64,000 nt of DNA, from positions 62,001 to 126,000 of the forward strand of contig CANMLS010000009.1 of NCBI GenBank assembly GCA_947498785.1, read 5' to 3'. Both the position numbers and the translations under genes were made by a program. Below, in pieces: positions 1 to 64,000 of the stretch. This DNA is from an uncultured Aquimarina sp. (GTDB taxonomy: Bacteria > Bacteroidota > Bacteroidia > Flavobacteriales > Flavobacteriaceae). How positions within the stretch are numbered: position 1 is the first letter of the stretch; every line of letters starts with the position of its first letter. Under the pieces are notes generated by a model. The model was not told the origin of the DNA, ran no database searches, and was given only the letters and a program-made list of their open reading frames with translations.

Positions 1-2
1 AA

Positions 3-56
3 GATGATCAGTTTTATGACTTATATTCCAGACGTAAAATGTACTTAAGTAAATAG
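3..56 (+). CDS. C-terminal tail of an upstream gene (partial)
   Basis: Frame 3 reads DDQFYDLYSRRKMYLSK* and is followed by a terminator-like hairpin. Confidence 0.4.
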   Translation, partial: DDQFYDLYSRRKMYLSK

Positions 57-88
57 AATAAAACGAAAATATAATTCTATAAATATCT

Positions 89-123
89 AAAAACAGAATG
101 GTGAAAGCTATTCTGTTTTTTTT
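89..123 (+). terminator. Rho-independent terminator
   Basis: AAAAACAGAAT-GGTGAAAGCT-ATTCTGTTTTT, 11-bp stem followed by a T-run. Confidence 0.75.
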
Positions 124-256
124 TGTTTTGTAAAAACCTCAAAGTATATTACTGTATTTTTTGAATATTATAAAAAATAAAAGATTATGTCTATGTTTTG
201 CTAACTTTTATCTCTTAAAGAAGAGAGTGTCTGAAAATTAATAATACAATTCAATT

Positions 257-2530
257 ATGAGAGTTAGTGCAATTTTTGCTATACTATTAAGTATAGTTTT
301 ATCATCATGTTCGTTTAAAAAGCAAGATATTGAGACTTCTGATCCTATAGATGCTAAAGTTTCAGCATTGCTATCCAGTATGACGCTGGAAGAAAAAATT
401 GGTCAAATGACCCAGATCACAGTTACTGCATTAGAACAAGATGGTAATCCTGGTGTGCTAGATAAAAATAAGTTAAAGAAAGCTATTCATGAATATAAAA
501 TAGGTTCAATTCTTAATGTTCCAAACCCAGGAGCTCCAAGCCCAGAAAGATGGAACGAAGTGCTGAATGAGATTTTAGAAGAAACAAATCAGACCGATAA
601 AAAAATTCCAATCATTTATGGTATAGATGCAATTCATGGAGCTAGTTATACGGCTGGCGCAGTTTTGTTTCCACAACAGATTGGTATGGCTGCCACTTGG
701 GATTCTGAGTTGGTTAAGAAATGTACGGCTATTTCTGCATATGAAACTAGAGCGTCTTCAATTCCTTGGGTTTTCTCTCCTGATTTAGATTTACCAAGAA
801 ACCCTGCATGGTCTAGACTTTGGGAGTCTTTTGGTGAAGATACGTATTTATCTTCTCAAATGGGGGTAGCAATGGTAGAAGGTTTTCAAGGAGATGACGT
901 AGGTTCGTCTGATAAAGTTGCAGCTTGTATTAAACATTTTATAGGTTATGGTAGTACAACAACAGGAAGAGATAGAACGCCAAGTATAATACCAGAAAGA
1001 GTTCTTAGGCAATATGATTTGCCAATATATGAGAAGAGTATTAAGGCAGGGGCTAAAAGTATAATGATCAGTTCTGGTGAAATCAATGGTGTTCCGGTTC
1101 ATGCAAGTAAAAAGTTGATAACAGATGTTTTAAAAGATGAATTAGGGTTTAGAGGTTTTGTAGTTACCGATTGGGAAGATATAATTTATCTACACACACG
1201 TCATAAAGTAGCATCCAACATGAGAGAAGCTGTTAAAAAATCTGTAATGGCGGGTATTGATATGAGTATGGTGCCAAATGAATATTCATTTTTTGAAGAA
1301 TTATTTTCTTTAGTAAACGATGGTGAAGTTCCTATGTCTAGAATTGATGATGCAGTAAGTAGAATATTGAGAGTAAAATACGAATTGGATTTATTTAGAA
1401 CACCAGTTACTGATCCAAAAGATTATCCAAATTTTGGTTCGGCATCTTCAGTAGCAATGTCATATATAGCGGCTTCAGAGTCTATCACGTTATTGAAAAA
1501 CACAGACAAAACTCTTCCAATATCCAAAGAAAGGAAAGTTTTGGTTACTGGACCTACTGCAAATAGCATGAAATACCTTAATGGAGGTTGGTCATATACT
1601 TGGCAAGGAGAAAAAAGCGACCAATATGCTAAAGATAAATTTACGATTTTGGAAGCTTTTCAAAATAAAATAGGAGAACAAAATGTACAATATACTCCTG
1701 GAGTTTCAATTTTTGAAGAAATAGATATTGAAAAGTCAGTTTCTCTTGCAAAAAATGTTGATTATATTGTTTTATGCTTGGGAGAACATAATTACACAGA
1801 AACTCCTGGAGATATCAATGATCTGTTAATTACTGAGCCTCAGGTTAAATTGGCAAAAGCACTTATCGAGTTAAATAAACCAATCATACTGGTTTTGAAT
1901 GAAGGTAGACCGAGGATAATAAGTCAATTTGAAGAAGGGATGGATGCAGTAATACAATGTTACCTTCCTGGAAGTGAAGGGGCAAAGGCATTAGTTGACA
2001 TTGTTTATGGAGATGTAAACCCAAGTGGTAAACTTCCTTATAACTACCCAAGATATGCAAATTCATTGCAAAAATATAATAGAAAAAATACAGAAAATTT
2101 AGGAGGAGGAGAACAAGACGATATTACGGGATATCAAAAAAATTATTATCCACAATATGAGTTTGGATATGGATTATCATATACCACTTTTGGATATAAA
2201 AATTTAAATTTTGATAAAGTTTTTGTCAAAGAAGGAGATGTTATTAATGTAACTGTAGAAGTTCAAAATACAGGAACACGAACTGGGAAAGAAGTAGTGC
2301 AATTATATATAAAAGATTTATATGCAAGTATTACACCAGAGGTGAAAACACTTAAAAGATTTAAAAAAATAGAACTTCAACCAGGAGAAATTAAAAAGGT
2401 TTCTTTTACTATTGGTACAGACGACTTAAAATTTGTAAATGAGGATAATAAATGGGTGATTGAAAATGGTGAATTTGAGATAATTATAGGTGGGCTTAAC
2501 AAAAAAATTGCATTAGAAAAAGAGTTATAA
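257..2530 (+). CDS. Glycoside hydrolase family 3 beta-glucosidase-like lipoprotein
   Basis: Lipobox LSSC; GH3 motifs KHFIGYG, GFVVTDWED (nucleophile Asp), YGDVNPSGKLPYNYPR; C-terminal fibronectin III-like domain. Confidence 0.93.
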   Translation: MRVSAIFAILLSIVLSSCSFKKQDIETSDPIDAKVSALLSSMTLEEKIGQMTQITVTALEQDGNPGVLDKNKLKKAIHEYKIGSILNVPNPGAPSPERWNEVLNEILEETNQTDKKIPIIYGIDAIHGASYTAGAVLFPQQIGMAATWDSELVKKCTAISAYETRASSIPWVFSPDLDLPRNPAWSRLWESFGEDTYLSSQMGVAMVEGFQGDDVGSSDKVAACIKHFIGYGSTTTGRDRTPSIIPERVLRQYDLPIYEKSIKAGAKSIMISSGEINGVPVHASKKLITDVLKDELGFRGFVVTDWEDIIYLHTRHKVASNMREAVKKSVMAGIDMSMVPNEYSFFEELFSLVNDGEVPMSRIDDAVSRILRVKYELDLFRTPVTDPKDYPNFGSASSVAMSYIAASESITLLKNTDKTLPISKERKVLVTGPTANSMKYLNGGWSYTWQGEKSDQYAKDKFTILEAFQNKIGEQNVQYTPGVSIFEEIDIEKSVSLAKNVDYIVLCLGEHNYTETPGDINDLLITEPQVKLAKALIELNKPIILVLNEGRPRIISQFEEGMDAVIQCYLPGSEGAKALVDIVYGDVNPSGKLPYNYPRYANSLQKYNRKNTENLGGGEQDDITGYQKNYYPQYEFGYGLSYTTFGYKNLNFDKVFVKEGDVINVTVEVQNTGTRTGKEVVQLYIKDLYASITPEVKTLKRFKKIELQPGEIKKVSFTIGTDDLKFVNEDNKWVIENGEFEIIIGGLNKKIALEKEL

Positions 2531-2635
2531 GTGTTTTTGGTTATATTTATAACCTGTATTAATGTTAATTTAATATAAGACACACAATTTTATAACATCT
2601 TTTTTAGGAATTCATAAATATGCAAATTACCTCAC

Positions 2636-3193
2636 ATGCAACCTGTTAGATCTATTGATTCAATATTATGGACAAAGATCAAGTTGGGAGATTTGAATGC
2701 TTTTAATGAGCTGTATGATAAATATATAGACTCATTATATGCCTTTGGTATTCAGTATACCAATGATACGGGTTATGTTAAGGATTGCATTCATGATCTT
2801 TTTTTAGATATATATAAATATCGAAAGAAGCTTTCTGATGTAGATAATGTCAAATATTATCTTTTTACTTCCCTTAAGAGAAAAATTAACAAAAAATTTA
2901 AATCCAAGCTAAAGTTGTTTTCTGCAGATGATAAAAAGGATGAAATTGTTTCTTCATCAAAATCTGCAGAAGAATCGATTATTCAGACTGAAAACTCATT
3001 AGAAATTAGTGTTAAACTTTCAGAGGCAATGACTTTACTTTCTAATAAACAAAGAAGAGGATTGTTTTTAAAATTTGATGAGAAGAAATCCTATGAAGAA
3101 ATTGCTGCTATCTTAGGAATCTCTATAGAATCAGTAAGAACTTTAATCTACAGAGCAGTAAAAAAACTACGTAATGAAATAGAAATCGAATAA
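2636..3193 (+). CDS. RNA polymerase sigma-70 factor, ECF subfamily
   Basis: Sigma70 region 2 (YTNDTGYVKDCIHDLFLDIYKYR) and region 4 HTH (KSYEEIAAILGISIESVRTLIYRAVKKLR). Confidence 0.93.
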   Translation: MQPVRSIDSILWTKIKLGDLNAFNELYDKYIDSLYAFGIQYTNDTGYVKDCIHDLFLDIYKYRKKLSDVDNVKYYLFTSLKRKINKKFKSKLKLFSADDKKDEIVSSSKSAEESIIQTENSLEISVKLSEAMTLLSNKQRRGLFLKFDEKKSYEEIAAILGISIESVRTLIYRAVKKLRNEIEIE

Positions 3194-3367
3194 AATTCAA
3201 AAAAAAGCACATTTTTTTGTCTATGTTTTTGATTTCACCGCTTTTATATAGTAGTAAGGCAATAAACTCATACTTTTTGTATTAAAACCTTACTGCTAAT
3301 ATGGTATAATTATAATGCTAAAAAGAAGAATACAAACATATTGTAATGGATAGTAAAAAAGCCTAAA

Positions 3368-4375
3368 ATGTTAAGTGAAGAAGAAAAAGATATTCTAAAA
3401 TCTAGAATAGGGACATCTATCTCAGAATATCGAAAGAAGAGAAGAAAGAGAAGATTTGGATATATAATTAGTACGGCTGCTGCTATTGCTATTTTATTGA
3501 TATCTATTAATTACTCAAACGGATTGCATAATTCTTCAAAAATTAAGAATTATGTACATACTTCAGACATAGATATTCATAATGATGGAGATGTGAAATT
3601 AGTTTTAAACGATAAAGAAGAGATAAAAATTGCCGAAAGTTCATCAAGTATTACATACTCTAGCTCAGGTGATGAGTTGGATATTAATAATTCTAAAAAA
3701 GTTGAGCAATCATCTAAAAATACATTTAATACTATTATTGTTCCTTATGGAAAGAGAACTAAAATCACACTTTCTGAAGGAACAAAGGTTTGGCTTAATT
3801 CTGGATCTAAATTAACATATCCAGTAACATTTAATGGTGATAAAAGAGAAGTTCACCTTACAGGTGAGGCAATTTTTGACGTGAGACACAATTCACAACA
3901 ACCATTTTATGTGATAACTGATAATTATGATATTAAAGTTTTAGGTACAGTTTTTAATGTAAGTAGTTATCAAGATGATTCATATACCAGTACAGCTTTA
4001 GAAAGAGGTAGTGTAGAAATAAAATATCAAGGAAATTCTATTTTCGGAAAGTCGAGTGTTAAAATAAAACCAGGTACGATTGCTGTATATAATAGCAAAG
4101 TAAAAGGTATGAAAACTAGAAAAGTAGATGTAGCAAAATATATGTCGTGGCGTGATGGTAAATTCATTTTTAAGAAACAAAGAATGGATTTAATTATCAA
4201 GAAACTTTCTCGATATTATAATGTAAACATTTCGATTGAAAGTGAGGAGCTTAAAAGTCAAACCTTTTCGGGTCATCTAGATTTGAAAGAAAGTATAGAG
4301 AAGGTATTAGAGGTTATGAAACAATCTACAGATTTAAAATATAAAGTAGAAAATAAAAATTTTATAATTAATTAA
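3368..4375 (+). CDS. FecR family anti-sigma factor
   Basis: Single TM near N-terminus; FecR core (VPYGKRTKITLSEGTKVWLNSGSKLTYP...GEAIFDV) and DUF4974-like C-terminus. Confidence 0.93.
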   Translation: MLSEEEKDILKSRIGTSISEYRKKRRKRRFGYIISTAAAIAILLISINYSNGLHNSSKIKNYVHTSDIDIHNDGDVKLVLNDKEEIKIAESSSSITYSSSGDELDINNSKKVEQSSKNTFNTIIVPYGKRTKITLSEGTKVWLNSGSKLTYPVTFNGDKREVHLTGEAIFDVRHNSQQPFYVITDNYDIKVLGTVFNVSSYQDDSYTSTALERGSVEIKYQGNSIFGKSSVKIKPGTIAVYNSKVKGMKTRKVDVAKYMSWRDGKFIFKKQRMDLIIKKLSRYYNVNISIESEELKSQTFSGHLDLKESIEKVLEVMKQSTDLKYKVENKNFIIN

Positions 4376-4422
4376 AAACATCAACCGTATGATATAGAAA
4401 CATAACACAACTTTTTTATAAT

Positions 4423-4499
4423 AAAAAAAGTCAGAAAATGCGGCAACATTTTCTGACCTAGATCAAAATATCGCGATATCGCAATACTTAATTACGTAA
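4423..4499 (-). ncRNA. Hypothetical cis-antisense sRNA opposite the susC leader
   Basis: Perfect 11-bp hairpin whose U-tract lies only on the minus strand; -7-like TAATTTTG on the minus strand at 4511-4504; 5' end is a guess. Confidence 0.25.
4430..4457 (-). terminator. Intrinsic terminator oriented on the minus strand between fecR and susC
   Basis: GTCAGAAAATG-CGGCAA-CATTTTCTGAC; A7 at 4423-4429 gives a U-run on minus-strand RNA; no T-run on plus strand. Confidence 0.55.
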
Positions 4500-4510
4500 A
4501 AAACAAAATT

Positions 4511-7500
4511 ATGAATAAAAAAGCTAATGGGCTTTCTTTTTTATCCAAAAAGAAGAAAATCAATTTTTTATTGACTATTATGAGAGTTTTTATTTTATTC
4601 CTATGCTTTGGATTAACTAGCGTTTACGCTAATAGCTCTTATTCACAGACTAAACTCAATGTCAACTTAAAAAATGCAACTTTTGAAGAATTATTTGAAC
4701 AAATTCATTCTCAAAGTGAATTTATATTCTTTTATAAAGATGATATCATAAAAACAGACAATACAATTACCCTTAATCTCAAGGAATCTACTATTGATGA
4801 GGTTTTAAATAGAGCATTTGTAAAAACAGATCTTACTTATAAGATATTGGATAGACAAATAGTAGTATCCAAGTTAAAAAAAGAAGATATTACGAAAACG
4901 TTTTCACCATTAGAGGAGCCTGTTCAGGATGTTGTAACAGGTAAGATAACTACATCAGGCGGAGGACCACTACCAGGAGCGAGTGTTATTATAAAAGGTA
5001 CATCTAGAGGAACTCAAACAGATTTTGATGGTAATTATCAATTAGAAGTTGCCAATGGAGAAACTATTGTATTTTCTTATGTAGGATTTACAACAAAGGA
5101 AGTAGTATATTCTGGTCAAAGTCCTATTGAGGTAGTTCTTGTTGAAGATGCAAGTGAATTAAGTGAAGTTATTGTAACGGGGTATACAAAACAGAATACT
5201 AGAAATATTACAGGTTCGGTTACAGTTGTTCAATCAGAAGCTATAGCCTCAACTACTCCTACAAGTTTAGAACAAGCTTTACAAGGGCAAGCAGCTGGTG
5301 TTACTGTAGGTGTTGAAGGAGGACCTGGAGGAAGTTCTGCAGTACGTATTAGAGGATACGGTACTATCAATGGGAATGATCCATTATATGTAATCGATGG
5401 AGTACAAACAGGTCAGGGACTTAGTGATCTTAACCCTGATGATATTGCCTCTATTCAGATACTTAAAGATGCAGCTGCAGCTTCTATTTATGGAATCGGA
5501 GCAGCTAATGGTGTAGTTGTAATCACTACAAAAAGTGGTAAAAAAAACAATAAAGTGACTTTTAGATATAGTGGTTTAACTGGAGTTGATTTTATACCAG
5601 AGTCTGTATTTCCAGAATTTGCAACACCACAACAAATAGCAGATTCTTATTGGCAAGCTTTAGCAAATGATGGTCAAACACTTTCTCATCCACAATATGG
5701 TTTTGGGAGTAATCCTGTACTACCAGATTATATCTTACCAGAAGGCGTTGTAGGATCTGTAGATGAAAGTACATATAGCTTTCCTGGAAATAGAATTACA
5801 AGAGCAAATAAAGAAGGAACAGACTGGTTTGATGCATTTTTTGATCCTGCTTTTGTACAACAGCATAATATTTCTGCAACAGGTGGGGGAGAAAACTCTA
5901 AACTATATGTAGGTTTGGGAGTACTAGATCAAGAAGGAGTTGGTATTGCTACTAGTTTTGAACGTTATAATTTAAGAGTAAATTCAGAATTTGATGTTAC
6001 TGATAGATTTAGATTAGGAGAATCGGTAAATGTTTCATACTCAGAAAGAATTGGAGTTATTGATCCGGTAGGAAATTCTAGTAATCAGGATAATGAAGGT
6101 CAAATAGCAGCGCTATATAGAAGTAATCCTCTTATCCCTGTTACCGATATTGCTGGTAATTTCGCAGGTACAGGTACAATAGGTGGAGTAGGTAATGCTT
6201 CGAATGCAATTGGTGTAGCAAGAAGAAATGCAAATAATCCTACTGAGACTATTAGAGCATTGGGATCAGTCTATGCAGAATTTGATATTATTGATGGATT
6301 ACTAATTAAATCTACTTATACAGCAGATATGAGTAGTTCTAAATTCTCATTTTTTAGACCAGTAGATGTAGAAAATTCTGCTGCGAGACAAGTAAATCTA
6401 TTAAGAGAAACATCCACAGACATTATCAATACCAACTGGTATAATATCTTACAGTATACTAAGACCTTAGCAGATGTTCATAGTATTGATGCGTTTATAG
6501 GAACAGAATTTAAAAAGAATAGATTTGAACAATTCTATGGGCAAATCACAAATTTCTTAGAAGACGATCCTGATTTTACCTTTTTAAGTGCTGGTACAGG
6601 TTCTCAGACTGTTGGAAGTGGGCAATCAAGATCTTCTAGTTTTTCTGTCTTTGGAAAGGTAGATTATGCATATGATGACAAATATTTGGTTAGCGCAACA
6701 CTTAGACAAGACAATTCTTCTTTATTTGAAGCTGGTAATCAAGATGCTATTTTTCCTGCCTTTAGTTTAGGGTGGAGAGTCTCTGGAGAAAGTTTTCTTG
6801 AAGATTCTTCAATAGTGAGTAACTTAATGCTGAAGTTTAGTTGGGGACAATTGGGTAATAATTCAGTCCCTGCATTTAGAGGAATTACTTCGTTTTCTTC
6901 CAATTTAGATTTTTATGATTATAATGGACAAACAGGGGTTTTCTTAACTAATATTGCAGATCCAAATTTAACATGGGAGACTACAACAACGACTAATTTT
7001 GGTCTTTCGGCATCTTTTTTTAACAGTGCTTTAGATATAGATTTGGATGTTTATAGTGCAGTTACTAAAGATATGCTACTTGCAGTACCTACGGATCCGA
7101 CAGTTTTTGGAAATACGATTGGTTCGATATTTAGAAATTTTGGAGAAATGACCAATACTGGTTTTGATTTAGGAATTTCATATTCTAACAGTTCAGAAGC
7201 TGCTTTTTCATATTCAATAGGAGCAAATATATCTCATTATAAAAATGAAGTTGATTTCTTAGATAAAAATAACCTTGATCAAGTAATTGCTAATCCAAAT
7301 TTAGGGTCTCAAACAGGTTTCGAAACTACAAATACAGTAGCAGGTCAGCCTATTTCTTCGTTTGTTGGTTTTACATGGGAAGGAATTGATCCTACTACAG
7401 GAAGAGCGATTATCACTGGTAACTCACGAGATATTATTGGAAGTCCTCATCCAGATTTTACCTATGGAATTAATTTTGATGCTGAATATAAGAATTTTGA

Positions 7501-7963
7501 TTTGTCTTTACTTTTTCAAGGTTCTCAAGGAAATGATATTTATAACCTAACCAAGTTTTGGACAGATTTTTCAAATTTTGAAGGAGCTAGGAGTTTAGAT
7601 TATGTTCAGAATTCCTGGACTCCAACAAATACAGGAGGTTCTTTACCAGCTTATACACTTAGTGCTGATGAAGCAAGAGGATCTTCATACTATATAGAGG
7701 ATGGATCTTATCTTAGACTTAAAAATGTTTCAGTTGGATATACTTTAGGTGAAGCGATAAGTTCAAAAATAAGAGTTGATAAAATAAGAATCTTTTTACA
7801 AGGAAAAAACTTATTAACGTTTACAGGTTATGATGGCTTGGATCCAGAAATTAACTTATCAAACTATTCCAATCAACAACAGGCAAATCTAGAAATCGGA
7901 GTTGACAGAGGAGCTTATCCAGTGTCGCGATCAGTAAATCTAGGATTGAATGTTTCATTTTAA
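4511..7963 (+). CDS. SusC/RagA-family TonB-linked outer membrane protein with N-terminal STN domain
   Basis: STN domain (NLKNATFEELFEQIHSQSEFIFFYKDD), carboxypeptidase-like domain (GASVIIKGTSRGTQTDFDGNYQL), TonB box/plug (EVIVTGYTKQNTRNITGS, IRGYGTINGNDPLYVIDGV). Confidence 0.96.
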   Translation: MNKKANGLSFLSKKKKINFLLTIMRVFILFLCFGLTSVYANSSYSQTKLNVNLKNATFEELFEQIHSQSEFIFFYKDDIIKTDNTITLNLKESTIDEVLNRAFVKTDLTYKILDRQIVVSKLKKEDITKTFSPLEEPVQDVVTGKITTSGGGPLPGASVIIKGTSRGTQTDFDGNYQLEVANGETIVFSYVGFTTKEVVYSGQSPIEVVLVEDASELSEVIVTGYTKQNTRNITGSVTVVQSEAIASTTPTSLEQALQGQAAGVTVGVEGGPGGSSAVRIRGYGTINGNDPLYVIDGVQTGQGLSDLNPDDIASIQILKDAAAASIYGIGAANGVVVITTKSGKKNNKVTFRYSGLTGVDFIPESVFPEFATPQQIADSYWQALANDGQTLSHPQYGFGSNPVLPDYILPEGVVGSVDESTYSFPGNRITRANKEGTDWFDAFFDPAFVQQHNISATGGGENSKLYVGLGVLDQEGVGIATSFERYNLRVNSEFDVTDRFRLGESVNVSYSERIGVIDPVGNSSNQDNEGQIAALYRSNPLIPVTDIAGNFAGTGTIGGVGNASNAIGVARRNANNPTETIRALGSVYAEFDIIDGLLIKSTYTADMSSSKFSFFRPVDVENSAARQVNLLRETSTDIINTNWYNILQYTKTLADVHSIDAFIGTEFKKNRFEQFYGQITNFLEDDPDFTFLSAGTGSQTVGSGQSRSSSFSVFGKVDYAYDDKYLVSATLRQDNSSLFEAGNQDAIFPAFSLGWRVSGESFLEDSSIVSNLMLKFSWGQLGNNSVPAFRGITSFSSNLDFYDYNGQTGVFLTNIADPNLTWETTTTTNFGLSASFFNSALDIDLDVYSAVTKDMLLAVPTDPTVFGNTIGSIFRNFGEMTNTGFDLGISYSNSSEAAFSYSIGANISHYKNEVDFLDKNNLDQVIANPNLGSQTGFETTNTVAGQPISSFVGFTWEGIDPTTGRAIITGNSRDIIGSPHPDFTYGINFDAEYKNFDLSLLFQGSQGNDIYNLTKFWTDFSNFEGARSLDYVQNSWTPTNTGGSLPAYTLSADEARGSSYYIEDGSYLRLKNVSVGYTLGEAISSKIRVDKIRIFLQGKNLLTFTGYDGLDPEINLSNYSNQQQANLEIGVDRGAYPVSRSVNLGLNVSF

Positions 7964-7975
7964 AAAAAAGCTGTA

Positions 7976-9742
7976 ATGATAAAAATATTTAAATTGTTAA
8001 AAGCTAATAAAGTACTAATAGGAATTGGTATTTTACTACAAATTGCTATAATTTTCCAATCTTGTAAAGACGAACTAGAAGTTCCTTTGCAGGGTCAGGT
8101 TAATGATAGCGATATTATTTTTGATAATGATTGGGTAACTCTTCAGCTAAATGCTGCATATGCGATGTTGGATTTAAATCCAGCTACGAACGATCCATGG
8201 CGTTCTGATCCTTCGCATTGGATTTATGGAGAAGTATCATCTGATAATGCCTATAAAGGAAGTGATCCAGGAGATCAACCCGTTATTGATAATGTAGAAG
8301 CATATACAGCTACATCTTCTGAAAATAATTATTATGGTTTTTTATGGAATGCCATTTTTGAGGGAGTTGCACGTAGTAATGAAGCTATACGAGGTATAAA
8401 AAAAGGAGTAGAAGAAGGGGATTTAACATCTGCCGAAGCAGCTGAATTAGAGGCTGAAGGAAGATTCCTTAGAGCACATTACCATTTTGAAGCTAAAAAG
8501 ATTTGGGGTAAGATACCATTTGTTGATGAAACCGTTACTGAATCGATATCTAACGAAAATGTGGATTCTTGGGGACTCATAGAAGCAGATTTACAATTTG
8601 CAATTAATAACCTTCCTGAAACATCTAAATTTGTTGGATCTGGAAATAGCTGGGCTGCAAAATCGTATTTAGCGAAAGTACATATGTATCAATTAGATTA
8701 TGATGCAGCTAAGCCGATTTTGGATGATGTAATTAATAGTGGTCCATATAGTTTGACTACCAAATATTCTGATAATTTTAATGCGGAAACCAAAAATTCT
8801 AGTGAATCTATATTTGCTGTACAGCATACGGTAAATGATGGAGCCTCTCGAGATGATAATGGTAATTGGGGTCATGCTCTCAATTTTCCAAACGGGGCTC
8901 CTGTAGGAACAACAGGAGGATCATGTTGTGGTTTTTTTCAACCTTCACAAAACTTAGTGAATGCGTATAAAACAGATGCATCTGGATTACCTTTGTTAGA
9001 TACTTTCAATGACTCAGACGTGACTAATGATGATGGAATAGCTTCTAGTGATGTTTTTACTCCCTATACAGATGAATTGGATCCAAGATTAGATTGGAAG
9101 GTTGGCCGTAGAGGTATAGATTTTAATGGTTGGGGGATTATGCCAGGGCAATCTTGGATACGTAACCCAGCTAATGGAGGTCCTTATCTTCAGAAAATAA
9201 CGGTATTTAGAGCAAGTCAATTTAACAATATAGCTATTGATGCATCTAATGCTTGGGCATCATCTGTAAGTTCGATTAATACAAATATCATTAGATATGC
9301 CGAAATACTGTTATGGAGAGCAGAGATTATGGCAGTACAAGGAGAAGGAGACTTAGGAGTATCCTTAGTGGATCAAGTAAGAATGCGTGCAGCAAACCCT
9401 GAGGATTTTGTAAAAGAATTGGATGCAGATGGTATGCCGACAGCTACTCCAGCTGCGAACTATGTAATTAGCCCATATGGTTCTTTTACAGGACAAGCAC
9501 AAGCTATAAAGGCAGTTGCTCATGAATATAGAATAGAAACGGCATTAGAAGGACATCGTTTCTTTGACTTGGTAAGAAGAGGCGAAGCATCAACGATTTT
9601 GACAAACTATTTAGCAGAAGAGTCTACAAAAAGATCTCATCTTAGTGGTGTATCTTTTTCATTGAGAAGTCAGGTATACCCTATTGCACAAAACATAATT
9701 AGTGTAAGCGGTGGTCTTATCAAACAAAATGACGGATATTAA
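7976..9742 (+). CDS. SusD/RagB family nutrient-binding outer membrane lipoprotein
   Basis: Lipobox QSC; SusD features (AEGRFLRAHYHFEAKKIWGKIPFVDE, RYAEILLWRAEIMA, HEYRIETALEGHRFFDLVRRG). Confidence 0.95.
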   Translation: MIKIFKLLKANKVLIGIGILLQIAIIFQSCKDELEVPLQGQVNDSDIIFDNDWVTLQLNAAYAMLDLNPATNDPWRSDPSHWIYGEVSSDNAYKGSDPGDQPVIDNVEAYTATSSENNYYGFLWNAIFEGVARSNEAIRGIKKGVEEGDLTSAEAAELEAEGRFLRAHYHFEAKKIWGKIPFVDETVTESISNENVDSWGLIEADLQFAINNLPETSKFVGSGNSWAAKSYLAKVHMYQLDYDAAKPILDDVINSGPYSLTTKYSDNFNAETKNSSESIFAVQHTVNDGASRDDNGNWGHALNFPNGAPVGTTGGSCCGFFQPSQNLVNAYKTDASGLPLLDTFNDSDVTNDDGIASSDVFTPYTDELDPRLDWKVGRRGIDFNGWGIMPGQSWIRNPANGGPYLQKITVFRASQFNNIAIDASNAWASSVSSINTNIIRYAEILLWRAEIMAVQGEGDLGVSLVDQVRMRAANPEDFVKELDADGMPTATPAANYVISPYGSFTGQAQAIKAVAHEYRIETALEGHRFFDLVRRGEASTILTNYLAEESTKRSHLSGVSFSLRSQVYPIAQNIISVSGGLIKQNDGY

Positions 9743-9767
9743 AAATAGTTTATTTTGAATTAGTTTT

Positions 9768-9799
9768 AAAGACAACGTGTTTTGGCACGTTGTCTTTTT
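9768..9799 (+). terminator. Rho-independent terminator after susCD
   Basis: AAAGACAACGTG-TTTTGG-CACGTTGTCTTT then TT; perfect 12-bp stem. Confidence 0.8.
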
Positions 9800-9819
9800 G
9801 CGTATAACAATACATCCGT

Positions 9820-12800
9820 ATGATATATAAATGTTTACTGTTTTTTGTTAGTATATTCTTTCTTGTTAATTGTACAGGAAAAGAAGAGGCAATAGTAAAT
9901 ACTACTAATAAAGTATTTGAAAATCTGGAAGTTTCTACAACAGGAATTACATTCAATAATGTACTTACAGAAAATGATTCTTTAAATTATTTTACTTACT
10001 CTTATTTATATATGGGTGGAGGTGTAGCAACTGGAGATATTAATAATGACGGCCTAATAGATATTTATTTTACTGGAAATCAAGTATCGAATAAACTATA
10101 TCTAAATAAAGGTAACCTTAAATTTGAAGATGTTACTGAAAAAGCTGGAGTCTCTGGAGATAAGAGATGGTATACTGGGGTTACAATGGTCGATATTAAT
10201 GGAGATGGTCTTTTAGATATTTACTGTTCTGTAGGAGGAAAGTTTGGAACAAAAAATAATCAACTTTTTTTAAACAATGGCCCTTCGAAAAGCTCAGGAC
10301 AAGTAACATTTTCTGAAAAAGCATCAGAATATGGTATAGACGATATAGGAAATAGTGTTCAAGGTACATTTTTTGACTACGATAATGACGGGGACTTAGA
10401 TCTATACACAGCTAATTATCCTCCTACAAGTTTCAATGCTCCAAATTATTACTATAAATTTAAAATGAAAAATGTAAAAGATCATGAAAGTGATCATTTA
10501 TATAGAAATGATGGAAATGTATTTACAGACGTTACCGAGGATTCAGGAATTAAAAACTTTGGTCTTACTTTGAGTGCAACTATAGGAGATCTAAATAATG
10601 ATGGATGGTCTGATATTTATGTATCTAATGATTTTAGTACTCCTGATTTTCTATATTTAAATAATCAAGACGGTACTTTTAAGGAAGTAGTAAAAAAAGC
10701 CACTGCACATACTGCGTTTTTTGGTATGGGAGTAGATATATCAGATTATAACAATGATGGTAACTTGGATATTTTTCAGGTAGATATGGATGCCCAATCC
10801 AATCGTCGCAAAAAGTCGAATATGGCAAGTATGAATCCACAACTGTTTTGGAGTACTGTCAATTCAGGATTTCATTATCAGTATATGCATAATTGTCTAC
10901 AATCCAATACAGGTGTGCTTAAAGACGGAGTGCCACAGTTCTCTAATATTTCCAGAATAACAGGAACTTCTTCAACAGATTGGAGTTGGGGACCTCTTTT
11001 TGCAGATTTTGATAATGATGGGCGTAAAGATTTGTTTGTCTCCAATGGTACCAGAAGAGAAATAAATAACAACGATTATTTTAAAAGTTTAGATAAAATT
11101 AAGAATATAAAAGACAGCCTTTTACAAAGAAGTTTAAAAATCCCTTCAGAAAAGATCGATAATTTTATATTTCGCAATGTCGGGGATCATGATTTTAAAA
11201 AGGTTAATGAAGATTGGGGGATTCAATATGAAGGTTTCTCCAATGGAGTTGCTTACGCTGATCTGGATAATGATGGAGATTTGGAGATTATTACTAATAA
11301 TATAGATGATTACGCATCTGTTTTTGAGAATAAAAGTTCTGAAAAAAATAATTATATAACGATCCAATTTGAAAGTAGCTCTAATAATACATTTGGTTTA
11401 GGAAATCGAGCATACTTAAAAAATAATGGAGAAATTCAAATGCAGGAACTTACTTTAACTCGGGGGTTTCAATCCTCTGTTGCACCAGAGTTACATTTTG
11501 GGGTTAATCAATCAAAAACAATTGAAGAAATAGAAATCGTTTGGACTGACGGAAAATCGCAAGTATTGAAAAATATCAATGCAAATCAAAAACTAATTAT
11601 AAAACATAGTGAAGCTTCAAATGAGCAAAAAGAAGCTCATGAAATAACTACACTTTTTACTTCAAATTTTACTTCAAAAGAAAACGAATTTTTTCCAGAG
11701 CATATTCATAAAGAGAATAGTTATGATGATTTTTCCAAACAAATCTTACTTCCACATAAGATGTCGAAATTTGGTCCAGGAATGGCGGTTGGAGATCTAA
11801 ATAATGATGGGTTAGAAGATTATTTTGTGGGAGGGGCTCACAATTATTCTGGGAGTTTATTTTTTCAAAAAGGTGATGGATTCGAAAAACAAACAATTGA
11901 GGCTCTTGAAAAAGATAAAGCAAATGAGGATATAGGGGCTGTCATTTTTGATGTAGATCAGGATGGTGATAATGATTTATATGTGGTGAGCGGCGGATAC
12001 GAATTTTCATCAAGGTCAGAAATGTTACAGGATAGAGTATACCTTAATGATGGTAAAGGACATTTTGATAGGGCAGAGACAGGAGTTTTGCCTAAGATGA
12101 TTACTAGTGGTTCTAGAGTGTATCATGCAGATTTTGATAAAGATGGAAAACAGGATATACTTGTTTTAGGACGTCAGGTGCCAGAAAATTATCCTGCTCC
12201 GGCAAGTAGTTATTTATTAAAAAATATTAGTAAAAACGGTAATGCAAAATTTGAAAACGTAACTGACTCGCAAGCAAAAGAATTTATAGATCTTGGTATG
12301 GCTACAAGTGCTGTAATTACAGATTTTGATAATGATGATTGGTTGGATATTATAATAGTTGGAGAATGGATGCCAATTCGTGTTTTTAAAAATGTAAAAA
12401 CAGGGTTTAAAGAAGTATCAGAAGAATTGGGATTAACAAAAGATACCACAGGTTGGTGGTGGAGTATTGCCGCAGGAGATTTTGATAAGGATGGAGATAT
12501 GGACTACCTAGTTGGTAATAATGGGCTAAATTATAAATATCAGGCTACTGTAGAAGAAACTTTTGATATATATGTAAGTGATTTTGATAGAGATAATAAG
12601 AATGATATTGTACTTAGTTATTACAATGAAGGGGAACAATTTCCGTTAAGAGGTAGGCAATGTTCATCTGATCAAATCCCAGGAATTAAACATAAGTTTA
12701 AAGATTACAAAAGCTTTTCTGAAGCTACATTAGTAGATGTTTATACCAAAAAATCCTTAGAATCGTCTTTGCATTATCAGGTAAAGTCTTTTGCGAGTAT

Positions 12801-13161
12801 CTATTTAGAAAATCAAGGAGATACTTTTGTTATTCATAAGCTTCCGACAGAAGCTCAAATTTCATCAATTAATCAAATTTTAGTTGAAGACTTTGATCAA
12901 GATGGCAATCTGGATGCAGTTATAGGAGGAAACCTATATGCTTCAGAGGTAGAAACACCTCGAAATGATGCTAGTTATGGACTATTTATGAAAGGTAATG
13001 GACATGGTAAGTTCGAACCCATTTCGCCCTCTATAAGTGGTTTGATGCTAGAAGGAGATGTCAAAGACTTATCTTCATTAAAGGTGAAGGATTCTAAATT
13101 TATTATTGCTGCCAAAAACAATAATTATTTACAATTCGTCAAAATTGCTACTGATAATTAG
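9820..13161 (+). CDS. VCBS/FG-GAP repeat protein with ASPIC/UnbV domain (CRTAC1-like), lipoprotein
   Basis: Lipobox LVNC; about 14 DxDxDG-type repeats; ASPIC/UnbV-like segment (GLGNRAYLKNNGEIQMQEL...ELHFGVN). Confidence 0.9.
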   Translation: MIYKCLLFFVSIFFLVNCTGKEEAIVNTTNKVFENLEVSTTGITFNNVLTENDSLNYFTYSYLYMGGGVATGDINNDGLIDIYFTGNQVSNKLYLNKGNLKFEDVTEKAGVSGDKRWYTGVTMVDINGDGLLDIYCSVGGKFGTKNNQLFLNNGPSKSSGQVTFSEKASEYGIDDIGNSVQGTFFDYDNDGDLDLYTANYPPTSFNAPNYYYKFKMKNVKDHESDHLYRNDGNVFTDVTEDSGIKNFGLTLSATIGDLNNDGWSDIYVSNDFSTPDFLYLNNQDGTFKEVVKKATAHTAFFGMGVDISDYNNDGNLDIFQVDMDAQSNRRKKSNMASMNPQLFWSTVNSGFHYQYMHNCLQSNTGVLKDGVPQFSNISRITGTSSTDWSWGPLFADFDNDGRKDLFVSNGTRREINNNDYFKSLDKIKNIKDSLLQRSLKIPSEKIDNFIFRNVGDHDFKKVNEDWGIQYEGFSNGVAYADLDNDGDLEIITNNIDDYASVFENKSSEKNNYITIQFESSSNNTFGLGNRAYLKNNGEIQMQELTLTRGFQSSVAPELHFGVNQSKTIEEIEIVWTDGKSQVLKNINANQKLIIKHSEASNEQKEAHEITTLFTSNFTSKENEFFPEHIHKENSYDDFSKQILLPHKMSKFGPGMAVGDLNNDGLEDYFVGGAHNYSGSLFFQKGDGFEKQTIEALEKDKANEDIGAVIFDVDQDGDNDLYVVSGGYEFSSRSEMLQDRVYLNDGKGHFDRAETGVLPKMITSGSRVYHADFDKDGKQDILVLGRQVPENYPAPASSYLLKNISKNGNAKFENVTDSQAKEFIDLGMATSAVITDFDNDDWLDIIIVGEWMPIRVFKNVKTGFKEVSEELGLTKDTTGWWWSIAAGDFDKDGDMDYLVGNNGLNYKYQATVEETFDIYVSDFDRDNKNDIVLSYYNEGEQFPLRGRQCSSDQIPGIKHKFKDYKSFSEATLVDVYTKKSLESSLHYQVKSFASIYLENQGDTFVIHKLPTEAQISSINQILVEDFDQDGNLDAVIGGNLYASEVETPRNDASYGLFMKGNGHGKFEPISPSISGLMLEGDVKDLSSLKVKDSKFIIAAKNNNYLQFVKIATDN

Positions 13162-13389
13162 AAATACTATGCTTTAAGATGCGTATTTGATCAATTGTAC
13201 ATTAATAACTCATCTAGACTTCTCGATATAAGGTTTCTATGTATGCTTAGAAATTGGAATTTTTTTATTTCCGTATTTGGTAAAAGTTTAAATCACATCA
13301 TTTACTAATTTTTACCATAAAACATTTTATAGCAAACAAAGAAAGACGGATGTCATTGATAATAATTAGAATATATTTTTCTATTATTT

Positions 13390-13929
13390 CTAAAGAACTT
13401 TTTGTAAATCAAAATTGAGAAAAACTAAAATATTGTTAGCAATCTTTTTATTCATAATACTGGGAATTTTGATGTCAAAATCTTCTGATTTAGTTTTAAA
13501 AGAAGAAGATATTGAGATTACATTTTTTTCTTTATTTAATGTAGCTTTTACAGTTAGATCTTTTGTTTTTCCATGAAGAGTCAATATACCTTTAATATAG
13601 TATTCACTTTTCAAGTTATTTTTATCAAAATCAATTAATTTACCTTTAAATGTAGCTTTTGGATAGTCATCAGATTCAACATAATTTTCATTAAAATGTT
13701 CTTCCATTAGTTTATTTTTAAACCTGAATCTTTTCATTAGCACTAATGCAGCAAACTCACCATTATCTGTATTCAAAATAGCAGTGGCGACACTATTTTT
13801 CGCCTTAATCTCTTCAAAAAGAGGTACTGATGCTTCAAATTTGATGATTCCTTTTTTAGTAAAATATTTTTCTTGACTGACAACAAATGAAGTAGTCAAT
13901 AATAGAATAAATACAATTATATTTTTCAT
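13390..13929 (-). CDS. YceI family protein
   Basis: Signal peptide; YceI-like features (DDYPKATFKGKL, KGILTLHGKTKDLTVKATL). Confidence 0.85.
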   Translation of the reverse strand: MKNIIVFILLLTTSFVVSQEKYFTKKGIIKFEASVPLFEEIKAKNSVATAILNTDNGEFAALVLMKRFRFKNKLMEEHFNENYVESDDYPKATFKGKLIDFDKNNLKSEYYIKGILTLHGKTKDLTVKATLNKEKNVISISSSFKTKSEDFDIKIPSIMNKKIANNILVFLNFDLQKVL

Positions 13930-13952
13930 TATCAGGGGTATACTTTGCTAAA

Positions 13953-14315
13953 TTATTGTTCTAGTAATCCATCATTTCTCCATTGAATAATGATATCTAT
14001 ACTAGGTTGCGGCAATCTTGGTCCTCCAGAAGGCATTAAAAAATTAATGTCTGTAGAGGATACCCTATCAACTAAATTTCTGTTATCCACAGCATCTTTT
14101 ACCTGTTCGAAAGTGAGTAAAGGCATCGGAGCAAAATTTGTTGGGGGATCATTATGACAAAGAATACAGTTATTATCTATTATATTTTTAACATTATCAT
14201 ATGTGACTAAGTTTACAGGAGTAACATTGATTAAATCACTTTCACTATCGTTTTCACAACTAACCGTGATCCATATTAAACCAATAATTATAAACTTTGG
14301 GATTGATATTCTCAT
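13953..14315 (-). CDS. Small c-type cytochrome/haem-binding lipoprotein
   Basis: Lipobox SC; CILCH haem motif; C-terminus MPSGGPRLPQPSIDIIIQWRNDGL. Confidence 0.75.
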   Translation of the reverse strand: MRISIPKFIIIGLIWITVSCENDSESDLINVTPVNLVTYDNVKNIIDNNCILCHNDPPTNFAPMPLLTFEQVKDAVDNRNLVDRVSSTDINFLMPSGGPRLPQPSIDIIIQWRNDGLLEQ

Positions 14316-14599
14316 ACTTTTATGGAGTAGTTTTTACAGATTTAGAAATTATATTAAAAATAACAGATATCCAAAATAAAATCGAAATTAAGAGACTATT
14401 ATATTTTTAAGATAGATTAGTTATAAAAATATTACAATAAAAAAAATATTGATAAGCATATAAGTTATTGCTTTAGATAGTTTCTAGATACAAATATATA
14501 TAATCACCTGTCAAAGATATCCAACACAAAAAGGAAAGTTTTACAGTAAATGTTACCTATATAGTGATAGAATTTTCAAAAAATCAAAATATTTTTTCA

Positions 14600-14815
14600 A
14601 AAAAAATTAAATAAGACTATTATTGTAGAAGGAGAACTTACAGAAATTGAAGAGAATGCTATAATACAGAATGAAATAATATATAGCACATTTGATATCA
14701 ATGTAGATCAATCAAAGTATACTCTTGGGACGTTTTAAAGATTAAAGGTAGATGTATAGAGTATGATGATCTCTTGGAAATCATAAAATTAGATCAGACT
14801 TCAATATTAGAATAG
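14600..14815 (+). pseudogene. Frameshifted C-terminal remnant of an OB-fold (tRNA_anti-like) protein
   Basis: Frame with codons at 14640: NKTIIVEGELTEIEENAIIQNEIIYSTFDINVDQSKYTLG then TAA at 14736; frame from 14729 continues DVLKIKGRCIEYDDLLEIIKLDQTSILE* to 14815. Confidence 0.65.
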
Positions 14816-14848
14816 TTTTTTGTTTTACTAATTTATAAAACCTTTCTT

Positions 14849-15703
14849 ATGAAAAAAGTTTTAATACTTTTATTGGTAGTACCTTATGTATTATTTGCTC
14901 AAGATGATTTACTTAAAGAATTAGAATCAGATGTGCAAGAAGATAATTATGCTGAAGCTGCTTTTAAAGGGTTAAAAATTGTGAATTTTGAATCAACCAA
15001 GTTGGTAAATAAAAAAAATCTTTTTTTTATTGTAGCCCACAGGTTTGGAAGTGTAGAGAATGGGATAGATGACTTTTTTGGATTGGATCAAGCAGTTACG
15101 CAACTTAAGTTTATTTATGGAATTACTGATGCAATCAATATTGGTATTGCAAGAAGTTCTTTTCAGAAAACTTATGGAGGACATGTTAAATACAGATTGA
15201 TAAGACAGAAGAAAAACGGGTTTCCAGTTACCATTGTTGGATATAACCTAGTTACTATAAATACAGCTTTGGAGAAGGATTTATTACCCAATTTGGAGTT
15301 TAGTAATAGAGTTTCTTATACATCCCAGATTTTAATCTCTAAGAAAATAACTAAAAATTTGTCATTAGAATTGGTACCATCTTATCTGCACGAAAACTAT
15401 GTTAGATTTGATGATCAAGATAATTCCCAATTTCTTATGGGTATGGGAGGCAGATATAAACTAACCAAGCGTTTTAGTCTAAATATAGATTATGGAGTAC
15501 ATTTAAATAGGAGTACTACATCTACATTTAAAAATCCACTATCTATAGGGTTTGATATAGAAACAGGAGGCCATGTATTTCAACTCCATTTTACCAATGC
15601 ACAGCCTATGTTTGAAAATGGTTTCTTAGGTCAGGCTTCGGGAGATTGGGGTGATGGAGATTTCTTCTTTGGATTTAACCTAAGTAGAGTTTTTGATTTA
15701 TAA
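14849..15703 (+). CDS. DUF5777-like beta-barrel outer membrane protein
   Basis: Signal peptide; pattern LFFIVAHRFGSVENGIDDFFGLDQAVTQLKFIYGITD; amphipathic strands. Confidence 0.8.
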   Translation: MKKVLILLLVVPYVLFAQDDLLKELESDVQEDNYAEAAFKGLKIVNFESTKLVNKKNLFFIVAHRFGSVENGIDDFFGLDQAVTQLKFIYGITDAINIGIARSSFQKTYGGHVKYRLIRQKKNGFPVTIVGYNLVTINTALEKDLLPNLEFSNRVSYTSQILISKKITKNLSLELVPSYLHENYVRFDDQDNSQFLMGMGGRYKLTKRFSLNIDYGVHLNRSTTSTFKNPLSIGFDIETGGHVFQLHFTNAQPMFENGFLGQASGDWGDGDFFFGFNLSRVFDL

Positions 15704-15708
15704 AAAAA

Positions 15709-16092
15709 CTAATTCTCTCTAAGTCCATCTGCATCCCAATCTAAAATAATATCAATTGTTGCTTGTGGTAATCGCCCACTAGGAGGCATCACATTGGCGC
15801 CAGAAGATTGAACAAACTTTAGAAGATCTCTGTTTATACCATCAATGGTTTCGTCATAATTACGCATCGGAAATGTAGCTCCTTCTGCCAATGGAATAGT
15901 ATGACAACGTAAACATTGTTCATCTATGATTGTCTTTACATCGGCATCATATGTCGTTATTTTGTTTGGGTTAGGATTTGTTTCTGGTTCTGGACCGCCA
16001 TCAGGCATGGGTTCAGTATCATCACTACTACTGCAATTAAAACAAAAGATAACGGTTAATAGTAGAAGAAACTTTTTGGTGTTATTTTTCAT
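15709..16092 (-). CDS. Small c-type cytochrome/haem-binding lipoprotein, paralog of 13953-14315
   Basis: Lipobox NCSS; CLRCH haem motif; C-terminus MPPSGRLPQATIDIILDWDADGLREN. Confidence 0.75.
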   Translation of the reverse strand: MKNNTKKFLLLLTVIFCFNCSSSDDTEPMPDGGPEPETNPNPNKITTYDADVKTIIDEQCLRCHTIPLAEGATFPMRNYDETIDGINRDLLKFVQSSGANVMPPSGRLPQATIDIILDWDADGLREN

Positions 16093-16165
16093 AACGTGGG
16101 GTTTTATTAGGAAATATACAAAGTTTTTAATAATTAATAGATATAACGTAATGATCTCCGTTTAA

Positions 16166-16708
16166 TTATAAAGTGATTTTTACATTATATTCTTTAAGTA
16201 TCTCCAAGTGAGATTCTAGTTCAAACTCTGAAGCTTTAAAACGATTACGTCTGATATGCGCATCTTCTTTGCGAATAATACTTCTTACAAAACGACGAAT
16301 AGCGGTCTTGTTCTCTAAAATTAATCCAGGAATAGGAATGCTTTTTCCATTGTCATTTTTGGCAACCATCGTAAAATAACTAGAATTACAATGTTTCATT
16401 TTTCCTGTTTGGATGTTTTCTGATTCTACACGAACACCCACAACCATTGAAGTATTTCCTACATGATTTACAGATGCTTTTAAGGTAACAAGTTCACCAA
16501 CCTCGATAGGTTTTAAGAAATCTACTTTGTCCACACTTGCTGTGACACAATAGGTTTCAGAATGTTTAGAAGCACAAGCAAAAGCGATTTGATCCATTAA
16601 CGATAAAATATATCCTCCATGTATTTTTCCGCTAAAATTAGAATGAGAGGGAAGCATTAATTCTGAAATCACTACTCTGGATTCTAAATTAGTTTTATAT
16701 TTTTTCAT
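16166..16708 (-). CDS. Acyl-CoA thioesterase (hotdog fold)
   Basis: HSNFSGKIHGGYILSLMDQIAFACASKHSETYCVTASVDKVDFLKPIEVG. Confidence 0.88.
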   Translation of the reverse strand: MKKYKTNLESRVVISELMLPSHSNFSGKIHGGYILSLMDQIAFACASKHSETYCVTASVDKVDFLKPIEVGELVTLKASVNHVGNTSMVVGVRVESENIQTGKMKHCNSSYFTMVAKNDNGKSIPIPGLILENKTAIRRFVRSIIRKEDAHIRRNRFKASEFELESHLEILKEYNVKITL

Positions 16709-16719
16709 TTATATTATTA

Positions 16720-17082
16720 TTACCTGTTTCTAAAATGAGGAGATTCTTCTTCCTCTACTTCTATTACAAAATACTTTGTATCCCCAAGCCAGGATACTTT
16801 AGCAAAGCGCTCTTTATACTTTAATTTTACATACCTACCTTGAAATTCTTCAAGTTTTTTAATTACATTTTTGTCTTCAACAGAAAAGCTAAATATTTGA
16901 GCACCAGATATTCCTTGACTAATTTCTCCTTCCCAGGTTTTAAAAACTATTCCTTTATTACTAAATTTTATAAGTTCTCCACTTCGGGTTCCTTCACTAT
17001 ATGAAGCAAAATATATGAAAGCGTACCACCCTGCAAAAAGAATCATAATTATAACAATAATTATTGCAAGTACTTTTTTCAT
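16720..17082 (-). CDS. Conserved single-TM hypothetical protein
   Basis: N-terminal TM and compact conserved-looking C-terminal region; 4-nt ATGA-type overlap with the next gene (17079). Confidence 0.65.
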   Translation of the reverse strand: MKKVLAIIIVIIMILFAGWYAFIYFASYSEGTRSGELIKFSNKGIVFKTWEGEISQGISGAQIFSFSVEDKNVIKKLEEFQGRYVKLKYKERFAKVSWLGDTKYFVIEVEEEESPHFRNR

Positions 17083-17393
17083 TTTTTAAGTTTTTGATTG
17101 ATTAAAATAATAAGACCAATTCCGAAAATCATTAATCCAATACATAAAAATATATCCACAGCATAATACAACATATCGACAGAAGAACTATAATCTCCCA
17201 AATATGAATATATGTCAATGGCAAAAAAAACAGAGCACATTACATTTATGATACTTCCTATAGTCATTAATATTGAATCTATAGAACCAGATCTTATGAG
17301 GTAATAAATAGATATAATGAAGATGAGTACTTGTGGAAAAATAATAACTAACCCTCTAATTAATGTTGATATTTCAGAAAATTCTTGATTCAT
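17079..17393 (-). CDS. Small multi-TM membrane protein (family copy A)
   Basis: Hydrophobic; shares PQVLIFIISIYYLIRSGSIDSILMTIGSII pattern with 18572-18898. Confidence 0.65.
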   Translation of the reverse strand: MNQEFSEISTLIRGLVIIFPQVLIFIISIYYLIRSGSIDSILMTIGSIINVMCSVFFAIDIYSYLGDYSSSVDMLYYAVDIFLCIGLMIFGIGLIILINQKLKK

Positions 17394-17395
17394 TA

Positions 17396-18556
17396 CTACA
17401 ATGCGTTATAAATTTTAGTTACAAATTCATCAATTTGACTTGGTTCTAACCATCTTGTTACTATTACCAAATTTTGTTTTTGATCAATAACGATAAAATT
17501 ACCTCCAAAGCCTGCGGCATAATACAAATGTTCTGGTAACCCTTTCCAATGTCTGGGCCCTTTTTGATTTAACCACCACATAAAACCATAATTAGGATTC
17601 GCTTTTGATGGTTGAATCGCTTCATCTATCCATTGTTTTGATACTAATTCATTACCGTTCCATTGACCATTATTTAAAAATAAAAGACCAAACCTAGCAT
17701 GATCCAACGTATTTATAAATAATCCTCCGCCAGAATGACCTCCACCACTTACGGATTGCATTTTTTGCCCATCAATAGTAACCCATGAATTTTCATATCC
17801 GTACCACCTCCATGTTGTGGAGGCACCAATGGGATTCATAATGTTTTCTTTTAATACTTGTGGCAAAGGAGTTCTCCAAACATTTAGTAAAGAATAAGCC
17901 AGTAAATTAACTCGTATATCATTATATTCAAAAACTGTCCCTGGATCATTAAATTCTCGATATTTCCAATCATCTATACCACCATCTCTTGGAGGGCGAT
18001 CAGCCCAATCATATCCACCCCATAATTGTCCAGACCAATCAGAAGACTGAGTGAGTAAATGCCTCCAAGTAATTTTTTTGTTGTGTTTGCCATCAAAAGT
18101 ATTGTCCCAGATATGCTTATATGTAAAATCATCTATAGAAGGAATTAACTTATGATCTACCGCTAAACCAGCGATAGTAGATAAATAGCTTTTGGTGACG
18201 CTAAATGTCATATCTACTCTATCGATATCACCCCATTTGGATATAATATATCCATCTTTAATAATCAATCCAGTCGGACCGCCTCTTTTTTTTGTTGGAC
18301 CTAAAATTTTGTGATAAGGCTCTCGTTTGAAGCCTTTTACAATTGCTTCACGAAGATCTCTTGAACCAGAATATTCATTATCTTTTGCAAACTGCACAGC
18401 TTCCCGAAGTTTTTGATCACTAATATTAAAATCAGAAGGGCTTTTTTCCTGCCAATTCCCTCGTTCGGGGAAATACATTTGTTGTGCAATTGTACTCCGA
18501 AAACTACTTCCAAAAAGAAAGATTAAGAAAAAGATTTTTATAGATATAGTCCTCAT
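17396..18556 (-). CDS. Serine hydrolase, class C beta-lactamase/esterase-like
   Basis: SxxK motif (SVTKSYLS), YxN (EYNDIRVNLLAYSL), HSGGGLFINTLDHARFG. Confidence 0.9.
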   Translation of the reverse strand: MRTISIKIFFLIFLFGSSFRSTIAQQMYFPERGNWQEKSPSDFNISDQKLREAVQFAKDNEYSGSRDLREAIVKGFKREPYHKILGPTKKRGGPTGLIIKDGYIISKWGDIDRVDMTFSVTKSYLSTIAGLAVDHKLIPSIDDFTYKHIWDNTFDGKHNKKITWRHLLTQSSDWSGQLWGGYDWADRPPRDGGIDDWKYREFNDPGTVFEYNDIRVNLLAYSLLNVWRTPLPQVLKENIMNPIGASTTWRWYGYENSWVTIDGQKMQSVSGGGHSGGGLFINTLDHARFGLLFLNNGQWNGNELVSKQWIDEAIQPSKANPNYGFMWWLNQKGPRHWKGLPEHLYYAAGFGGNFIVIDQKQNLVIVTRWLEPSQIDEFVTKIYNAL

Positions 18557-18571
18557 AGTATTTGTGCTGAG

Positions 18572-18898
18572 TTATTGTTTTGCCTTAATAAGTTTTTTCA
18601 TCATTAAGAATAGGCCTATCAAAAATAATATTGACCCTATAAAAGAAATAGCATTTACTCCAAAATTAATAATGGCATATAACTCAAATCCCCATGATTC
18701 GACCAATGTATACAAAAATTGATGTAGAATTGCTACGATTAGTATAAGGATATTACCTACAAGTATCAAAATTCCCTCTTTTGTGGATCCTATCTTACTA
18801 TTGTAATATATAGCAAGAATGATAAAGAGTATAATTGGTAAAATATAAAATAAAGCCCCTGAGACTCTTAGTAAAATTTCAGAAAAATCAAATCCCAT
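18572..18898 (-). CDS. Small multi-TM membrane protein (family copy B)
   Basis: Hydrophobic; LPIILFIILAIYYNSKIGSTKEGILILVGNILILI. Confidence 0.65.
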   Translation of the reverse strand: MGFDFSEILLRVSGALFYILPIILFIILAIYYNSKIGSTKEGILILVGNILILIVAILHQFLYTLVESWGFELYAIINFGVNAISFIGSILFLIGLFLMMKKLIKAKQ

Positions 18899-18913
18899 AA
18901 TAATTTTAGTTTG

Positions 18914-19247
18914 TTAATAATAATTTATTTTAACTGTTTTTCTAATTAGTAAGAAAAATCCAATAACAAAAGGACAAATCCAAGAAAAGAAAAGCTTTGT
19001 GTAGTATAATTGAAAATCAAATGTTTATCTGCTTCAGGTCTACTAAAATATGTAAAACCTAACACATCTACAATACAATACCATACAATAGTGATATTAT
19101 ACTTCCTGCTGTTAATAAAATACTATTAGCTTTTTTTCTTACCTTAAATAGATAATGTATACATAATATTATTATAAGTATTTTTGGGAGAGAGGTCAAA
19201 AGACCAAAGAGAATGTATTTGATAATTTCTAGAACACTTAATTCCAT
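18914..19247 (-). pseudogene. Frameshifted third copy of the small multi-TM family (copy C)
   Basis: ATG at 19247: MELSVLEIIKYILFGLLTSLPKILIIILCIHYLFKVRKKANSILLTAGSIISLLYGIVL* (stop 19068-19070); other frames continue IVDVLGFTYFSRPEADKHLIFNYTTQSFSFLG and ICPFVIGFFLLIRKTVK to stop at 18914. Confidence 0.6.
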
Positions 19248-19259
19248 CCATATGGTTTT

Positions 19260-20609
19260 TTAGTTATCATTTTCTTCAGTAGCTCTTTTAATAATCGCTT
19301 CTGGTAAAGATTTTTTGGCTTTAGCTCCCATTTTTTTAAGTTTCTCTACTGTTGTTATTAGATTCCCCCGACCGTCTACGAGCTTATTCATTGCAGCAGA
19401 ATAATCCTTTTTGGCATCGTCTATCTTCTTACCAACTCCAGTGAGATCTTTTACTAATCCTTCAAATTTATCGTATAATGCTCCTGCTTGTCTTGCAATC
19501 TCAATTGCGTTACGTTGTTGTTTTTCATTATTCCACATCGTATCGATAGTACGCAAAGTAGCCAATAAGGTAGAAGGAGTAACAATCACAATATTTTTCT
19601 CAAAAGCTTGGTTGTATAATTTGTTATCTTCGTTAATAGCAATAGCAAAAGCAGGCTCTATAGGTACAAAAAGTAATACAAAATCAGGAGATTCGATATC
19701 ATATAAATCTTGATAGTTTTTTTCTGAAAGTTGATCTACATGACGTTTAAGAGAATTGATATGTTCCTTGAGGTAATTAGCTTTTAAATCATCATTGTCT
19801 TCGTTTACAAAACGTTCATAAGCGGTAAGGGTTACCTTAGAATCTATAACCATTTTTTTATTATCTGGTAAATAAATAACTACGTCTGGTAAAACCCGTT
19901 CTCCATTTTCTTTGGTAAAACTTTGTTGCACAAAATACTCTCGATCTTTCTCAAGTCCTGATTTTTCTAAAACTCGCTCTAGAACCAATTCTCCCCAATT
20001 TCCTTGCATTTTACTATCCCCTTTGAGTGCTTTGGTCAAATTGGTAGCCTCTTTACTCATTTGTTCGTTAAGATCTTTAAGTCCGAGAATCTGTTGTCGT
20101 AGAGCGGCATGATAATCTATACTCTCCTTATGAGTTTGCTCTACTTTCTTTTCAAATGTATTAATCTTCTCTTGTAGAGGGGTAAGAATGTTTTTGATAT
20201 TTTCTTTATTCTGTTCTGTAAATTTATTTGATTTTTCATCCAGAATCTTATTGGCTAGATTTTCAAATTCTTTGGTAAATTTTTCTTGTAATTTTTCTAC
20301 CTCGTCTTTTTGCTCTTGGTTTTTTAATTGAAGATTCTCAAATTCGGCATTACGACGGGTAAGTTCTGTATTAAGGAAATCTTTTTCTCTGCGAATCTCT
20401 TCTCTCTGTTTAGTGATTTCTGTAAGTTGATTTTCAGTAGTTTTTTTATATTCCTCTAGTTGAAACTGCAATTGATTTGCTCTTTCATTAACGGTGCTTT
20501 TTTCGCTTCTGTTTTTTAATGAAGCAACATATTTACCAATAAAAAAACCTGTGATAATTGATATAATAATTACCCCAATGGCAATAATGATCGGTGTGTA
20601 TTCTAACAT
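19260..20609 (-). CDS. rmuC: DNA recombination protein RmuC homolog
   Basis: N-terminal TM, coiled coil, RmuC core (KMQGNWGELVLERVLEKSGL, VLPDVVIYLPDNKKMVIDSKVTLTAYERF). Confidence 0.94.
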   Translation of the reverse strand: MLEYTPIIIAIGVIIISIITGFFIGKYVASLKNRSEKSTVNERANQLQFQLEEYKKTTENQLTEITKQREEIRREKDFLNTELTRRNAEFENLQLKNQEQKDEVEKLQEKFTKEFENLANKILDEKSNKFTEQNKENIKNILTPLQEKINTFEKKVEQTHKESIDYHAALRQQILGLKDLNEQMSKEATNLTKALKGDSKMQGNWGELVLERVLEKSGLEKDREYFVQQSFTKENGERVLPDVVIYLPDNKKMVIDSKVTLTAYERFVNEDNDDLKANYLKEHINSLKRHVDQLSEKNYQDLYDIESPDFVLLFVPIEPAFAIAINEDNKLYNQAFEKNIVIVTPSTLLATLRTIDTMWNNEKQQRNAIEIARQAGALYDKFEGLVKDLTGVGKKIDDAKKDYSAAMNKLVDGRGNLITTVEKLKKMGAKAKKSLPEAIIKRATEENDN

Positions 20610-20688
20610 GTAATTTTTTGTTTACTCAAAGATAAAGATAAGCAATCAAAATAATGATGGAAGTAAACTTAAGTTTTTCTTCTTTTTA

Positions 20689-20826
20689 TTACGATTCATT
20701 CAATGTAAGACGTTCTCGAGACGATAGATTTTTGGCCACTAAATAACGGAAGTTATCTGTCCATTTTTGATTATAGAATTTGGGATAATATAATCTATCA
20801 TAATTTTTTAGCAGTATTTTTCTCAT
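20689..20826 (-). CDS. Small 45-aa ORF, uncharacterised
   Basis: MRKILLKNYDRLYYPKFYNQKWTDNFRYLVAKNLSSRERLTLNES*; composition looks coding; below ORF-track length cutoff. Confidence 0.35.
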   Translation of the reverse strand: MRKILLKNYDRLYYPKFYNQKWTDNFRYLVAKNLSSRERLTLNES

Positions 20827-21174
20827 ATATATAGGTGATTACACAACCATATAAGTCACTCGAAAAGGTTCGGTCAGATTAGAATTACATTTTATATACA
20901 TGGCTTCAAAAGATGTGTATCAGTGAAGTAAATATTTCTCCCAGTATTTTAAAAACTAACAAATCAAGAAAATTTACATCAGTCAGGGTGATTTTTGATA
21001 GAAAATTGTAGAGAAGGTCAATAAATTTTGTGTCAAATTCTTGTATAAAATCTGTGTTATAACTTGCTTGCTTAGAGTGATTTATATTGGATGTGGTATA
21101 ATTTCGAGATAAATAAAAAAAGAAAAGTAGTGTAATTGTCGTTTTTGATACAGATAGTATCATCATAAAAAACA

Positions 21175-21211
21175 AAAACCAGTCTTTCAGAAGTTTAGAA
21201 GAACTGGTTTT
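21175..21211 (-). terminator. Rho-independent terminator of the 21230-22252 gene
   Basis: AAAACCAGT ... ACTGGTTTT arms with a T-rich tract downstream on the minus strand. Confidence 0.6.
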
Positions 21212-21229
21212 CGTTTGTGTATTGAGATT

Positions 21230-22252
21230 TTAGTTTTGTATTTTAATATCTAGCGTAATAAAATCTCCAGTACCGTCAGTACCAGAAATTTCTACTACTT
21301 TAATTAGTCCTTTGTTTCCATAATTGTCTACAAAGTCAATTATTGCATTAGTAGTTAAATTATTAATTCTTTGGTTTTCTGGTTGTACAACAAAATCTAA
21401 TTCACTTCTGCTACTTATAGCATCAAATTCGGCTACTGTTTTAGAAGATAATCCAAAATATGCTTTGTTTAACTCATCAGCGGTAACACCTCCTATGGTT
21501 GGTACATCTATAATATTTGTAGGGTAGTTGTTAGAAGAGGCCAAAGATGCTTTTCCTGTAAGACCATAATAATACCCAAAATCCCATAACGCAGAAAACT
21601 CCTCACCTTGGTTTATTTTATATACTGTCTCATTGAATAAAGAAATAAACGTTTTGGAATCTCCACTTGCCAGAGGGGCAGATAATATAGTTTGAGTAAA
21701 AGATTTAATACCAGAACCACTATTTGTTCCAGAACCATATTGTACAGTAATTGTACCTAGGATATTATCTCCAAGTGCATTTCTTTTTGTAATGTCTCTA
21801 AAATCACCTCTTCCTGTAGTTGCCCAGAACTTATATACAATAGTACCATTGGTCATACTTGGTGTAGGTAGTTCGATTTTAAATTCAAAATCTTTTTTGT
21901 CTCCACCCACAAGATCCAAAGATCCATCAGGTTTTTCATCAACTTCTTGTGATGTAAATACAAAAGGTTCCTCTCCAGTACCATTAATATCTTGAGTGAT
22001 ATATAACCTTCTCATTGATTTGGATATAGAAGAAAATTTCACCTTTGATGTTATACTTGTTTCAGTAGCGCCTCCAGTAACATTAACGGAACGTTTGTCA
22101 CCAACACCAGATTCTGATACGATAAGTTCTGCATCAAATACCTCACCAGGAACAAGTATAATGTCATCATTGTCGTCAGAACTACAACTAAATGTGAAAG
22201 TTACAATAATTAATAAAGCTACAATTGATTTGAGTTTTAGCATAGTATTCAT
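21230..22252 (-). CDS. Hypothetical secreted lipoprotein
   Basis: Lipobox FSCSSDDNDD followed by soluble domain; likely start at the second or first Met. Confidence 0.7.
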   Translation of the reverse strand: MNTMLKLKSIVALLIIVTFTFSCSSDDNDDIILVPGEVFDAELIVSESGVGDKRSVNVTGGATETSITSKVKFSSISKSMRRLYITQDINGTGEEPFVFTSQEVDEKPDGSLDLVGGDKKDFEFKIELPTPSMTNGTIVYKFWATTGRGDFRDITKRNALGDNILGTITVQYGSGTNSGSGIKSFTQTILSAPLASGDSKTFISLFNETVYKINQGEEFSALWDFGYYYGLTGKASLASSNNYPTNIIDVPTIGGVTADELNKAYFGLSSKTVAEFDAISSRSELDFVVQPENQRINNLTTNAIIDFVDNYGNKGLIKVVEISGTDGTGDFITLDIKIQN

Positions 22253-22417
22253 AAATTAGGTTTTGTTTTATTATTTTGGCCAAAAGTATAGATTTCCAGT
22301 AATATTGTATGAGGTTATTGACTTCAAATTTTTACAGTTTTCCCTTGATTTAAAGTTTTGTTTGATAAAGTGTGATTAAGCAAATAGAAGTAGAGGGAGA
22401 AGATGGTTTACGAGCAT

Positions 22418-23233
22418 TTAGTTTCTAACCTTAAACCTTCTTGATTTGGAATCAAAAGTTATTAGGTCTTCGGGAAATAAACTAGAGAATGCTCTTGCCT
22501 GAACTAGTTCTTTGGGTCTTCCAAATTCAAAACCATCTTGATTCATTACAATCATCTTATCACACAATTGTATGGCAAAATCAATCTCATGTGTAGAGAA
22601 AAGAATAGTTTTTTTGGTTTCAAAAGCAAGACGTTTCAATAACTTTAGAGTATATGCCTTATGATAAATATCCAGATGGGTAGTGGGTTCATCCAACATG
22701 ATAAAAGGAGTGTCCTGTGCTATTGCACGAGCAATAAGTACTTTTTGTAATTGACCATCGCTTAGCTCAAAACATCTTTTTTCTACCAAATCATTAATGT
22801 GTGTTACTTCTATAGCTTTACGTATTTTTTCTATATCCTCATCAGCCATTTTACCTACCCAATTGGTATAAGGTTGTCTGCCTAACGCAACTAACTCTTG
22901 TACCGTGAGGTTTTTTGAGGCAATTTGCTCAGTAAGTACAATGCTTAGTTGAGAAGCTAATTCTATAGATGTATATGATGATAAATCTTTATCAGATAGT
23001 AATATTTTACCATGAAGCGAAGGTTGTACATGTGATAAAGTACGAAGCAAAGTGGATTTTCCGATCCCATTAGCACCTACCAAACCGATAAGTTCTCCTT
23101 CGTGTAATTTTAAATTGATATCAGTTGCAACTACATTAAGCGTTTTTTTGGTTCGATATCCAATAGAAAGATTTTCGGTCTTAAGTACAATATTTAAGGT
23201 TTCAGGATCGATAAATTTCAGGTTTATACCCAT
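22418..23233 (-). CDS. ABC transporter ATP-binding protein, FecE/BtuD/HmuV type
   Basis: Walker A GANGIGKST, signature LSDGQLQKVLIARAIAQ, Walker B FIMLDEPTTHLD. Confidence 0.92.
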   Translation of the reverse strand: MGINLKFIDPETLNIVLKTENLSIGYRTKKTLNVVATDINLKLHEGELIGLVGANGIGKSTLLRTLSHVQPSLHGKILLSDKDLSSYTSIELASQLSIVLTEQIASKNLTVQELVALGRQPYTNWVGKMADEDIEKIRKAIEVTHINDLVEKRCFELSDGQLQKVLIARAIAQDTPFIMLDEPTTHLDIYHKAYTLKLLKRLAFETKKTILFSTHEIDFAIQLCDKMIVMNQDGFEFGRPKELVQARAFSSLFPEDLITFDSKSRRFKVRN

Positions 23234-23825
23234 AGTACATTTAGATGTTTTTTAAATCAAAATCCATCAATTCGAATGCTATAATCCTAATAGCCATTGA
23301 GAAAAAGTATAACAAGAATAAGATTTTGGATCTCAAAAAGATATTCTTTAATACATTTTTTCTTCATTTCATTACAACAAAATACTCGAATTAACGCTTT
23401 ACTCGTATTAATTTGCCTAAATGCACAACAGGTAGTTTAATACTTTTCTTTATCAAATATAGAAAAATTAATGATGGTTTAAATGACTAATGTATTCTGA
23501 AGAAATTATGAGATAAGGTCATGTCATATCTTCCACATGTAAATATAGTTGAGAGATTTATTAGATTTCACTTTTGGTTTACATCCCCATTTGTTGATTG
23601 TAGCAACACTTCCCACATGAGATGACTGTATAAAATTGTCTCTTTGGATCTCATATTACGTTTTACGACACAAAATTGATGAATAGCTATAATTTACAGT
23701 TAATTTTTAGGTTGAAGTATGGGTGAAAATAGAGTTTTATACGTTAAAATCAAGAGGTAAAAGTTATTTTCCTTTGAATACAGTCTTGTAGACTTATCCT
23801 AAGGATGTTTATTTGCCAATGTTTA

Positions 23826-24185
23826 TTAGTTTGTTAATACGTTTAAAGCTATATCTATTGAAGGAACAAAATTAACTTGTTTTCCATTATTGCTTTCATA
23901 TATAAAATCTTTTATGCTTTTTTTTGTGTATTTTGAGAAATCTCCAACGATGACAAGCCTAACCCTATAATTTGAAAATTTTTGGAGTATTTCTCCAGCC
24001 ATTTTATTTTTCAAGTCGAAAAAATCTGGTGTTACATTTTTTTCATGAATGATCACTTTGTTAAACCCCTGATAATATAAGTTTCCAAGCAAATCAAAAC
24101 CATCTTCGTTTTTTAGAATTATAATATTATCCGAAATCAACTCGGCAATATGTAAGTCTTTTATATTATGTTTTTCTATTTTCAT
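23826..24185 (-). CDS. DUF4180 domain protein
   Basis: DGFDLLGNLYYQGFNKVIIHEKNVTPDFFDLKNKMAGEILQKFSNYRVRLVIVGDFS. Confidence 0.8.
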   Translation of the reverse strand: MKIEKHNIKDLHIAELISDNIIILKNEDGFDLLGNLYYQGFNKVIIHEKNVTPDFFDLKNKMAGEILQKFSNYRVRLVIVGDFSKYTKKSIKDFIYESNNGKQVNFVPSIDIALNVLTN

Positions 24186-24326
24186 TTTAGTTTAGAATTC
24201 TTAAGTTTATGCTACCCTGTTCATTAATCATCAGCATAAACTATATCGTATTTTGGTATAAGTTTTCTCGAAATTGTGCTAGAAAAAAGGAGATGATTGT
24301 ACGATAAAATCAAACAATAATAGATG

Positions 24327-26729
24327 TTATCTCTCTATGTTTCTATATTTTTTCTTTCTGATAAATGCAAATGACAATCCAAATAAAGCAAGAATAAGTA
24401 AGGGAACTATAATATTGATCATTTGCCACTTGGTTTTATTGTTAACTACTTTTTCGATATCCAAAAATGAAATTTTAACTTCTTTACTTCTAATTTCTAC
24501 AAGGCCAGAATCATCTAAGAGATAATTTACTGTATTTAATAGAAATTCTTTATTACCGTAATTCAAATTCATAGCAGGATCAAACCCAAGAGGTAATGGT
24601 TGTCCTTTACGTACTTGATTTTTGATAATATCTCCATCAGCGACAACGACCATTTTTGTGGGCTTACTGTCATCTATATGTGATGCTAATTTATATGGTT
24701 TTATTCTACTTTTGTATACAGATTTAAAACTTCCTTCTAAAAGTACAGCAAGGTTTTGAGGGCCTTCTGTATAACTGGTAATGTCTGGTTTTTTACGTAT
24801 AATGTTTTCTAATCTGATTTCTTTTGGCACACCTTCAGTTTTTGATTTATCAGAACTTGTAAGTAGCACGGTTTTTTTAATATTATTTTTTAATGTATCT
24901 AACTGATTCGAAAAATCAAATTTTACAGATTCTATATTTTTTACGATAGGATGGTTACTAGTGCTTTTGGTTAATGATCCATAAAACCAAGGGTAAGGTG
25001 TAAATTGAGTTTCATTCCCTTGCCCAGAAGCAAGTACTAACGGAGCAGAGTATAAATCATTTACAAGAACCGGATTTATTCTTACACCATATGAGAAGAA
25101 TGCATCTCCTAGTCGTAAATCTTGCATAATTGCTACAGAAGCTCCTTCTGGATTCATCAAGCTATCAATTTCCATAGTCACAGATTCTGCAAGCCATAAG
25201 GATTTACCACCATTCATGATAAATTGATCTAATACATATTTTTCTTTTTCAGAAAAAGCTATAGTAGGCTTAGCATTGATAATCATATCAAATTTTTGTA
25301 AATCTTCTAGTGTTTTTTCTGGATTTCCTGCGACAGAATCTAAAGTAAATGCACCTACAAAATAATAATTCTGAAGTGTTTTAATGAAATCTGCAATTTT
25401 GATATCTGGTAACTGACCATTGCCTTTTAGTACTGCTATTTTATGTTTTTTAGGATGAAGTAGTTTGGTTAATCCGTCTATAAAAGCATATTCTAATTGT
25501 TGTATTGAACTATTTACTCGTTCTTCTGTGGTCGCTCCAATGGTATTTTTGATTAAAGGAATTTTTACACTTTGATCCTGAAAACTTATAAGCGCCCAAG
25601 GAACTACGGTTTCAATTTCTGTCTTTCCACTTTCCTGTACGCTAACTTCCATCGGGGTCAAACCAAATCTTTGTAACTCATTAATGGTTTGAGAACGTAA
25701 TTCTTCTTCTTCAAGTGGATTCGTGAAAATATACTGTATGTTGGGATTTAGAGCATTGAATTCTTCCAGTAATTGTTTAGTTTCTGATTGTAAACGCCTA
25801 AATTCTGAAGGAAAATCACCTTCTAATAAAACTTCTATCAATATAGGAACAGTGGCTTCATGTATTATATTTTCTGTAGTTTCAGAGAGAGTAAAACGCT
25901 CATCTTGTGTGAGATCAAAACGTTTATAGATAGTATTCCCAGTTAGATTTAATAGAACAGCAAATACTACTAAAATAATTGCGGGTTTAATTTTTTGCTT
26001 TAAAGAACTTTTTTTTAGGGCTACTATGGTAAGTACAACAAATACCAATATACAACTTAGGAAATAGAAAACATCCCTTGTGTCCAGAACCCCTTCACTC
26101 ATGCGCTCATAATGTAATTGCATTCCAAATTGCTCCAAAGTTGTATTAGGAGATCCTAATAATGTATAATTTGCTAAACCACTTAATCCAAAATAGAAAA
26201 CAAAGCATAGAAATAAACCTATTAAAAAGGAAACGATCTGATTATTGGTAATTGAAGAAGAGAATATGCCAATTGCAGTATATGATGAACCAAGAAGAAG
26301 TAATGAGATGTATGATCCTAATGTACTACCGATGTCAAAATTACCAATAGGCTTTCCAAGTTGGTATATGGTAAGAATATATAACAATGTAGGAATAATA
26401 GCAATACCGATTAAAGAGAGGCTTCCTAGATATTTTCCTACTACCAATTGCCATTTTTGTATAGGTTTAGTAAATAATACTTCAAGAGTGCCTTGTTTTT
26501 TCTCCTCTGCAAAACTTCTCATTGTCACTGCCGGAATCAAGAATAACAGTATCCATGGAGCAATTTGAAAAAAAGGAGATAGATTTGCAAATCCGCTATT
26601 AAGGATATTAAACTGCCCTTTGAATACCCACAAGAATAGGCCGTTAAGAGTTAAAAATATAGCAATAACAAGATATCCTACAGCAGAGGAGAAAAAGGTG
26701 TTAATTTCTTTACGTATTAATGCAAACAT
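24327..26729 (-). CDS. Fused ABC-2 permease and GldG-like protein (GldF-GldG fusion)
   Basis: N-terminal ~240 aa ABC-2 permease (KQGTLEVLFTKPIQKWQLVVGKYLGSL); then TM plus GldG/ABC_transp_aux domain; C-terminal TM; one uninterrupted frame. Confidence 0.88.
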   Translation of the reverse strand: MFALIRKEINTFFSSAVGYLVIAIFLTLNGLFLWVFKGQFNILNSGFANLSPFFQIAPWILLFLIPAVTMRSFAEEKKQGTLEVLFTKPIQKWQLVVGKYLGSLSLIGIAIIPTLLYILTIYQLGKPIGNFDIGSTLGSYISLLLLGSSYTAIGIFSSSITNNQIVSFLIGLFLCFVFYFGLSGLANYTLLGSPNTTLEQFGMQLHYERMSEGVLDTRDVFYFLSCILVFVVLTIVALKKSSLKQKIKPAIILVVFAVLLNLTGNTIYKRFDLTQDERFTLSETTENIIHEATVPILIEVLLEGDFPSEFRRLQSETKQLLEEFNALNPNIQYIFTNPLEEEELRSQTINELQRFGLTPMEVSVQESGKTEIETVVPWALISFQDQSVKIPLIKNTIGATTEERVNSSIQQLEYAFIDGLTKLLHPKKHKIAVLKGNGQLPDIKIADFIKTLQNYYFVGAFTLDSVAGNPEKTLEDLQKFDMIINAKPTIAFSEKEKYVLDQFIMNGGKSLWLAESVTMEIDSLMNPEGASVAIMQDLRLGDAFFSYGVRINPVLVNDLYSAPLVLASGQGNETQFTPYPWFYGSLTKSTSNHPIVKNIESVKFDFSNQLDTLKNNIKKTVLLTSSDKSKTEGVPKEIRLENIIRKKPDITSYTEGPQNLAVLLEGSFKSVYKSRIKPYKLASHIDDSKPTKMVVVADGDIIKNQVRKGQPLPLGFDPAMNLNYGNKEFLLNTVNYLLDDSGLVEIRSKEVKISFLDIEKVVNNKTKWQMINIIVPLLILALFGLSFAFIRKKKYRNIER

Positions 26730-26787
26730 ATTTTTTTGATTTCTAGTCTTTAAAATAGCTGAACGTAATATTTACAATCTGAAAAAA

Positions 26788-27072
26788 TTATGATTCTATT
26801 ACGCTCCAAGCTTCTGGTCTTTGATTGAATTTACTTTTGGTATTTTTCCAAACTCCATTGAATAACGTAGAGTTTCTGTAGTTATTGAGATGTTCTTCGG
26901 ATTCCCAATGACTATAGGTGAAAAATTGATTAGGATTCTTAATATCTTGTAACAGTTTTAAATGGCTGCAACCTTCAAAATTTTGAATTTTCTCCTTGTT
27001 TTGCTCAAAAACTTCTAAAAAGGCATCAATCTGGTCAGGTATAAACCCCATTTTTACAATTCGTATGATCAT
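26788..27072 (-). CDS. Antibiotic biosynthesis monooxygenase (ABM)-type dimeric alpha-beta barrel
   Basis: MIIRIVKMGF...CSHLKLLQDIKNPNQFFTYSHWESEEHLNNYR. Confidence 0.88.
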   Translation of the reverse strand: MIIRIVKMGFIPDQIDAFLEVFEQNKEKIQNFEGCSHLKLLQDIKNPNQFFTYSHWESEEHLNNYRNSTLFNGVWKNTKSKFNQRPEAWSVIES

Positions 27073-27134
27073 TTTTTAAGTTTAAAAGTGGTAACATAAA
27101 GTGTTACAACTTATGTTTGTTTTTAAGATTTTAA

Positions 27135-27971
27135 TTATTCAAAACCAATACTAACGGTATCTCTATAATATAAGCCAAATAGACTAGAAGCTCCTCCAAC
27201 GGTTTTAGGGTTACTTTTATAAATTGCTAATTCTAAGTACCCAGAAGAATTGAAGACAGCTAGTTTTTTTCCATCTTCTTCTCGTTTATTTTTTTCTATA
27301 TCAAAATTAATGGCATCGCTATACCGCTCATATACATTTTCAAATACTGCTGTACGAGCAGTAATTTTAAACTTTCTTCCTTTACCAATTTCTTCAAATA
27401 GTTTTCGGGTAATATTGGTGACCAAATTTCCATAATTATCAATATAAATAATGCTTCCAACAATTTGAGTCCCTCCAACGTTTACAATTGGAGTCATTCC
27501 TTTGATAGTTTTAATTTCGGTAATTGTTTTTCCGATAACTTCTAGAGTGCCTCCCCGAGCAATGTGACATGCCACATTTACAAAAACATCTAACACCGGA
27601 AAATTCGAAACAATAGCATCATGAATGTTTATTTCTACAATCTTTTCTGGATTAAACTCTGATGTAATCAAACAAACAAGTCCATTATTAGCACATATAA
27701 AATAATGATCATCAAGTTTTACGGCAATATGTTTGTTTTCTGGATTAAGCTCACTATCAATACCAACAATGTGTATACTACCTTTTGGAAAACTTTTATA
27801 TGCATTCTGTATGACATAAGCTGCTTCTGTAATGTGAAATGGAGAAATTTCGTGAGATATGTCAACAACTTTTGCTTCTGGTAACTCAGTATAAATAGCC
27901 CCTTTTACAGCAGATACAAAATGATCTTTGATTCCAAAATCTGTAGTTAAGGTGATAATTGGCATGTACAA
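27135..27971 (-). CDS. SAM hydroxide adenosyltransferase (DUF62 family)
   Basis: ITLTTDFGIKDHFVSAVKGAI, VDISHEI, YIDNYGNLVTNI. Confidence 0.9.
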   Translation of the reverse strand: MYMPIITLTTDFGIKDHFVSAVKGAIYTELPEAKVVDISHEISPFHITEAAYVIQNAYKSFPKGSIHIVGIDSELNPENKHIAVKLDDHYFICANNGLVCLITSEFNPEKIVEINIHDAIVSNFPVLDVFVNVACHIARGGTLEVIGKTITEIKTIKGMTPIVNVGGTQIVGSIIYIDNYGNLVTNITRKLFEEIGKGRKFKITARTAVFENVYERYSDAINFDIEKNKREEDGKKLAVFNSSGYLELAIYKSNPKTVGGASSLFGLYYRDTVSIGFE

Positions 27972-27991
27972 GAATTGTTAATATCTTTTGG

Positions 27992-28020
27992 TTGTAAGCG
28001 CTTAAAAATATGTAAATTTG
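27992..28020 (+). promoter_or_regulatory. Putative Bacteroidota promoter upstream of phoH
   Basis: TTG (27992-27994) N18 TAAATTTG (28013-28020), matching TTG/TAnnTTTG. Confidence 0.4.
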
Positions 28021-28228
28021 TTTTTGAAGTTACTCAAAGTTTTTCTTTGGACTACAAAATGATGATAAAACCATCGTATTTACTGTTTTTGAATCACTAC
28101 ATTAATAGTGATACTTTAAGCATTTTGCTTCGTTTTAACTTTTTATTTTGCTTTCCCAACAAAACTCAAACAACTTTAGCAAACTTAGTCAATCCTAAAA
28201 AAAAATCATACTAAAATCCACATAGCTT

Positions 28229-29185
28229 TTGAACGAACTCATAATTGAACTTACAGAAATTAATCCGAGAGAGTTTTTCGGACTTCAGAATAGCAATATT
28301 CAGTTATTAAAAAAATACTTCCCGAAGTTAAAAATTGTTGCAAGAGGAAGTAAAATGAAAATATATGGAGATGAGGATTTACTCGAAGAGTTTGATATAC
28401 GTCTTAATATGTTACTTGAGCATTTTGGAAAGTATAATAAACTCGATGAAAATGTAATTGAACGAATATTGACAAGTGAAAGTAAAGCAGATTATGAGAC
28501 ATCTGCAAATAGTGGAGAAACATTATTACATGGAGTAGGAGGCAAGTTAATCAAAGCACAAACCGCTAATCAGCGTAAACTTGTTGAATCTTCAAACAAA
28601 AATGATATGGTTTTTGCTATTGGTCCAGCAGGTACAGGAAAAACGTATACAGGGGTTGCTCTTGCAGTCAAGGCATTAAAAGAAAAACAGGTAAAGCGAA
28701 TTATACTTACTCGTCCTGCGGTAGAAGCTGGAGAAAATCTAGGGTTTTTACCAGGAGATTTAAAGGAGAAACTAGATCCTTATATGCAACCACTTTATGA
28801 TGCTCTTAGGGATATGATTCCTAGTGAAAAACTGGATAGTTTTATAGAAAAAGGAGTCATTCAGATCGCACCAATGGCATTTATGAGAGGAAGAACATTA
28901 GATAATGCTTTTGTCATTCTTGATGAAGCACAAAATACAACACATGCACAGATGAAAATGTTTTTAACTCGTATGGGAAAGAATGCGAAGTTTATTATAA
29001 CAGGAGATCCTGGGCAGATAGATTTACCTAGAAGAGTTACTTCTGGGCTTAAAGAAGCTTTACTGGTACTAAAAAATATTCAAGGAATTGGTATGATTTA
29101 TCTTGATGATAAAGATGTGATTCGTCATAGACTAGTGAAAAAGGTAATTGCAGCGTATAAGGATATAGAAAATAGAAATGGATAA
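28229..29185 (+). CDS. phoH: PhoH family protein (TTG start)
   Basis: GPAGTGKT Walker A, LTRPAVEAGENLGFLPGDLKEKLDPYMQPLYDAL, VILDEAQNTTHAQMKMFLTRMG. Confidence 0.95.
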   Translation: MNELIIELTEINPREFFGLQNSNIQLLKKYFPKLKIVARGSKMKIYGDEDLLEEFDIRLNMLLEHFGKYNKLDENVIERILTSESKADYETSANSGETLLHGVGGKLIKAQTANQRKLVESSNKNDMVFAIGPAGTGKTYTGVALAVKALKEKQVKRIILTRPAVEAGENLGFLPGDLKEKLDPYMQPLYDALRDMIPSEKLDSFIEKGVIQIAPMAFMRGRTLDNAFVILDEAQNTTHAQMKMFLTRMGKNAKFIITGDPGQIDLPRRVTSGLKEALLVLKNIQGIGMIYLDDKDVIRHRLVKKVIAAYKDIENRNG

Positions 29186-29322
29186 TTTTGGTGATTGAGT
29201 AGATTAGTATATGTGAGGTGAAATCAATTAACTAATAATTGTATGAAAAATTATTAGGCATATAAATACGATACCTTAAAATACTCACAGACTTAACAGC
29301 TCAAAAACTCACATACTAACAT

Positions 29323-30264
29323 ATGAATACAATAACAGATACAAATTATAATTTCCCAAACCAAAAATCTGTTTACAAGGGAAAAGTGAGAGAAGTATAT
29401 AATATAAATGATGAGCTCTTGGTTATGATAGCTACAGATCGCTTATCTGCATTTGATGTGGTCATGCCAAAAGGTATTCCTTTTAAAGGTCAAATACTTA
29501 ATCAGATTGCAACCAAAATGATGAATGCAACAGAAGATTTGGTGCCGAATTGGTTAATAGCTACTCCAGATCCAAATGTTGCTGTAGGTTATCTTTGTTC
29601 TCCTTTTAAAGTAGAAATGGTGATTAGAGGATATCTTTCTGGTCATGCTGCACGCGAATATAAATCAGGAAAAAGAGTACTATGTGGAGTTAATATGCCT
29701 GATGGAATGAAAGAAAATGATAAATTTCCTGAACCTATTATTACTCCTTCTACCAAAGCAGATAATGGAGAACATGATGAGGATATTTCTAGAGAAGAAA
29801 TATTATCAAAAGGAATAGTTTCTGAAGAAGACTATGTGATTCTTGAAGAATACACGCGCAAGCTTTTTCAACGAGGATCAAAAATAGCAACAGAGCGTGG
29901 ATTAATTTTGGTGGATACCAAATATGAATTTGGAAAAACTAAAGAAGGAGAAATTGTTTTGATAGACGAAATACATACTCCGGATTCTTCTAGATATTTT
30001 TATGCCGAAGGATATGAAGAAAGACAGCAAAAAGGAGAGTCACAAAAGCAATTATCAAAGGAGTTTGTAAGACAATGGTTGATTAGTAATGGTTTTCAAG
30101 GTAAAGAAGGTCAGCAGATACCAGAAATGACTGATGAATATATTCATTCGGTTTCTGAACGTTATATTGAATTATATGAAAATATCACAGGTATTCCTTT
30201 TGAAAAAGGAGATGTTACCAATATAGAGCAGCGTATAGAAAAGAACGTATTGGCATATTTATAA
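29323..30264 (+). CDS. purC: Phosphoribosylaminoimidazole-succinocarboxamide synthase
   Basis: [70 protein letters not shown]. Confidence 0.96.
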
Positions 30265-30298
30265 ATGTATTCTTTTTTCTGCTTTTAAAATTTAAAAG

Positions 30299-30332
30299 AA
30301 AGCTGATCTTTTTTATAAGAGATCAGCTTTTT
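30299..30332 (+). terminator. Terminator between purC and the convergent leader-peptide gene (probably bidirectional)
   Basis: AAAGCTGATCT-loop-AGATCAGCTTT followed by TT; A-rich on the other side. Confidence 0.75.
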
Positions 30333-30353
30333 ATTTCTACAAAAAATAAAGAA

Positions 30354-30518
30354 TTAATCAAGGATAAAAATACATATTAATTCTGCGCAATGAGGACCAT
30401 AGTCAGAGCATAATCCAGTCCTTGGATCAATACATTGTTTTCTCCCTCCATTAATAGATATTTGTTGTTTTCTGTTTAGTTTTTCAATACCATTAAGGTT
30501 TATTATTTTTTTTAACAT
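30354..30518 (-). CDS. Short GG-leader (bacteriocin-like) precursor peptide, 54 aa
   Basis: Internal Met of the 79-aa track ORF: MLKKIINLNGIEKLNRKQQISINGG-RKQCIDPRTGLCSDYGPHCAELICIFILD. Confidence 0.65.
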   Translation of the reverse strand: MLKKIINLNGIEKLNRKQQISINGGRKQCIDPRTGLCSDYGPHCAELICIFILD

Positions 30519-30659
30519 GCTATTGGTTTTAAAAGTTATTATTGTTTTAAAGGTATATGAAATATATGATTTTTTGATACGCGATAACCGCAATTAACAG
30601 TTTTACTTGAAACGTATTTCGTATTTAATAAAATGCTTTAAAATAAAGTTGCTAAGCAG

Positions 30660-31064
30660 TCAGGCAACTTTATATTCTAGTAATTGCACACTATCATATA
30701 AACGTTCTTTTACAATATTCATCATACGTTTATTTAAAGCCGAAGAATTTTTGATATAAATGAGATATTCTTCTACTGTGAATTGCCCAATAATCATTCC
30801 CTTAAGACTATTTCTGAATTTCATATCCTTTTGAATAGCATTCTCAATAAAATCGAAACGTTTTTCTAATGATAGCTCATAGAATGTATTCTTTCTTTTT
30901 GTAATGTAATTCTTAAATACTTCAATAAAAAGTTCTCCTTGTAGTTTTATGATAGGCCGAATTGTTTTATTTTGAAACTGCTCATCATTAGACATGTTTT
31001 TAGAAACTTTTGCATTTAATAATTGAGGACGTATTGCCAATAAATTTGATTCCCTGTTTTCCAT
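30660..31064 (-). CDS. Conserved Bacteroidota hypothetical protein
   Basis: ENRESNLLAIRPQLLNAKVSKNMSNDEQFQNKTIRPIIKLQ...KRFDFIENAIQKDMKFRNSLKGMIIGQFTVEEY. Confidence 0.75.
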   Translation of the reverse strand: MENRESNLLAIRPQLLNAKVSKNMSNDEQFQNKTIRPIIKLQGELFIEVFKNYITKRKNTFYELSLEKRFDFIENAIQKDMKFRNSLKGMIIGQFTVEEYLIYIKNSSALNKRMMNIVKERLYDSVQLLEYKVA

Positions 31065-31219
31065 AATAAAGAAGGTTTACTAAAAATACTTAATTGAGGC
31101 ACTCAAAATCAAGATATGAATTAGAGTTTTAAACTATTTATAAACAATTGTGACTTAAATTATTATCTAATGTAATCTTTTTATGGGGATACTATATTAT
31201 CTTAATGCTAACTTATATA

Positions 31220-31253
31220 TACATTATAACCCCTCTAGAGGGGTTATAATGTA
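31220..31253. repeat. Perfect 34-bp palindrome
   Basis: TACATTATAACCCCTCTAGAGGGGTTATAATGTA equals its own reverse complement. Confidence 0.9.
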
Positions 31254-31272
31254 CTATAAAAATAAGCGAATG

Positions 31273-34200
31273 TTATTTAGTCAAAAACTTTTCTTTATCT
31301 AGAATTTTTGCAATAGTGTTTCCCGATTTTTCAAGATATTTGTTAAGTTTTGTAATTTGTTTGCTATTAATTTTTTCATAAGCGGTTTTGCCTTCATTTA
31401 GTTTTTTTTCAAAAACTTCTTTATTTTCTATTTGTGAAAAAGAAGGTTTTTCAAACTGATTTGCAACCTCTCCATACAATTTTGATAATTTTTCTCTTAG
31501 TTGAGGTTCTGCTTCGTTAACATAATTATCTCCTGTCGTGACCACTAGAGTTTCTTTTAGGATATTTAGTTCTTTAATTACTGCAGAAGCTATTTTTTGT
31601 GATGCAGGATCTTTTTTAGCAATTTCCTCGGCTTTTTTGATGTTCTGATCAATTTTATATACTAGATATGCTAGATCCTCCATGTCATCAAATAACTCTT
31701 GTGTTATTTTGCGATGTGCAATTCTATCATTTTCTGTTATTAAGGATTTAGGGTCATTTTGTAATGTTATAGAGGTTCTATATTGTTTTTTACCCTTGGT
31801 AAGTATAACGTTATAGATTCCAGAAGAAGCTCGTGGAGCTGTAAACCCTCCAAAAGTAAATGTTTTCCCTGCTGCGACTTTTGGAGCTTTTTTTCTAAAA
31901 TTCCAATCTACGATATTGATCCCTTTACCTTTACCAGGAACAAGACTGACTATTTCATTTCCATTTTGATCTTGAATAGAAAGAGACATTTTTCCGAAGG
32001 TATGCCTCTTTTTGAGGTAATAAATGATTTTTGCCGAAGCACTTGGGTTATCACCTACAAATTGAAGTTCTGTGCTTCCACCTCCAAAACCACCTTCTTC
32101 TTTTATAACAAAGGACTTGGTATCAAAAAAGTGAACATCCTTAACAAGTACCTCCTGATTGATTTGCCTCAGAGGAGAGATGTCGTCTATAATAATAACT
32201 CCTCTTCCGTGAGTTCCTAAAACAAGGTCATTAGTTTTTTTCTGTAAATCAATAAAATGAACAGCTGTTGCCGGCATATTGTTGGTGAAACGAGACCAGT
32301 TTTTACCGCCGTTAATAGTGATAAATAATCCAAACTCGGTACCAAGGTATAATAAATCTTCATTTACATAATCTTCTTGGATATTTCTTGAAAAACCAAT
32401 AATTTCATCAGTAATAATGGATTTCCACGTTTTTCCAAAATCAGAAGTTTTGTATACATAGGTTGTCATATCTCCAGATGCATGACCATCAAAAACAGCA
32501 TATGCAGTACCTTTATTATGTGTGCTGGCTTCGATGTGATATACCCAAGTATTTTTTGGTAATCCTTGGATATTCGCTACTGTATTTGTCCATGTTGCTC
32601 CACCATCCCGCGTTACTTGTACATTACCATCATCGGTTCCTACCCAAATAACTTTTTGATCGATAGGAGATTCTGCAATTGTAAAAATCGTTGTATGTGT
32701 TTCTGCTCCTGATTTGTCTATCGAGATGCCTCCAGATTCTTTATCTTGTTTTGCAGGATCATTTGTAGTAAGATCAGGAGATATTTTTTTCCAATTATCT
32801 CCCATATCTTCGCTTATATGAAGAAATTGGCTTCCCATATAAAAACGATTGGGTTGATGATTACTTACTGCCATCGGAGCGTTCCAATTAAAGCGTAAAT
32901 CAGCTTCTCCTTTGATAGGGAGAGGTTGTACATTTTTGGTGTAATTTTTATCTACATCATATCTCCATACATTTTGCGCTCCCTGCATCTCAGAATAAAT
33001 AATGTTTTTTGTTGGGTGTTTTAATACTCTAAATCCATCTCCAACACCTACGCGTTTCCAATCACGAGCCTCTATTCCTCCGGGAGAAGAAGAAGGTCCC
33101 CACCATGATCCATTGTCTTGCAGTCCTCCATAAATATTATAAGGTTCTTCATTGTCTACGCTAATATGATAAAATTGTGATATAGGCAGATTATCTACCA
33201 TATCCAAAGTAGCCCCACCATCCCAACTTCTGTAAACACCACCATCGGTTCCGACATACATAGCATCAGAATTATTAATGTCAAAAACAATATCATGGAT
33301 ATCTGGGTGCATACTTCCCAGATTTTTGAATGTTTTTCCTCCATCTCTGGATATGGATCCAAACAAGCCTCCTTTTACAAGAATGTCAGGATTTGTTGGG
33401 TGAACTACTAATCTTGAGAAATAGAAAGGTCTAACTACGAGTCCAAAATCTCCATTGAGGAGTTCCCAGTTTTTACCTGCATCATCCGACCGATATAACC
33501 CTTTGTCTTCTTTACTTTCTACAACAGCAAATACTGTTTTTGGTTTGGAAGGAGCAATAGCAATAGCAAATCTTCCTAAATCACCTTTTGGGAAACCATT
33601 ATGGATTTTGTTCCATGTTTTTCCTGCATCAATAGATTTATATAATGCGCTTTCTGAGCCTCCAGAATTAAAACCCCATGCGGTTCTTCTAAATTCCCAC
33701 ATTGCTGCATACAATGTATTTGGATCATTAGGATCCATGATGAGATCATTAACTCCGGTTTTTTTATTAACATACAATATTTTATTCCATGTTTTTCCGC
33801 CGTCTGTAGTCTTATATACTCCTCTGTCTGGGCTATCGCCCCATAGAGCACCCATGACACCAACATATATCTCGTTAGAATTTTTTGGATTGATCTCAAT
33901 GCTGCTAATTCGCTCTGAGTTTTCGAATCCCATCTTTTTCCAATTAGCACCTCCGTCTGAAGATTTATATAAACCATCACCAATAGAAACACTATTTCTT
34001 GTCCAGATTTCACCTGTTCCTACCCATACAGTATTATCAGGGTCATTGGGGTCAATAGCAACGACGCCAATAGATTGAGCATGGTCATCAAACACAGAAG
34101 TAAATGAAGTACCTGCGTTTTCAGATTTCCAAACACCACCACCTGCGGTTCCAGCATAAATTATTTTAGGGTTTATAGGGTGATTTTCTAGATCAATTAT

Positions 34201-34341
34201 TCTACCGCTCATAAGAGCAGGACCGATTTGTCGAGCTTTAAGGTTACCAAATAATTCTTTCCCTTTTAAAACTACTTCTTGTGCATGCAAGTTTATGCAT
34301 AAGAGTACAGTCAAGCTCGCAATTATAAATTTATTGTTCAT
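31273..34341 (-). CDS. Large BNR/VPS10-sortilin-like repeat exo-alpha-sialidase/glycosyl hydrolase-like secreted protein
   Basis: Repeated Y(K/R)S-DGGxxW motifs (YKSSDGGANWKKM, YKTTDGGKTWNKI); start placed at internal ATG (MNNKFIIASLTVLL) because the longer ORF runs into the upstream terminator. Confidence 0.88.
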   Translation of the reverse strand: MNNKFIIASLTVLLCINLHAQEVVLKGKELFGNLKARQIGPALMSGRIIDLENHPINPKIIYAGTAGGGVWKSENAGTSFTSVFDDHAQSIGVVAIDPNDPDNTVWVGTGEIWTRNSVSIGDGLYKSSDGGANWKKMGFENSERISSIEINPKNSNEIYVGVMGALWGDSPDRGVYKTTDGGKTWNKILYVNKKTGVNDLIMDPNDPNTLYAAMWEFRRTAWGFNSGGSESALYKSIDAGKTWNKIHNGFPKGDLGRFAIAIAPSKPKTVFAVVESKEDKGLYRSDDAGKNWELLNGDFGLVVRPFYFSRLVVHPTNPDILVKGGLFGSISRDGGKTFKNLGSMHPDIHDIVFDINNSDAMYVGTDGGVYRSWDGGATLDMVDNLPISQFYHISVDNEEPYNIYGGLQDNGSWWGPSSSPGGIEARDWKRVGVGDGFRVLKHPTKNIIYSEMQGAQNVWRYDVDKNYTKNVQPLPIKGEADLRFNWNAPMAVSNHQPNRFYMGSQFLHISEDMGDNWKKISPDLTTNDPAKQDKESGGISIDKSGAETHTTIFTIAESPIDQKVIWVGTDDGNVQVTRDGGATWTNTVANIQGLPKNTWVYHIEASTHNKGTAYAVFDGHASGDMTTYVYKTSDFGKTWKSIITDEIIGFSRNIQEDYVNEDLLYLGTEFGLFITINGGKNWSRFTNNMPATAVHFIDLQKKTNDLVLGTHGRGVIIIDDISPLRQINQEVLVKDVHFFDTKSFVIKEEGGFGGGSTELQFVGDNPSASAKIIYYLKKRHTFGKMSLSIQDQNGNEIVSLVPGKGKGINIVDWNFRKKAPKVAAGKTFTFGGFTAPRASSGIYNVILTKGKKQYRTSITLQNDPKSLITENDRIAHRKITQELFDDMEDLAYLVYKIDQNIKKAEEIAKKDPASQKIASAVIKELNILKETLVVTTGDNYVNEAEPQLREKLSKLYGEVANQFEKPSFSQIENKEVFEKKLNEGKTAYEKINSKQITKLNKYLEKSGNTIAKILDKEKFLTK

Positions 34342-34369
34342 AATTACTGGTTGTTTATTTAGAATAAAA

Positions 34370-34404
34370 AAAATCCTCAAAAAATCTATTTTTTTGAGGA
34401 TTTT
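34370..34404 (-). terminator. Rho-independent terminator
   Basis: AAAATCCTCAAAAAA-TCTAT-TTTTTTGAGGATTTT. Confidence 0.75.
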
Positions 34405-34416
34405 AATAGGTGTTAA

Positions 34417-35154
34417 TTATTTTTTTTCTGGAAAAGCAAAAACTGTAGTGTCAACTTCTGGGTTTAATTTAATCTCTTTAAAGCCCATAGTTTGAAATTG
34501 ATTACTAATAGTAAATGGAAAATATACTCCGTTTACTTCTTGATAGTCACTAACGGAAGATTTTACGGTTTGACCTTTCATTGGACCTTCGTTGATTTCT
34601 GATTCTATTATTATAGGAACAAAGTTTTCTGTATCAAAATAGTAATGAGAAATATTAGGTTTTGATTCTCCATTGATAAGAATTGGATCTTTAGTAAGTT
34701 TTATTTTAAATGTTTCTGTACCATCTATAGTTTCTTTGCCGATTAATTCTACAGTATATCCTTTTTCTTTATAGTTTAATAAAGGATCTGGGAAATCTTT
34801 AGTTTGTTTTTTAATATTTTCGGTTGCTTCATTATCACTTTTTTCTGCTTCCATGGTCATTTGATTTCTTTGCCATGATGTTTCTCCATCAAAAGCAGAC
34901 CATACCATTTTATTACCTTGAATTTCGATGGTTACAACTTGTTTACCATCCTTTGTTGCTAGCTGCTCAAAAGGGATTTCCATATTTTGCATTTTCATCA
35001 CTCCAATCATTTCAATACCTTTCAGTTTTTCCCAGTTTTCTTTGCCACCAGTATTTTCAAAATAATTGTTAATGATTTCGTCAGCTGTCTGACCATAAAA
35101 AGAAGATGATATAGCTAAAACAAAAGCTACCAAAATTGATTTTAAAGCGTTCAT
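34417..35154 (-). CDS. Outer membrane lipoprotein-sorting-like protein
   Basis: Signal peptide; LolA/LolB-like fold pattern (DEIINNYFENTGGKENWEKLKGIEMIGVMKMQNMEIPFEQ). Confidence 0.75.
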   Translation of the reverse strand: MNALKSILVAFVLAISSSFYGQTADEIINNYFENTGGKENWEKLKGIEMIGVMKMQNMEIPFEQLATKDGKQVVTIEIQGNKMVWSAFDGETSWQRNQMTMEAEKSDNEATENIKKQTKDFPDPLLNYKEKGYTVELIGKETIDGTETFKIKLTKDPILINGESKPNISHYYFDTENFVPIIIESEINEGPMKGQTVKSSVSDYQEVNGVYFPFTISNQFQTMGFKEIKLNPEVDTTVFAFPEKK

Positions 35155-35242
35155 TATTGTAAGTTTTTATAATGTTGTTATAAAGTTAGTTAACCAAATC
35201 ATATTTTTGTTACACTTTATGTTAACTTTTTTGATAATTAAT

Positions 35243-36133
35243 ATGCAATTTGGCAAAGTAGAAAATCCTGAAACTATTGACTTTTTATTACCCGAGGATG
35301 ATAAGAATACTCAAAGAATTTTAAAAGAAACGACTACAGAAAATTTATCTATTCATGTTGGTTGTGCAAAATGGAATAGACAGGATCTAAAAGGTTTTTA
35401 CCCTAGAGGAACAAAGGATGAATTAGAATATTATTCCAGACAATTTAATTGTATAGAGTTGAATGCTACTTTTTATAGAATATTTTCTGAAGAACAATTT
35501 AAAAAATGGTATGATAAAACTCCTGTTGGATTTAAGTTTTTTCCCAAACTTGTACAAAATATATCACATTTGAAAAGATTAAATGAAGATGTACAACCTT
35601 ATGTAGACCAATATTTGTCTAATGTGATTCATTTAAAAGAAAAACTGGGAACTATATTTTTACAATTACATGGTAATTTTGGTCCAAAGAATTTTGATAG
35701 AGTAATCCGGTTTATAGAACAATGGCCAAAAGAAATACGACTTGCTGTAGAATTTAGACACACCGAATGGTTTAATGATACTTCAATAGCAAATGAGTTA
35801 TACACCCTTCTTGAAAATAACAATATTGCTAATATTATTACAGATACCGCAGGACGAAGAGACTTATTGCATATGCGCTTGACCAATAATGAAGCTTTTA
35901 TACGATATGTTGGGGCAAATCATGAAACTGATTATACACGACTTGATGATTGGGTTAAACGCCTTGGTGTATGGAAAGAGCAAGGAATTTGTCATATCCA
36001 TTTTTTTGTGCATCAGAATATTGAAAAGGAATCTCCATTATTGTCAAAATATTTTATTTCTAAATTAAATAAACATTTGAATACCGATTTAGATTTGCCT
36101 AGTCATCTATCTGATGATTTATCTCTTTTTTAA
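35243..36133 (+). CDS. DUF72 domain protein
   Basis: HVGCAKWNRQDLKGFYPRGTKDELEYYSRQFNCIELNATFYR; start moved downstream of a TATTTTTG -7-like box at 35202-35209. Confidence 0.88.
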   Translation: MQFGKVENPETIDFLLPEDDKNTQRILKETTTENLSIHVGCAKWNRQDLKGFYPRGTKDELEYYSRQFNCIELNATFYRIFSEEQFKKWYDKTPVGFKFFPKLVQNISHLKRLNEDVQPYVDQYLSNVIHLKEKLGTIFLQLHGNFGPKNFDRVIRFIEQWPKEIRLAVEFRHTEWFNDTSIANELYTLLENNNIANIITDTAGRRDLLHMRLTNNEAFIRYVGANHETDYTRLDDWVKRLGVWKEQGICHIHFFVHQNIEKESPLLSKYFISKLNKHLNTDLDLPSHLSDDLSLF

Positions 36134-36354
36134 GAGTGTATACAACTATTTCTAATATAGAATCTGGATAATGTAATGTACTGTTTTACCGTACTGCATT
36201 GTTAAAAAAGCAAGATATTTTGTATTTCGTCGATTTTATTTGTACTTTGGCGATGTTATTAAAAATGGAATAAGTTTAAATCCGTTTTTATTCAAGAGAT
36301 GATTTACTTTGAAAAGGAAAGTTAATAGCGAATAATTATAAAATCATACCCCCG

Positions 36355-36735
36355 ATGACTAAACAACTACGTACTATATCTTTATTTTTTATTTTATATA
36401 ATTTGTGTGTTATGAATGTACAAAGTCAACATATAGTTGATCATTCTATAAAACATTCATTTTTATCGTCACCAGCAAAAAGTATTTTGAGCTTGATAGA
36501 ACTTGAAAAGAAAGTTTTTTCTTACGATATTGGTTTTCAGGAACACGATCATGATCATAAGGACGAATTTCATATGCATGATCATAAGCTGACATTATTA
36601 GATATTATTTCTTCTGAAGAGAATTCAGATTTTAATTGCTCTGGAGGTTTTTGTATGAATAGATCTCATTTACACAAAAAAGGTTTGACTTTAAAAAAGC
36701 AACTTTTTGAATACTTCATGAGTATCTCCTGTTAG
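36355..36735 (+). CDS. Small secreted His-rich protein, putative metal binder
   Basis: Signal peptide; QEHDHDHKDEFHMHDHK cluster and CSGGFCMNRSHLHKK. Confidence 0.55.
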   Translation: MTKQLRTISLFFILYNLCVMNVQSQHIVDHSIKHSFLSSPAKSILSLIELEKKVFSYDIGFQEHDHDHKDEFHMHDHKLTLLDIISSEENSDFNCSGGFCMNRSHLHKKGLTLKKQLFEYFMSISC

Positions 36736-36821
36736 TTTATAGGACTTAAATACGTTATTTTCTGATTAAGTTGAATTATGAAAAGATATTAATTTACTTT
36801 TGCAGCTTAAATCAGATATGT

Positions 36822-37931
36822 ATGACATTTTTAGAGTTAGGGGTCTCCAAAGACCTTAACAAAGGTCTTAAGGAAATGGGGATTAGTATTCCTACAAAGA
36901 TTCAAGAACAATCAATTCCGGTTCTGATGAATCATCAGACTGATTTTATAGGAAAGGCTCAAACTGGAACAGGAAAAACAGCAGCTTTTGGAATTCCGCT
37001 GTTATCACACATAGATTCTTCAAAAAAACACGTCCAAGCTTTAATTTTAGCACCAACTCGTGAATTAGGACAACAAATAGCAAAACAACTTTTTAAGTTT
37101 ACTAAGTATACGGATAAGATTTTTACAGAATCTGTTTATGGTGGAGAAAAAATCGAACGACAAATCTCTAGACTTACCAGACCGACTCATATTGTTGTGG
37201 CAACTCCAGGTCGTCTTATTGATCTTATAAAGAGAAAGGCTGTAGATATTTCTAAAATAGATACTCTTGTTATGGATGAAGCGGATGAGATGCTAAGCAT
37301 GGGATTCAAAAAGGAGTTGGCTACAATTCTAAGCAAAACTAAAGGTCATAGGAATGTTTGGCTTTTTTCGGCTACAATGCCTTCTTCTTTAAATGAGATT
37401 ATTGATTCTTACGTTAATAAAAACGCTATTAGAGTTAGTATAGATAAAGATGATGCGGTGAATAAGGGGATAAATCATCAATTTGTAGTGGGTGATGAAA
37501 TTAATAAATTAGATACGCTTACTTACTTTTTGAAAACTCAAAAAGAAGGGAGGGGTATTATTTTTACAAGAACAAAGGTTGCTGCAAGAACACTTCACAA
37601 GCAATTAAAAACTAAGAATTATGAAGTTGGTTTGCTTGAAGGAGAAATGACTCAGAAAGATAGAGATAAAGTGATGAGAGCTTTTAGAAAGAAAACATTG
37701 CAGTTGTTGGTGTCTACAGATGTTGCTGCAAGGGGAATAGATGTTGCAAATTTATCATTTGTACTTCATTACCAATTACCAGATCAAACAGAGTACTATA
37801 CGCATAGAAGTGGCAGAACTGCACGAGCAGGAAAAACGGGAATTTCTTTAGCATTAGTGACCAAATCAGAAGTACAGACTATTCGAGATTTAGAAAAACA
37901 ATTGGGAATACGTTTTAGTCAGATTCGATAA
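36822..37931 (+). CDS. DEAD/DEAH box RNA helicase
   Basis: AQTGTGKT, PTRELGQQ, TPGRL, MDEADEM, SATMP, RGIDV, HRSGRTARAG; start placed at internal ATG (MTFLELGVS) downstream of TACTTTTG at 36795-36802. Confidence 0.95.
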   Translation: MTFLELGVSKDLNKGLKEMGISIPTKIQEQSIPVLMNHQTDFIGKAQTGTGKTAAFGIPLLSHIDSSKKHVQALILAPTRELGQQIAKQLFKFTKYTDKIFTESVYGGEKIERQISRLTRPTHIVVATPGRLIDLIKRKAVDISKIDTLVMDEADEMLSMGFKKELATILSKTKGHRNVWLFSATMPSSLNEIIDSYVNKNAIRVSIDKDDAVNKGINHQFVVGDEINKLDTLTYFLKTQKEGRGIIFTRTKVAARTLHKQLKTKNYEVGLLEGEMTQKDRDKVMRAFRKKTLQLLVSTDVAARGIDVANLSFVLHYQLPDQTEYYTHRSGRTARAGKTGISLALVTKSEVQTIRDLEKQLGIRFSQIR

Positions 37932-37950
37932 TTAAAAAATACTTTTTAAA

Positions 37951-38346
37951 TTATGAGGTCCTTCTTTGATCAAGTGAGGGATTTATATTTGATATTACAG
38001 ATATAAGTTTGTCAAAATTTACAGGCTTAGAAAAGTAATCATCAAAACCAATATTTATAAAACGTTGTTCATCTCCTGGCATAGCATAAGCAGTTACGGC
38101 AAATACGGGGATGTTTTTAAGAATATCTAATTTCCGAAATCTTTGTAATAGTTCACAACCATCCATTTGATTAAGTCCTAGGTTAATGTCAACTAGTATA
38201 AGATCAAGATTTTCTTCGGTTACTACTTTTAGCGCTTGCGAACCATTTTCTGCAATGATAACATTAGAGTCATTTTTGGATAACATCTTATCCATTACCA
38301 TTGCATTTATTTTATTATCTTCTACGTAAAGAACATTCATAGGCAT
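37951..38346 (-). CDS. Stand-alone response regulator receiver protein
   Basis: VLYVEDNKINAMVMDKML, DLILVDINLG, PVFAVTAYA, FSKPVNFDKL. Confidence 0.92.
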   Translation of the reverse strand: MPMNVLYVEDNKINAMVMDKMLSKNDSNVIIAENGSQALKVVTEENLDLILVDINLGLNQMDGCELLQRFRKLDILKNIPVFAVTAYAMPGDEQRFINIGFDDYFSKPVNFDKLISVISNINPSLDQRRTS

Positions 38347-40541
38347 TCTGGAATTATAATTCTAAACTCGGTACCCTTACCTATTTTACTTTTGACTTTG
38401 ATTTTTCCATCCAATATTTCTATATATCGTTTTGATAAACTTAATCCCATACCAGTTCCTTCATATTTTCGACTTAGGCCAATGCTTTCTTGCATAAAAG
38501 GGTCAAAAACCTTATTTAGGTTCTCGTTATCTATTCCAATACCAGTATCGATTACCGAAATATAAACATTATTTTTTGATTTTTCTGATTCGACCTTTAT
38601 AATTATACTTCCAGTATTGGTATACTTTATTGCATTATGTATGATATTATTTAAGGTAGTTCTAAACAGATCTTCATCAATATTTATTTGAGGGCAGGTT
38701 TTATCTAATTCTAAGTGATAATTTAATTTTTTTGCCTCTGCCATGTGTTTATATTCTCTAAACGAAGTTTCGACAGTGTAATTGGTATCTACTTCTTGTA
38801 AATTAAGGTTGTTTTTTATAGCTTCAATCTCGCTAAAATTTGATAAATTGTTTATGGTGTCTAGAAGTCGGTTTTTACTTTCATCAAGGTATTCTAATAG
38901 TTTTTTTCTTTCTCCAGGTTTGTCTTCATCAAGCAAAAGTTTACTCACGGTCATTATACCGTTTAAAGGAGTTCTAATTTCATGACTGAAGTTGGATAAT
39001 ATATTTGATTTGAGACTGTTAAGTTCTTGTTCTTTTATATGAGACTCTTTAATGGCTATTTCTGCAAGTTTTTGTTCTGTAATATCATGAAAACTAACTA
39101 AGACAGAATTTACCGTATTTTCCTGACCTAAAATAGGAGTATACTTCGATTCTAACCATTGTGTATTTCCTTTATGAGTAATACGTTCAATTTCTTTTTT
39201 AACAATATTACCTTTAAGCGCTTCATTAAATTCGTGAGCGAAGGAATTTTTAAAATTGAGAGGCATGACATCGATAAAACGAGATTGTACTTTATTGGGA
39301 TTTACTTTAAAATCTCTTTCTATAATTTTTACAGATTTATCATCGGTCATTAGAATTTCGCCTTTGGTATTAAGCAGAACGGTATATGCAAATCCATTAT
39401 TGACCATTGCCTGTAATCTATTTTTACTTTCTGCAATAGTACGCTCATTGATTTTTTTTTGATGTACATCAATGAGATTACCTATCATTCTTATGGTCTC
39501 TCCTTTTTTATTTTTTCTACGAAAACCATAAACCTCGTAATGTCGAAATCCTCCCTGAAGATGTTTTAGACGATAATGATTATAATAATGATTTCCTTCC
39601 TGATTAAGATTTTCGAAATGCCTTTGATTAGAGTCTTTCACATCATCAGGATGTATCATTTTGGTAAACTCTTTTTCGGCAACAAAGTCCTGATCGAGTG
39701 GTAACCCCAACATTTTTTTGAAATCTTTACTATAAAAAACTTCATTTTTTGTGATGTGATGATCAAATAATCCAGATTGTATTCCTTTTAAAGCTAAGTG
39801 CTTGGTTTCTTCGCTATATTTTAATCGTTCAATATAATTATGTCTGTCTGTGACATCGGTAATAGTACCATTTACAAAAATCACTTCATTTTTATAGATA
39901 ACAGGTTGGCCAACTACTTTTACCCATTTTTCATTTCCTTTTTCAGTAATAATTTTTTCGGTATACTCATAGGGTTGTTTATCTTTAATGAGTGTATCAA
40001 GATAGCTTTCGACTCTTGTTCTAGAATCTTTTGGATAAAAACTAGCTCCTTTTTCTCTGGTCATAGATGTATTTGGGTCTGCTTCTTTAATAAGATAACA
40101 TCCATTTGACCAGTACATTTCATTGTTTTTTGGGTTAAAATACCATGCGCCAGTTTTGGTTAGTTTAGAAATTGTTAATAATGCTTTATGTTCTTTATGC
40201 TCTTTTGTAGTATTAATTCCAGCGGCATAAATTAGATTGTTGTGTAGGGTAAAATCAAATTTTAAAGATAAAACACCATCTTTTCCTGAAGGAAAACTAA
40301 ATGACTCGTTTATCATTTGGTTATTTTCTGATAAACAGTGAACAGAATTCTGAAATATGGGAACATCTTCATCAATAATATAATCAGTAATGTATTTTCC
40401 CTTAATTTCACTTTTCTCAAATGGAAATAATACTTCACACCTATTATTGGATGCAATTATCTTTCCATCTCTTCTCAAAATAAAAAGAAAAAGTAATGTT
40501 TTTTCCGATAAAATTTCAAATTGTTCTAATGTAAAAGGCAT
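38337..40541 (-). CDS. PAS-domain sensor histidine kinase
   Basis: Multiple PAS/PAC segments, H-box FSHEIRTPLNGI, N-box NNIIHNAIKY, DTGIGID, GTGMGLSLS. Confidence 0.93.
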   Translation of the reverse strand: MPFTLEQFEILSEKTLLFLFILRRDGKIIASNNRCEVLFPFEKSEIKGKYITDYIIDEDVPIFQNSVHCLSENNQMINESFSFPSGKDGVLSLKFDFTLHNNLIYAAGINTTKEHKEHKALLTISKLTKTGAWYFNPKNNEMYWSNGCYLIKEADPNTSMTREKGASFYPKDSRTRVESYLDTLIKDKQPYEYTEKIITEKGNEKWVKVVGQPVIYKNEVIFVNGTITDVTDRHNYIERLKYSEETKHLALKGIQSGLFDHHITKNEVFYSKDFKKMLGLPLDQDFVAEKEFTKMIHPDDVKDSNQRHFENLNQEGNHYYNHYRLKHLQGGFRHYEVYGFRRKNKKGETIRMIGNLIDVHQKKINERTIAESKNRLQAMVNNGFAYTVLLNTKGEILMTDDKSVKIIERDFKVNPNKVQSRFIDVMPLNFKNSFAHEFNEALKGNIVKKEIERITHKGNTQWLESKYTPILGQENTVNSVLVSFHDITEQKLAEIAIKESHIKEQELNSLKSNILSNFSHEIRTPLNGIMTVSKLLLDEDKPGERKKLLEYLDESKNRLLDTINNLSNFSEIEAIKNNLNLQEVDTNYTVETSFREYKHMAEAKKLNYHLELDKTCPQINIDEDLFRTTLNNIIHNAIKYTNTGSIIIKVESEKSKNNVYISVIDTGIGIDNENLNKVFDPFMQESIGLSRKYEGTGMGLSLSKRYIEILDGKIKVKSKIGKGTEFRIIIPECL

Positions 40542-40781
40542 AAACGTAGGTTAATTCCATTTTAAAGTTACAAAATGATTTGTAATTTTTATTGGCCCTT
40601 GTTTTTAAATTTGAAATTTATAGGGATAAGGAGTTCTATAGTAACTAGATAGTGTTAAATAACAATTTGTGTACAAAGGATATTTATTATAAAATAATTG
40701 TTCGTTTTGTTTAATAATTAGTGTGTAAAGTATAGTGTGAAATAATGATTTGAAAAATACATTTTTTGTATCAGATTTATT

Positions 40782-41213
40782 TTATTCTCGTTCTTCGAAA
40801 GGTATGATAATTCCTTTTTCTATATAATTTTTTAAACCCGAAAGTAATATTGCCCAGCAGAATGAGGATTGTCTAAACTCATTATTACATTTTGGCCATC
40901 CCTTATGCCAGAATTTAAGCTGTATCCCTTCTTTTATTTCTTCTAAATCGAATCCAAAAGATGTATTGTTCCAATCTTTATCAGATTTTGTCATAGTTAT
41001 ATAAAATTGTTTGTGATGAGTACAAGTACTAACTTTACCATACCAATCATATTCTGGGCTGAAATAAAAATTGTATTCTTCTCCTTCTTTGGGTATTCCA
41101 GAACATTCTAGTGGCCACCAGTTAATTAAATGATCGGGTATTGTGATTGCGTCAAATACTTTTTTTGAAGAAGCCTTAATAAACAGGTCGTGAAAGATTG
41201 AAAATGTTTCCAT
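40782..41213 (-). CDS. SRPBCC/AHSA1 domain protein
   Basis: FIKASSKKVFDAITIPDHLINWWPLE...WAILLSGLKNYIEKG. Confidence 0.85.
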   Translation of the reverse strand: METFSIFHDLFIKASSKKVFDAITIPDHLINWWPLECSGIPKEGEEYNFYFSPEYDWYGKVSTCTHHKQFYITMTKSDKDWNNTSFGFDLEEIKEGIQLKFWHKGWPKCNNEFRQSSFCWAILLSGLKNYIEKGIIIPFEERE

Positions 41214-41905
41214 AATTTTGTGATTTAAAAGTTTCTATTTTGATAATGCCTAATTTATTTCAGTATATCTCCTTTCTAATGATTAGTCTTTTATGAGTAA
41301 AATTCTTAATCAAGTTTAGGATGATGTACATTATGATAAATCATGCCTTAAAATTTTAATTATATCTTTTTCGATTCCTTAATATATCAGTTTAGAAATT
41401 ACTTATCCCTAACTTTTATAAAAGTTCGTTTTTCAATTCAATTTATATTTTTGAGGCGTTTAATAAGAACTTCTTTTACCATATTAACGATCCATTTGGG
41501 AAACTAAATATAGGTTAATTGTGTTGTTAATTAAATGTATATCAGTTGTTTATTCGAATTTTAGGATGAATTATAGTTGTTTGGGAATCTTTAGACATAT
41601 CAAGAAATGATATATCAATCGATTTGCGTACCAAATTTGGTCATATGTTATTACATTTTGATCATTAGGGGTATCTAACAATGTAGAATAAATCTACTTT
41701 TACAAGTGTTAATGCAAACTAAAAATAACATTTATATTATTGAAAAAAAATCAATAAAGCAGAATGTTGAGGTTTGTTAAATAAAATGCTTAATAAATTA
41801 TTATCCCCAGGTATGACTAGTATGTCAGGCTTGGGGTGATTCTTTTAAGATAGAATGTATTAATCATAAAAAAGTAAGACATTATTTGTGAATTTAACTT
41901 GTACT

Positions 41906-42799
41906 ATGAAAAAAATAATAGGCCCACTGTTTATTGGTTTTACAGCTTTTTGTTTTGGGCAACAAGCTTCTCAAAGTAGTTTTGAGATTAGTGATGAATG
42001 GCAAAATCTTCTGGACAAAGAATTTTCGAATTGGGAAACATTTGTAGGGGTACCACATACAAGTGTAGAGCTAAAAGATTACTCCAAAAGCGAGGACGTG
42101 CATAAGGGAACTCCTATAGGCTTAAATAATGATCCTAAAAATGTATTTTCAATTGTTGAGGAGAATGGAGAAATGATGCTAAAAGTTTCAGGAGAAATTT
42201 ATGCGGGCTTAACCACAATTCAGGAGTTTGGTGATTATCATTTAAAGGTCCTGTTTAAATGGGGAGAAAAGAAATGGGAACCAAGACTAAATAAAAAAAG
42301 AGACAACGGAATATTGTATCACTGTCATGGAGATCATGGTGCATTTTGGAATGTTTGGATGTCTGGATTAGAATGTCAAATACAAGAAGGAGATACGGGG
42401 GATTTTGTGACTTTGGTAAATGCTAGAGCAGATGTGGTTTCAACAAAAATAAAAAATAATTTATACAAGGTAACAGGAGAAAAAGATAAAACAATAACAT
42501 ATGGAGCAGGAAACGGAAATCCTGGATATTGTCATATAAATTCTCTTAATGAGAACCCAAATGGAGAATGGAATATGGTTGAGGTAATATGCGTGGATAA
42601 TCAAAGTATTCATGTTGTAAATGGTAAAGTAGTGATGATTGTAAAAAATGCTCGTAAAGTGATTAATGGAGAAGAAATAACCCTTACAAAGGGTAAAATA
42701 CAACTACAGTCAGAGGGAGCAGAGGCATATTATAAAGATATTCAGATCAAATCTATTAAGATGTTTCCAAAAGAATATAAGAGACAAGCAAAACTATAG
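41906..42799 (+). CDS. DUF1080 (3-keto-disaccharide hydrolase-like) secreted protein
   Basis: Signal peptide after internal ATG (MKKIIGPLFIGF); YAGLTTIQEFGDYHLKVLFKWGEKKWEPR...DNGILYHCHGDHG; track ORF starts at an upstream GTG. Confidence 0.85.
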   Translation: MKKIIGPLFIGFTAFCFGQQASQSSFEISDEWQNLLDKEFSNWETFVGVPHTSVELKDYSKSEDVHKGTPIGLNNDPKNVFSIVEENGEMMLKVSGEIYAGLTTIQEFGDYHLKVLFKWGEKKWEPRLNKKRDNGILYHCHGDHGAFWNVWMSGLECQIQEGDTGDFVTLVNARADVVSTKIKNNLYKVTGEKDKTITYGAGNGNPGYCHINSLNENPNGEWNMVEVICVDNQSIHVVNGKVVMIVKNARKVINGEEITLTKGKIQLQSEGAEAYYKDIQIKSIKMFPKEYKRQAKL

Positions 42800-42832
42800 T
42801 TCTTTGTTTTAAAAAAGTATATTAATCAAAAT

Positions 42833-43669
42833 TTGATAGTAACTATGTCCCCATATTTTAGATTGATTTTTCTAGCATTTTTGATGTTTTATTTAATACC
42901 AACAAAAATATTTGCTCAGAAAACTGAAAAGGATGGTTTACCATATTTATATGGAAAAAAAGTTATTATGGTTTATGGAGGATGGGATGGACATCACCCT
43001 AAAATGTTTACAGATAGAGTTAATGCTTGGTTGAAAACAAAAGGAGCGGAAGTAACTGTTTCGAATTCGTTAGACATTTATACAAATGAAAAAACAATGT
43101 CAGAGACTGATTTGATTATTCAGTATTGGACAATGGGAGAGATAACCAAAGAACAAGAACAAGGGTTATTAAAAGCAGTTAAAAATGGTACAGGTATAGC
43201 AGGATGTCATGGTGGATTAGGAGATTCTTTCAGAAAAAATACAGAATACCAATACATGATTGGAGGTCAATGGGTAGCTCATCCAGGAGGGAAAATTAAC
43301 TATAAAATTGATATTTCAAATATTGATGACCCTATAACAAAGGGACTGGTTGATTTTGATATTAAAGATACTGAGCAATATTATATGCATATAGATCCTA
43401 ATTCAAAAGTATTGGCTACCACCACATTTGGAAATAAACACAATGGATGGATAGAGGGAGCAGTAATGCCGGTCTCATGGAAAAAACATTATGCAAAAGG
43501 ACGTGTTTTTTATCTTTCTATAGGGCATGATCCAAAGGATTTTGATACACCAAGTGCATGGAAACTTTTAACACGTGGAATTAGATGGGCTAGCGGTAGT
43601 AAATATCAACCCAAAGAAAAAACTCATACTCCAATATATTCATCGCAAACAAGAGTTGGAAAGAATTAA
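42833..43669 (+). CDS. ThuA-like domain secreted protein
   Basis: VIMVYGGWDGHHPKMFTDRV, GTGIAGCHGGLGDSFR, YQYMIGGQWVAHPGG, HDPKDFDTPSAWKLLTRGIRWASG. Confidence 0.9.
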   Translation: MIVTMSPYFRLIFLAFLMFYLIPTKIFAQKTEKDGLPYLYGKKVIMVYGGWDGHHPKMFTDRVNAWLKTKGAEVTVSNSLDIYTNEKTMSETDLIIQYWTMGEITKEQEQGLLKAVKNGTGIAGCHGGLGDSFRKNTEYQYMIGGQWVAHPGGKINYKIDISNIDDPITKGLVDFDIKDTEQYYMHIDPNSKVLATTTFGNKHNGWIEGAVMPVSWKKHYAKGRVFYLSIGHDPKDFDTPSAWKLLTRGIRWASGSKYQPKEKTHTPIYSSQTRVGKN

Positions 43670-44016
43670 TGTTAAAATTTAATTGAAACAAAACTCAAAT
43701 AAAGACTTAAATTACCTAAAAGATATAGCATATGATTGATTTTGTAAAACATATGTTCAGAAGTGTAAATCCTTTATTGTTAAATTCTCAAAACCAAATA
43801 ATTGTTTAATATATTTCGATAGTTGAAAATTAAAAATTAGTTTATTTGCAGATGAATATTTCTAATTACCTATTAGAATCGGTATTAATAGATTTAGAAG
43901 ACATATTATTTTGGTAGTATTAAGCTCTTCAGATTTTAAAGCTATAGTGTCTATGGTTTTTGACTTATCTATCTATTTTTTAATTTAAAACATTAAAGTA
44001 ACATAATGGCTATACT

Positions 44017-47000
44017 ATGAATTTTAGATTGCATAAATTTTTAATCATTTGGTTTATTCTTTTGGGATGCATTACTAATGGTTATACTCAAGATCCAATT
44101 CATTTTGATCATATTACGACCAATGATGGTTTATCCCAGAGTGATATAAACAGTATTTATCAGGATAACCGAGGATTTATGTGGTTTGGGACTCATGATG
44201 GATTGAATAAATATGATGGATATGGTTTTTCGGTTTATAAACCTGATAATGAGCAGTTAGGTAATATAAGTAGTAATTTAATTTTTGCAATTACAGGAGA
44301 TAAAAATGGGAATCTTTGGGTAGGCACCACAGGAAGTGGATTGAACTTTTTTGATAGGTCTACTGGAAAATTCATACAATATAAACATGATAGAAATAAT
44401 AAAGAGAGTCTGAGTAATGACCACATAACGTCTCTTTATAAGGATAGTAAAAATCGATTATGGGTTGGTACGATTAGTGGTCTTAGTATGGTTGATCTTA
44501 ATAATTCTTCGGATACCCTAAAATTTAAACATTTTAGTCCAGAACAGGAATCATTAACCCAAAACTGGGAAGGGAATTCGATTAGTGCTATTTTTGAAGA
44601 TAGTAAAGATAGGTTATGGGCAGGTGGACGTAGTGGATTATATAAATTATCTAGGGACAAGAATGGAGATTTATATTTTAGATTAGTTAATAAAACTATT
44701 GGCTTGCCAAATATACCTGTACAATGTATTGGTGAAGATAAATCAGGAAAACTACTCATAGGAACTGATAAAGGATTGTATTGTCAATCAAAAAATGATG
44801 ATTCTGCACTTGTACATCAAGTACATCAATCTAATATTAACGTACTTCAGGTTGATAATAATAATAATATTTGGTGTGGTACAAATAACGGATTATTATA
44901 TTTTGATAATTCACCAAAAAATGAATTTCCTCGGTTTATAAGTAAATTTACATATGATTTAAGAAGTCCGAATAGCATTACTAAAAATATTATTAAATCT
45001 TTATATCTTGATAAAACAGGTATCATTTGGGTTGGAACTAATGGAGGGGGAGTAAATAAATTTGACCCAGAAAGAAAACAGTTTCGTCATATCAGAAAAA
45101 CATTAGATCCTACAAGTCTTAGTTATGATAAAATTAGATCAATGTACGAAGATAGTAATGGTACTTTATGGATAGGAACCGAAGGAGGAGGATTAAATAT
45201 GCTGCTCAAAAACAAAGGTAATGATGAATATACAGGTTTTAAAAATTTTCCAACAATTTTCAAATCATTTGCTCTTACTGAAATTCAATACAAGAAAAAG
45301 AAAACGCTATTTGTTGGAGTAGAAAATGTTCCAGGATTATTGCTGTTAGACATTTCAAACCCGAAAAAAGTTGTAGAGAGTGATATAATATATATGCCAG
45401 AAGTCAATCAAAGTGTATTCACTTTGTTGGAAGATCACCAGAAAAACATTTGGATAGGAACTTATGGAGGAGGAATCCACCGATGGACTTATAAAGGAGA
45501 TGATAAAGAATATGATAAACAGGTTTTACAAGAAAATTCAACGAATGCTAATTCGATATCAAGCAATATCATTAGAAATATTTATGAAGATAAAAATAAC
45601 AACATTTGGTTTGCCACAGGAAATGGTCTTTGCAAATTAACAAAAGAAGAAGCAACCAAAAAACATCCCAAATTTATAGTTTACAATAATATTCAAGGGG
45701 ATTCTACTACGATAAGTCATGATTATATATTAACAATTTATGAAAGTAAAGCAGGTGATATCTGGATTGGAACATTTGGAGGAGGGCTTAGTAAGTTTAT
45801 TCCATCTGTAGATGGAAAACAGGAAAAATTTGTATCCTATTCAGAGAAAAATGGTTTGCCAAATAATGTTATTAAAGGAATTCTTGAAGATGAAGAAGGT
45901 TCTCTATGGTTATCGACAAATCAAGGTCTTTCGAGATTTAATCCAGAACAAGAAATCTTTAAAAACTATGATGTAAATGATGGTTTGCAGAGTAATGAAT
46001 TTCAAGAATTAGCTTGTTTAAAGCGAAGTGATGGAGAAATGCTGTTTGGCGGAATTAATGGGGTTAATGCATTTTATCCAAAACATATAGGAGATAATAC
46101 GTATGAGTCTGAAACTGTTATTACTGATTTTATGATCTCAAATAATTCTGTACAGATAGGAGAGGAAATTAACGGTCGTATCCTTTTAGAAGAACCTATA
46201 AATGACACAAAAGAAGTCGAATTAAAATACTGGGAGAACAACTTTTCTTTTGAGTTTGCAGCATTGCATTATGCATCACCGCAAAAGAATAAATTTGCAT
46301 ATATGTTGGATGGGTTTGATGATGATTGGGTGTTTACTACAGCAGATAAAAGATTTGCTACCTATACAAACCTAGAACCAGGGATATATACTTTAAGAGT
46401 AAAAACCTCGAATAATGATGGAGTATGGGATAAAACACCGGCAGAGTTAAAAATCAATGTTATACCTCCTTTCTGGATAACCAAAATAGCTTATGTGATT
46501 TATAGTCTCCTGGGATTAGGGTTATTGATTGGTTTTTGGAGGAATATAGTAAATCGTACTACCAAAAAACATCAATCTGCACTAGATGATTTAGAAAAAG
46601 ATAAGCACGAAGAAGTACAGCGAATGAAACTAGAGTTTTTTACGAATATTTCTCATGAATTTAGAACTCCGTTAACTTTGATAAAGGGACCATTAGAATA
46701 TCTTCAAAAAAGGGGCTCTAAGATAGAAGAATCGGTATTGCAAGAACAATATGGTTTGATGCATAAAAATACTGACTATCTGCTTAGACTTGTAAATCAG
46801 TTATTGGATTTTAGAAAGATGAATCAAGGGAAAATGAGATTAGTGGTGAGACCTAGTAATATTACAGATTTTATAAAGGAAGTAGGAGAACCTTTTCAGT
46901 TTTTAGCTCATAATCAACAAATTGATTTTGCAATCCATACATCAAACAATTCACTAATAACTTGGTTTGATCATGATGCTTTAGAAAAAATCATGAATAA

Positions 47001-48264
47001 CCTTTTATCCAATGCTTTTAAATTTACTCCTGAGAATGGTGCCATATCAATAGAAATTTCAGAGGATAAAGAATTACAACAGACTTGTGTTTTAAAAACA
47101 AACCTTGATCCTACAAAAAAGTATGTAGCAATACAAGTAAAAGACTCAGGAGAAGGTATTTCGAAAAGTAAAGTAGAAAACATATTCGAAAGATTTTATA
47201 TGACAAAAGATAAAGATAAAAGAAATCCAGAAGGAGTTGGTATTGGCCTTTCTTTTGTCAAAAATCTTGTCGAACTTCATCAGGGAGCGATTAATGTAAT
47301 TAGTGAAAGTGGTGCAGGAACTAATTTTATAGTAAGATTGCCAATGGACAAACAAGCCTATGAGAATATTCAAGGTATAAGTTGTAAAGAAGATACTGAG
47401 AATGATTATTTGGTACGCTCGTCTGAGACAGAATCTTTCGCAATTGGTATTCATGATGAGATCGTAGATCAAAATTTATCACAATCTAGATCAAAACTTC
47501 CGGTATTACTTGTCGTTGATGACAATGCTGATATCAGAAGTTTTATTAAACAAGCATTAGGTGAAAATTACACAATCCATGAAGCCGAAAATGGACAACA
47601 TGGTTTTGAAGTAGCTTCTAAGCTAATTCCAAACATTATTCTTACAGATGTTTTAATGCCAATTATGGATGGAATCAAGTTTTGTAAAAAACTTAAAACA
47701 ACAAAGGAAACAAGTCATATTCCAGTCTTAATGTTAACGGCCAAATCATCACAGGAGAGCGAAGTAGAAGGGCTTAAAACAGGTGCCGATGATTATATCA
47801 GGAAACCTTTTGATATGGATCTATTACAACTAAAACTATCAAATATTATCAAACAGCGTGAGGAGCTAAGGAAAGTGTTTAATCGTAAGATTACATTAAA
47901 ACCTAAAGAAGTTACAGTAACATCAACAGATGAAAGGTTTTTACAAAAAGCAATTGAAATTGTTGAAAAGCATATGATGAATACTGATTTTAATGTAGAA
48001 ATGCTTGTTAAAGAAATGAGTCATAGTCGAAGTAATCTATATTTAAAATTTAAAGAGCTCACAGGGCTTTCGTCTAGTGAATTCATAAGAAATATTCGAT
48101 TAAAGAGAGCAGTACAGCTTTTGGATCAAAGTGATATGTCTGTAAAAGAAATTATGTATATGACAGGGTTTAATACAGCATCATACTTTTCTAAATGCTT
48201 CAAAAAGCAGTTTGGTGTTGTTCCAAGTGAATATGTCAGGCAGATCGAAAAGGTGAAAAAATAA
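44017..48264 (+). CDS. Hybrid two-component system regulator (HTCS): periplasmic propeller, Y_Y_Y, histidine kinase, receiver, AraC HTH
   Basis: Reg_prop repeats (GNLWVGTTGSGLNFFD), H-box FFTNISHEFRTPLTLIKGP, receiver LLVVDDNADIRSFI/ILTDVLMPIMDG, AraC HTH (VKEIMYMTGFNTASYFSKCFKKQFGVVPSEY). Confidence 0.95.
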   Translation: MNFRLHKFLIIWFILLGCITNGYTQDPIHFDHITTNDGLSQSDINSIYQDNRGFMWFGTHDGLNKYDGYGFSVYKPDNEQLGNISSNLIFAITGDKNGNLWVGTTGSGLNFFDRSTGKFIQYKHDRNNKESLSNDHITSLYKDSKNRLWVGTISGLSMVDLNNSSDTLKFKHFSPEQESLTQNWEGNSISAIFEDSKDRLWAGGRSGLYKLSRDKNGDLYFRLVNKTIGLPNIPVQCIGEDKSGKLLIGTDKGLYCQSKNDDSALVHQVHQSNINVLQVDNNNNIWCGTNNGLLYFDNSPKNEFPRFISKFTYDLRSPNSITKNIIKSLYLDKTGIIWVGTNGGGVNKFDPERKQFRHIRKTLDPTSLSYDKIRSMYEDSNGTLWIGTEGGGLNMLLKNKGNDEYTGFKNFPTIFKSFALTEIQYKKKKTLFVGVENVPGLLLLDISNPKKVVESDIIYMPEVNQSVFTLLEDHQKNIWIGTYGGGIHRWTYKGDDKEYDKQVLQENSTNANSISSNIIRNIYEDKNNNIWFATGNGLCKLTKEEATKKHPKFIVYNNIQGDSTTISHDYILTIYESKAGDIWIGTFGGGLSKFIPSVDGKQEKFVSYSEKNGLPNNVIKGILEDEEGSLWLSTNQGLSRFNPEQEIFKNYDVNDGLQSNEFQELACLKRSDGEMLFGGINGVNAFYPKHIGDNTYESETVITDFMISNNSVQIGEEINGRILLEEPINDTKEVELKYWENNFSFEFAALHYASPQKNKFAYMLDGFDDDWVFTTADKRFATYTNLEPGIYTLRVKTSNNDGVWDKTPAELKINVIPPFWITKIAYVIYSLLGLGLLIGFWRNIVNRTTKKHQSALDDLEKDKHEEVQRMKLEFFTNISHEFRTPLTLIKGPLEYLQKRGSKIEESVLQEQYGLMHKNTDYLLRLVNQLLDFRKMNQGKMRLVVRPSNITDFIKEVGEPFQFLAHNQQIDFAIHTSNNSLITWFDHDALEKIMNNLLSNAFKFTPENGAISIEISEDKELQQTCVLKTNLDPTKKYVAIQVKDSGEGISKSKVENIFERFYMTKDKDKRNPEGVGIGLSFVKNLVELHQGAINVISESGAGTNFIVRLPMDKQAYENIQGISCKEDTENDYLVRSSETESFAIGIHDEIVDQNLSQSRSKLPVLLVVDDNADIRSFIKQALGENYTIHEAENGQHGFEVASKLIPNIILTDVLMPIMDGIKFCKKLKTTKETSHIPVLMLTAKSSQESEVEGLKTGADDYIRKPFDMDLLQLKLSNIIKQREELRKVFNRKITLKPKEVTVTSTDERFLQKAIEIVEKHMMNTDFNVEMLVKEMSHSRSNLYLKFKELTGLSSSEFIRNIRLKRAVQLLDQSDMSVKEIMYMTGFNTASYFSKCFKKQFGVVPSEYVRQIEKVKK

Positions 48265-48501
48265 AAATACAATTGCCAATAATCCTAATACACTTAATAT
48301 AAAATAAGTAGAACTGCTTTTGTCAAATTTAAAAAAGTAGTATTTTTTGTTTTTAGAATAGAACTTAGTTATAGTGCTGTTTCTTGTATGGGTAATGCTA
48401 ACCATTTGTGGTAAAAAAATGGATATTAATAAAGCTTTAGTAACACCGAATTATAGATATTTATAGCCCATAATTTAGAATAGATGAAATATTTAAACTA
48501 A

Positions 48502-48906
48502 ATGAATTTTATAAAAAAAATATCGTTTTTAGTACTAGTGATTATATTAATTTCTTATAAGGAGAAATCAAAAGAAAGCAAAGTTGTATCCAGTGATATT
48601 ACTCTTTCAAAACCTAATGTTATTCTAATCGTAATAGAAAATAAAAGATATGGAGAAGATTTGAGAGTTCTTGATGATTCAATCATAAAAATACCCAACA
48701 TAGATAAATTTTTGAGAGAATCTTTAGAACTGATTAATCTTCATGTAAATACAAAATGTACTTCAACCATAGTAGGTATTGTGACTGGTAAGAATGTAAA
48801 CCAAAATAATGAATGGCATACTATTGTTGGAGGTCATATGTTACAAGAAGACGAGAAAAAAAATCTGCATATTATACTTCAATCAAGAAATTATAAAACC
48901 ACATGA
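48502..48906 (+). pseudogene. Degenerate, truncated N-terminal fragment of a sulfatase
   Basis: KPNVILIVIENKRYGED...IIKIPNIDKFLRESLELINLHVNTKCTSTIVGIVTGK...EWHTIVGGHMLQEDEKKNLHIILQSRNYKTT aligns by eye to sulfatase N-termini; metal Asp pair, FGly motif and lipobox Cys are lost; ends at the next ATG. Confidence 0.7.
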
Positions 48907-50420
48907 ATAAATTAGTTACGTTATTGTTTTTAGTTTTTATTGTAGGATGTTCTAATCCTAAAGAAACACAAGTAAAAAAGCCTAATATTGTATTTATTTT
49001 TGCAGATGATCTAACGTATTCTGCTATAAATGCATTAGGCAATAATGAGATACAGACTCCAAACCTCGATCGGTTGGTAGATGGAGGAACTACATTTACA
49101 CATGCTTATAATATGGGAGCTTGGAATGGGGCTGTTTGCGCTGCATCGAGAGCTATGATCATTTCTGGACGTAGCGTTTGGAATGTAAATCAATTTCGCC
49201 AGAATTGGAGCAATGGACGTGAACTTGATAAAACTTGGGGAAAACTTATGGAATCTCAAGGATATACAACCTATATGACAGGTAAGTGGCATGTTGATGC
49301 AAAAGCAGAAAGTGTTTTTCAAAATGTAACTCATGTAAGACCAGGAATGCCTGGAGACGCCTGGGATCATTTTAAAATGGTGGAACGATTCAAGAATATA
49401 AAAGGAACAGATACGCTTCCTAAAGATATTATGCCTATAGGGTATAATCGCCCTATTAGTGAAAACGATACCATATGGTCTCCATCAGATCCACAATTTG
49501 GTGGATATTGGGAAGGAGGAAAACATTGGAGTGAAGTGTTAAAAGATGATGCCCTTAATTTTATAGATAAGGCAAAAAAAGAGGATAATCCATTTTTTAT
49601 GTATTTGGCCTTTAATGCACCGCATGACCCTAGACAAGCACCACAGGAATATATTGATAAATATCCATTAGAATCTATTAGTCTTCCAAAAAGCTGGTTG
49701 GCAGAATATCCTTTTAAAGAAGGTATGGGTAATGCAGAAGATCTTAGAGATGAGGCATTAGCACCTTTTCCTAGAACAGAATATGCCACCAAAAAGCATA
49801 TACAGGAGTATTATGCTTTGATAACTCATATGGATGATCAAATAGGCGAAATTCTGAATACATTAGAAAAAACAGGTAAAATGGATAATACCTACATCAT
49901 TTTTACTGCAGATCATGGTTTGGCAATGGGAAAACATGGATTGATAGGTAAACAAAGTCTTTTTGATCATAGTATACGTGCACCTTTTATGATTATGGGA
50001 CCTGATATTCCCAAAGGAAAAAAGATAGGAGAAGATATCTATCTTCAGGATGCAATGGCTACTAGTATTGCATTAGCAGGTATAGATAAACCCGAATATG
50101 TTGAGTTTAATAGTGCTCTGGATATAGTACATGGGAAAAAGAAAAGCCCATATGAAGCTATTTATGGAGGATATATTGATTTACAACGAATGATTAGGAA
50201 AGATAATTATAAATTAATTGTTTATCCAAAAATGGATAAAATACTTCTCTATGACATGCAAAAAGATCCTGAAGAAATGAATGATCTTTCAGCTTATCCA
50301 GATTATAGAACAAAAGTAGATGAACTTTTTAAAGAATTAATTGTAATACAAAAACAAAAAAATGATCCTTTGGATTTAAGAGATTTCTATAATCGAATCT
50401 CAATGAGTACTAAGGAATAA
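48903..50420 (+). CDS. Type I formylglycine-dependent sulfatase, lipoprotein
   Basis: Lipobox VGC; NIVFIFADD metal site; FGly motif CAASR; GKWH; TADHGLAMGKHGL. Confidence 0.95.
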   Translation: MNKLVTLLFLVFIVGCSNPKETQVKKPNIVFIFADDLTYSAINALGNNEIQTPNLDRLVDGGTTFTHAYNMGAWNGAVCAASRAMIISGRSVWNVNQFRQNWSNGRELDKTWGKLMESQGYTTYMTGKWHVDAKAESVFQNVTHVRPGMPGDAWDHFKMVERFKNIKGTDTLPKDIMPIGYNRPISENDTIWSPSDPQFGGYWEGGKHWSEVLKDDALNFIDKAKKEDNPFFMYLAFNAPHDPRQAPQEYIDKYPLESISLPKSWLAEYPFKEGMGNAEDLRDEALAPFPRTEYATKKHIQEYYALITHMDDQIGEILNTLEKTGKMDNTYIIFTADHGLAMGKHGLIGKQSLFDHSIRAPFMIMGPDIPKGKKIGEDIYLQDAMATSIALAGIDKPEYVEFNSALDIVHGKKKSPYEAIYGGYIDLQRMIRKDNYKLIVYPKMDKILLYDMQKDPEEMNDLSAYPDYRTKVDELFKELIVIQKQKNDPLDLRDFYNRISMSTKE

Positions 50421-50560
50421 TGACACTCGTTGCGCATTTAAATTTTTTTAAATCAATTTACCACTTCGATTTCAATCCTCATAACCATTAGGAGAGAAGT
50501 GTATCGAGAATAGTTTTTTTGATCCAAAATACTATTCTCAATACTTTAATTTTAGAGACT

Positions 50561-51829
50561 TTATGATAATTGTTTTTCTGTTTTATATAACTTATAATAA
50601 TACCAAGAAGCTAAGCTACCTATAAGAGAAAATAAAGCTAACATCCAAAACACATGTTGATGACCTTCTTCACCAGGTGAATTTTCTAGAAGGTATCCCA
50701 TCGCTGGGCCTGCAAATATATCAGGAGTATAACCAATAAGAGAAATAATACCAACTGCAGTTCCTGTAAGAACTAAAGGTATTTTTCCTTTCTGCATTAC
50801 TGCAAAGTATAAAGAACGAGCCGCATATACTCCAGTTGCTACTATCAAAATAGATATGAAAAATAAAGCTGTAGTTGAGTTTGAAATTAGACCAGAAGCA
50901 AATAGTAACGCTCCAAAAAATGAAATTATAAAACTAACTATCAACCAAAAAGTAGTTTGTGTACGATCAGCTAATATTCCAATTAAAACACCAATAAGAG
51001 GTCTTAAAAATAATAAAAATGTACCTATCTGCGCCGATTGTATCTGGTCATATAACATTACATCTTGAGCGTATAATGAAAATATATCGGTGATTTTGTA
51101 ACCTACATAGGCAGATAAAATAATGATCATGAGTAACCATACTGAAGGTAAACGCAATACTTCTCGTACTTGAGATATTGTGATTTTCTCCACTACAATT
51201 TCTTTTTCTAATTTATGATTCATTTTCATGAAGAACCAAACTAATATTCCAACAAAGGCAACAATTCCAGCAGATACTAAAATCACATATCTAAATGCTG
51301 CTCTACTTTCGGTTGAGGTTGCTTCAGAGATTTCTGAGGTTATAAATAACGAAAAAATAAGCACTCCCAGAGTTCCGAACAGAGCTCCAACCAAACCTCG
51401 GCCGCCGTCTAAAAACCCAAACGCTTTACCTTGAGAACTAATGCCGCCCCAAACACGAGTGGCTTTAATCATAGGAGCCCAGAATAAAAATATAGTTGTA
51501 AAACCCCAATATCCATAAAGCGTTTTTAGTATTAAATAATTAGGAAAAGTTGCATAAACTAATCCTCCTAAGGAAGTCATCCATAGCGCAACCGCAATTA
51601 ATTTTCTTGGAGGAAATTTATCTGCTAATGCACCACCAAAAAGATAGGATATCAAGGCAACAATTCCATAAATAGAGAAACATGCTCCCAGCTGAACATT
51701 ATCTAAGTTGAATACTTCAAGTACCGTTGGTCGAAATATTCGTGAGAGAACAAACGGAAGAATGAAAACAGATTCCCCAGCCAAAATAACCAAAAAAAGA
51801 AAGTACCAAGGAGTTTTAGGTTGATTCAT
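50561..51829 (-). CDS. MFS transporter
   Basis: About 12 hydrophobic segments; GGALADKFPPRKLI loop 2-3 motif; GILADRTQT. Confidence 0.9.
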   Translation of the reverse strand: MNQPKTPWYFLFLVILAGESVFILPFVLSRIFRPTVLEVFNLDNVQLGACFSIYGIVALISYLFGGALADKFPPRKLIAVALWMTSLGGLVYATFPNYLILKTLYGYWGFTTIFLFWAPMIKATRVWGGISSQGKAFGFLDGGRGLVGALFGTLGVLIFSLFITSEISEATSTESRAAFRYVILVSAGIVAFVGILVWFFMKMNHKLEKEIVVEKITISQVREVLRLPSVWLLMIIILSAYVGYKITDIFSLYAQDVMLYDQIQSAQIGTFLLFLRPLIGVLIGILADRTQTTFWLIVSFIISFFGALLFASGLISNSTTALFFISILIVATGVYAARSLYFAVMQKGKIPLVLTGTAVGIISLIGYTPDIFAGPAMGYLLENSPGEEGHQHVFWMLALFSLIGSLASWYYYKLYKTEKQLS

Positions 51830-52048
51830 ATCATTTGTAAATTACATTTTAAGCCTAAATATATAGATAGTTTTCTTTACAAATGGTATTTTTTTGATGT
51901 TCCTTTTTTGACTAAGAAAAACCTAATCATTAAAAAAAGTTTGAATTACTTTATTACACTTTTTGATGTAACCTGTAAAGAACTAACAAATTTTAGTTTT
52001 GAATTAATAGTTATAGATGACACCAATTTGCATGTAGAAAACTAAACA

Positions 52049-52957
52049 CTAATAAATACACTTTTTTGGGGTATTTTTAACAAAGTAACTTTTGTAATTT
52101 TTTGCTTTTTCATCCATACAACCACACAGGTCAAGTAATTTGATGTTTTTAAAATCTATGGGATGACTTTCTGCTTGCAATGCAATATATCCTTCTGTTA
52201 ATATGGTGCCTGCTTTTGACATCCAGTAGTCTAGATCTCTATGGATTCCGAAATTTCCTAAATTCGTTTCAGAACTATTAATACTGTATTTTCCGCCTGT
52301 GATTTGGGGTTTTGTAAATTTTAGAACAGAATCACCATTTACCATAAATTCCATATACTCACCACCCATTATTATTGCATCAACATGTACCCATTGATCG
52401 CCATGATAGGTTTTAGAAGTTGATTTTATACAATGCGTATAATCAACCGTACCATTAATTTCTATTGCAGTTCCTGGAGTACAGACATTTGCTGTTGTTC
52501 GTTCTCCTTTACCCAGCCCTCCCAGTGTCTGTAGTTCTATTGAAATAGGAAAATCTTGCTGAAGCTCATTACTTTCTGCAGATTGCGAATGTAGCATCAC
52601 ACCACTATTCCTAACATTCCAATGTGCGCCACCTTCTAATTGTTCCCCTGTAAACCGATAATCAAAACTTAGTTTATAATAAGAAAAAGGTGTTTTGTAA
52701 TATAAATGTCCAAAAGCATCATCAAATGTTTCATAATTATCATACTGAATTCGAATCATACTATCCTGAACTATAAAAGTTTCTTTATAATTGTCATTCA
52801 ATTCGTAACCAGAAATTTTTATATCCCATCCCGAAAAATCTTTACCGTTAAAAAGGGAAATCCATTTTTCAGTATTGATATCTTTTTCTGATTTTGTAGA
52901 TGTACATGAATTTAGAGCATGTAGTATTAATATCGATAGGAGTATGTATTTGAACAT
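52049..52957 (-). CDS. DUF1080 (3-keto-disaccharide hydrolase-like) lipoprotein with Cys-containing C-terminal tail
   Basis: Lipobox NSC; EKWISLFNGKDFSGWDIKISGYELNDNY; ARNSGVMLHSQ-type region; tail CGCMDEKAKNYKSYFVKNTPKKCIY. Confidence 0.88.
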   Translation of the reverse strand: MFKYILLSILILHALNSCTSTKSEKDINTEKWISLFNGKDFSGWDIKISGYELNDNYKETFIVQDSMIRIQYDNYETFDDAFGHLYYKTPFSYYKLSFDYRFTGEQLEGGAHWNVRNSGVMLHSQSAESNELQQDFPISIELQTLGGLGKGERTTANVCTPGTAIEINGTVDYTHCIKSTSKTYHGDQWVHVDAIIMGGEYMEFMVNGDSVLKFTKPQITGGKYSINSSETNLGNFGIHRDLDYWMSKAGTILTEGYIALQAESHPIDFKNIKLLDLCGCMDEKAKNYKSYFVKNTPKKCIY

Positions 52958-53011
52958 TTTGAATGAATTATTTAAATATTAGCGTTGTGTATATTTTTAT
53001 TGGTTTCATTT

Positions 53012-53881
53012 TTATACATTCAATTCTTCTTTGCGAAAATTTCCAGGAGTTTTTCCAGTAAAACTCTTAAAAACCCTAGAGAAATATGATAGGTTTTCTA
53101 AACCAACTTTTTCAGCAATTTGCTTTAAAGAATTATCTGTAGTAAGCAATAGTAATTGGGCTCTTTCGACTCTTTTTGATTGAATATACTTATTTGGTCG
53201 CATACCAATTTTTTGTTTAAATATTCGGGAAAAATAATCCGTACTTAAATGACAGTATGAAGCTAATTTGTTTATGGTGAGTTCTTTGTCTAGGTTTTCA
53301 CTGATATGACTTAATACTTGACTTAAGTTATCACGAGTAGTGTTTTTTACAACTAAACGATTATGATCTTTAATAAATTTTGATAGAAGAATGTATAGTA
53401 GTCCGTTGGTTTCTAGGTAGGTAGAAGATGGTAGTTTTTCGTTTTTCTTTTTAAAGATTTGTAAAGTGGGTCTGTTATCATAAACCTCTGGATCATCATT
53501 GACTAATGCACGATTAGGATTAATTTCTAGTAAACGTTTAAAATAGGCGATATCAGTGTCTTTAGCTTTGAGTTCATAAACGAAGGATTTTAAATTAAAA
53601 ATGGATAATCCATTTTTTATCTCCTCAAAGAAACTTATATAATATTGTTCATGATATTCATCACACTTATATCTACTATAAGTAAAACTAGGTATTAAAT
53701 ACATATACCCTGGTTTTAAATCAAAAGTCTGATCATTGTGATATACCTTTGCAGAACCTTTAGAAATATAATACATTCTGGTAAATGGGCTTACTACATT
53801 GTCATAATTCCAATGAGTATCTAGATGTGCATAGCCAACATTAAGTAAAGAAAGCTGTAAAGATTGTAGGACTTTATGCAT
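53012..53881 (-). CDS. AraC family transcriptional regulator
   Basis: N-terminal cupin-like region; C-terminal double HTH (LTINKLASYCHLSTDYFSRIFKQKIGMRPNKYI, LKQIAEKVGLENLSYFSRVFKSFTGKTPGNFR). Confidence 0.93.
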   Translation of the reverse strand: MHKVLQSLQLSLLNVGYAHLDTHWNYDNVVSPFTRMYYISKGSAKVYHNDQTFDLKPGYMYLIPSFTYSRYKCDEYHEQYYISFFEEIKNGLSIFNLKSFVYELKAKDTDIAYFKRLLEINPNRALVNDDPEVYDNRPTLQIFKKKNEKLPSSTYLETNGLLYILLSKFIKDHNRLVVKNTTRDNLSQVLSHISENLDKELTINKLASYCHLSTDYFSRIFKQKIGMRPNKYIQSKRVERAQLLLLTTDNSLKQIAEKVGLENLSYFSRVFKSFTGKTPGNFRKEELNV

Positions 53882-54070
53882 TAAATAGATTTCATTGATT
53901 GTAATGTATAGGTGAAAATAAAAATTTTTCTACTAAAAGTCGTTTTTGTTGCAAAAAAAATAATGATTTTGGTCTGATTATGTCGGAAATGTACATTGTA
54001 TAGCCTTTTTTGGGCAAAGATTTGTTGAACTTAACTTTTAAATTTGGAAGTATATAAAATTATAGTTTTA

Positions 54071-57000
54071 ATGTCGTTTTTTAAAAGTATACCCCTATTC
54101 TTATTTACTGTTGTTATTGTTTCTTGTGGAGGTCCAGATTTACCAGAATTGGTTGATATCGAATATCAAAAACTTCCTGAAAAACTAGATTTTAATCAAC
54201 ATGTAAAACCCATATTATCGGATAAATGTTTCTTGTGTCATGGTCCAGATAAAGCAAAAATATCTGCTGGTCTGCAACTTCATAGTTCAGAAACGGCATA
54301 TTTAGAACTTCCAGAAACGCCTGGTAAGTTTGCTATTGATCCAGGCAATCTTAAGAATTCTGAAGTGTTTAGAAGAATCATGACAGAAGACCCAAAAGAA
54401 ATAATGCCAACACCAGAATCCCATTTGAGTCTTACAGAACGAGAAAAAGCAATTTTGATTAAATGGATTGAAGATGGAGCAGAGTATAAGGATCATTGGG
54501 CATTTATTCCAATTAAAAAAACACCACCTCCCAAAGTAAAAAAGAAAGAATTAATCCAAAACCCCATTGATAATTATATTCTTTCGGTCTTAGAAGATAA
54601 GAAATTAGAATTTGCTTCAGAAGCAGATAAAGAAATTATATTACGTCGTTTGTCATTTGACCTTACTGGAATGCCGCCAACAGTAAAAGAAATAGATGAT
54701 TTTTTAGCTGATAAAAGCGAAGATGCTTATGAAAAACAAGTAGATCGTTTGCTTGCCTCAAAACGATATGGAGAGCAAATGGCACTAGAGTGGATGGATG
54801 TAGCCCGTTTTGCTGATACTCATGGATATAGTGTAGATCGATATAGAGATATGTCTCCATGGCGTGATTGGGTAATTGATGCATTCAATAAAAATCAACC
54901 TTATGATGAATTTGTAACATGGCAGCTAGCAGGAGATTTAATGAAGAATCCTACACGCGAAATGAAGTTAGCAACAGCTTTTAATCGTATTCACCCTCAA
55001 AATATGGAGGGAGGTATTGTAAATGAAGAATTCCTAATCGAATATGCTGTTGATAGAGCAAGTACAACAGGTCAGGCGCTTATGGGATTAACGGTTGCTT
55101 GTGCACGTTGTCATGATCATAAATATGATCCTATTTCACATAAGAATTTCTATGAAATGACTACTTTCTTTAATAACGTAAATGAGTCTGGTCAAATTTC
55201 ATGGAATGATGCAATGCCAACACCAACAATGTTATGGACTAATGAAGAGGAGGAGAAAATGTTGACTTATATGGAGAGTCTAGTTAAAGAAACAGAAGCT
55301 GATATAGAAAAGACAATACAAGAAATTTCACCAGAAATTGATACATGGGTTGTCAATAAAAAATATGCCTCGGTAAAGCTTTCTAAAAAAGGTTTAATAG
55401 GTTCATATAATCTAAATAATAATTCCTTGATTAATAGTATAAATCCATCACAAAAAGCTACAATGAAGCGTGAGTACGCTGAAGGTCAGCCAGTCGATTT
55501 AGTCTCAGGTAGAAAAGGAAAAGGAGTACAATTTAATGGGGACACCTGGTTGGATTTGAAAGAAGTAGGGGTTTTTGGGCGTCATCAACCATTTACTGTT
55601 GGAGTTTGGGCAAAAATCCCTGAGGAAGTGACTGATGGAAATATCTTTCATAAAAGTGATGGGGCAATTTTACATGCTTGGAGAGGATATCATTTAAAAA
55701 TTGTTAATAATAAGCTAGAGCTTTTAATGGCACATACAGGACCAGATAATGCAATTAAGGAACATACTAAGATTGATATTCCTAAAGAAATTTGGACACA
55801 TTTTGCGGTAACATATGACGGATCAAGTAAAGCTGCAGGATATAAAGTTTATGTAAACGGAAAAGAACTCCAAACAGAGGTTATTGATGATAACCTTTAT
55901 AAAGATATTCTTTTTGGTAGAAAAAAAGAACCTGCACTTCAGTTTGGAGCACGATTAAGAGGCAAAGGTATTGCTGGAGGAGTTATAGATGATATCAATA
56001 TATATAACAGAGAACTATCTGGTATAGAGATGCTTCAGCTAGCAGAGAATACAGAAGTGAATTCACTGTTGGCAAAAGCCCCAGAAACATTAGAGGCATC
56101 AGAAAAAAAACTTTTACGGCAGCATTATATAATGAATGCTCGTTCAATAAAAGAACAATATACAAAACTTGTCAAAGTAAGAAAAGCCTATGTTGATAGT
56201 ATAGAGCCTATAAAAGAGGTAATGATCATGAAAGAATCAGAACCAGTTCAGGCATATGTATTAGAAAGAGGAGTTTATGATGCACGAGCAGAAGAAGTAT
56301 ATCCTAATACACCAGAATTTTTACCTCAAATGGTAGAGGGTGCCCCAAAAAACCGTCTTGGGTTTGCACAATGGTTATTTAGAAAAGAGCATCCTTTAAC
56401 TTCTCGAGTGACGGTAAATCGTATGTGGCAACATTTTTTTGGTACCGGATTAGTAAAGACTTCAGAAGATTTTGGAAATCAAGGAGAAATGCCAAGTCAT
56501 CCTGAGTTATTAGATTATTTAGCATCATATTTTATGGAAAAAGATTGGGATATGAAAGCGTTTAACAAGATGATTGTTATGTCTCGCACATATCGTCAAG
56601 ATTCAAGAGTTTCTGAAGAATTAAGAATGATGGATCCAGAAAATAGACTATTGGCACGAGGGCCAGCAAAGCGCATGACAGGTGAGATGTTAAGAGATAA
56701 TGCATTAGCAGCAAGTGGTCTGTTGAATAATGAAATAGGTGGAGAAAGTGTAAAACCATATCAACCCAAAGGTTTATGGAAAGTGAACAATGCAACATAT
56801 AAAGAAGATACAGGAGAAAAGTTATATCGTAGAAGTATGTACACCGTTTGGAAACGTTCGGTACCACATCCTACACTAGCTACTTTTGATACTCCTGCAA
56901 GAGATGTATGTATAGTAAGAAGACAAGAAACAAATACTCCGTTACAGGCACTAGTGCTTTTAAACGACCCTACGTACATAGAATCAGCTAGGGTTTTAGG

Positions 57001-57277
57001 AAAGAAAATAACAGATTCTGCTGATGCAGAAAAAGGGATTATGAATGTATTTAGAAGTTTGACTGGTAGAAAACCCACAAAACAAGAATTGAACCTACTA
57101 CTTGAACTAAAAAATAATGAGTATAAGAAATTTGCTTCTGATGAAGCTAAAATGAAGGGGTGGTTAAACTCCGGAGAATTCCGAATAAAAGAAAATGAAA
57201 ACAAGGCACTAATAGCTGCTAATGCTGTGGTTGCAAATACGATTATGAATTCGGATGCTACAATAACAAAAAGATAA
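54071..57277 (+). CDS. PSCyt1-DUF1549-LamG-DUF1553 planctomycete-type cytochrome lipoprotein
   Basis: Start at internal ATG (MSFFKSIPLFLFTVVIVSCGG, lipobox); CFLCHGPDKAK haem motif; DUF1549 (EILLRRLSFDLTGMPPT); LamG segment (FTVGVWAKIPEEV...VIDDINIYNRELSG); DUF1553 (TSRVTVNRMWQHFFGTGLV). Confidence 0.93.
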   Translation: MSFFKSIPLFLFTVVIVSCGGPDLPELVDIEYQKLPEKLDFNQHVKPILSDKCFLCHGPDKAKISAGLQLHSSETAYLELPETPGKFAIDPGNLKNSEVFRRIMTEDPKEIMPTPESHLSLTEREKAILIKWIEDGAEYKDHWAFIPIKKTPPPKVKKKELIQNPIDNYILSVLEDKKLEFASEADKEIILRRLSFDLTGMPPTVKEIDDFLADKSEDAYEKQVDRLLASKRYGEQMALEWMDVARFADTHGYSVDRYRDMSPWRDWVIDAFNKNQPYDEFVTWQLAGDLMKNPTREMKLATAFNRIHPQNMEGGIVNEEFLIEYAVDRASTTGQALMGLTVACARCHDHKYDPISHKNFYEMTTFFNNVNESGQISWNDAMPTPTMLWTNEEEEKMLTYMESLVKETEADIEKTIQEISPEIDTWVVNKKYASVKLSKKGLIGSYNLNNNSLINSINPSQKATMKREYAEGQPVDLVSGRKGKGVQFNGDTWLDLKEVGVFGRHQPFTVGVWAKIPEEVTDGNIFHKSDGAILHAWRGYHLKIVNNKLELLMAHTGPDNAIKEHTKIDIPKEIWTHFAVTYDGSSKAAGYKVYVNGKELQTEVIDDNLYKDILFGRKKEPALQFGARLRGKGIAGGVIDDINIYNRELSGIEMLQLAENTEVNSLLAKAPETLEASEKKLLRQHYIMNARSIKEQYTKLVKVRKAYVDSIEPIKEVMIMKESEPVQAYVLERGVYDARAEEVYPNTPEFLPQMVEGAPKNRLGFAQWLFRKEHPLTSRVTVNRMWQHFFGTGLVKTSEDFGNQGEMPSHPELLDYLASYFMEKDWDMKAFNKMIVMSRTYRQDSRVSEELRMMDPENRLLARGPAKRMTGEMLRDNALAASGLLNNEIGGESVKPYQPKGLWKVNNATYKEDTGEKLYRRSMYTVWKRSVPHPTLATFDTPARDVCIVRRQETNTPLQALVLLNDPTYIESARVLGKKITDSADAEKGIMNVFRSLTGRKPTKQELNLLLELKNNEYKKFASDEAKMKGWLNSGEFRIKENENKALIAANAVVANTIMNSDATITKR

Positions 57278-57280
57278 GCT

Positions 57281-58786
57281 ATGTGTGATCACCATGATAA
57301 ATTAAGGTCAAATAATGAAGACCTCCAGGAAGTAGAAAAAATGTTTGATCGTAGAGAGTTTTTAACAAAAACCTCTTTAGGATTAGGGGCTATTGCTTTT
57401 GGATCATTACTCAATGCTGATAAGGCATGGAGTAATGTTAAAAATAATAAGAAACCAGACCTCGAAATGTTTAGTAGAAACAGTCTTGGTTTACCTCATC
57501 ATATGCCAAAGGCTAAGCGAGCAATTTATCTGTTTCAAAGTGGAGGACCGTCACAATTAGAATTATTTGATTATAAGCCTAAATTGAAGGGTATGTTTGG
57601 TAAAGATTTACCAGCGTCAATCCGAAAAGGACAACGACTTACTGGTATGAGTGCTGATCAGACATCATTTCCGATCGCTGCTTCAACATTAGAATTCAAA
57701 CAATATGGAGAATCACGTGCATGGGTAAGTGAAGCAATGCCGTATTTATCAGAGGTAGTCGATGATATTTGCTTCATCAAATCAATGCAAACTGATGCGA
57801 TCAATCATGATCCAGCAATTACCTTTTTTCAAACAGGTAGTCAGCAACCAGGTAGACCTTCAATAGGTTCTTGGTTAAGCTATGGTTTAGGTTCTGATAA
57901 TGAGAATCTACCTACTTTTATTTCGTTGGTTTCAAAAAATGGAGGAGGACAGCCATTGTATTCTCGTTTATGGGGTAATGGTTTTTTACCAACAGAGCAT
58001 CAAGGTGTGCAATTCAGAAGTGGAAAAGATCCAGTACTATATTTATCAGATCCAGAAAATTATGATGGACATGACCGTCGTCATATGTTGGATTATCTAA
58101 GGAAACTAAATAATATTCAGAATGATTCTTATGGTGATCCAGAGATTAATGCCCGAATGTCACAATATGAAATGGCATTTCGTATGCAAACATCAGTACC
58201 AGAGATTACAGATATGAGCAATGAACCAGAGTATATTTTTGAAATGTATGGAGAAGATAGTCGCGACTCAGGTACTTATGCAGCCAATTGTTTGTTGGGA
58301 AGAAAATTATTAGAAAAGGATGTAAAGTTTGTACAGTTGTATCATCAGGGGTGGGATCAGCATCTAGGATGTCCAGGCGGAGTAATGATGAATTCGAGAA
58401 AGACAGATCAAGCAAATGCAGCTTTGATAAAAGATCTAAAACAACGGGGAATGTTTGAAGATACTCTGATCATTTGGGGAGGAGAATTTGGGAGAACAGT
58501 GTATTCTCAAGGAAAATTAACGGCAACTGATTATGGTCGAGATCATCACCCAAAAGCATTTACTATGTTTATGGCTGGAGCAGGTATAAAACCAGGATTT
58601 ACATATGGAGAAACTGATGATTTTAGTTATAATGTTGTAAAAGACCCCGTGCATACACACGATTTTCAAGCTACATTAATGCACTTATTTGGTATTGATC
58701 ATGAGCGGTTAATTTATAAACATCAAGGACGTCGTTTTAGATTAACAGATGTGCATGGCCATGTAGTTAAAGATATTCTTTCTTAA
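57281..58786 (+). CDS. DUF1501 family protein with Tat-type signal
   Basis: RREFLTKTSLGLGAIAFG; KAKRAIYLFQSGGPSQLELFDYKP; WGGEFGRTVYSQ; DYGRDHHPKAFTMFMAGAGIKPG; possible alternative start at 57341. Confidence 0.92.
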   Translation: MCDHHDKLRSNNEDLQEVEKMFDRREFLTKTSLGLGAIAFGSLLNADKAWSNVKNNKKPDLEMFSRNSLGLPHHMPKAKRAIYLFQSGGPSQLELFDYKPKLKGMFGKDLPASIRKGQRLTGMSADQTSFPIAASTLEFKQYGESRAWVSEAMPYLSEVVDDICFIKSMQTDAINHDPAITFFQTGSQQPGRPSIGSWLSYGLGSDNENLPTFISLVSKNGGGQPLYSRLWGNGFLPTEHQGVQFRSGKDPVLYLSDPENYDGHDRRHMLDYLRKLNNIQNDSYGDPEINARMSQYEMAFRMQTSVPEITDMSNEPEYIFEMYGEDSRDSGTYAANCLLGRKLLEKDVKFVQLYHQGWDQHLGCPGGVMMNSRKTDQANAALIKDLKQRGMFEDTLIIWGGEFGRTVYSQGKLTATDYGRDHHPKAFTMFMAGAGIKPGFTYGETDDFSYNVVKDPVHTHDFQATLMHLFGIDHERLIYKHQGRRFRLTDVHGHVVKDILS

Positions 58787-58892
58787 ACAGGTCAATATTT
58801 AATTAATGGTATTTAGTCAAACGAAGTTTTCAAAAGATACTGATTAAATATTAATGATAAACAATTAGTAGCACGATAAACAAACAATATAC

Positions 58893-60002
58893 ATGAGTTC
58901 TAGAAGAAATTTTTTAAAAAATACATTTATAACAGGAACTGCACTTTCTACGGTACCTTCTTTTGGATTTAATGTAATAAAAGGAATTGCTCCAGATGAT
59001 AGTCAGATTATAGGTCATGGTAATTATAAATACAAAATACATCGAGATTGGGCTAAGATGAGTATTAGTCAGAATCCAATTTTTAATTGCCATGAAATGC
59101 AAATGGATTCTAAAGGTCGTCTATTAATGCTTGGAGATCATACAGCAAACAATATGTTTGTTTTTGATAAATCAGGAAAGTTACTTGATACCTGGGGAAC
59201 GAGATATCCAGGTGGTCATGGACTTACTTTGCACGATGAAGGAGGAGAAGATGTACTATATATTTGTGATTCGGGATGGGGACAAGATAAAGGCGGTGTA
59301 TGGTTCGAACAAGCAGGAACTGTACATAAAACTAAAATTGATGGAAAATTGATATTCACTTTTCCTGATCCAAGAACAATTGGAGTATATACTCATGATA
59401 TGAAATATATGCCCACAGAAACGTGTGTTGGGCCTAATGGAGATGTATATATAGCTGATGGATACGGATCAAATTATGTATTACAATTTAGCCATAAGGG
59501 AGAATTTATTCGCAAATTCGGAGGAATGAAGAATGAAGATAAGGAACATAATTTAAATCAAACACATGGTGTAGCGATTGATTATCGAGATAAAAATAAT
59601 CCAGTGGTGGTATGTACTTCTCGCAATGAACATTCATTTAAGTGGTATACGTTAGATGGAGAATATATAAAAACGGTTCATATGCCTGGTGCTTTTGTAT
59701 GTCGACCGGTATTAGATGATAACAATATCTATGCAGGAGTATGTTGGTCAACAACGCGCAAAGGAAAAAATTGGGTTCGAGATACAGGATTTGTGACTAT
59801 TTTAGATGGAAATAATAAAGTAGTTTCTAACCCGGGAGGAGAAGCACCTGTATATAAAGATGGAGTTTTACAACAAATGTATCAAGCACCAAAGCCAACT
59901 TTTAATCATGGACATGACGTATTTGTTGATGAAGATAAAAATTTATATATCTGCCAGTGGAATGCGCATAGAACACCTCCAATAAAATTAGAAAGAGTAT
60001 AA
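58893..60002 (+). CDS. Tat-exported 6-bladed beta-propeller/NHL-repeat protein
   Basis: SRRNFLKNTFITGTALS Tat motif; NHL-like GPNGDVYIADGYGSNYVLQFSHKGEFIRKFG, DVFVDEDKNLYICQWN. Confidence 0.85.
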   Translation: MSSRRNFLKNTFITGTALSTVPSFGFNVIKGIAPDDSQIIGHGNYKYKIHRDWAKMSISQNPIFNCHEMQMDSKGRLLMLGDHTANNMFVFDKSGKLLDTWGTRYPGGHGLTLHDEGGEDVLYICDSGWGQDKGGVWFEQAGTVHKTKIDGKLIFTFPDPRTIGVYTHDMKYMPTETCVGPNGDVYIADGYGSNYVLQFSHKGEFIRKFGGMKNEDKEHNLNQTHGVAIDYRDKNNPVVVCTSRNEHSFKWYTLDGEYIKTVHMPGAFVCRPVLDDNNIYAGVCWSTTRKGKNWVRDTGFVTILDGNNKVVSNPGGEAPVYKDGVLQQMYQAPKPTFNHGHDVFVDEDKNLYICQWNAHRTPPIKLERV

Positions 60003-60035
60003 TAATTTAGCTGTCAGAAGTCTTTAGGGACTTGA

Positions 60036-61445
60036 ATGAACCAAAATGTAAATTACGAAATGAACGAAGTATCAGATATCATATTATTTTTCGGTAGATT
60101 TCACCCTTTAGTAGTACACTTACCTATTGGATTCCTTTTTTTTGCTTTTATTCTGGAGGTTTTTGCCCGTTGGAAGAAAAATGATACCGTTACCGCTGCT
60201 GTACCGTTAGCATTATTGTTAGGAGCAAGTAGTGCTTTGGTAGCGTGTGTGTTAGGGTATATGTTATCACTAAGTGGTGATTATGAAGAAGGAGCTTTGG
60301 ATACTCATTTTTGGTTTGGCGTAATCACAACAGTAATCGCTTTTTTAGCATGGTTGATTAGTGTAGGAAGACTAAAGATAAAAGTTTTAAAACAAGGGAA
60401 ACCATATATGGCTACTCTTACATTGATTGTGATTTTATTAAGTGTTACGGGACACTATGGAGGTAATCTAACACATGGATCTGATTATTTAACGGCATAC
60501 ATGCCTTTTGGTAAAGAAAAGAAAGGAGATTTGGTAGCAGTAACTTCTATAGAAGAAGCTGTTGTTTTTGATCATTTGGTAAATCCAATTTTGCAGAATA
60601 AATGCACTAGTTGTCATAATGAATCAAAGAAAAAAGGACAATTATCATTTGCTAGTGAAGAAGCGATATTAAAAGGAGGAAAGACTGGTGTAACATTTAT
60701 TGCAGGAGATGCTTCAAAGTCTGAAATAATACGTAGAGTACTACTAGATGCTCATGATAAAGAATTTATGCCTCCCGAAGGTAAAACTCCTTTGACAAAA
60801 GAAGAAATTGCTATTATTGAGCATTGGATTGAAGTAGCTCAAGGTGATTTTGAAACTAAATTTGGAGCTATAGAATCTAATGAAGAGATAAAAGAAAACG
60901 CAGCTATAATGTTAGGATTGGATGCTAATTCTAAAGCTAGTTCGGCTTTGGCTAATGTCCCTGCACCGGCAGAAAAGGATGTCAAAGCTTTAATAGACGC
61001 AGGTTTTAAAGTGAGAGAACTGGTCGCAGAATCAAATTTGTTTGATGTGATTCTACCAACAGGTAAAATCAAAAAAGAAAATTCAGAAGAACTATCATCT
61101 AAATTGGCTTTGCTTCAACCTCTAAAAAATAATATAGTGTGGCTTTCTATTGGAGGGAATCATATTACAGATAATGAGTTAAAAGTATTTAATGGATTTG
61201 AGAATTTGCAATTATTGAAATTAGAGCGAAATCCTATCACAGATGAAGGAATATCATCTTTTCCAGAATTAAAAAATTTAACATCCCTAAATCTTTTCGG
61301 TACAAAAATCACGAAGTTTTCATTAACACAATTAGATAAATTTCCGAAGTTAAAAAAAATACACGTTTGGAACACAAACATCACAAGGGAAGATGTAATC
61401 GCATATAAGGCAGCCCAAGATTCTGACATAGAAGTGAATTTATAA
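60036..61445 (+). CDS. DUF2231 membrane domain - c-type cytochrome - leucine-rich repeat fusion
   Basis: FGRFHPLVVHLPIGFLFFAFILE; CTSCHNESKKKG haem motif; LRR-like LQLLKLERNPITDEGISSFPELKNLTSLNLFGTKI. Confidence 0.88.
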   Translation: MNQNVNYEMNEVSDIILFFGRFHPLVVHLPIGFLFFAFILEVFARWKKNDTVTAAVPLALLLGASSALVACVLGYMLSLSGDYEEGALDTHFWFGVITTVIAFLAWLISVGRLKIKVLKQGKPYMATLTLIVILLSVTGHYGGNLTHGSDYLTAYMPFGKEKKGDLVAVTSIEEAVVFDHLVNPILQNKCTSCHNESKKKGQLSFASEEAILKGGKTGVTFIAGDASKSEIIRRVLLDAHDKEFMPPEGKTPLTKEEIAIIEHWIEVAQGDFETKFGAIESNEEIKENAAIMLGLDANSKASSALANVPAPAEKDVKALIDAGFKVRELVAESNLFDVILPTGKIKKENSEELSSKLALLQPLKNNIVWLSIGGNHITDNELKVFNGFENLQLLKLERNPITDEGISSFPELKNLTSLNLFGTKITKFSLTQLDKFPKLKKIHVWNTNITREDVIAYKAAQDSDIEVNL

Positions 61446-61648
61446 TGGAAACATAAAACCAGTTTTTTTAGAAGAACTAAAAGCCTGATTATGGATTACG
61501 TATTTACGAAAACATTTCTAAAATTTTAAGTGAAAAAAATCTAAATGTTTGAAATTTACTGGATATAGCATGTTTCTTGTGTTATTTATTATAAAATTAA
61601 GTTTTTGAAATTGCATCTAAGGATTACTAAATAATTAAAGTAAGGTTT

Positions 61649-64000
61649 ATGAATTTTTATATAAAAATGTTGAGTTACTCCTTTGTAATTTCGCTGTTTA
61701 TAAGTTGTCAGGATAAACAAAGTAGTATAGCAAAAACTATAAAAATTAATGACAATTGGAAATTTATTCAAGAAGATGTCCCAAAGGCAAAAGAAATTCA
61801 TTTTGATGATTCCAATTGGAAGACGGTAAGCTTACCTCATGATTGGAGCATATCAAAACCTTTTTCTAAAGAAAACCCTTCATTTTCTCGTGGTGCATGG
61901 CTTCCTGCTGGAATTTCATATTATAGAAAGAAAATAGATTTATCAGGAATAGAAAATAATCAAAAAGTATTTATTCATTTTGAAGGTGCTTATCGTAATG
62001 CAGAAGTATGGTTTAATAATCATTATTTAGGAAAACGTCCTTTTGGATATGCAGCATTTGAGTATGAATTGACATCATTTATTTCTAGTGAAAATAAAAA
62101 TATAATCACGGTCAAATTGGATAACTCAGAGCAACCAGGGTCACGTTGGTATTCGGGTAATGGAATTTATCGTGATGTATATTTAATTACTAAAAATGAA
62201 GTGTATATACCTACCTGGGGAACTTATGTGACTACACCAGAAGTAAATTCAAATAGTGCTATAATCAACGTTGAAACATCAATAAAAAATACAAAAGTAG
62301 TAGATGAAAAAGTAATACTTAAAATTTCAGTTATTGATGATGAAGGATTAGAAGTAATTACTGAACAGAAAGAAGTTGCACTAAAGCAAGAGAGTGAGCA
62401 AAAAGAAAAGATTCAGTTAATATTAAATACTCCAAAATTATGGGATATCGATTCACCAAATTTATACATTGTTAAGGTTGAATTATTAGAAGGTGATATA
62501 ATTATAGATACCAAAACAGTAAAAACGGGTATTCGTAGTATGACATATACTGTTGATAAAGGTTTTGTACTTAATGACAAACCATTAAAAGTAAAAGGAG
62601 TGTGTTTACATCATGGTGCTGGTTCTTTGGGAGCAGCGGCACGTAAAACCAGTTATGAACGTCAAATTAGAATACTAAAAGAGATGGGAGCTAATGCTGT
62701 TCGTACTGCTCATAATCCTTTTGATACAGAATTTTTAGAGGTTTGTGATGAAATGGGAATGCTAGTGATGAACGAAGCTTTTGATGAATGGGAGGTAGTA
62801 AAAGAGCCACAAACGTATAGAGAAAAGGGAAATAAAGTTAGAATACCAGTTACTTATTATGCACATCTGTTTAAAGAATATAGCGATAAAGACTTGACTG
62901 ATTTTGTATTACGTGATCGCAATCATCCAAGTATTTTTATGTGGAGTATTGGTAATGAAATTGATCAGATGCGTGATGAGTCTGGAGTTGCAATAGCAAA
63001 GCGATTATCAAATATTATTCATGAATATGACTACCGTCCTGTAACTTGTGGTGTAAATGGTTATGGATGGGGAAAATGGCCTCATGAGCCTGCTGTTGCC
63101 CAAATAGATGTACCAGGGTATAATTATGCAAAAGGTGAAAATTATGATAAAGAACACGATGATTTTCCAAATCGAAAAATGATTGTAACAGAACATGCTT
63201 CTGCACAAATGATAGCCAATAGAGGAGAATACTATCCTTTTAAAAATAAAGATCAGGCATTACAATTAGATTTACCCATAGCACATCCAGATACTGAGAA
63301 ATTCTTAAAGAATAGAAACTTTTATAAAAGAGGAATGCAAGCTTGGCAAGATGTGAAAAATAGACCTTTCATTATGGGAGCTTTTATTTGGACAGGATGG
63401 GATTATTTAGGAGAAACGATTCCTTACGCTTGGCCAGCACGTTCTTCCAGTTTTGGGGTGATTGATTTAGCAGGTTTTCCAAAAGATGGGTATTATTACT
63501 ATCAATCAGAATGGTTAGATAAACCTGTTATACATATTTTTCCACATTGGAATTGGAAAGGTCATGAAGGAGAAAAAATAAATCTAAATGTGTTTTCGAA
63601 TGCTAAAGAAGTGGAACTTTTTGTGAATGGTGTTTCTAAAGGGAAGAAGGTAAATAATACAGGTAATTCAGATATTCTTGATTGGGAAGTGCTTTATCAA
63701 CCAGGTACGGTAAAGGCAATAGGGTATAATAACAATAAAAAGATAGTTGAAGAAGAAATTAAAACTAAAGGTGCTACTAATGGTTTAAAACTAGAGGTAA
63801 CAGATAGTAGTGAGATTACTTATATAGAAGTAACTGCATTAGATGTAAATGGTAGTTTTGTGCCAACTGCAGATGATTTGATCAATTTTGAAGTTGAAAA
63901 TGCAAAAATTATTGGAGTAGGTAATGGAAATAATAGAAGTTTGGAACCTTTTGTAGCAAATTATAGAAAATTATATAATGGTAAATGTGTTGTTATACTT
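61649..64000 (+). CDS. Glycoside hydrolase family 2 (beta-galactosidase-like) lipoprotein, 3' truncated by window edge
   Basis: Open frame of 784 codons not in the ORF track; lipobox ISC; sugar-binding start (HFDDSNWKTVSLPHDWSI), catalytic RNHPSIFMWSIGNE, DUF4982-like EVELFVNGVSKGKK. Confidence 0.92.
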   Translation, partial: MNFYIKMLSYSFVISLFISCQDKQSSIAKTIKINDNWKFIQEDVPKAKEIHFDDSNWKTVSLPHDWSISKPFSKENPSFSRGAWLPAGISYYRKKIDLSGIENNQKVFIHFEGAYRNAEVWFNNHYLGKRPFGYAAFEYELTSFISSENKNIITVKLDNSEQPGSRWYSGNGIYRDVYLITKNEVYIPTWGTYVTTPEVNSNSAIINVETSIKNTKVVDEKVILKISVIDDEGLEVITEQKEVALKQESEQKEKIQLILNTPKLWDIDSPNLYIVKVELLEGDIIIDTKTVKTGIRSMTYTVDKGFVLNDKPLKVKGVCLHHGAGSLGAAARKTSYERQIRILKEMGANAVRTAHNPFDTEFLEVCDEMGMLVMNEAFDEWEVVKEPQTYREKGNKVRIPVTYYAHLFKEYSDKDLTDFVLRDRNHPSIFMWSIGNEIDQMRDESGVAIAKRLSNIIHEYDYRPVTCGVNGYGWGKWPHEPAVAQIDVPGYNYAKGENYDKEHDDFPNRKMIVTEHASAQMIANRGEYYPFKNKDQALQLDLPIAHPDTEKFLKNRNFYKRGMQAWQDVKNRPFIMGAFIWTGWDYLGETIPYAWPARSSSFGVIDLAGFPKDGYYYYQSEWLDKPVIHIFPHWNWKGHEGEKINLNVFSNAKEVELFVNGVSKGKKVNNTGNSDILDWEVLYQPGTVKAIGYNNNKKIVEEEIKTKGATNGLKLEVTDSSEITYIEVTALDVNGSFVPTADDLINFEVENAKIIGVGNGNNRSLEPFVANYRKLYNGKCVVIL

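What the first reader, a model, noticed from the sequence alone, without database searches (positions are those of the whole stretch)
4423..4511. Minus-strand terminator in the fecR-susC gap: candidate cis-antisense sRNA repressing susC
Seen: a perfect hairpin GTCAGAAAATG-CGGCAA-CATTTTCTGAC (4430-4457) has a 7-A tract on its left only, so it is an intrinsic terminator for minus-strand RNA, yet no minus-strand gene lies there. A -7-like TAATTTTG (minus, 4511-4504) would start a ~75-nt RNA ending at it. Established: Bacteroides PULs under ECF sigma/anti-sigma control can carry DonS-type antisense sRNAs opposite the susC leader. The layout here (ECF, FecR, susC) matches.
Basis: partly seen in the sequence, partly recalled or inferred. 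Interest (0 to 1): 0.6.

Follow-up and report, generated by a model that had tools for sequence, protein, structure and literature searches.

The report
Antisense RNA gene guarding susC
Just upstream of a nutrient-uptake gene in the marine bacterium Aquimarina, the opposite DNA strand carries a small RNA gene whose folded shape is preserved in dozens of related genera, which makes a guessed antisense brake on nutrient import a well-supported RNA family that can be tested at the bench.

Summary
The hairpin at 4430-4457 with its 7-A tract is the terminator of a predicted ~77-nt minus-strand RNA (4499→4423) opposite the susC leader in an Aquimarina ECF-FecR-susCD locus.

All 19 FecR orthologues in the genus keep it (48-100% FecR identity). 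So do 73/78 FecR-susC gaps from named Flavobacteriaceae, Prolixibacteraceae and others (shuffles expect 0.5; plus-strand terminators 0/78). In this genome it precedes 4/4 FecR-linked susC genes and 0/15 other susC genes.

Wobble pairs show which strand folds: 83 G·U on the minus strand against 1 on the plus in the terminator stem, and 151 against 11 in a second, 5' hairpin. A covariance model run blind on 151 genomes gave 30 best hits, all beside FecR; in 29 the susC start codon sits exactly at model position 1. The sigma-A -7 box TAnnTTTG overlaps that start codon in 56/73 loci, against 0/232 other gene starts.

This works like the DonS-type PUL antisense RNAs of Bacteroides. Expression and repression remain untested. 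A conserved tiny ORF upstream of the hairpin is unexplained.

The parts
4423..4499 (-). Predicted cis-antisense sRNA (~77 nt) opposite the susC leader
   Evidence: MFE -26.5 kcal/mol, z -5.6; conserved two-hairpin structure; CM R1 hit 4423-4511, E 1.7e-10. 5' end inferred from box-to-TSS spacing in PMC9723704
4430..4457 (-). Intrinsic terminator hairpin, 11-bp stem, loop UUGCCG
   Evidence: all 19 genus orthologues; every non-Watson-Crick pair there is G.U on the minus strand
4423..4429 (-). U-tract of the terminator (A-tract on + strand)
   Evidence: A-tract conserved in all 19 orthologues
4466..4489 (-). 5' hairpin of the antisense RNA (UAUUGCGAUAUCGCGAUA region)
   Evidence: wobble polarity 7:1 in the genus, 151:11 across named loci
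4504..4511 (-). sigma-A -7 box TAATTTTG (TAnnTTTG) overlapping the susC start codon
   Evidence: CAAANNTATG at 56/73 susC starts vs 0/50 FecR and 0/182 other ORF starts
4389..4397 (+). Conserved minimal ORF or motif ATG-ATA-TAG upstream of the hairpin (function unknown)
2636..3193 (+). ECF sigma factor
   Evidence: Pfam Sigma70_r4_2 2.8e-12
3368..4375 (+). FecR anti-sigma factor
   Evidence: Pfam FecR_C 2.4e-20, FecR 7.8e-17
4511..7963 (+). susC (TonB-dependent transporter with STN domain), proposed target
   Evidence: Pfam Plug, STN, CarbopepD_reg_2
7976..9742 (+). susD
   Evidence: Pfam SusD_RagB 3.1e-32

Best explanation
The locus encodes a cis-antisense small RNA that acts as a local brake on susC. 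Housekeeping RNA polymerase starts from a TAnnTTTG box that shares bases with the susC start codon, transcribes ~77 nt back through the susC leader, and stops at the hairpin before reaching fecR. The RNA folds into two hairpins. It most likely pairs with the susC leader, perhaps starting by loop-loop contact between the complementary GC-containing loops of the sense and antisense hairpins, and so keeps leaky susC mRNA untranslated or unstable while FecR holds the ECF sigma factor. When substrate frees the sigma factor, abundant sense transcription outruns the RNA and passes over its promoter. Shown here by comparative sequence: the minus-strand RNA structure, the terminator, the promoter box and the association with FecR-linked susC. 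Inferred: transcription, pairing, repression and the effect of induction.
For: 19/19 genus orthologues keep the A-tract and hairpin. Own genome: 4/4 FecR-preceded susC against 0/15 other susC. Class sample: 35/59 FecR-to-next-gene gaps with minus terminators, 2 plus, shuffles 0.4. Named loci: 73/78 minus, 0 plus, shuffles 0.5. Strand-neutral wobble count: 83:1 in the terminator stem and 151:11 in the 5' hairpin. Alignment of 56 sequences: 95.9% of cells paired, 104 double-change cells vs 28 in shuffles, 0/500. Box at the start codon: 56/73 susC vs 0/232 other starts. Blind CM search of 151 genomes: best 30 hits all have FecR upstream, and in 29 SusC starts exactly at model position 1. Bacteroides DonS-type asRNAs repress susC-led PULs and 32 PUL-associated asRNAs are reported in B. 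thetaiotaomicron (PMC7366714, PMC10994844).
Against: No -33 element is conserved, although none was found in F. johnsoniae either (as cited in PMC7366714). The RNA as predicted stops 12 nt short of the start codon, so it would hinder ribosomes only indirectly. The sense start site is unknown; if it lay downstream of the hairpin, overlap with susC mRNA would be small. About 40% of gaps in the wider class sample show no qualifying terminator, although by eye some have long-loop hairpins the finder cannot score. Related sequences share ancestry, so pair counts are not independent events.
Confidence: 0.75

Rival explanations
1. The act of antisense transcription, not the RNA, matters: polymerase firing from the start codon collides with or occludes sense transcription of susC, and the terminator only protects fecR and the sigma gene from antisense transcription.
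For: Promoter box fixed at the start codon and terminator just before fecR are what interference would need. Both features are as conserved as the RNA.
Against: It does not explain the conserved covarying 5' hairpin or the terminator loop motif (TTGGCG/TTGCCG and flips; 10/33 antisense terminators against none of about 28 others).
Confidence: 0.15
2. The RNA is a trans-acting sRNA that merely lies here and regulates other mRNAs.
For: Structured sRNAs with GC-containing loops often act in trans; FopS sRNAs repress susC mRNAs in trans in B. thetaiotaomicron (PMC11697453).
Against: Position is fixed to the adjacent susC start in 29 of the best 30 model hits. Stem and spacer sequences differ between paralogous loci, as expected of private cis partners.
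Confidence: 0.05
3. The hairpin works in the sense mRNA (leader stabiliser, attenuator or fecR terminator).
For: The sense RNA would contain the complementary hairpin.
Against: Imperfect pairs are G.U on the minus and A.C on the plus strand, 83:1; U-tract only on the minus side; 0/78 plus-strand terminators.
Confidence: 0.02
4. The inverted repeats are operator sites for a DNA-binding regulator.
For: The 5' repeat in Aquimarina is a perfect palindrome (TATTGCGATATCGCAATA).
Against: Half-site spacing varies between species, and one-sided changes are G.U on the minus strand; a DNA site would show no strand bias.
Confidence: 0.02
5. Chance hairpin and chance promoter-like sequence in an AT-rich gap.
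For: AT-rich DNA gives many A-tracts and TAnnTTTG matches (1.7 per kb).
Against: Conservation, covariation and the blind search.
Confidence: 0.01

Closest known systems
DonS-type PUL-associated cis-antisense RNAs of Bacteroides (Cao et al. 2016, described in PMC7366714 and PMC10994844)
   Same: Encoded opposite and just upstream of susC homologues of nutrient-uptake loci, short (DonS family 78-128 nt; ~77 nt predicted here).
   Different: Found here in Flavobacteriaceae, Prolixibacteraceae and other families. DonS itself could not be aligned: its sequence and the 2016 paper are not held. Whether DonS shares the two-hairpin fold, the start-codon promoter or the loop is unknown to me. Repression is shown for DonS, not here.
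FopS sRNAs of B. thetaiotaomicron (PMC11697453)
   Same: Small RNAs that repress susC translation near the start codon.
   Different: FopS act mainly in trans as a multicopy family with a shared seed; the RNA here is predicted to be cis-encoded with one private copy per susC.
Plasmid copy-number antisense RNAs such as CopA/CopT (own knowledge)
   Same: Sense and antisense hairpins with complementary GC-containing loops that could start pairing.
   Different: Different gene context; no consistent YUNR motif in the loops seen here; kissing untested.

Membership tests
DonS-type PUL antisense RNA | Encoded antisense to the leader/5' end of a susC homologue | tested here: met
   4423-4499 minus, opposite the leader of susC 4511-7963; 29 of the best 30 model hits likewise
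   ECF and FecR directly upstream; 4/4 FecR-linked susC against 0/15 others in the genome
DonS-type PUL antisense RNA | Length 78-128 nt (PMC7366714) | tested here: inconclusive
   ~77 nt predicted from box and terminator; 5' end not mapped
DonS-type PUL antisense RNA | Expressed as a discrete small RNA | not testable with these tools
   No RNA-seq or northern data held for Aquimarina
DonS-type PUL antisense RNA | Represses the cognate susC | not testable with these tools
   Needs mutants
DonS-type PUL antisense RNA | Sequence or structure homology to B. fragilis DonS | not tested
   DonS sequence not available; no Rfam family matches.
Intrinsic terminator | Stable GC-containing stem followed by a U-tract on the transcribed strand | tested here: met

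The most novel reading that the evidence does not exclude
The gap between fecR and susC is an ancient composite control module of the Bacteroidia: a private antisense RNA whose promoter is written across the susC start codon, an orientation-indifferent loop for sense-antisense contact, and a conserved minimal ORF (start codon plus 0-6 codons) in the sense leader that positions a ribosome next to the hairpin. Together they make susC translation depend on both substrate signalling and antisense pairing.
Probability: 0.25. Interest if true: 0.78.

Novelty: new member of a known kind. Interest (0 to 1): 0.62.

Why it matters
PUL antisense RNAs were known from gut Bacteroides, and I found no report of them in Flavobacteriia in the open-access library searched. 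Here a structured, covarying version is shown across many marine and soil genera, tied to FecR/ECF-linked susC genes. That suggests a second, RNA-level lock on sigma-controlled glycan uptake is general in the class, and it gives a covariance model and an exact promoter position that make the idea directly testable in culturable Flavobacteriaceae.

Tried and rejected
The DonS paper (PMC4999932) is not held. A diverse FecR alignment was too divergent for the collection scan, so a narrower one was used. A first wobble count (1) was discarded because the finder accepted only minus-strand wobbles; one search repeats it strand-neutrally. A weak Rfam match to STnc370 at 4511-4572 (28 bits, cut-off 54) is treated as chance. 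A first motif search upstream of the hairpin found only FecR codons and was repeated on noncoding sequence. The -33 promoter element was looked for and not found. The YUNR loop motif was considered and does not fit consistently. Sense-hairpin and DNA-operator readings were rejected on wobble polarity.

Full report
OBSERVATION. The hairpin GTCAGAAAATG-CGGCAA-CATTTTCTGAC is at 4430-4457 with seven A at 4423-4429. A terminator scan finds it on the minus strand only. None of 5000 dinucleotide shuffles of the gap matches it. The window holds eight comparable terminators, and by my comparison with the ORF lists this is the only one not at the 3' end of a gene on its strand (ORF lists). Pfam confirms the layout ECF sigma, FecR, SusC with an STN domain, SusD. 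The hairpin sequence is single-copy in the 5.67-Mb genome.

GENUS. FecR orthologues occur in 19 of 69 genomes of the genus, and named records identify the genus as Aquimarina. All 19 keep the A-tract and hairpin 50-57 nt before the susC start codon where the script measured it, although FecR identity falls to 48% and the sequence between fecR and the hairpin differs widely. A second hairpin between the first and the start codon is conserved too. On the minus-strand alignment of 19 sequences (A2), 98.2% of cells pair, four pairs change on both sides, and no shuffle reaches these values.

WHICH STRAND. A G.U pair in one strand is an A.C mismatch in the other, so imperfect pairs reveal the strand that folds. 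In the genus all 11 imperfect pairs of the terminator stem are G.U on the minus strand and none on the plus; in the 5' hairpin the count is 7 to 1. Across 73 named loci, counted with a strand-neutral rule, the numbers are 83 to 1 and 151 to 11. Shared ancestry means these are not independent events, but they recur in many genera. An earlier count was biased and is not used.

OTHER LOCI OF THE SAME GENOME. Four susC genes follow a fecR gene, and all four have a left-A-tract hairpin in the leader. None of 15 other susC genes does. Four further fecR genes run straight into the next gene without a gap and lack the element.

CLASS-WIDE. In a sample from several families of the class, 35 of 59 fecR-to-next-gene gaps of at least 60 nt carry a minus-strand terminator and 2 a plus-strand one; shuffles predict 0.4 and 0.1. 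Among named loci returned for FecR relatives (Aquimarina, Flagellimonas, Maribacter, Winogradskyella, Polaribacter, Salegentibacter, Arenibacter, Draconibacterium, other Prolixibacteraceae and more) 73 of 78 gaps have one and none has a plus-strand one.

PROMOTER. The minus-strand sigma-A -7 box TAnnTTTG, read on the plus strand as CAAANNTATG, overlaps the susC start codon in 56 of 73 named loci and in 18 of 33 loci of the class sample. It is at 0 of 50 fecR starts and 0 of 182 other ORF starts in the same loci, and at 0 of 37 other long-ORF starts of this genome. The C at -7 is present in 95% of non-Aquimarina sequences. F. psychrophilum start-site data place this box at -12 to -5 (PMC9723704), so the RNA here should start at 4499 and span ~77 nt; alone it folds with z -5.6. 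No -33 element is seen, as in F. johnsoniae (cited in PMC7366714).

BLIND TEST. A covariance model (R1) was built from 56 sequences (A5), in which RNAalifold predicts 20 pairs, 14 with double changes, and 104 double-change cells against 28 in shuffles. In this genome it finds only the window locus. In 151 genomes, one per genus, of the family it finds matches in 34 at E up to 0.01. The 30 best hits were examined: all 30 have a FecR gene upstream, and in 29 a SusC gene starts exactly at model position 1. Rfam has no matching family.

LOOP. The terminator loop is conserved (mostly TTGGCG or TTGCCG on the minus strand), and in several loci it appears as the reverse complement (for example L018, L154, L155 and the own paralogue L004), while unrelated terminators have other loops. 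A loop that may flip but not change suits contact between complementary sense and antisense loops; this is inference.

MECHANISM. Most likely a housekeeping-transcribed cis-antisense RNA restrains susC while FecR holds the sigma factor. Transcription interference is the main rival. The sense start site, the expression of the RNA and repression were not testable here.

KNOWN BACKGROUND. DonS of B. fragilis represents a family of 78-128 nt antisense RNAs opposite susC homologues that lower their expression (PMC7366714); 32 PUL-associated antisense RNAs are annotated in B. thetaiotaomicron, some anticorrelated with susC (PMC10994844). The present RNA works like these by position and size. Homology to DonS itself could not be tested. 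Literature searches of the open-access library found no report of such RNAs in Flavobacteriia, which is weak evidence of absence.

UNEXPLAINED. Upstream of the hairpin a motif (g/cYTATG, often TGCCTATG) is conserved. It reads as a start codon followed within six codons by an in-frame stop in 44 of 45 named loci, against 11 and 14 in the other two frames, with similar cases in paralogous loci and the class sample. Where fecR ends next to the hairpin, fecR itself often ends ATG-NNN-stop. It could be a minimal ORF in the sense leader or an ECF promoter element.

Noticed in passing
4389-4397 (+); same place in L149-L222, L090, L116, L118, L120, L226-L254: Conserved TGCCTATG-like motif that reads as a minimal ORF (start codon, 0-6 codons, stop) upstream of the hairpin; in-frame stops 44/45 against 11 and 14 in other frames. 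Minimal leader ORF or ECF promoter element.
   Followed up: partly
L018, L154, L155, L163, L203, L221 and own paralogue L004: The terminator loop is flipped to its reverse complement while the stem stays, suggesting orientation-indifferent loop function or simple inversion between repeat arms.
   Followed up: partly
L005-L008 (own genome): Four FecR genes are followed without a gap by another gene and lack the antisense element, so the element goes with FecR-susC gaps rather than with every FecR.
   Followed up: partly
9770 (+): A good sense terminator lies between susD (ends 9742) and the FG-GAP/UnbV gene (starts 9820), so susCD and the downstream gene may be only partly co-transcribed.
   Followed up: no
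4511-4572 (-): Weak Rfam match to STnc370 (28 bits, cut-off 54), probably chance.
   Followed up: no
L185, L188 (Arenibacter arenosicollis): Two FecR loci a few kb apart on one contig; one has the antisense terminator and the other (310-nt gap) does not.
   Followed up: no
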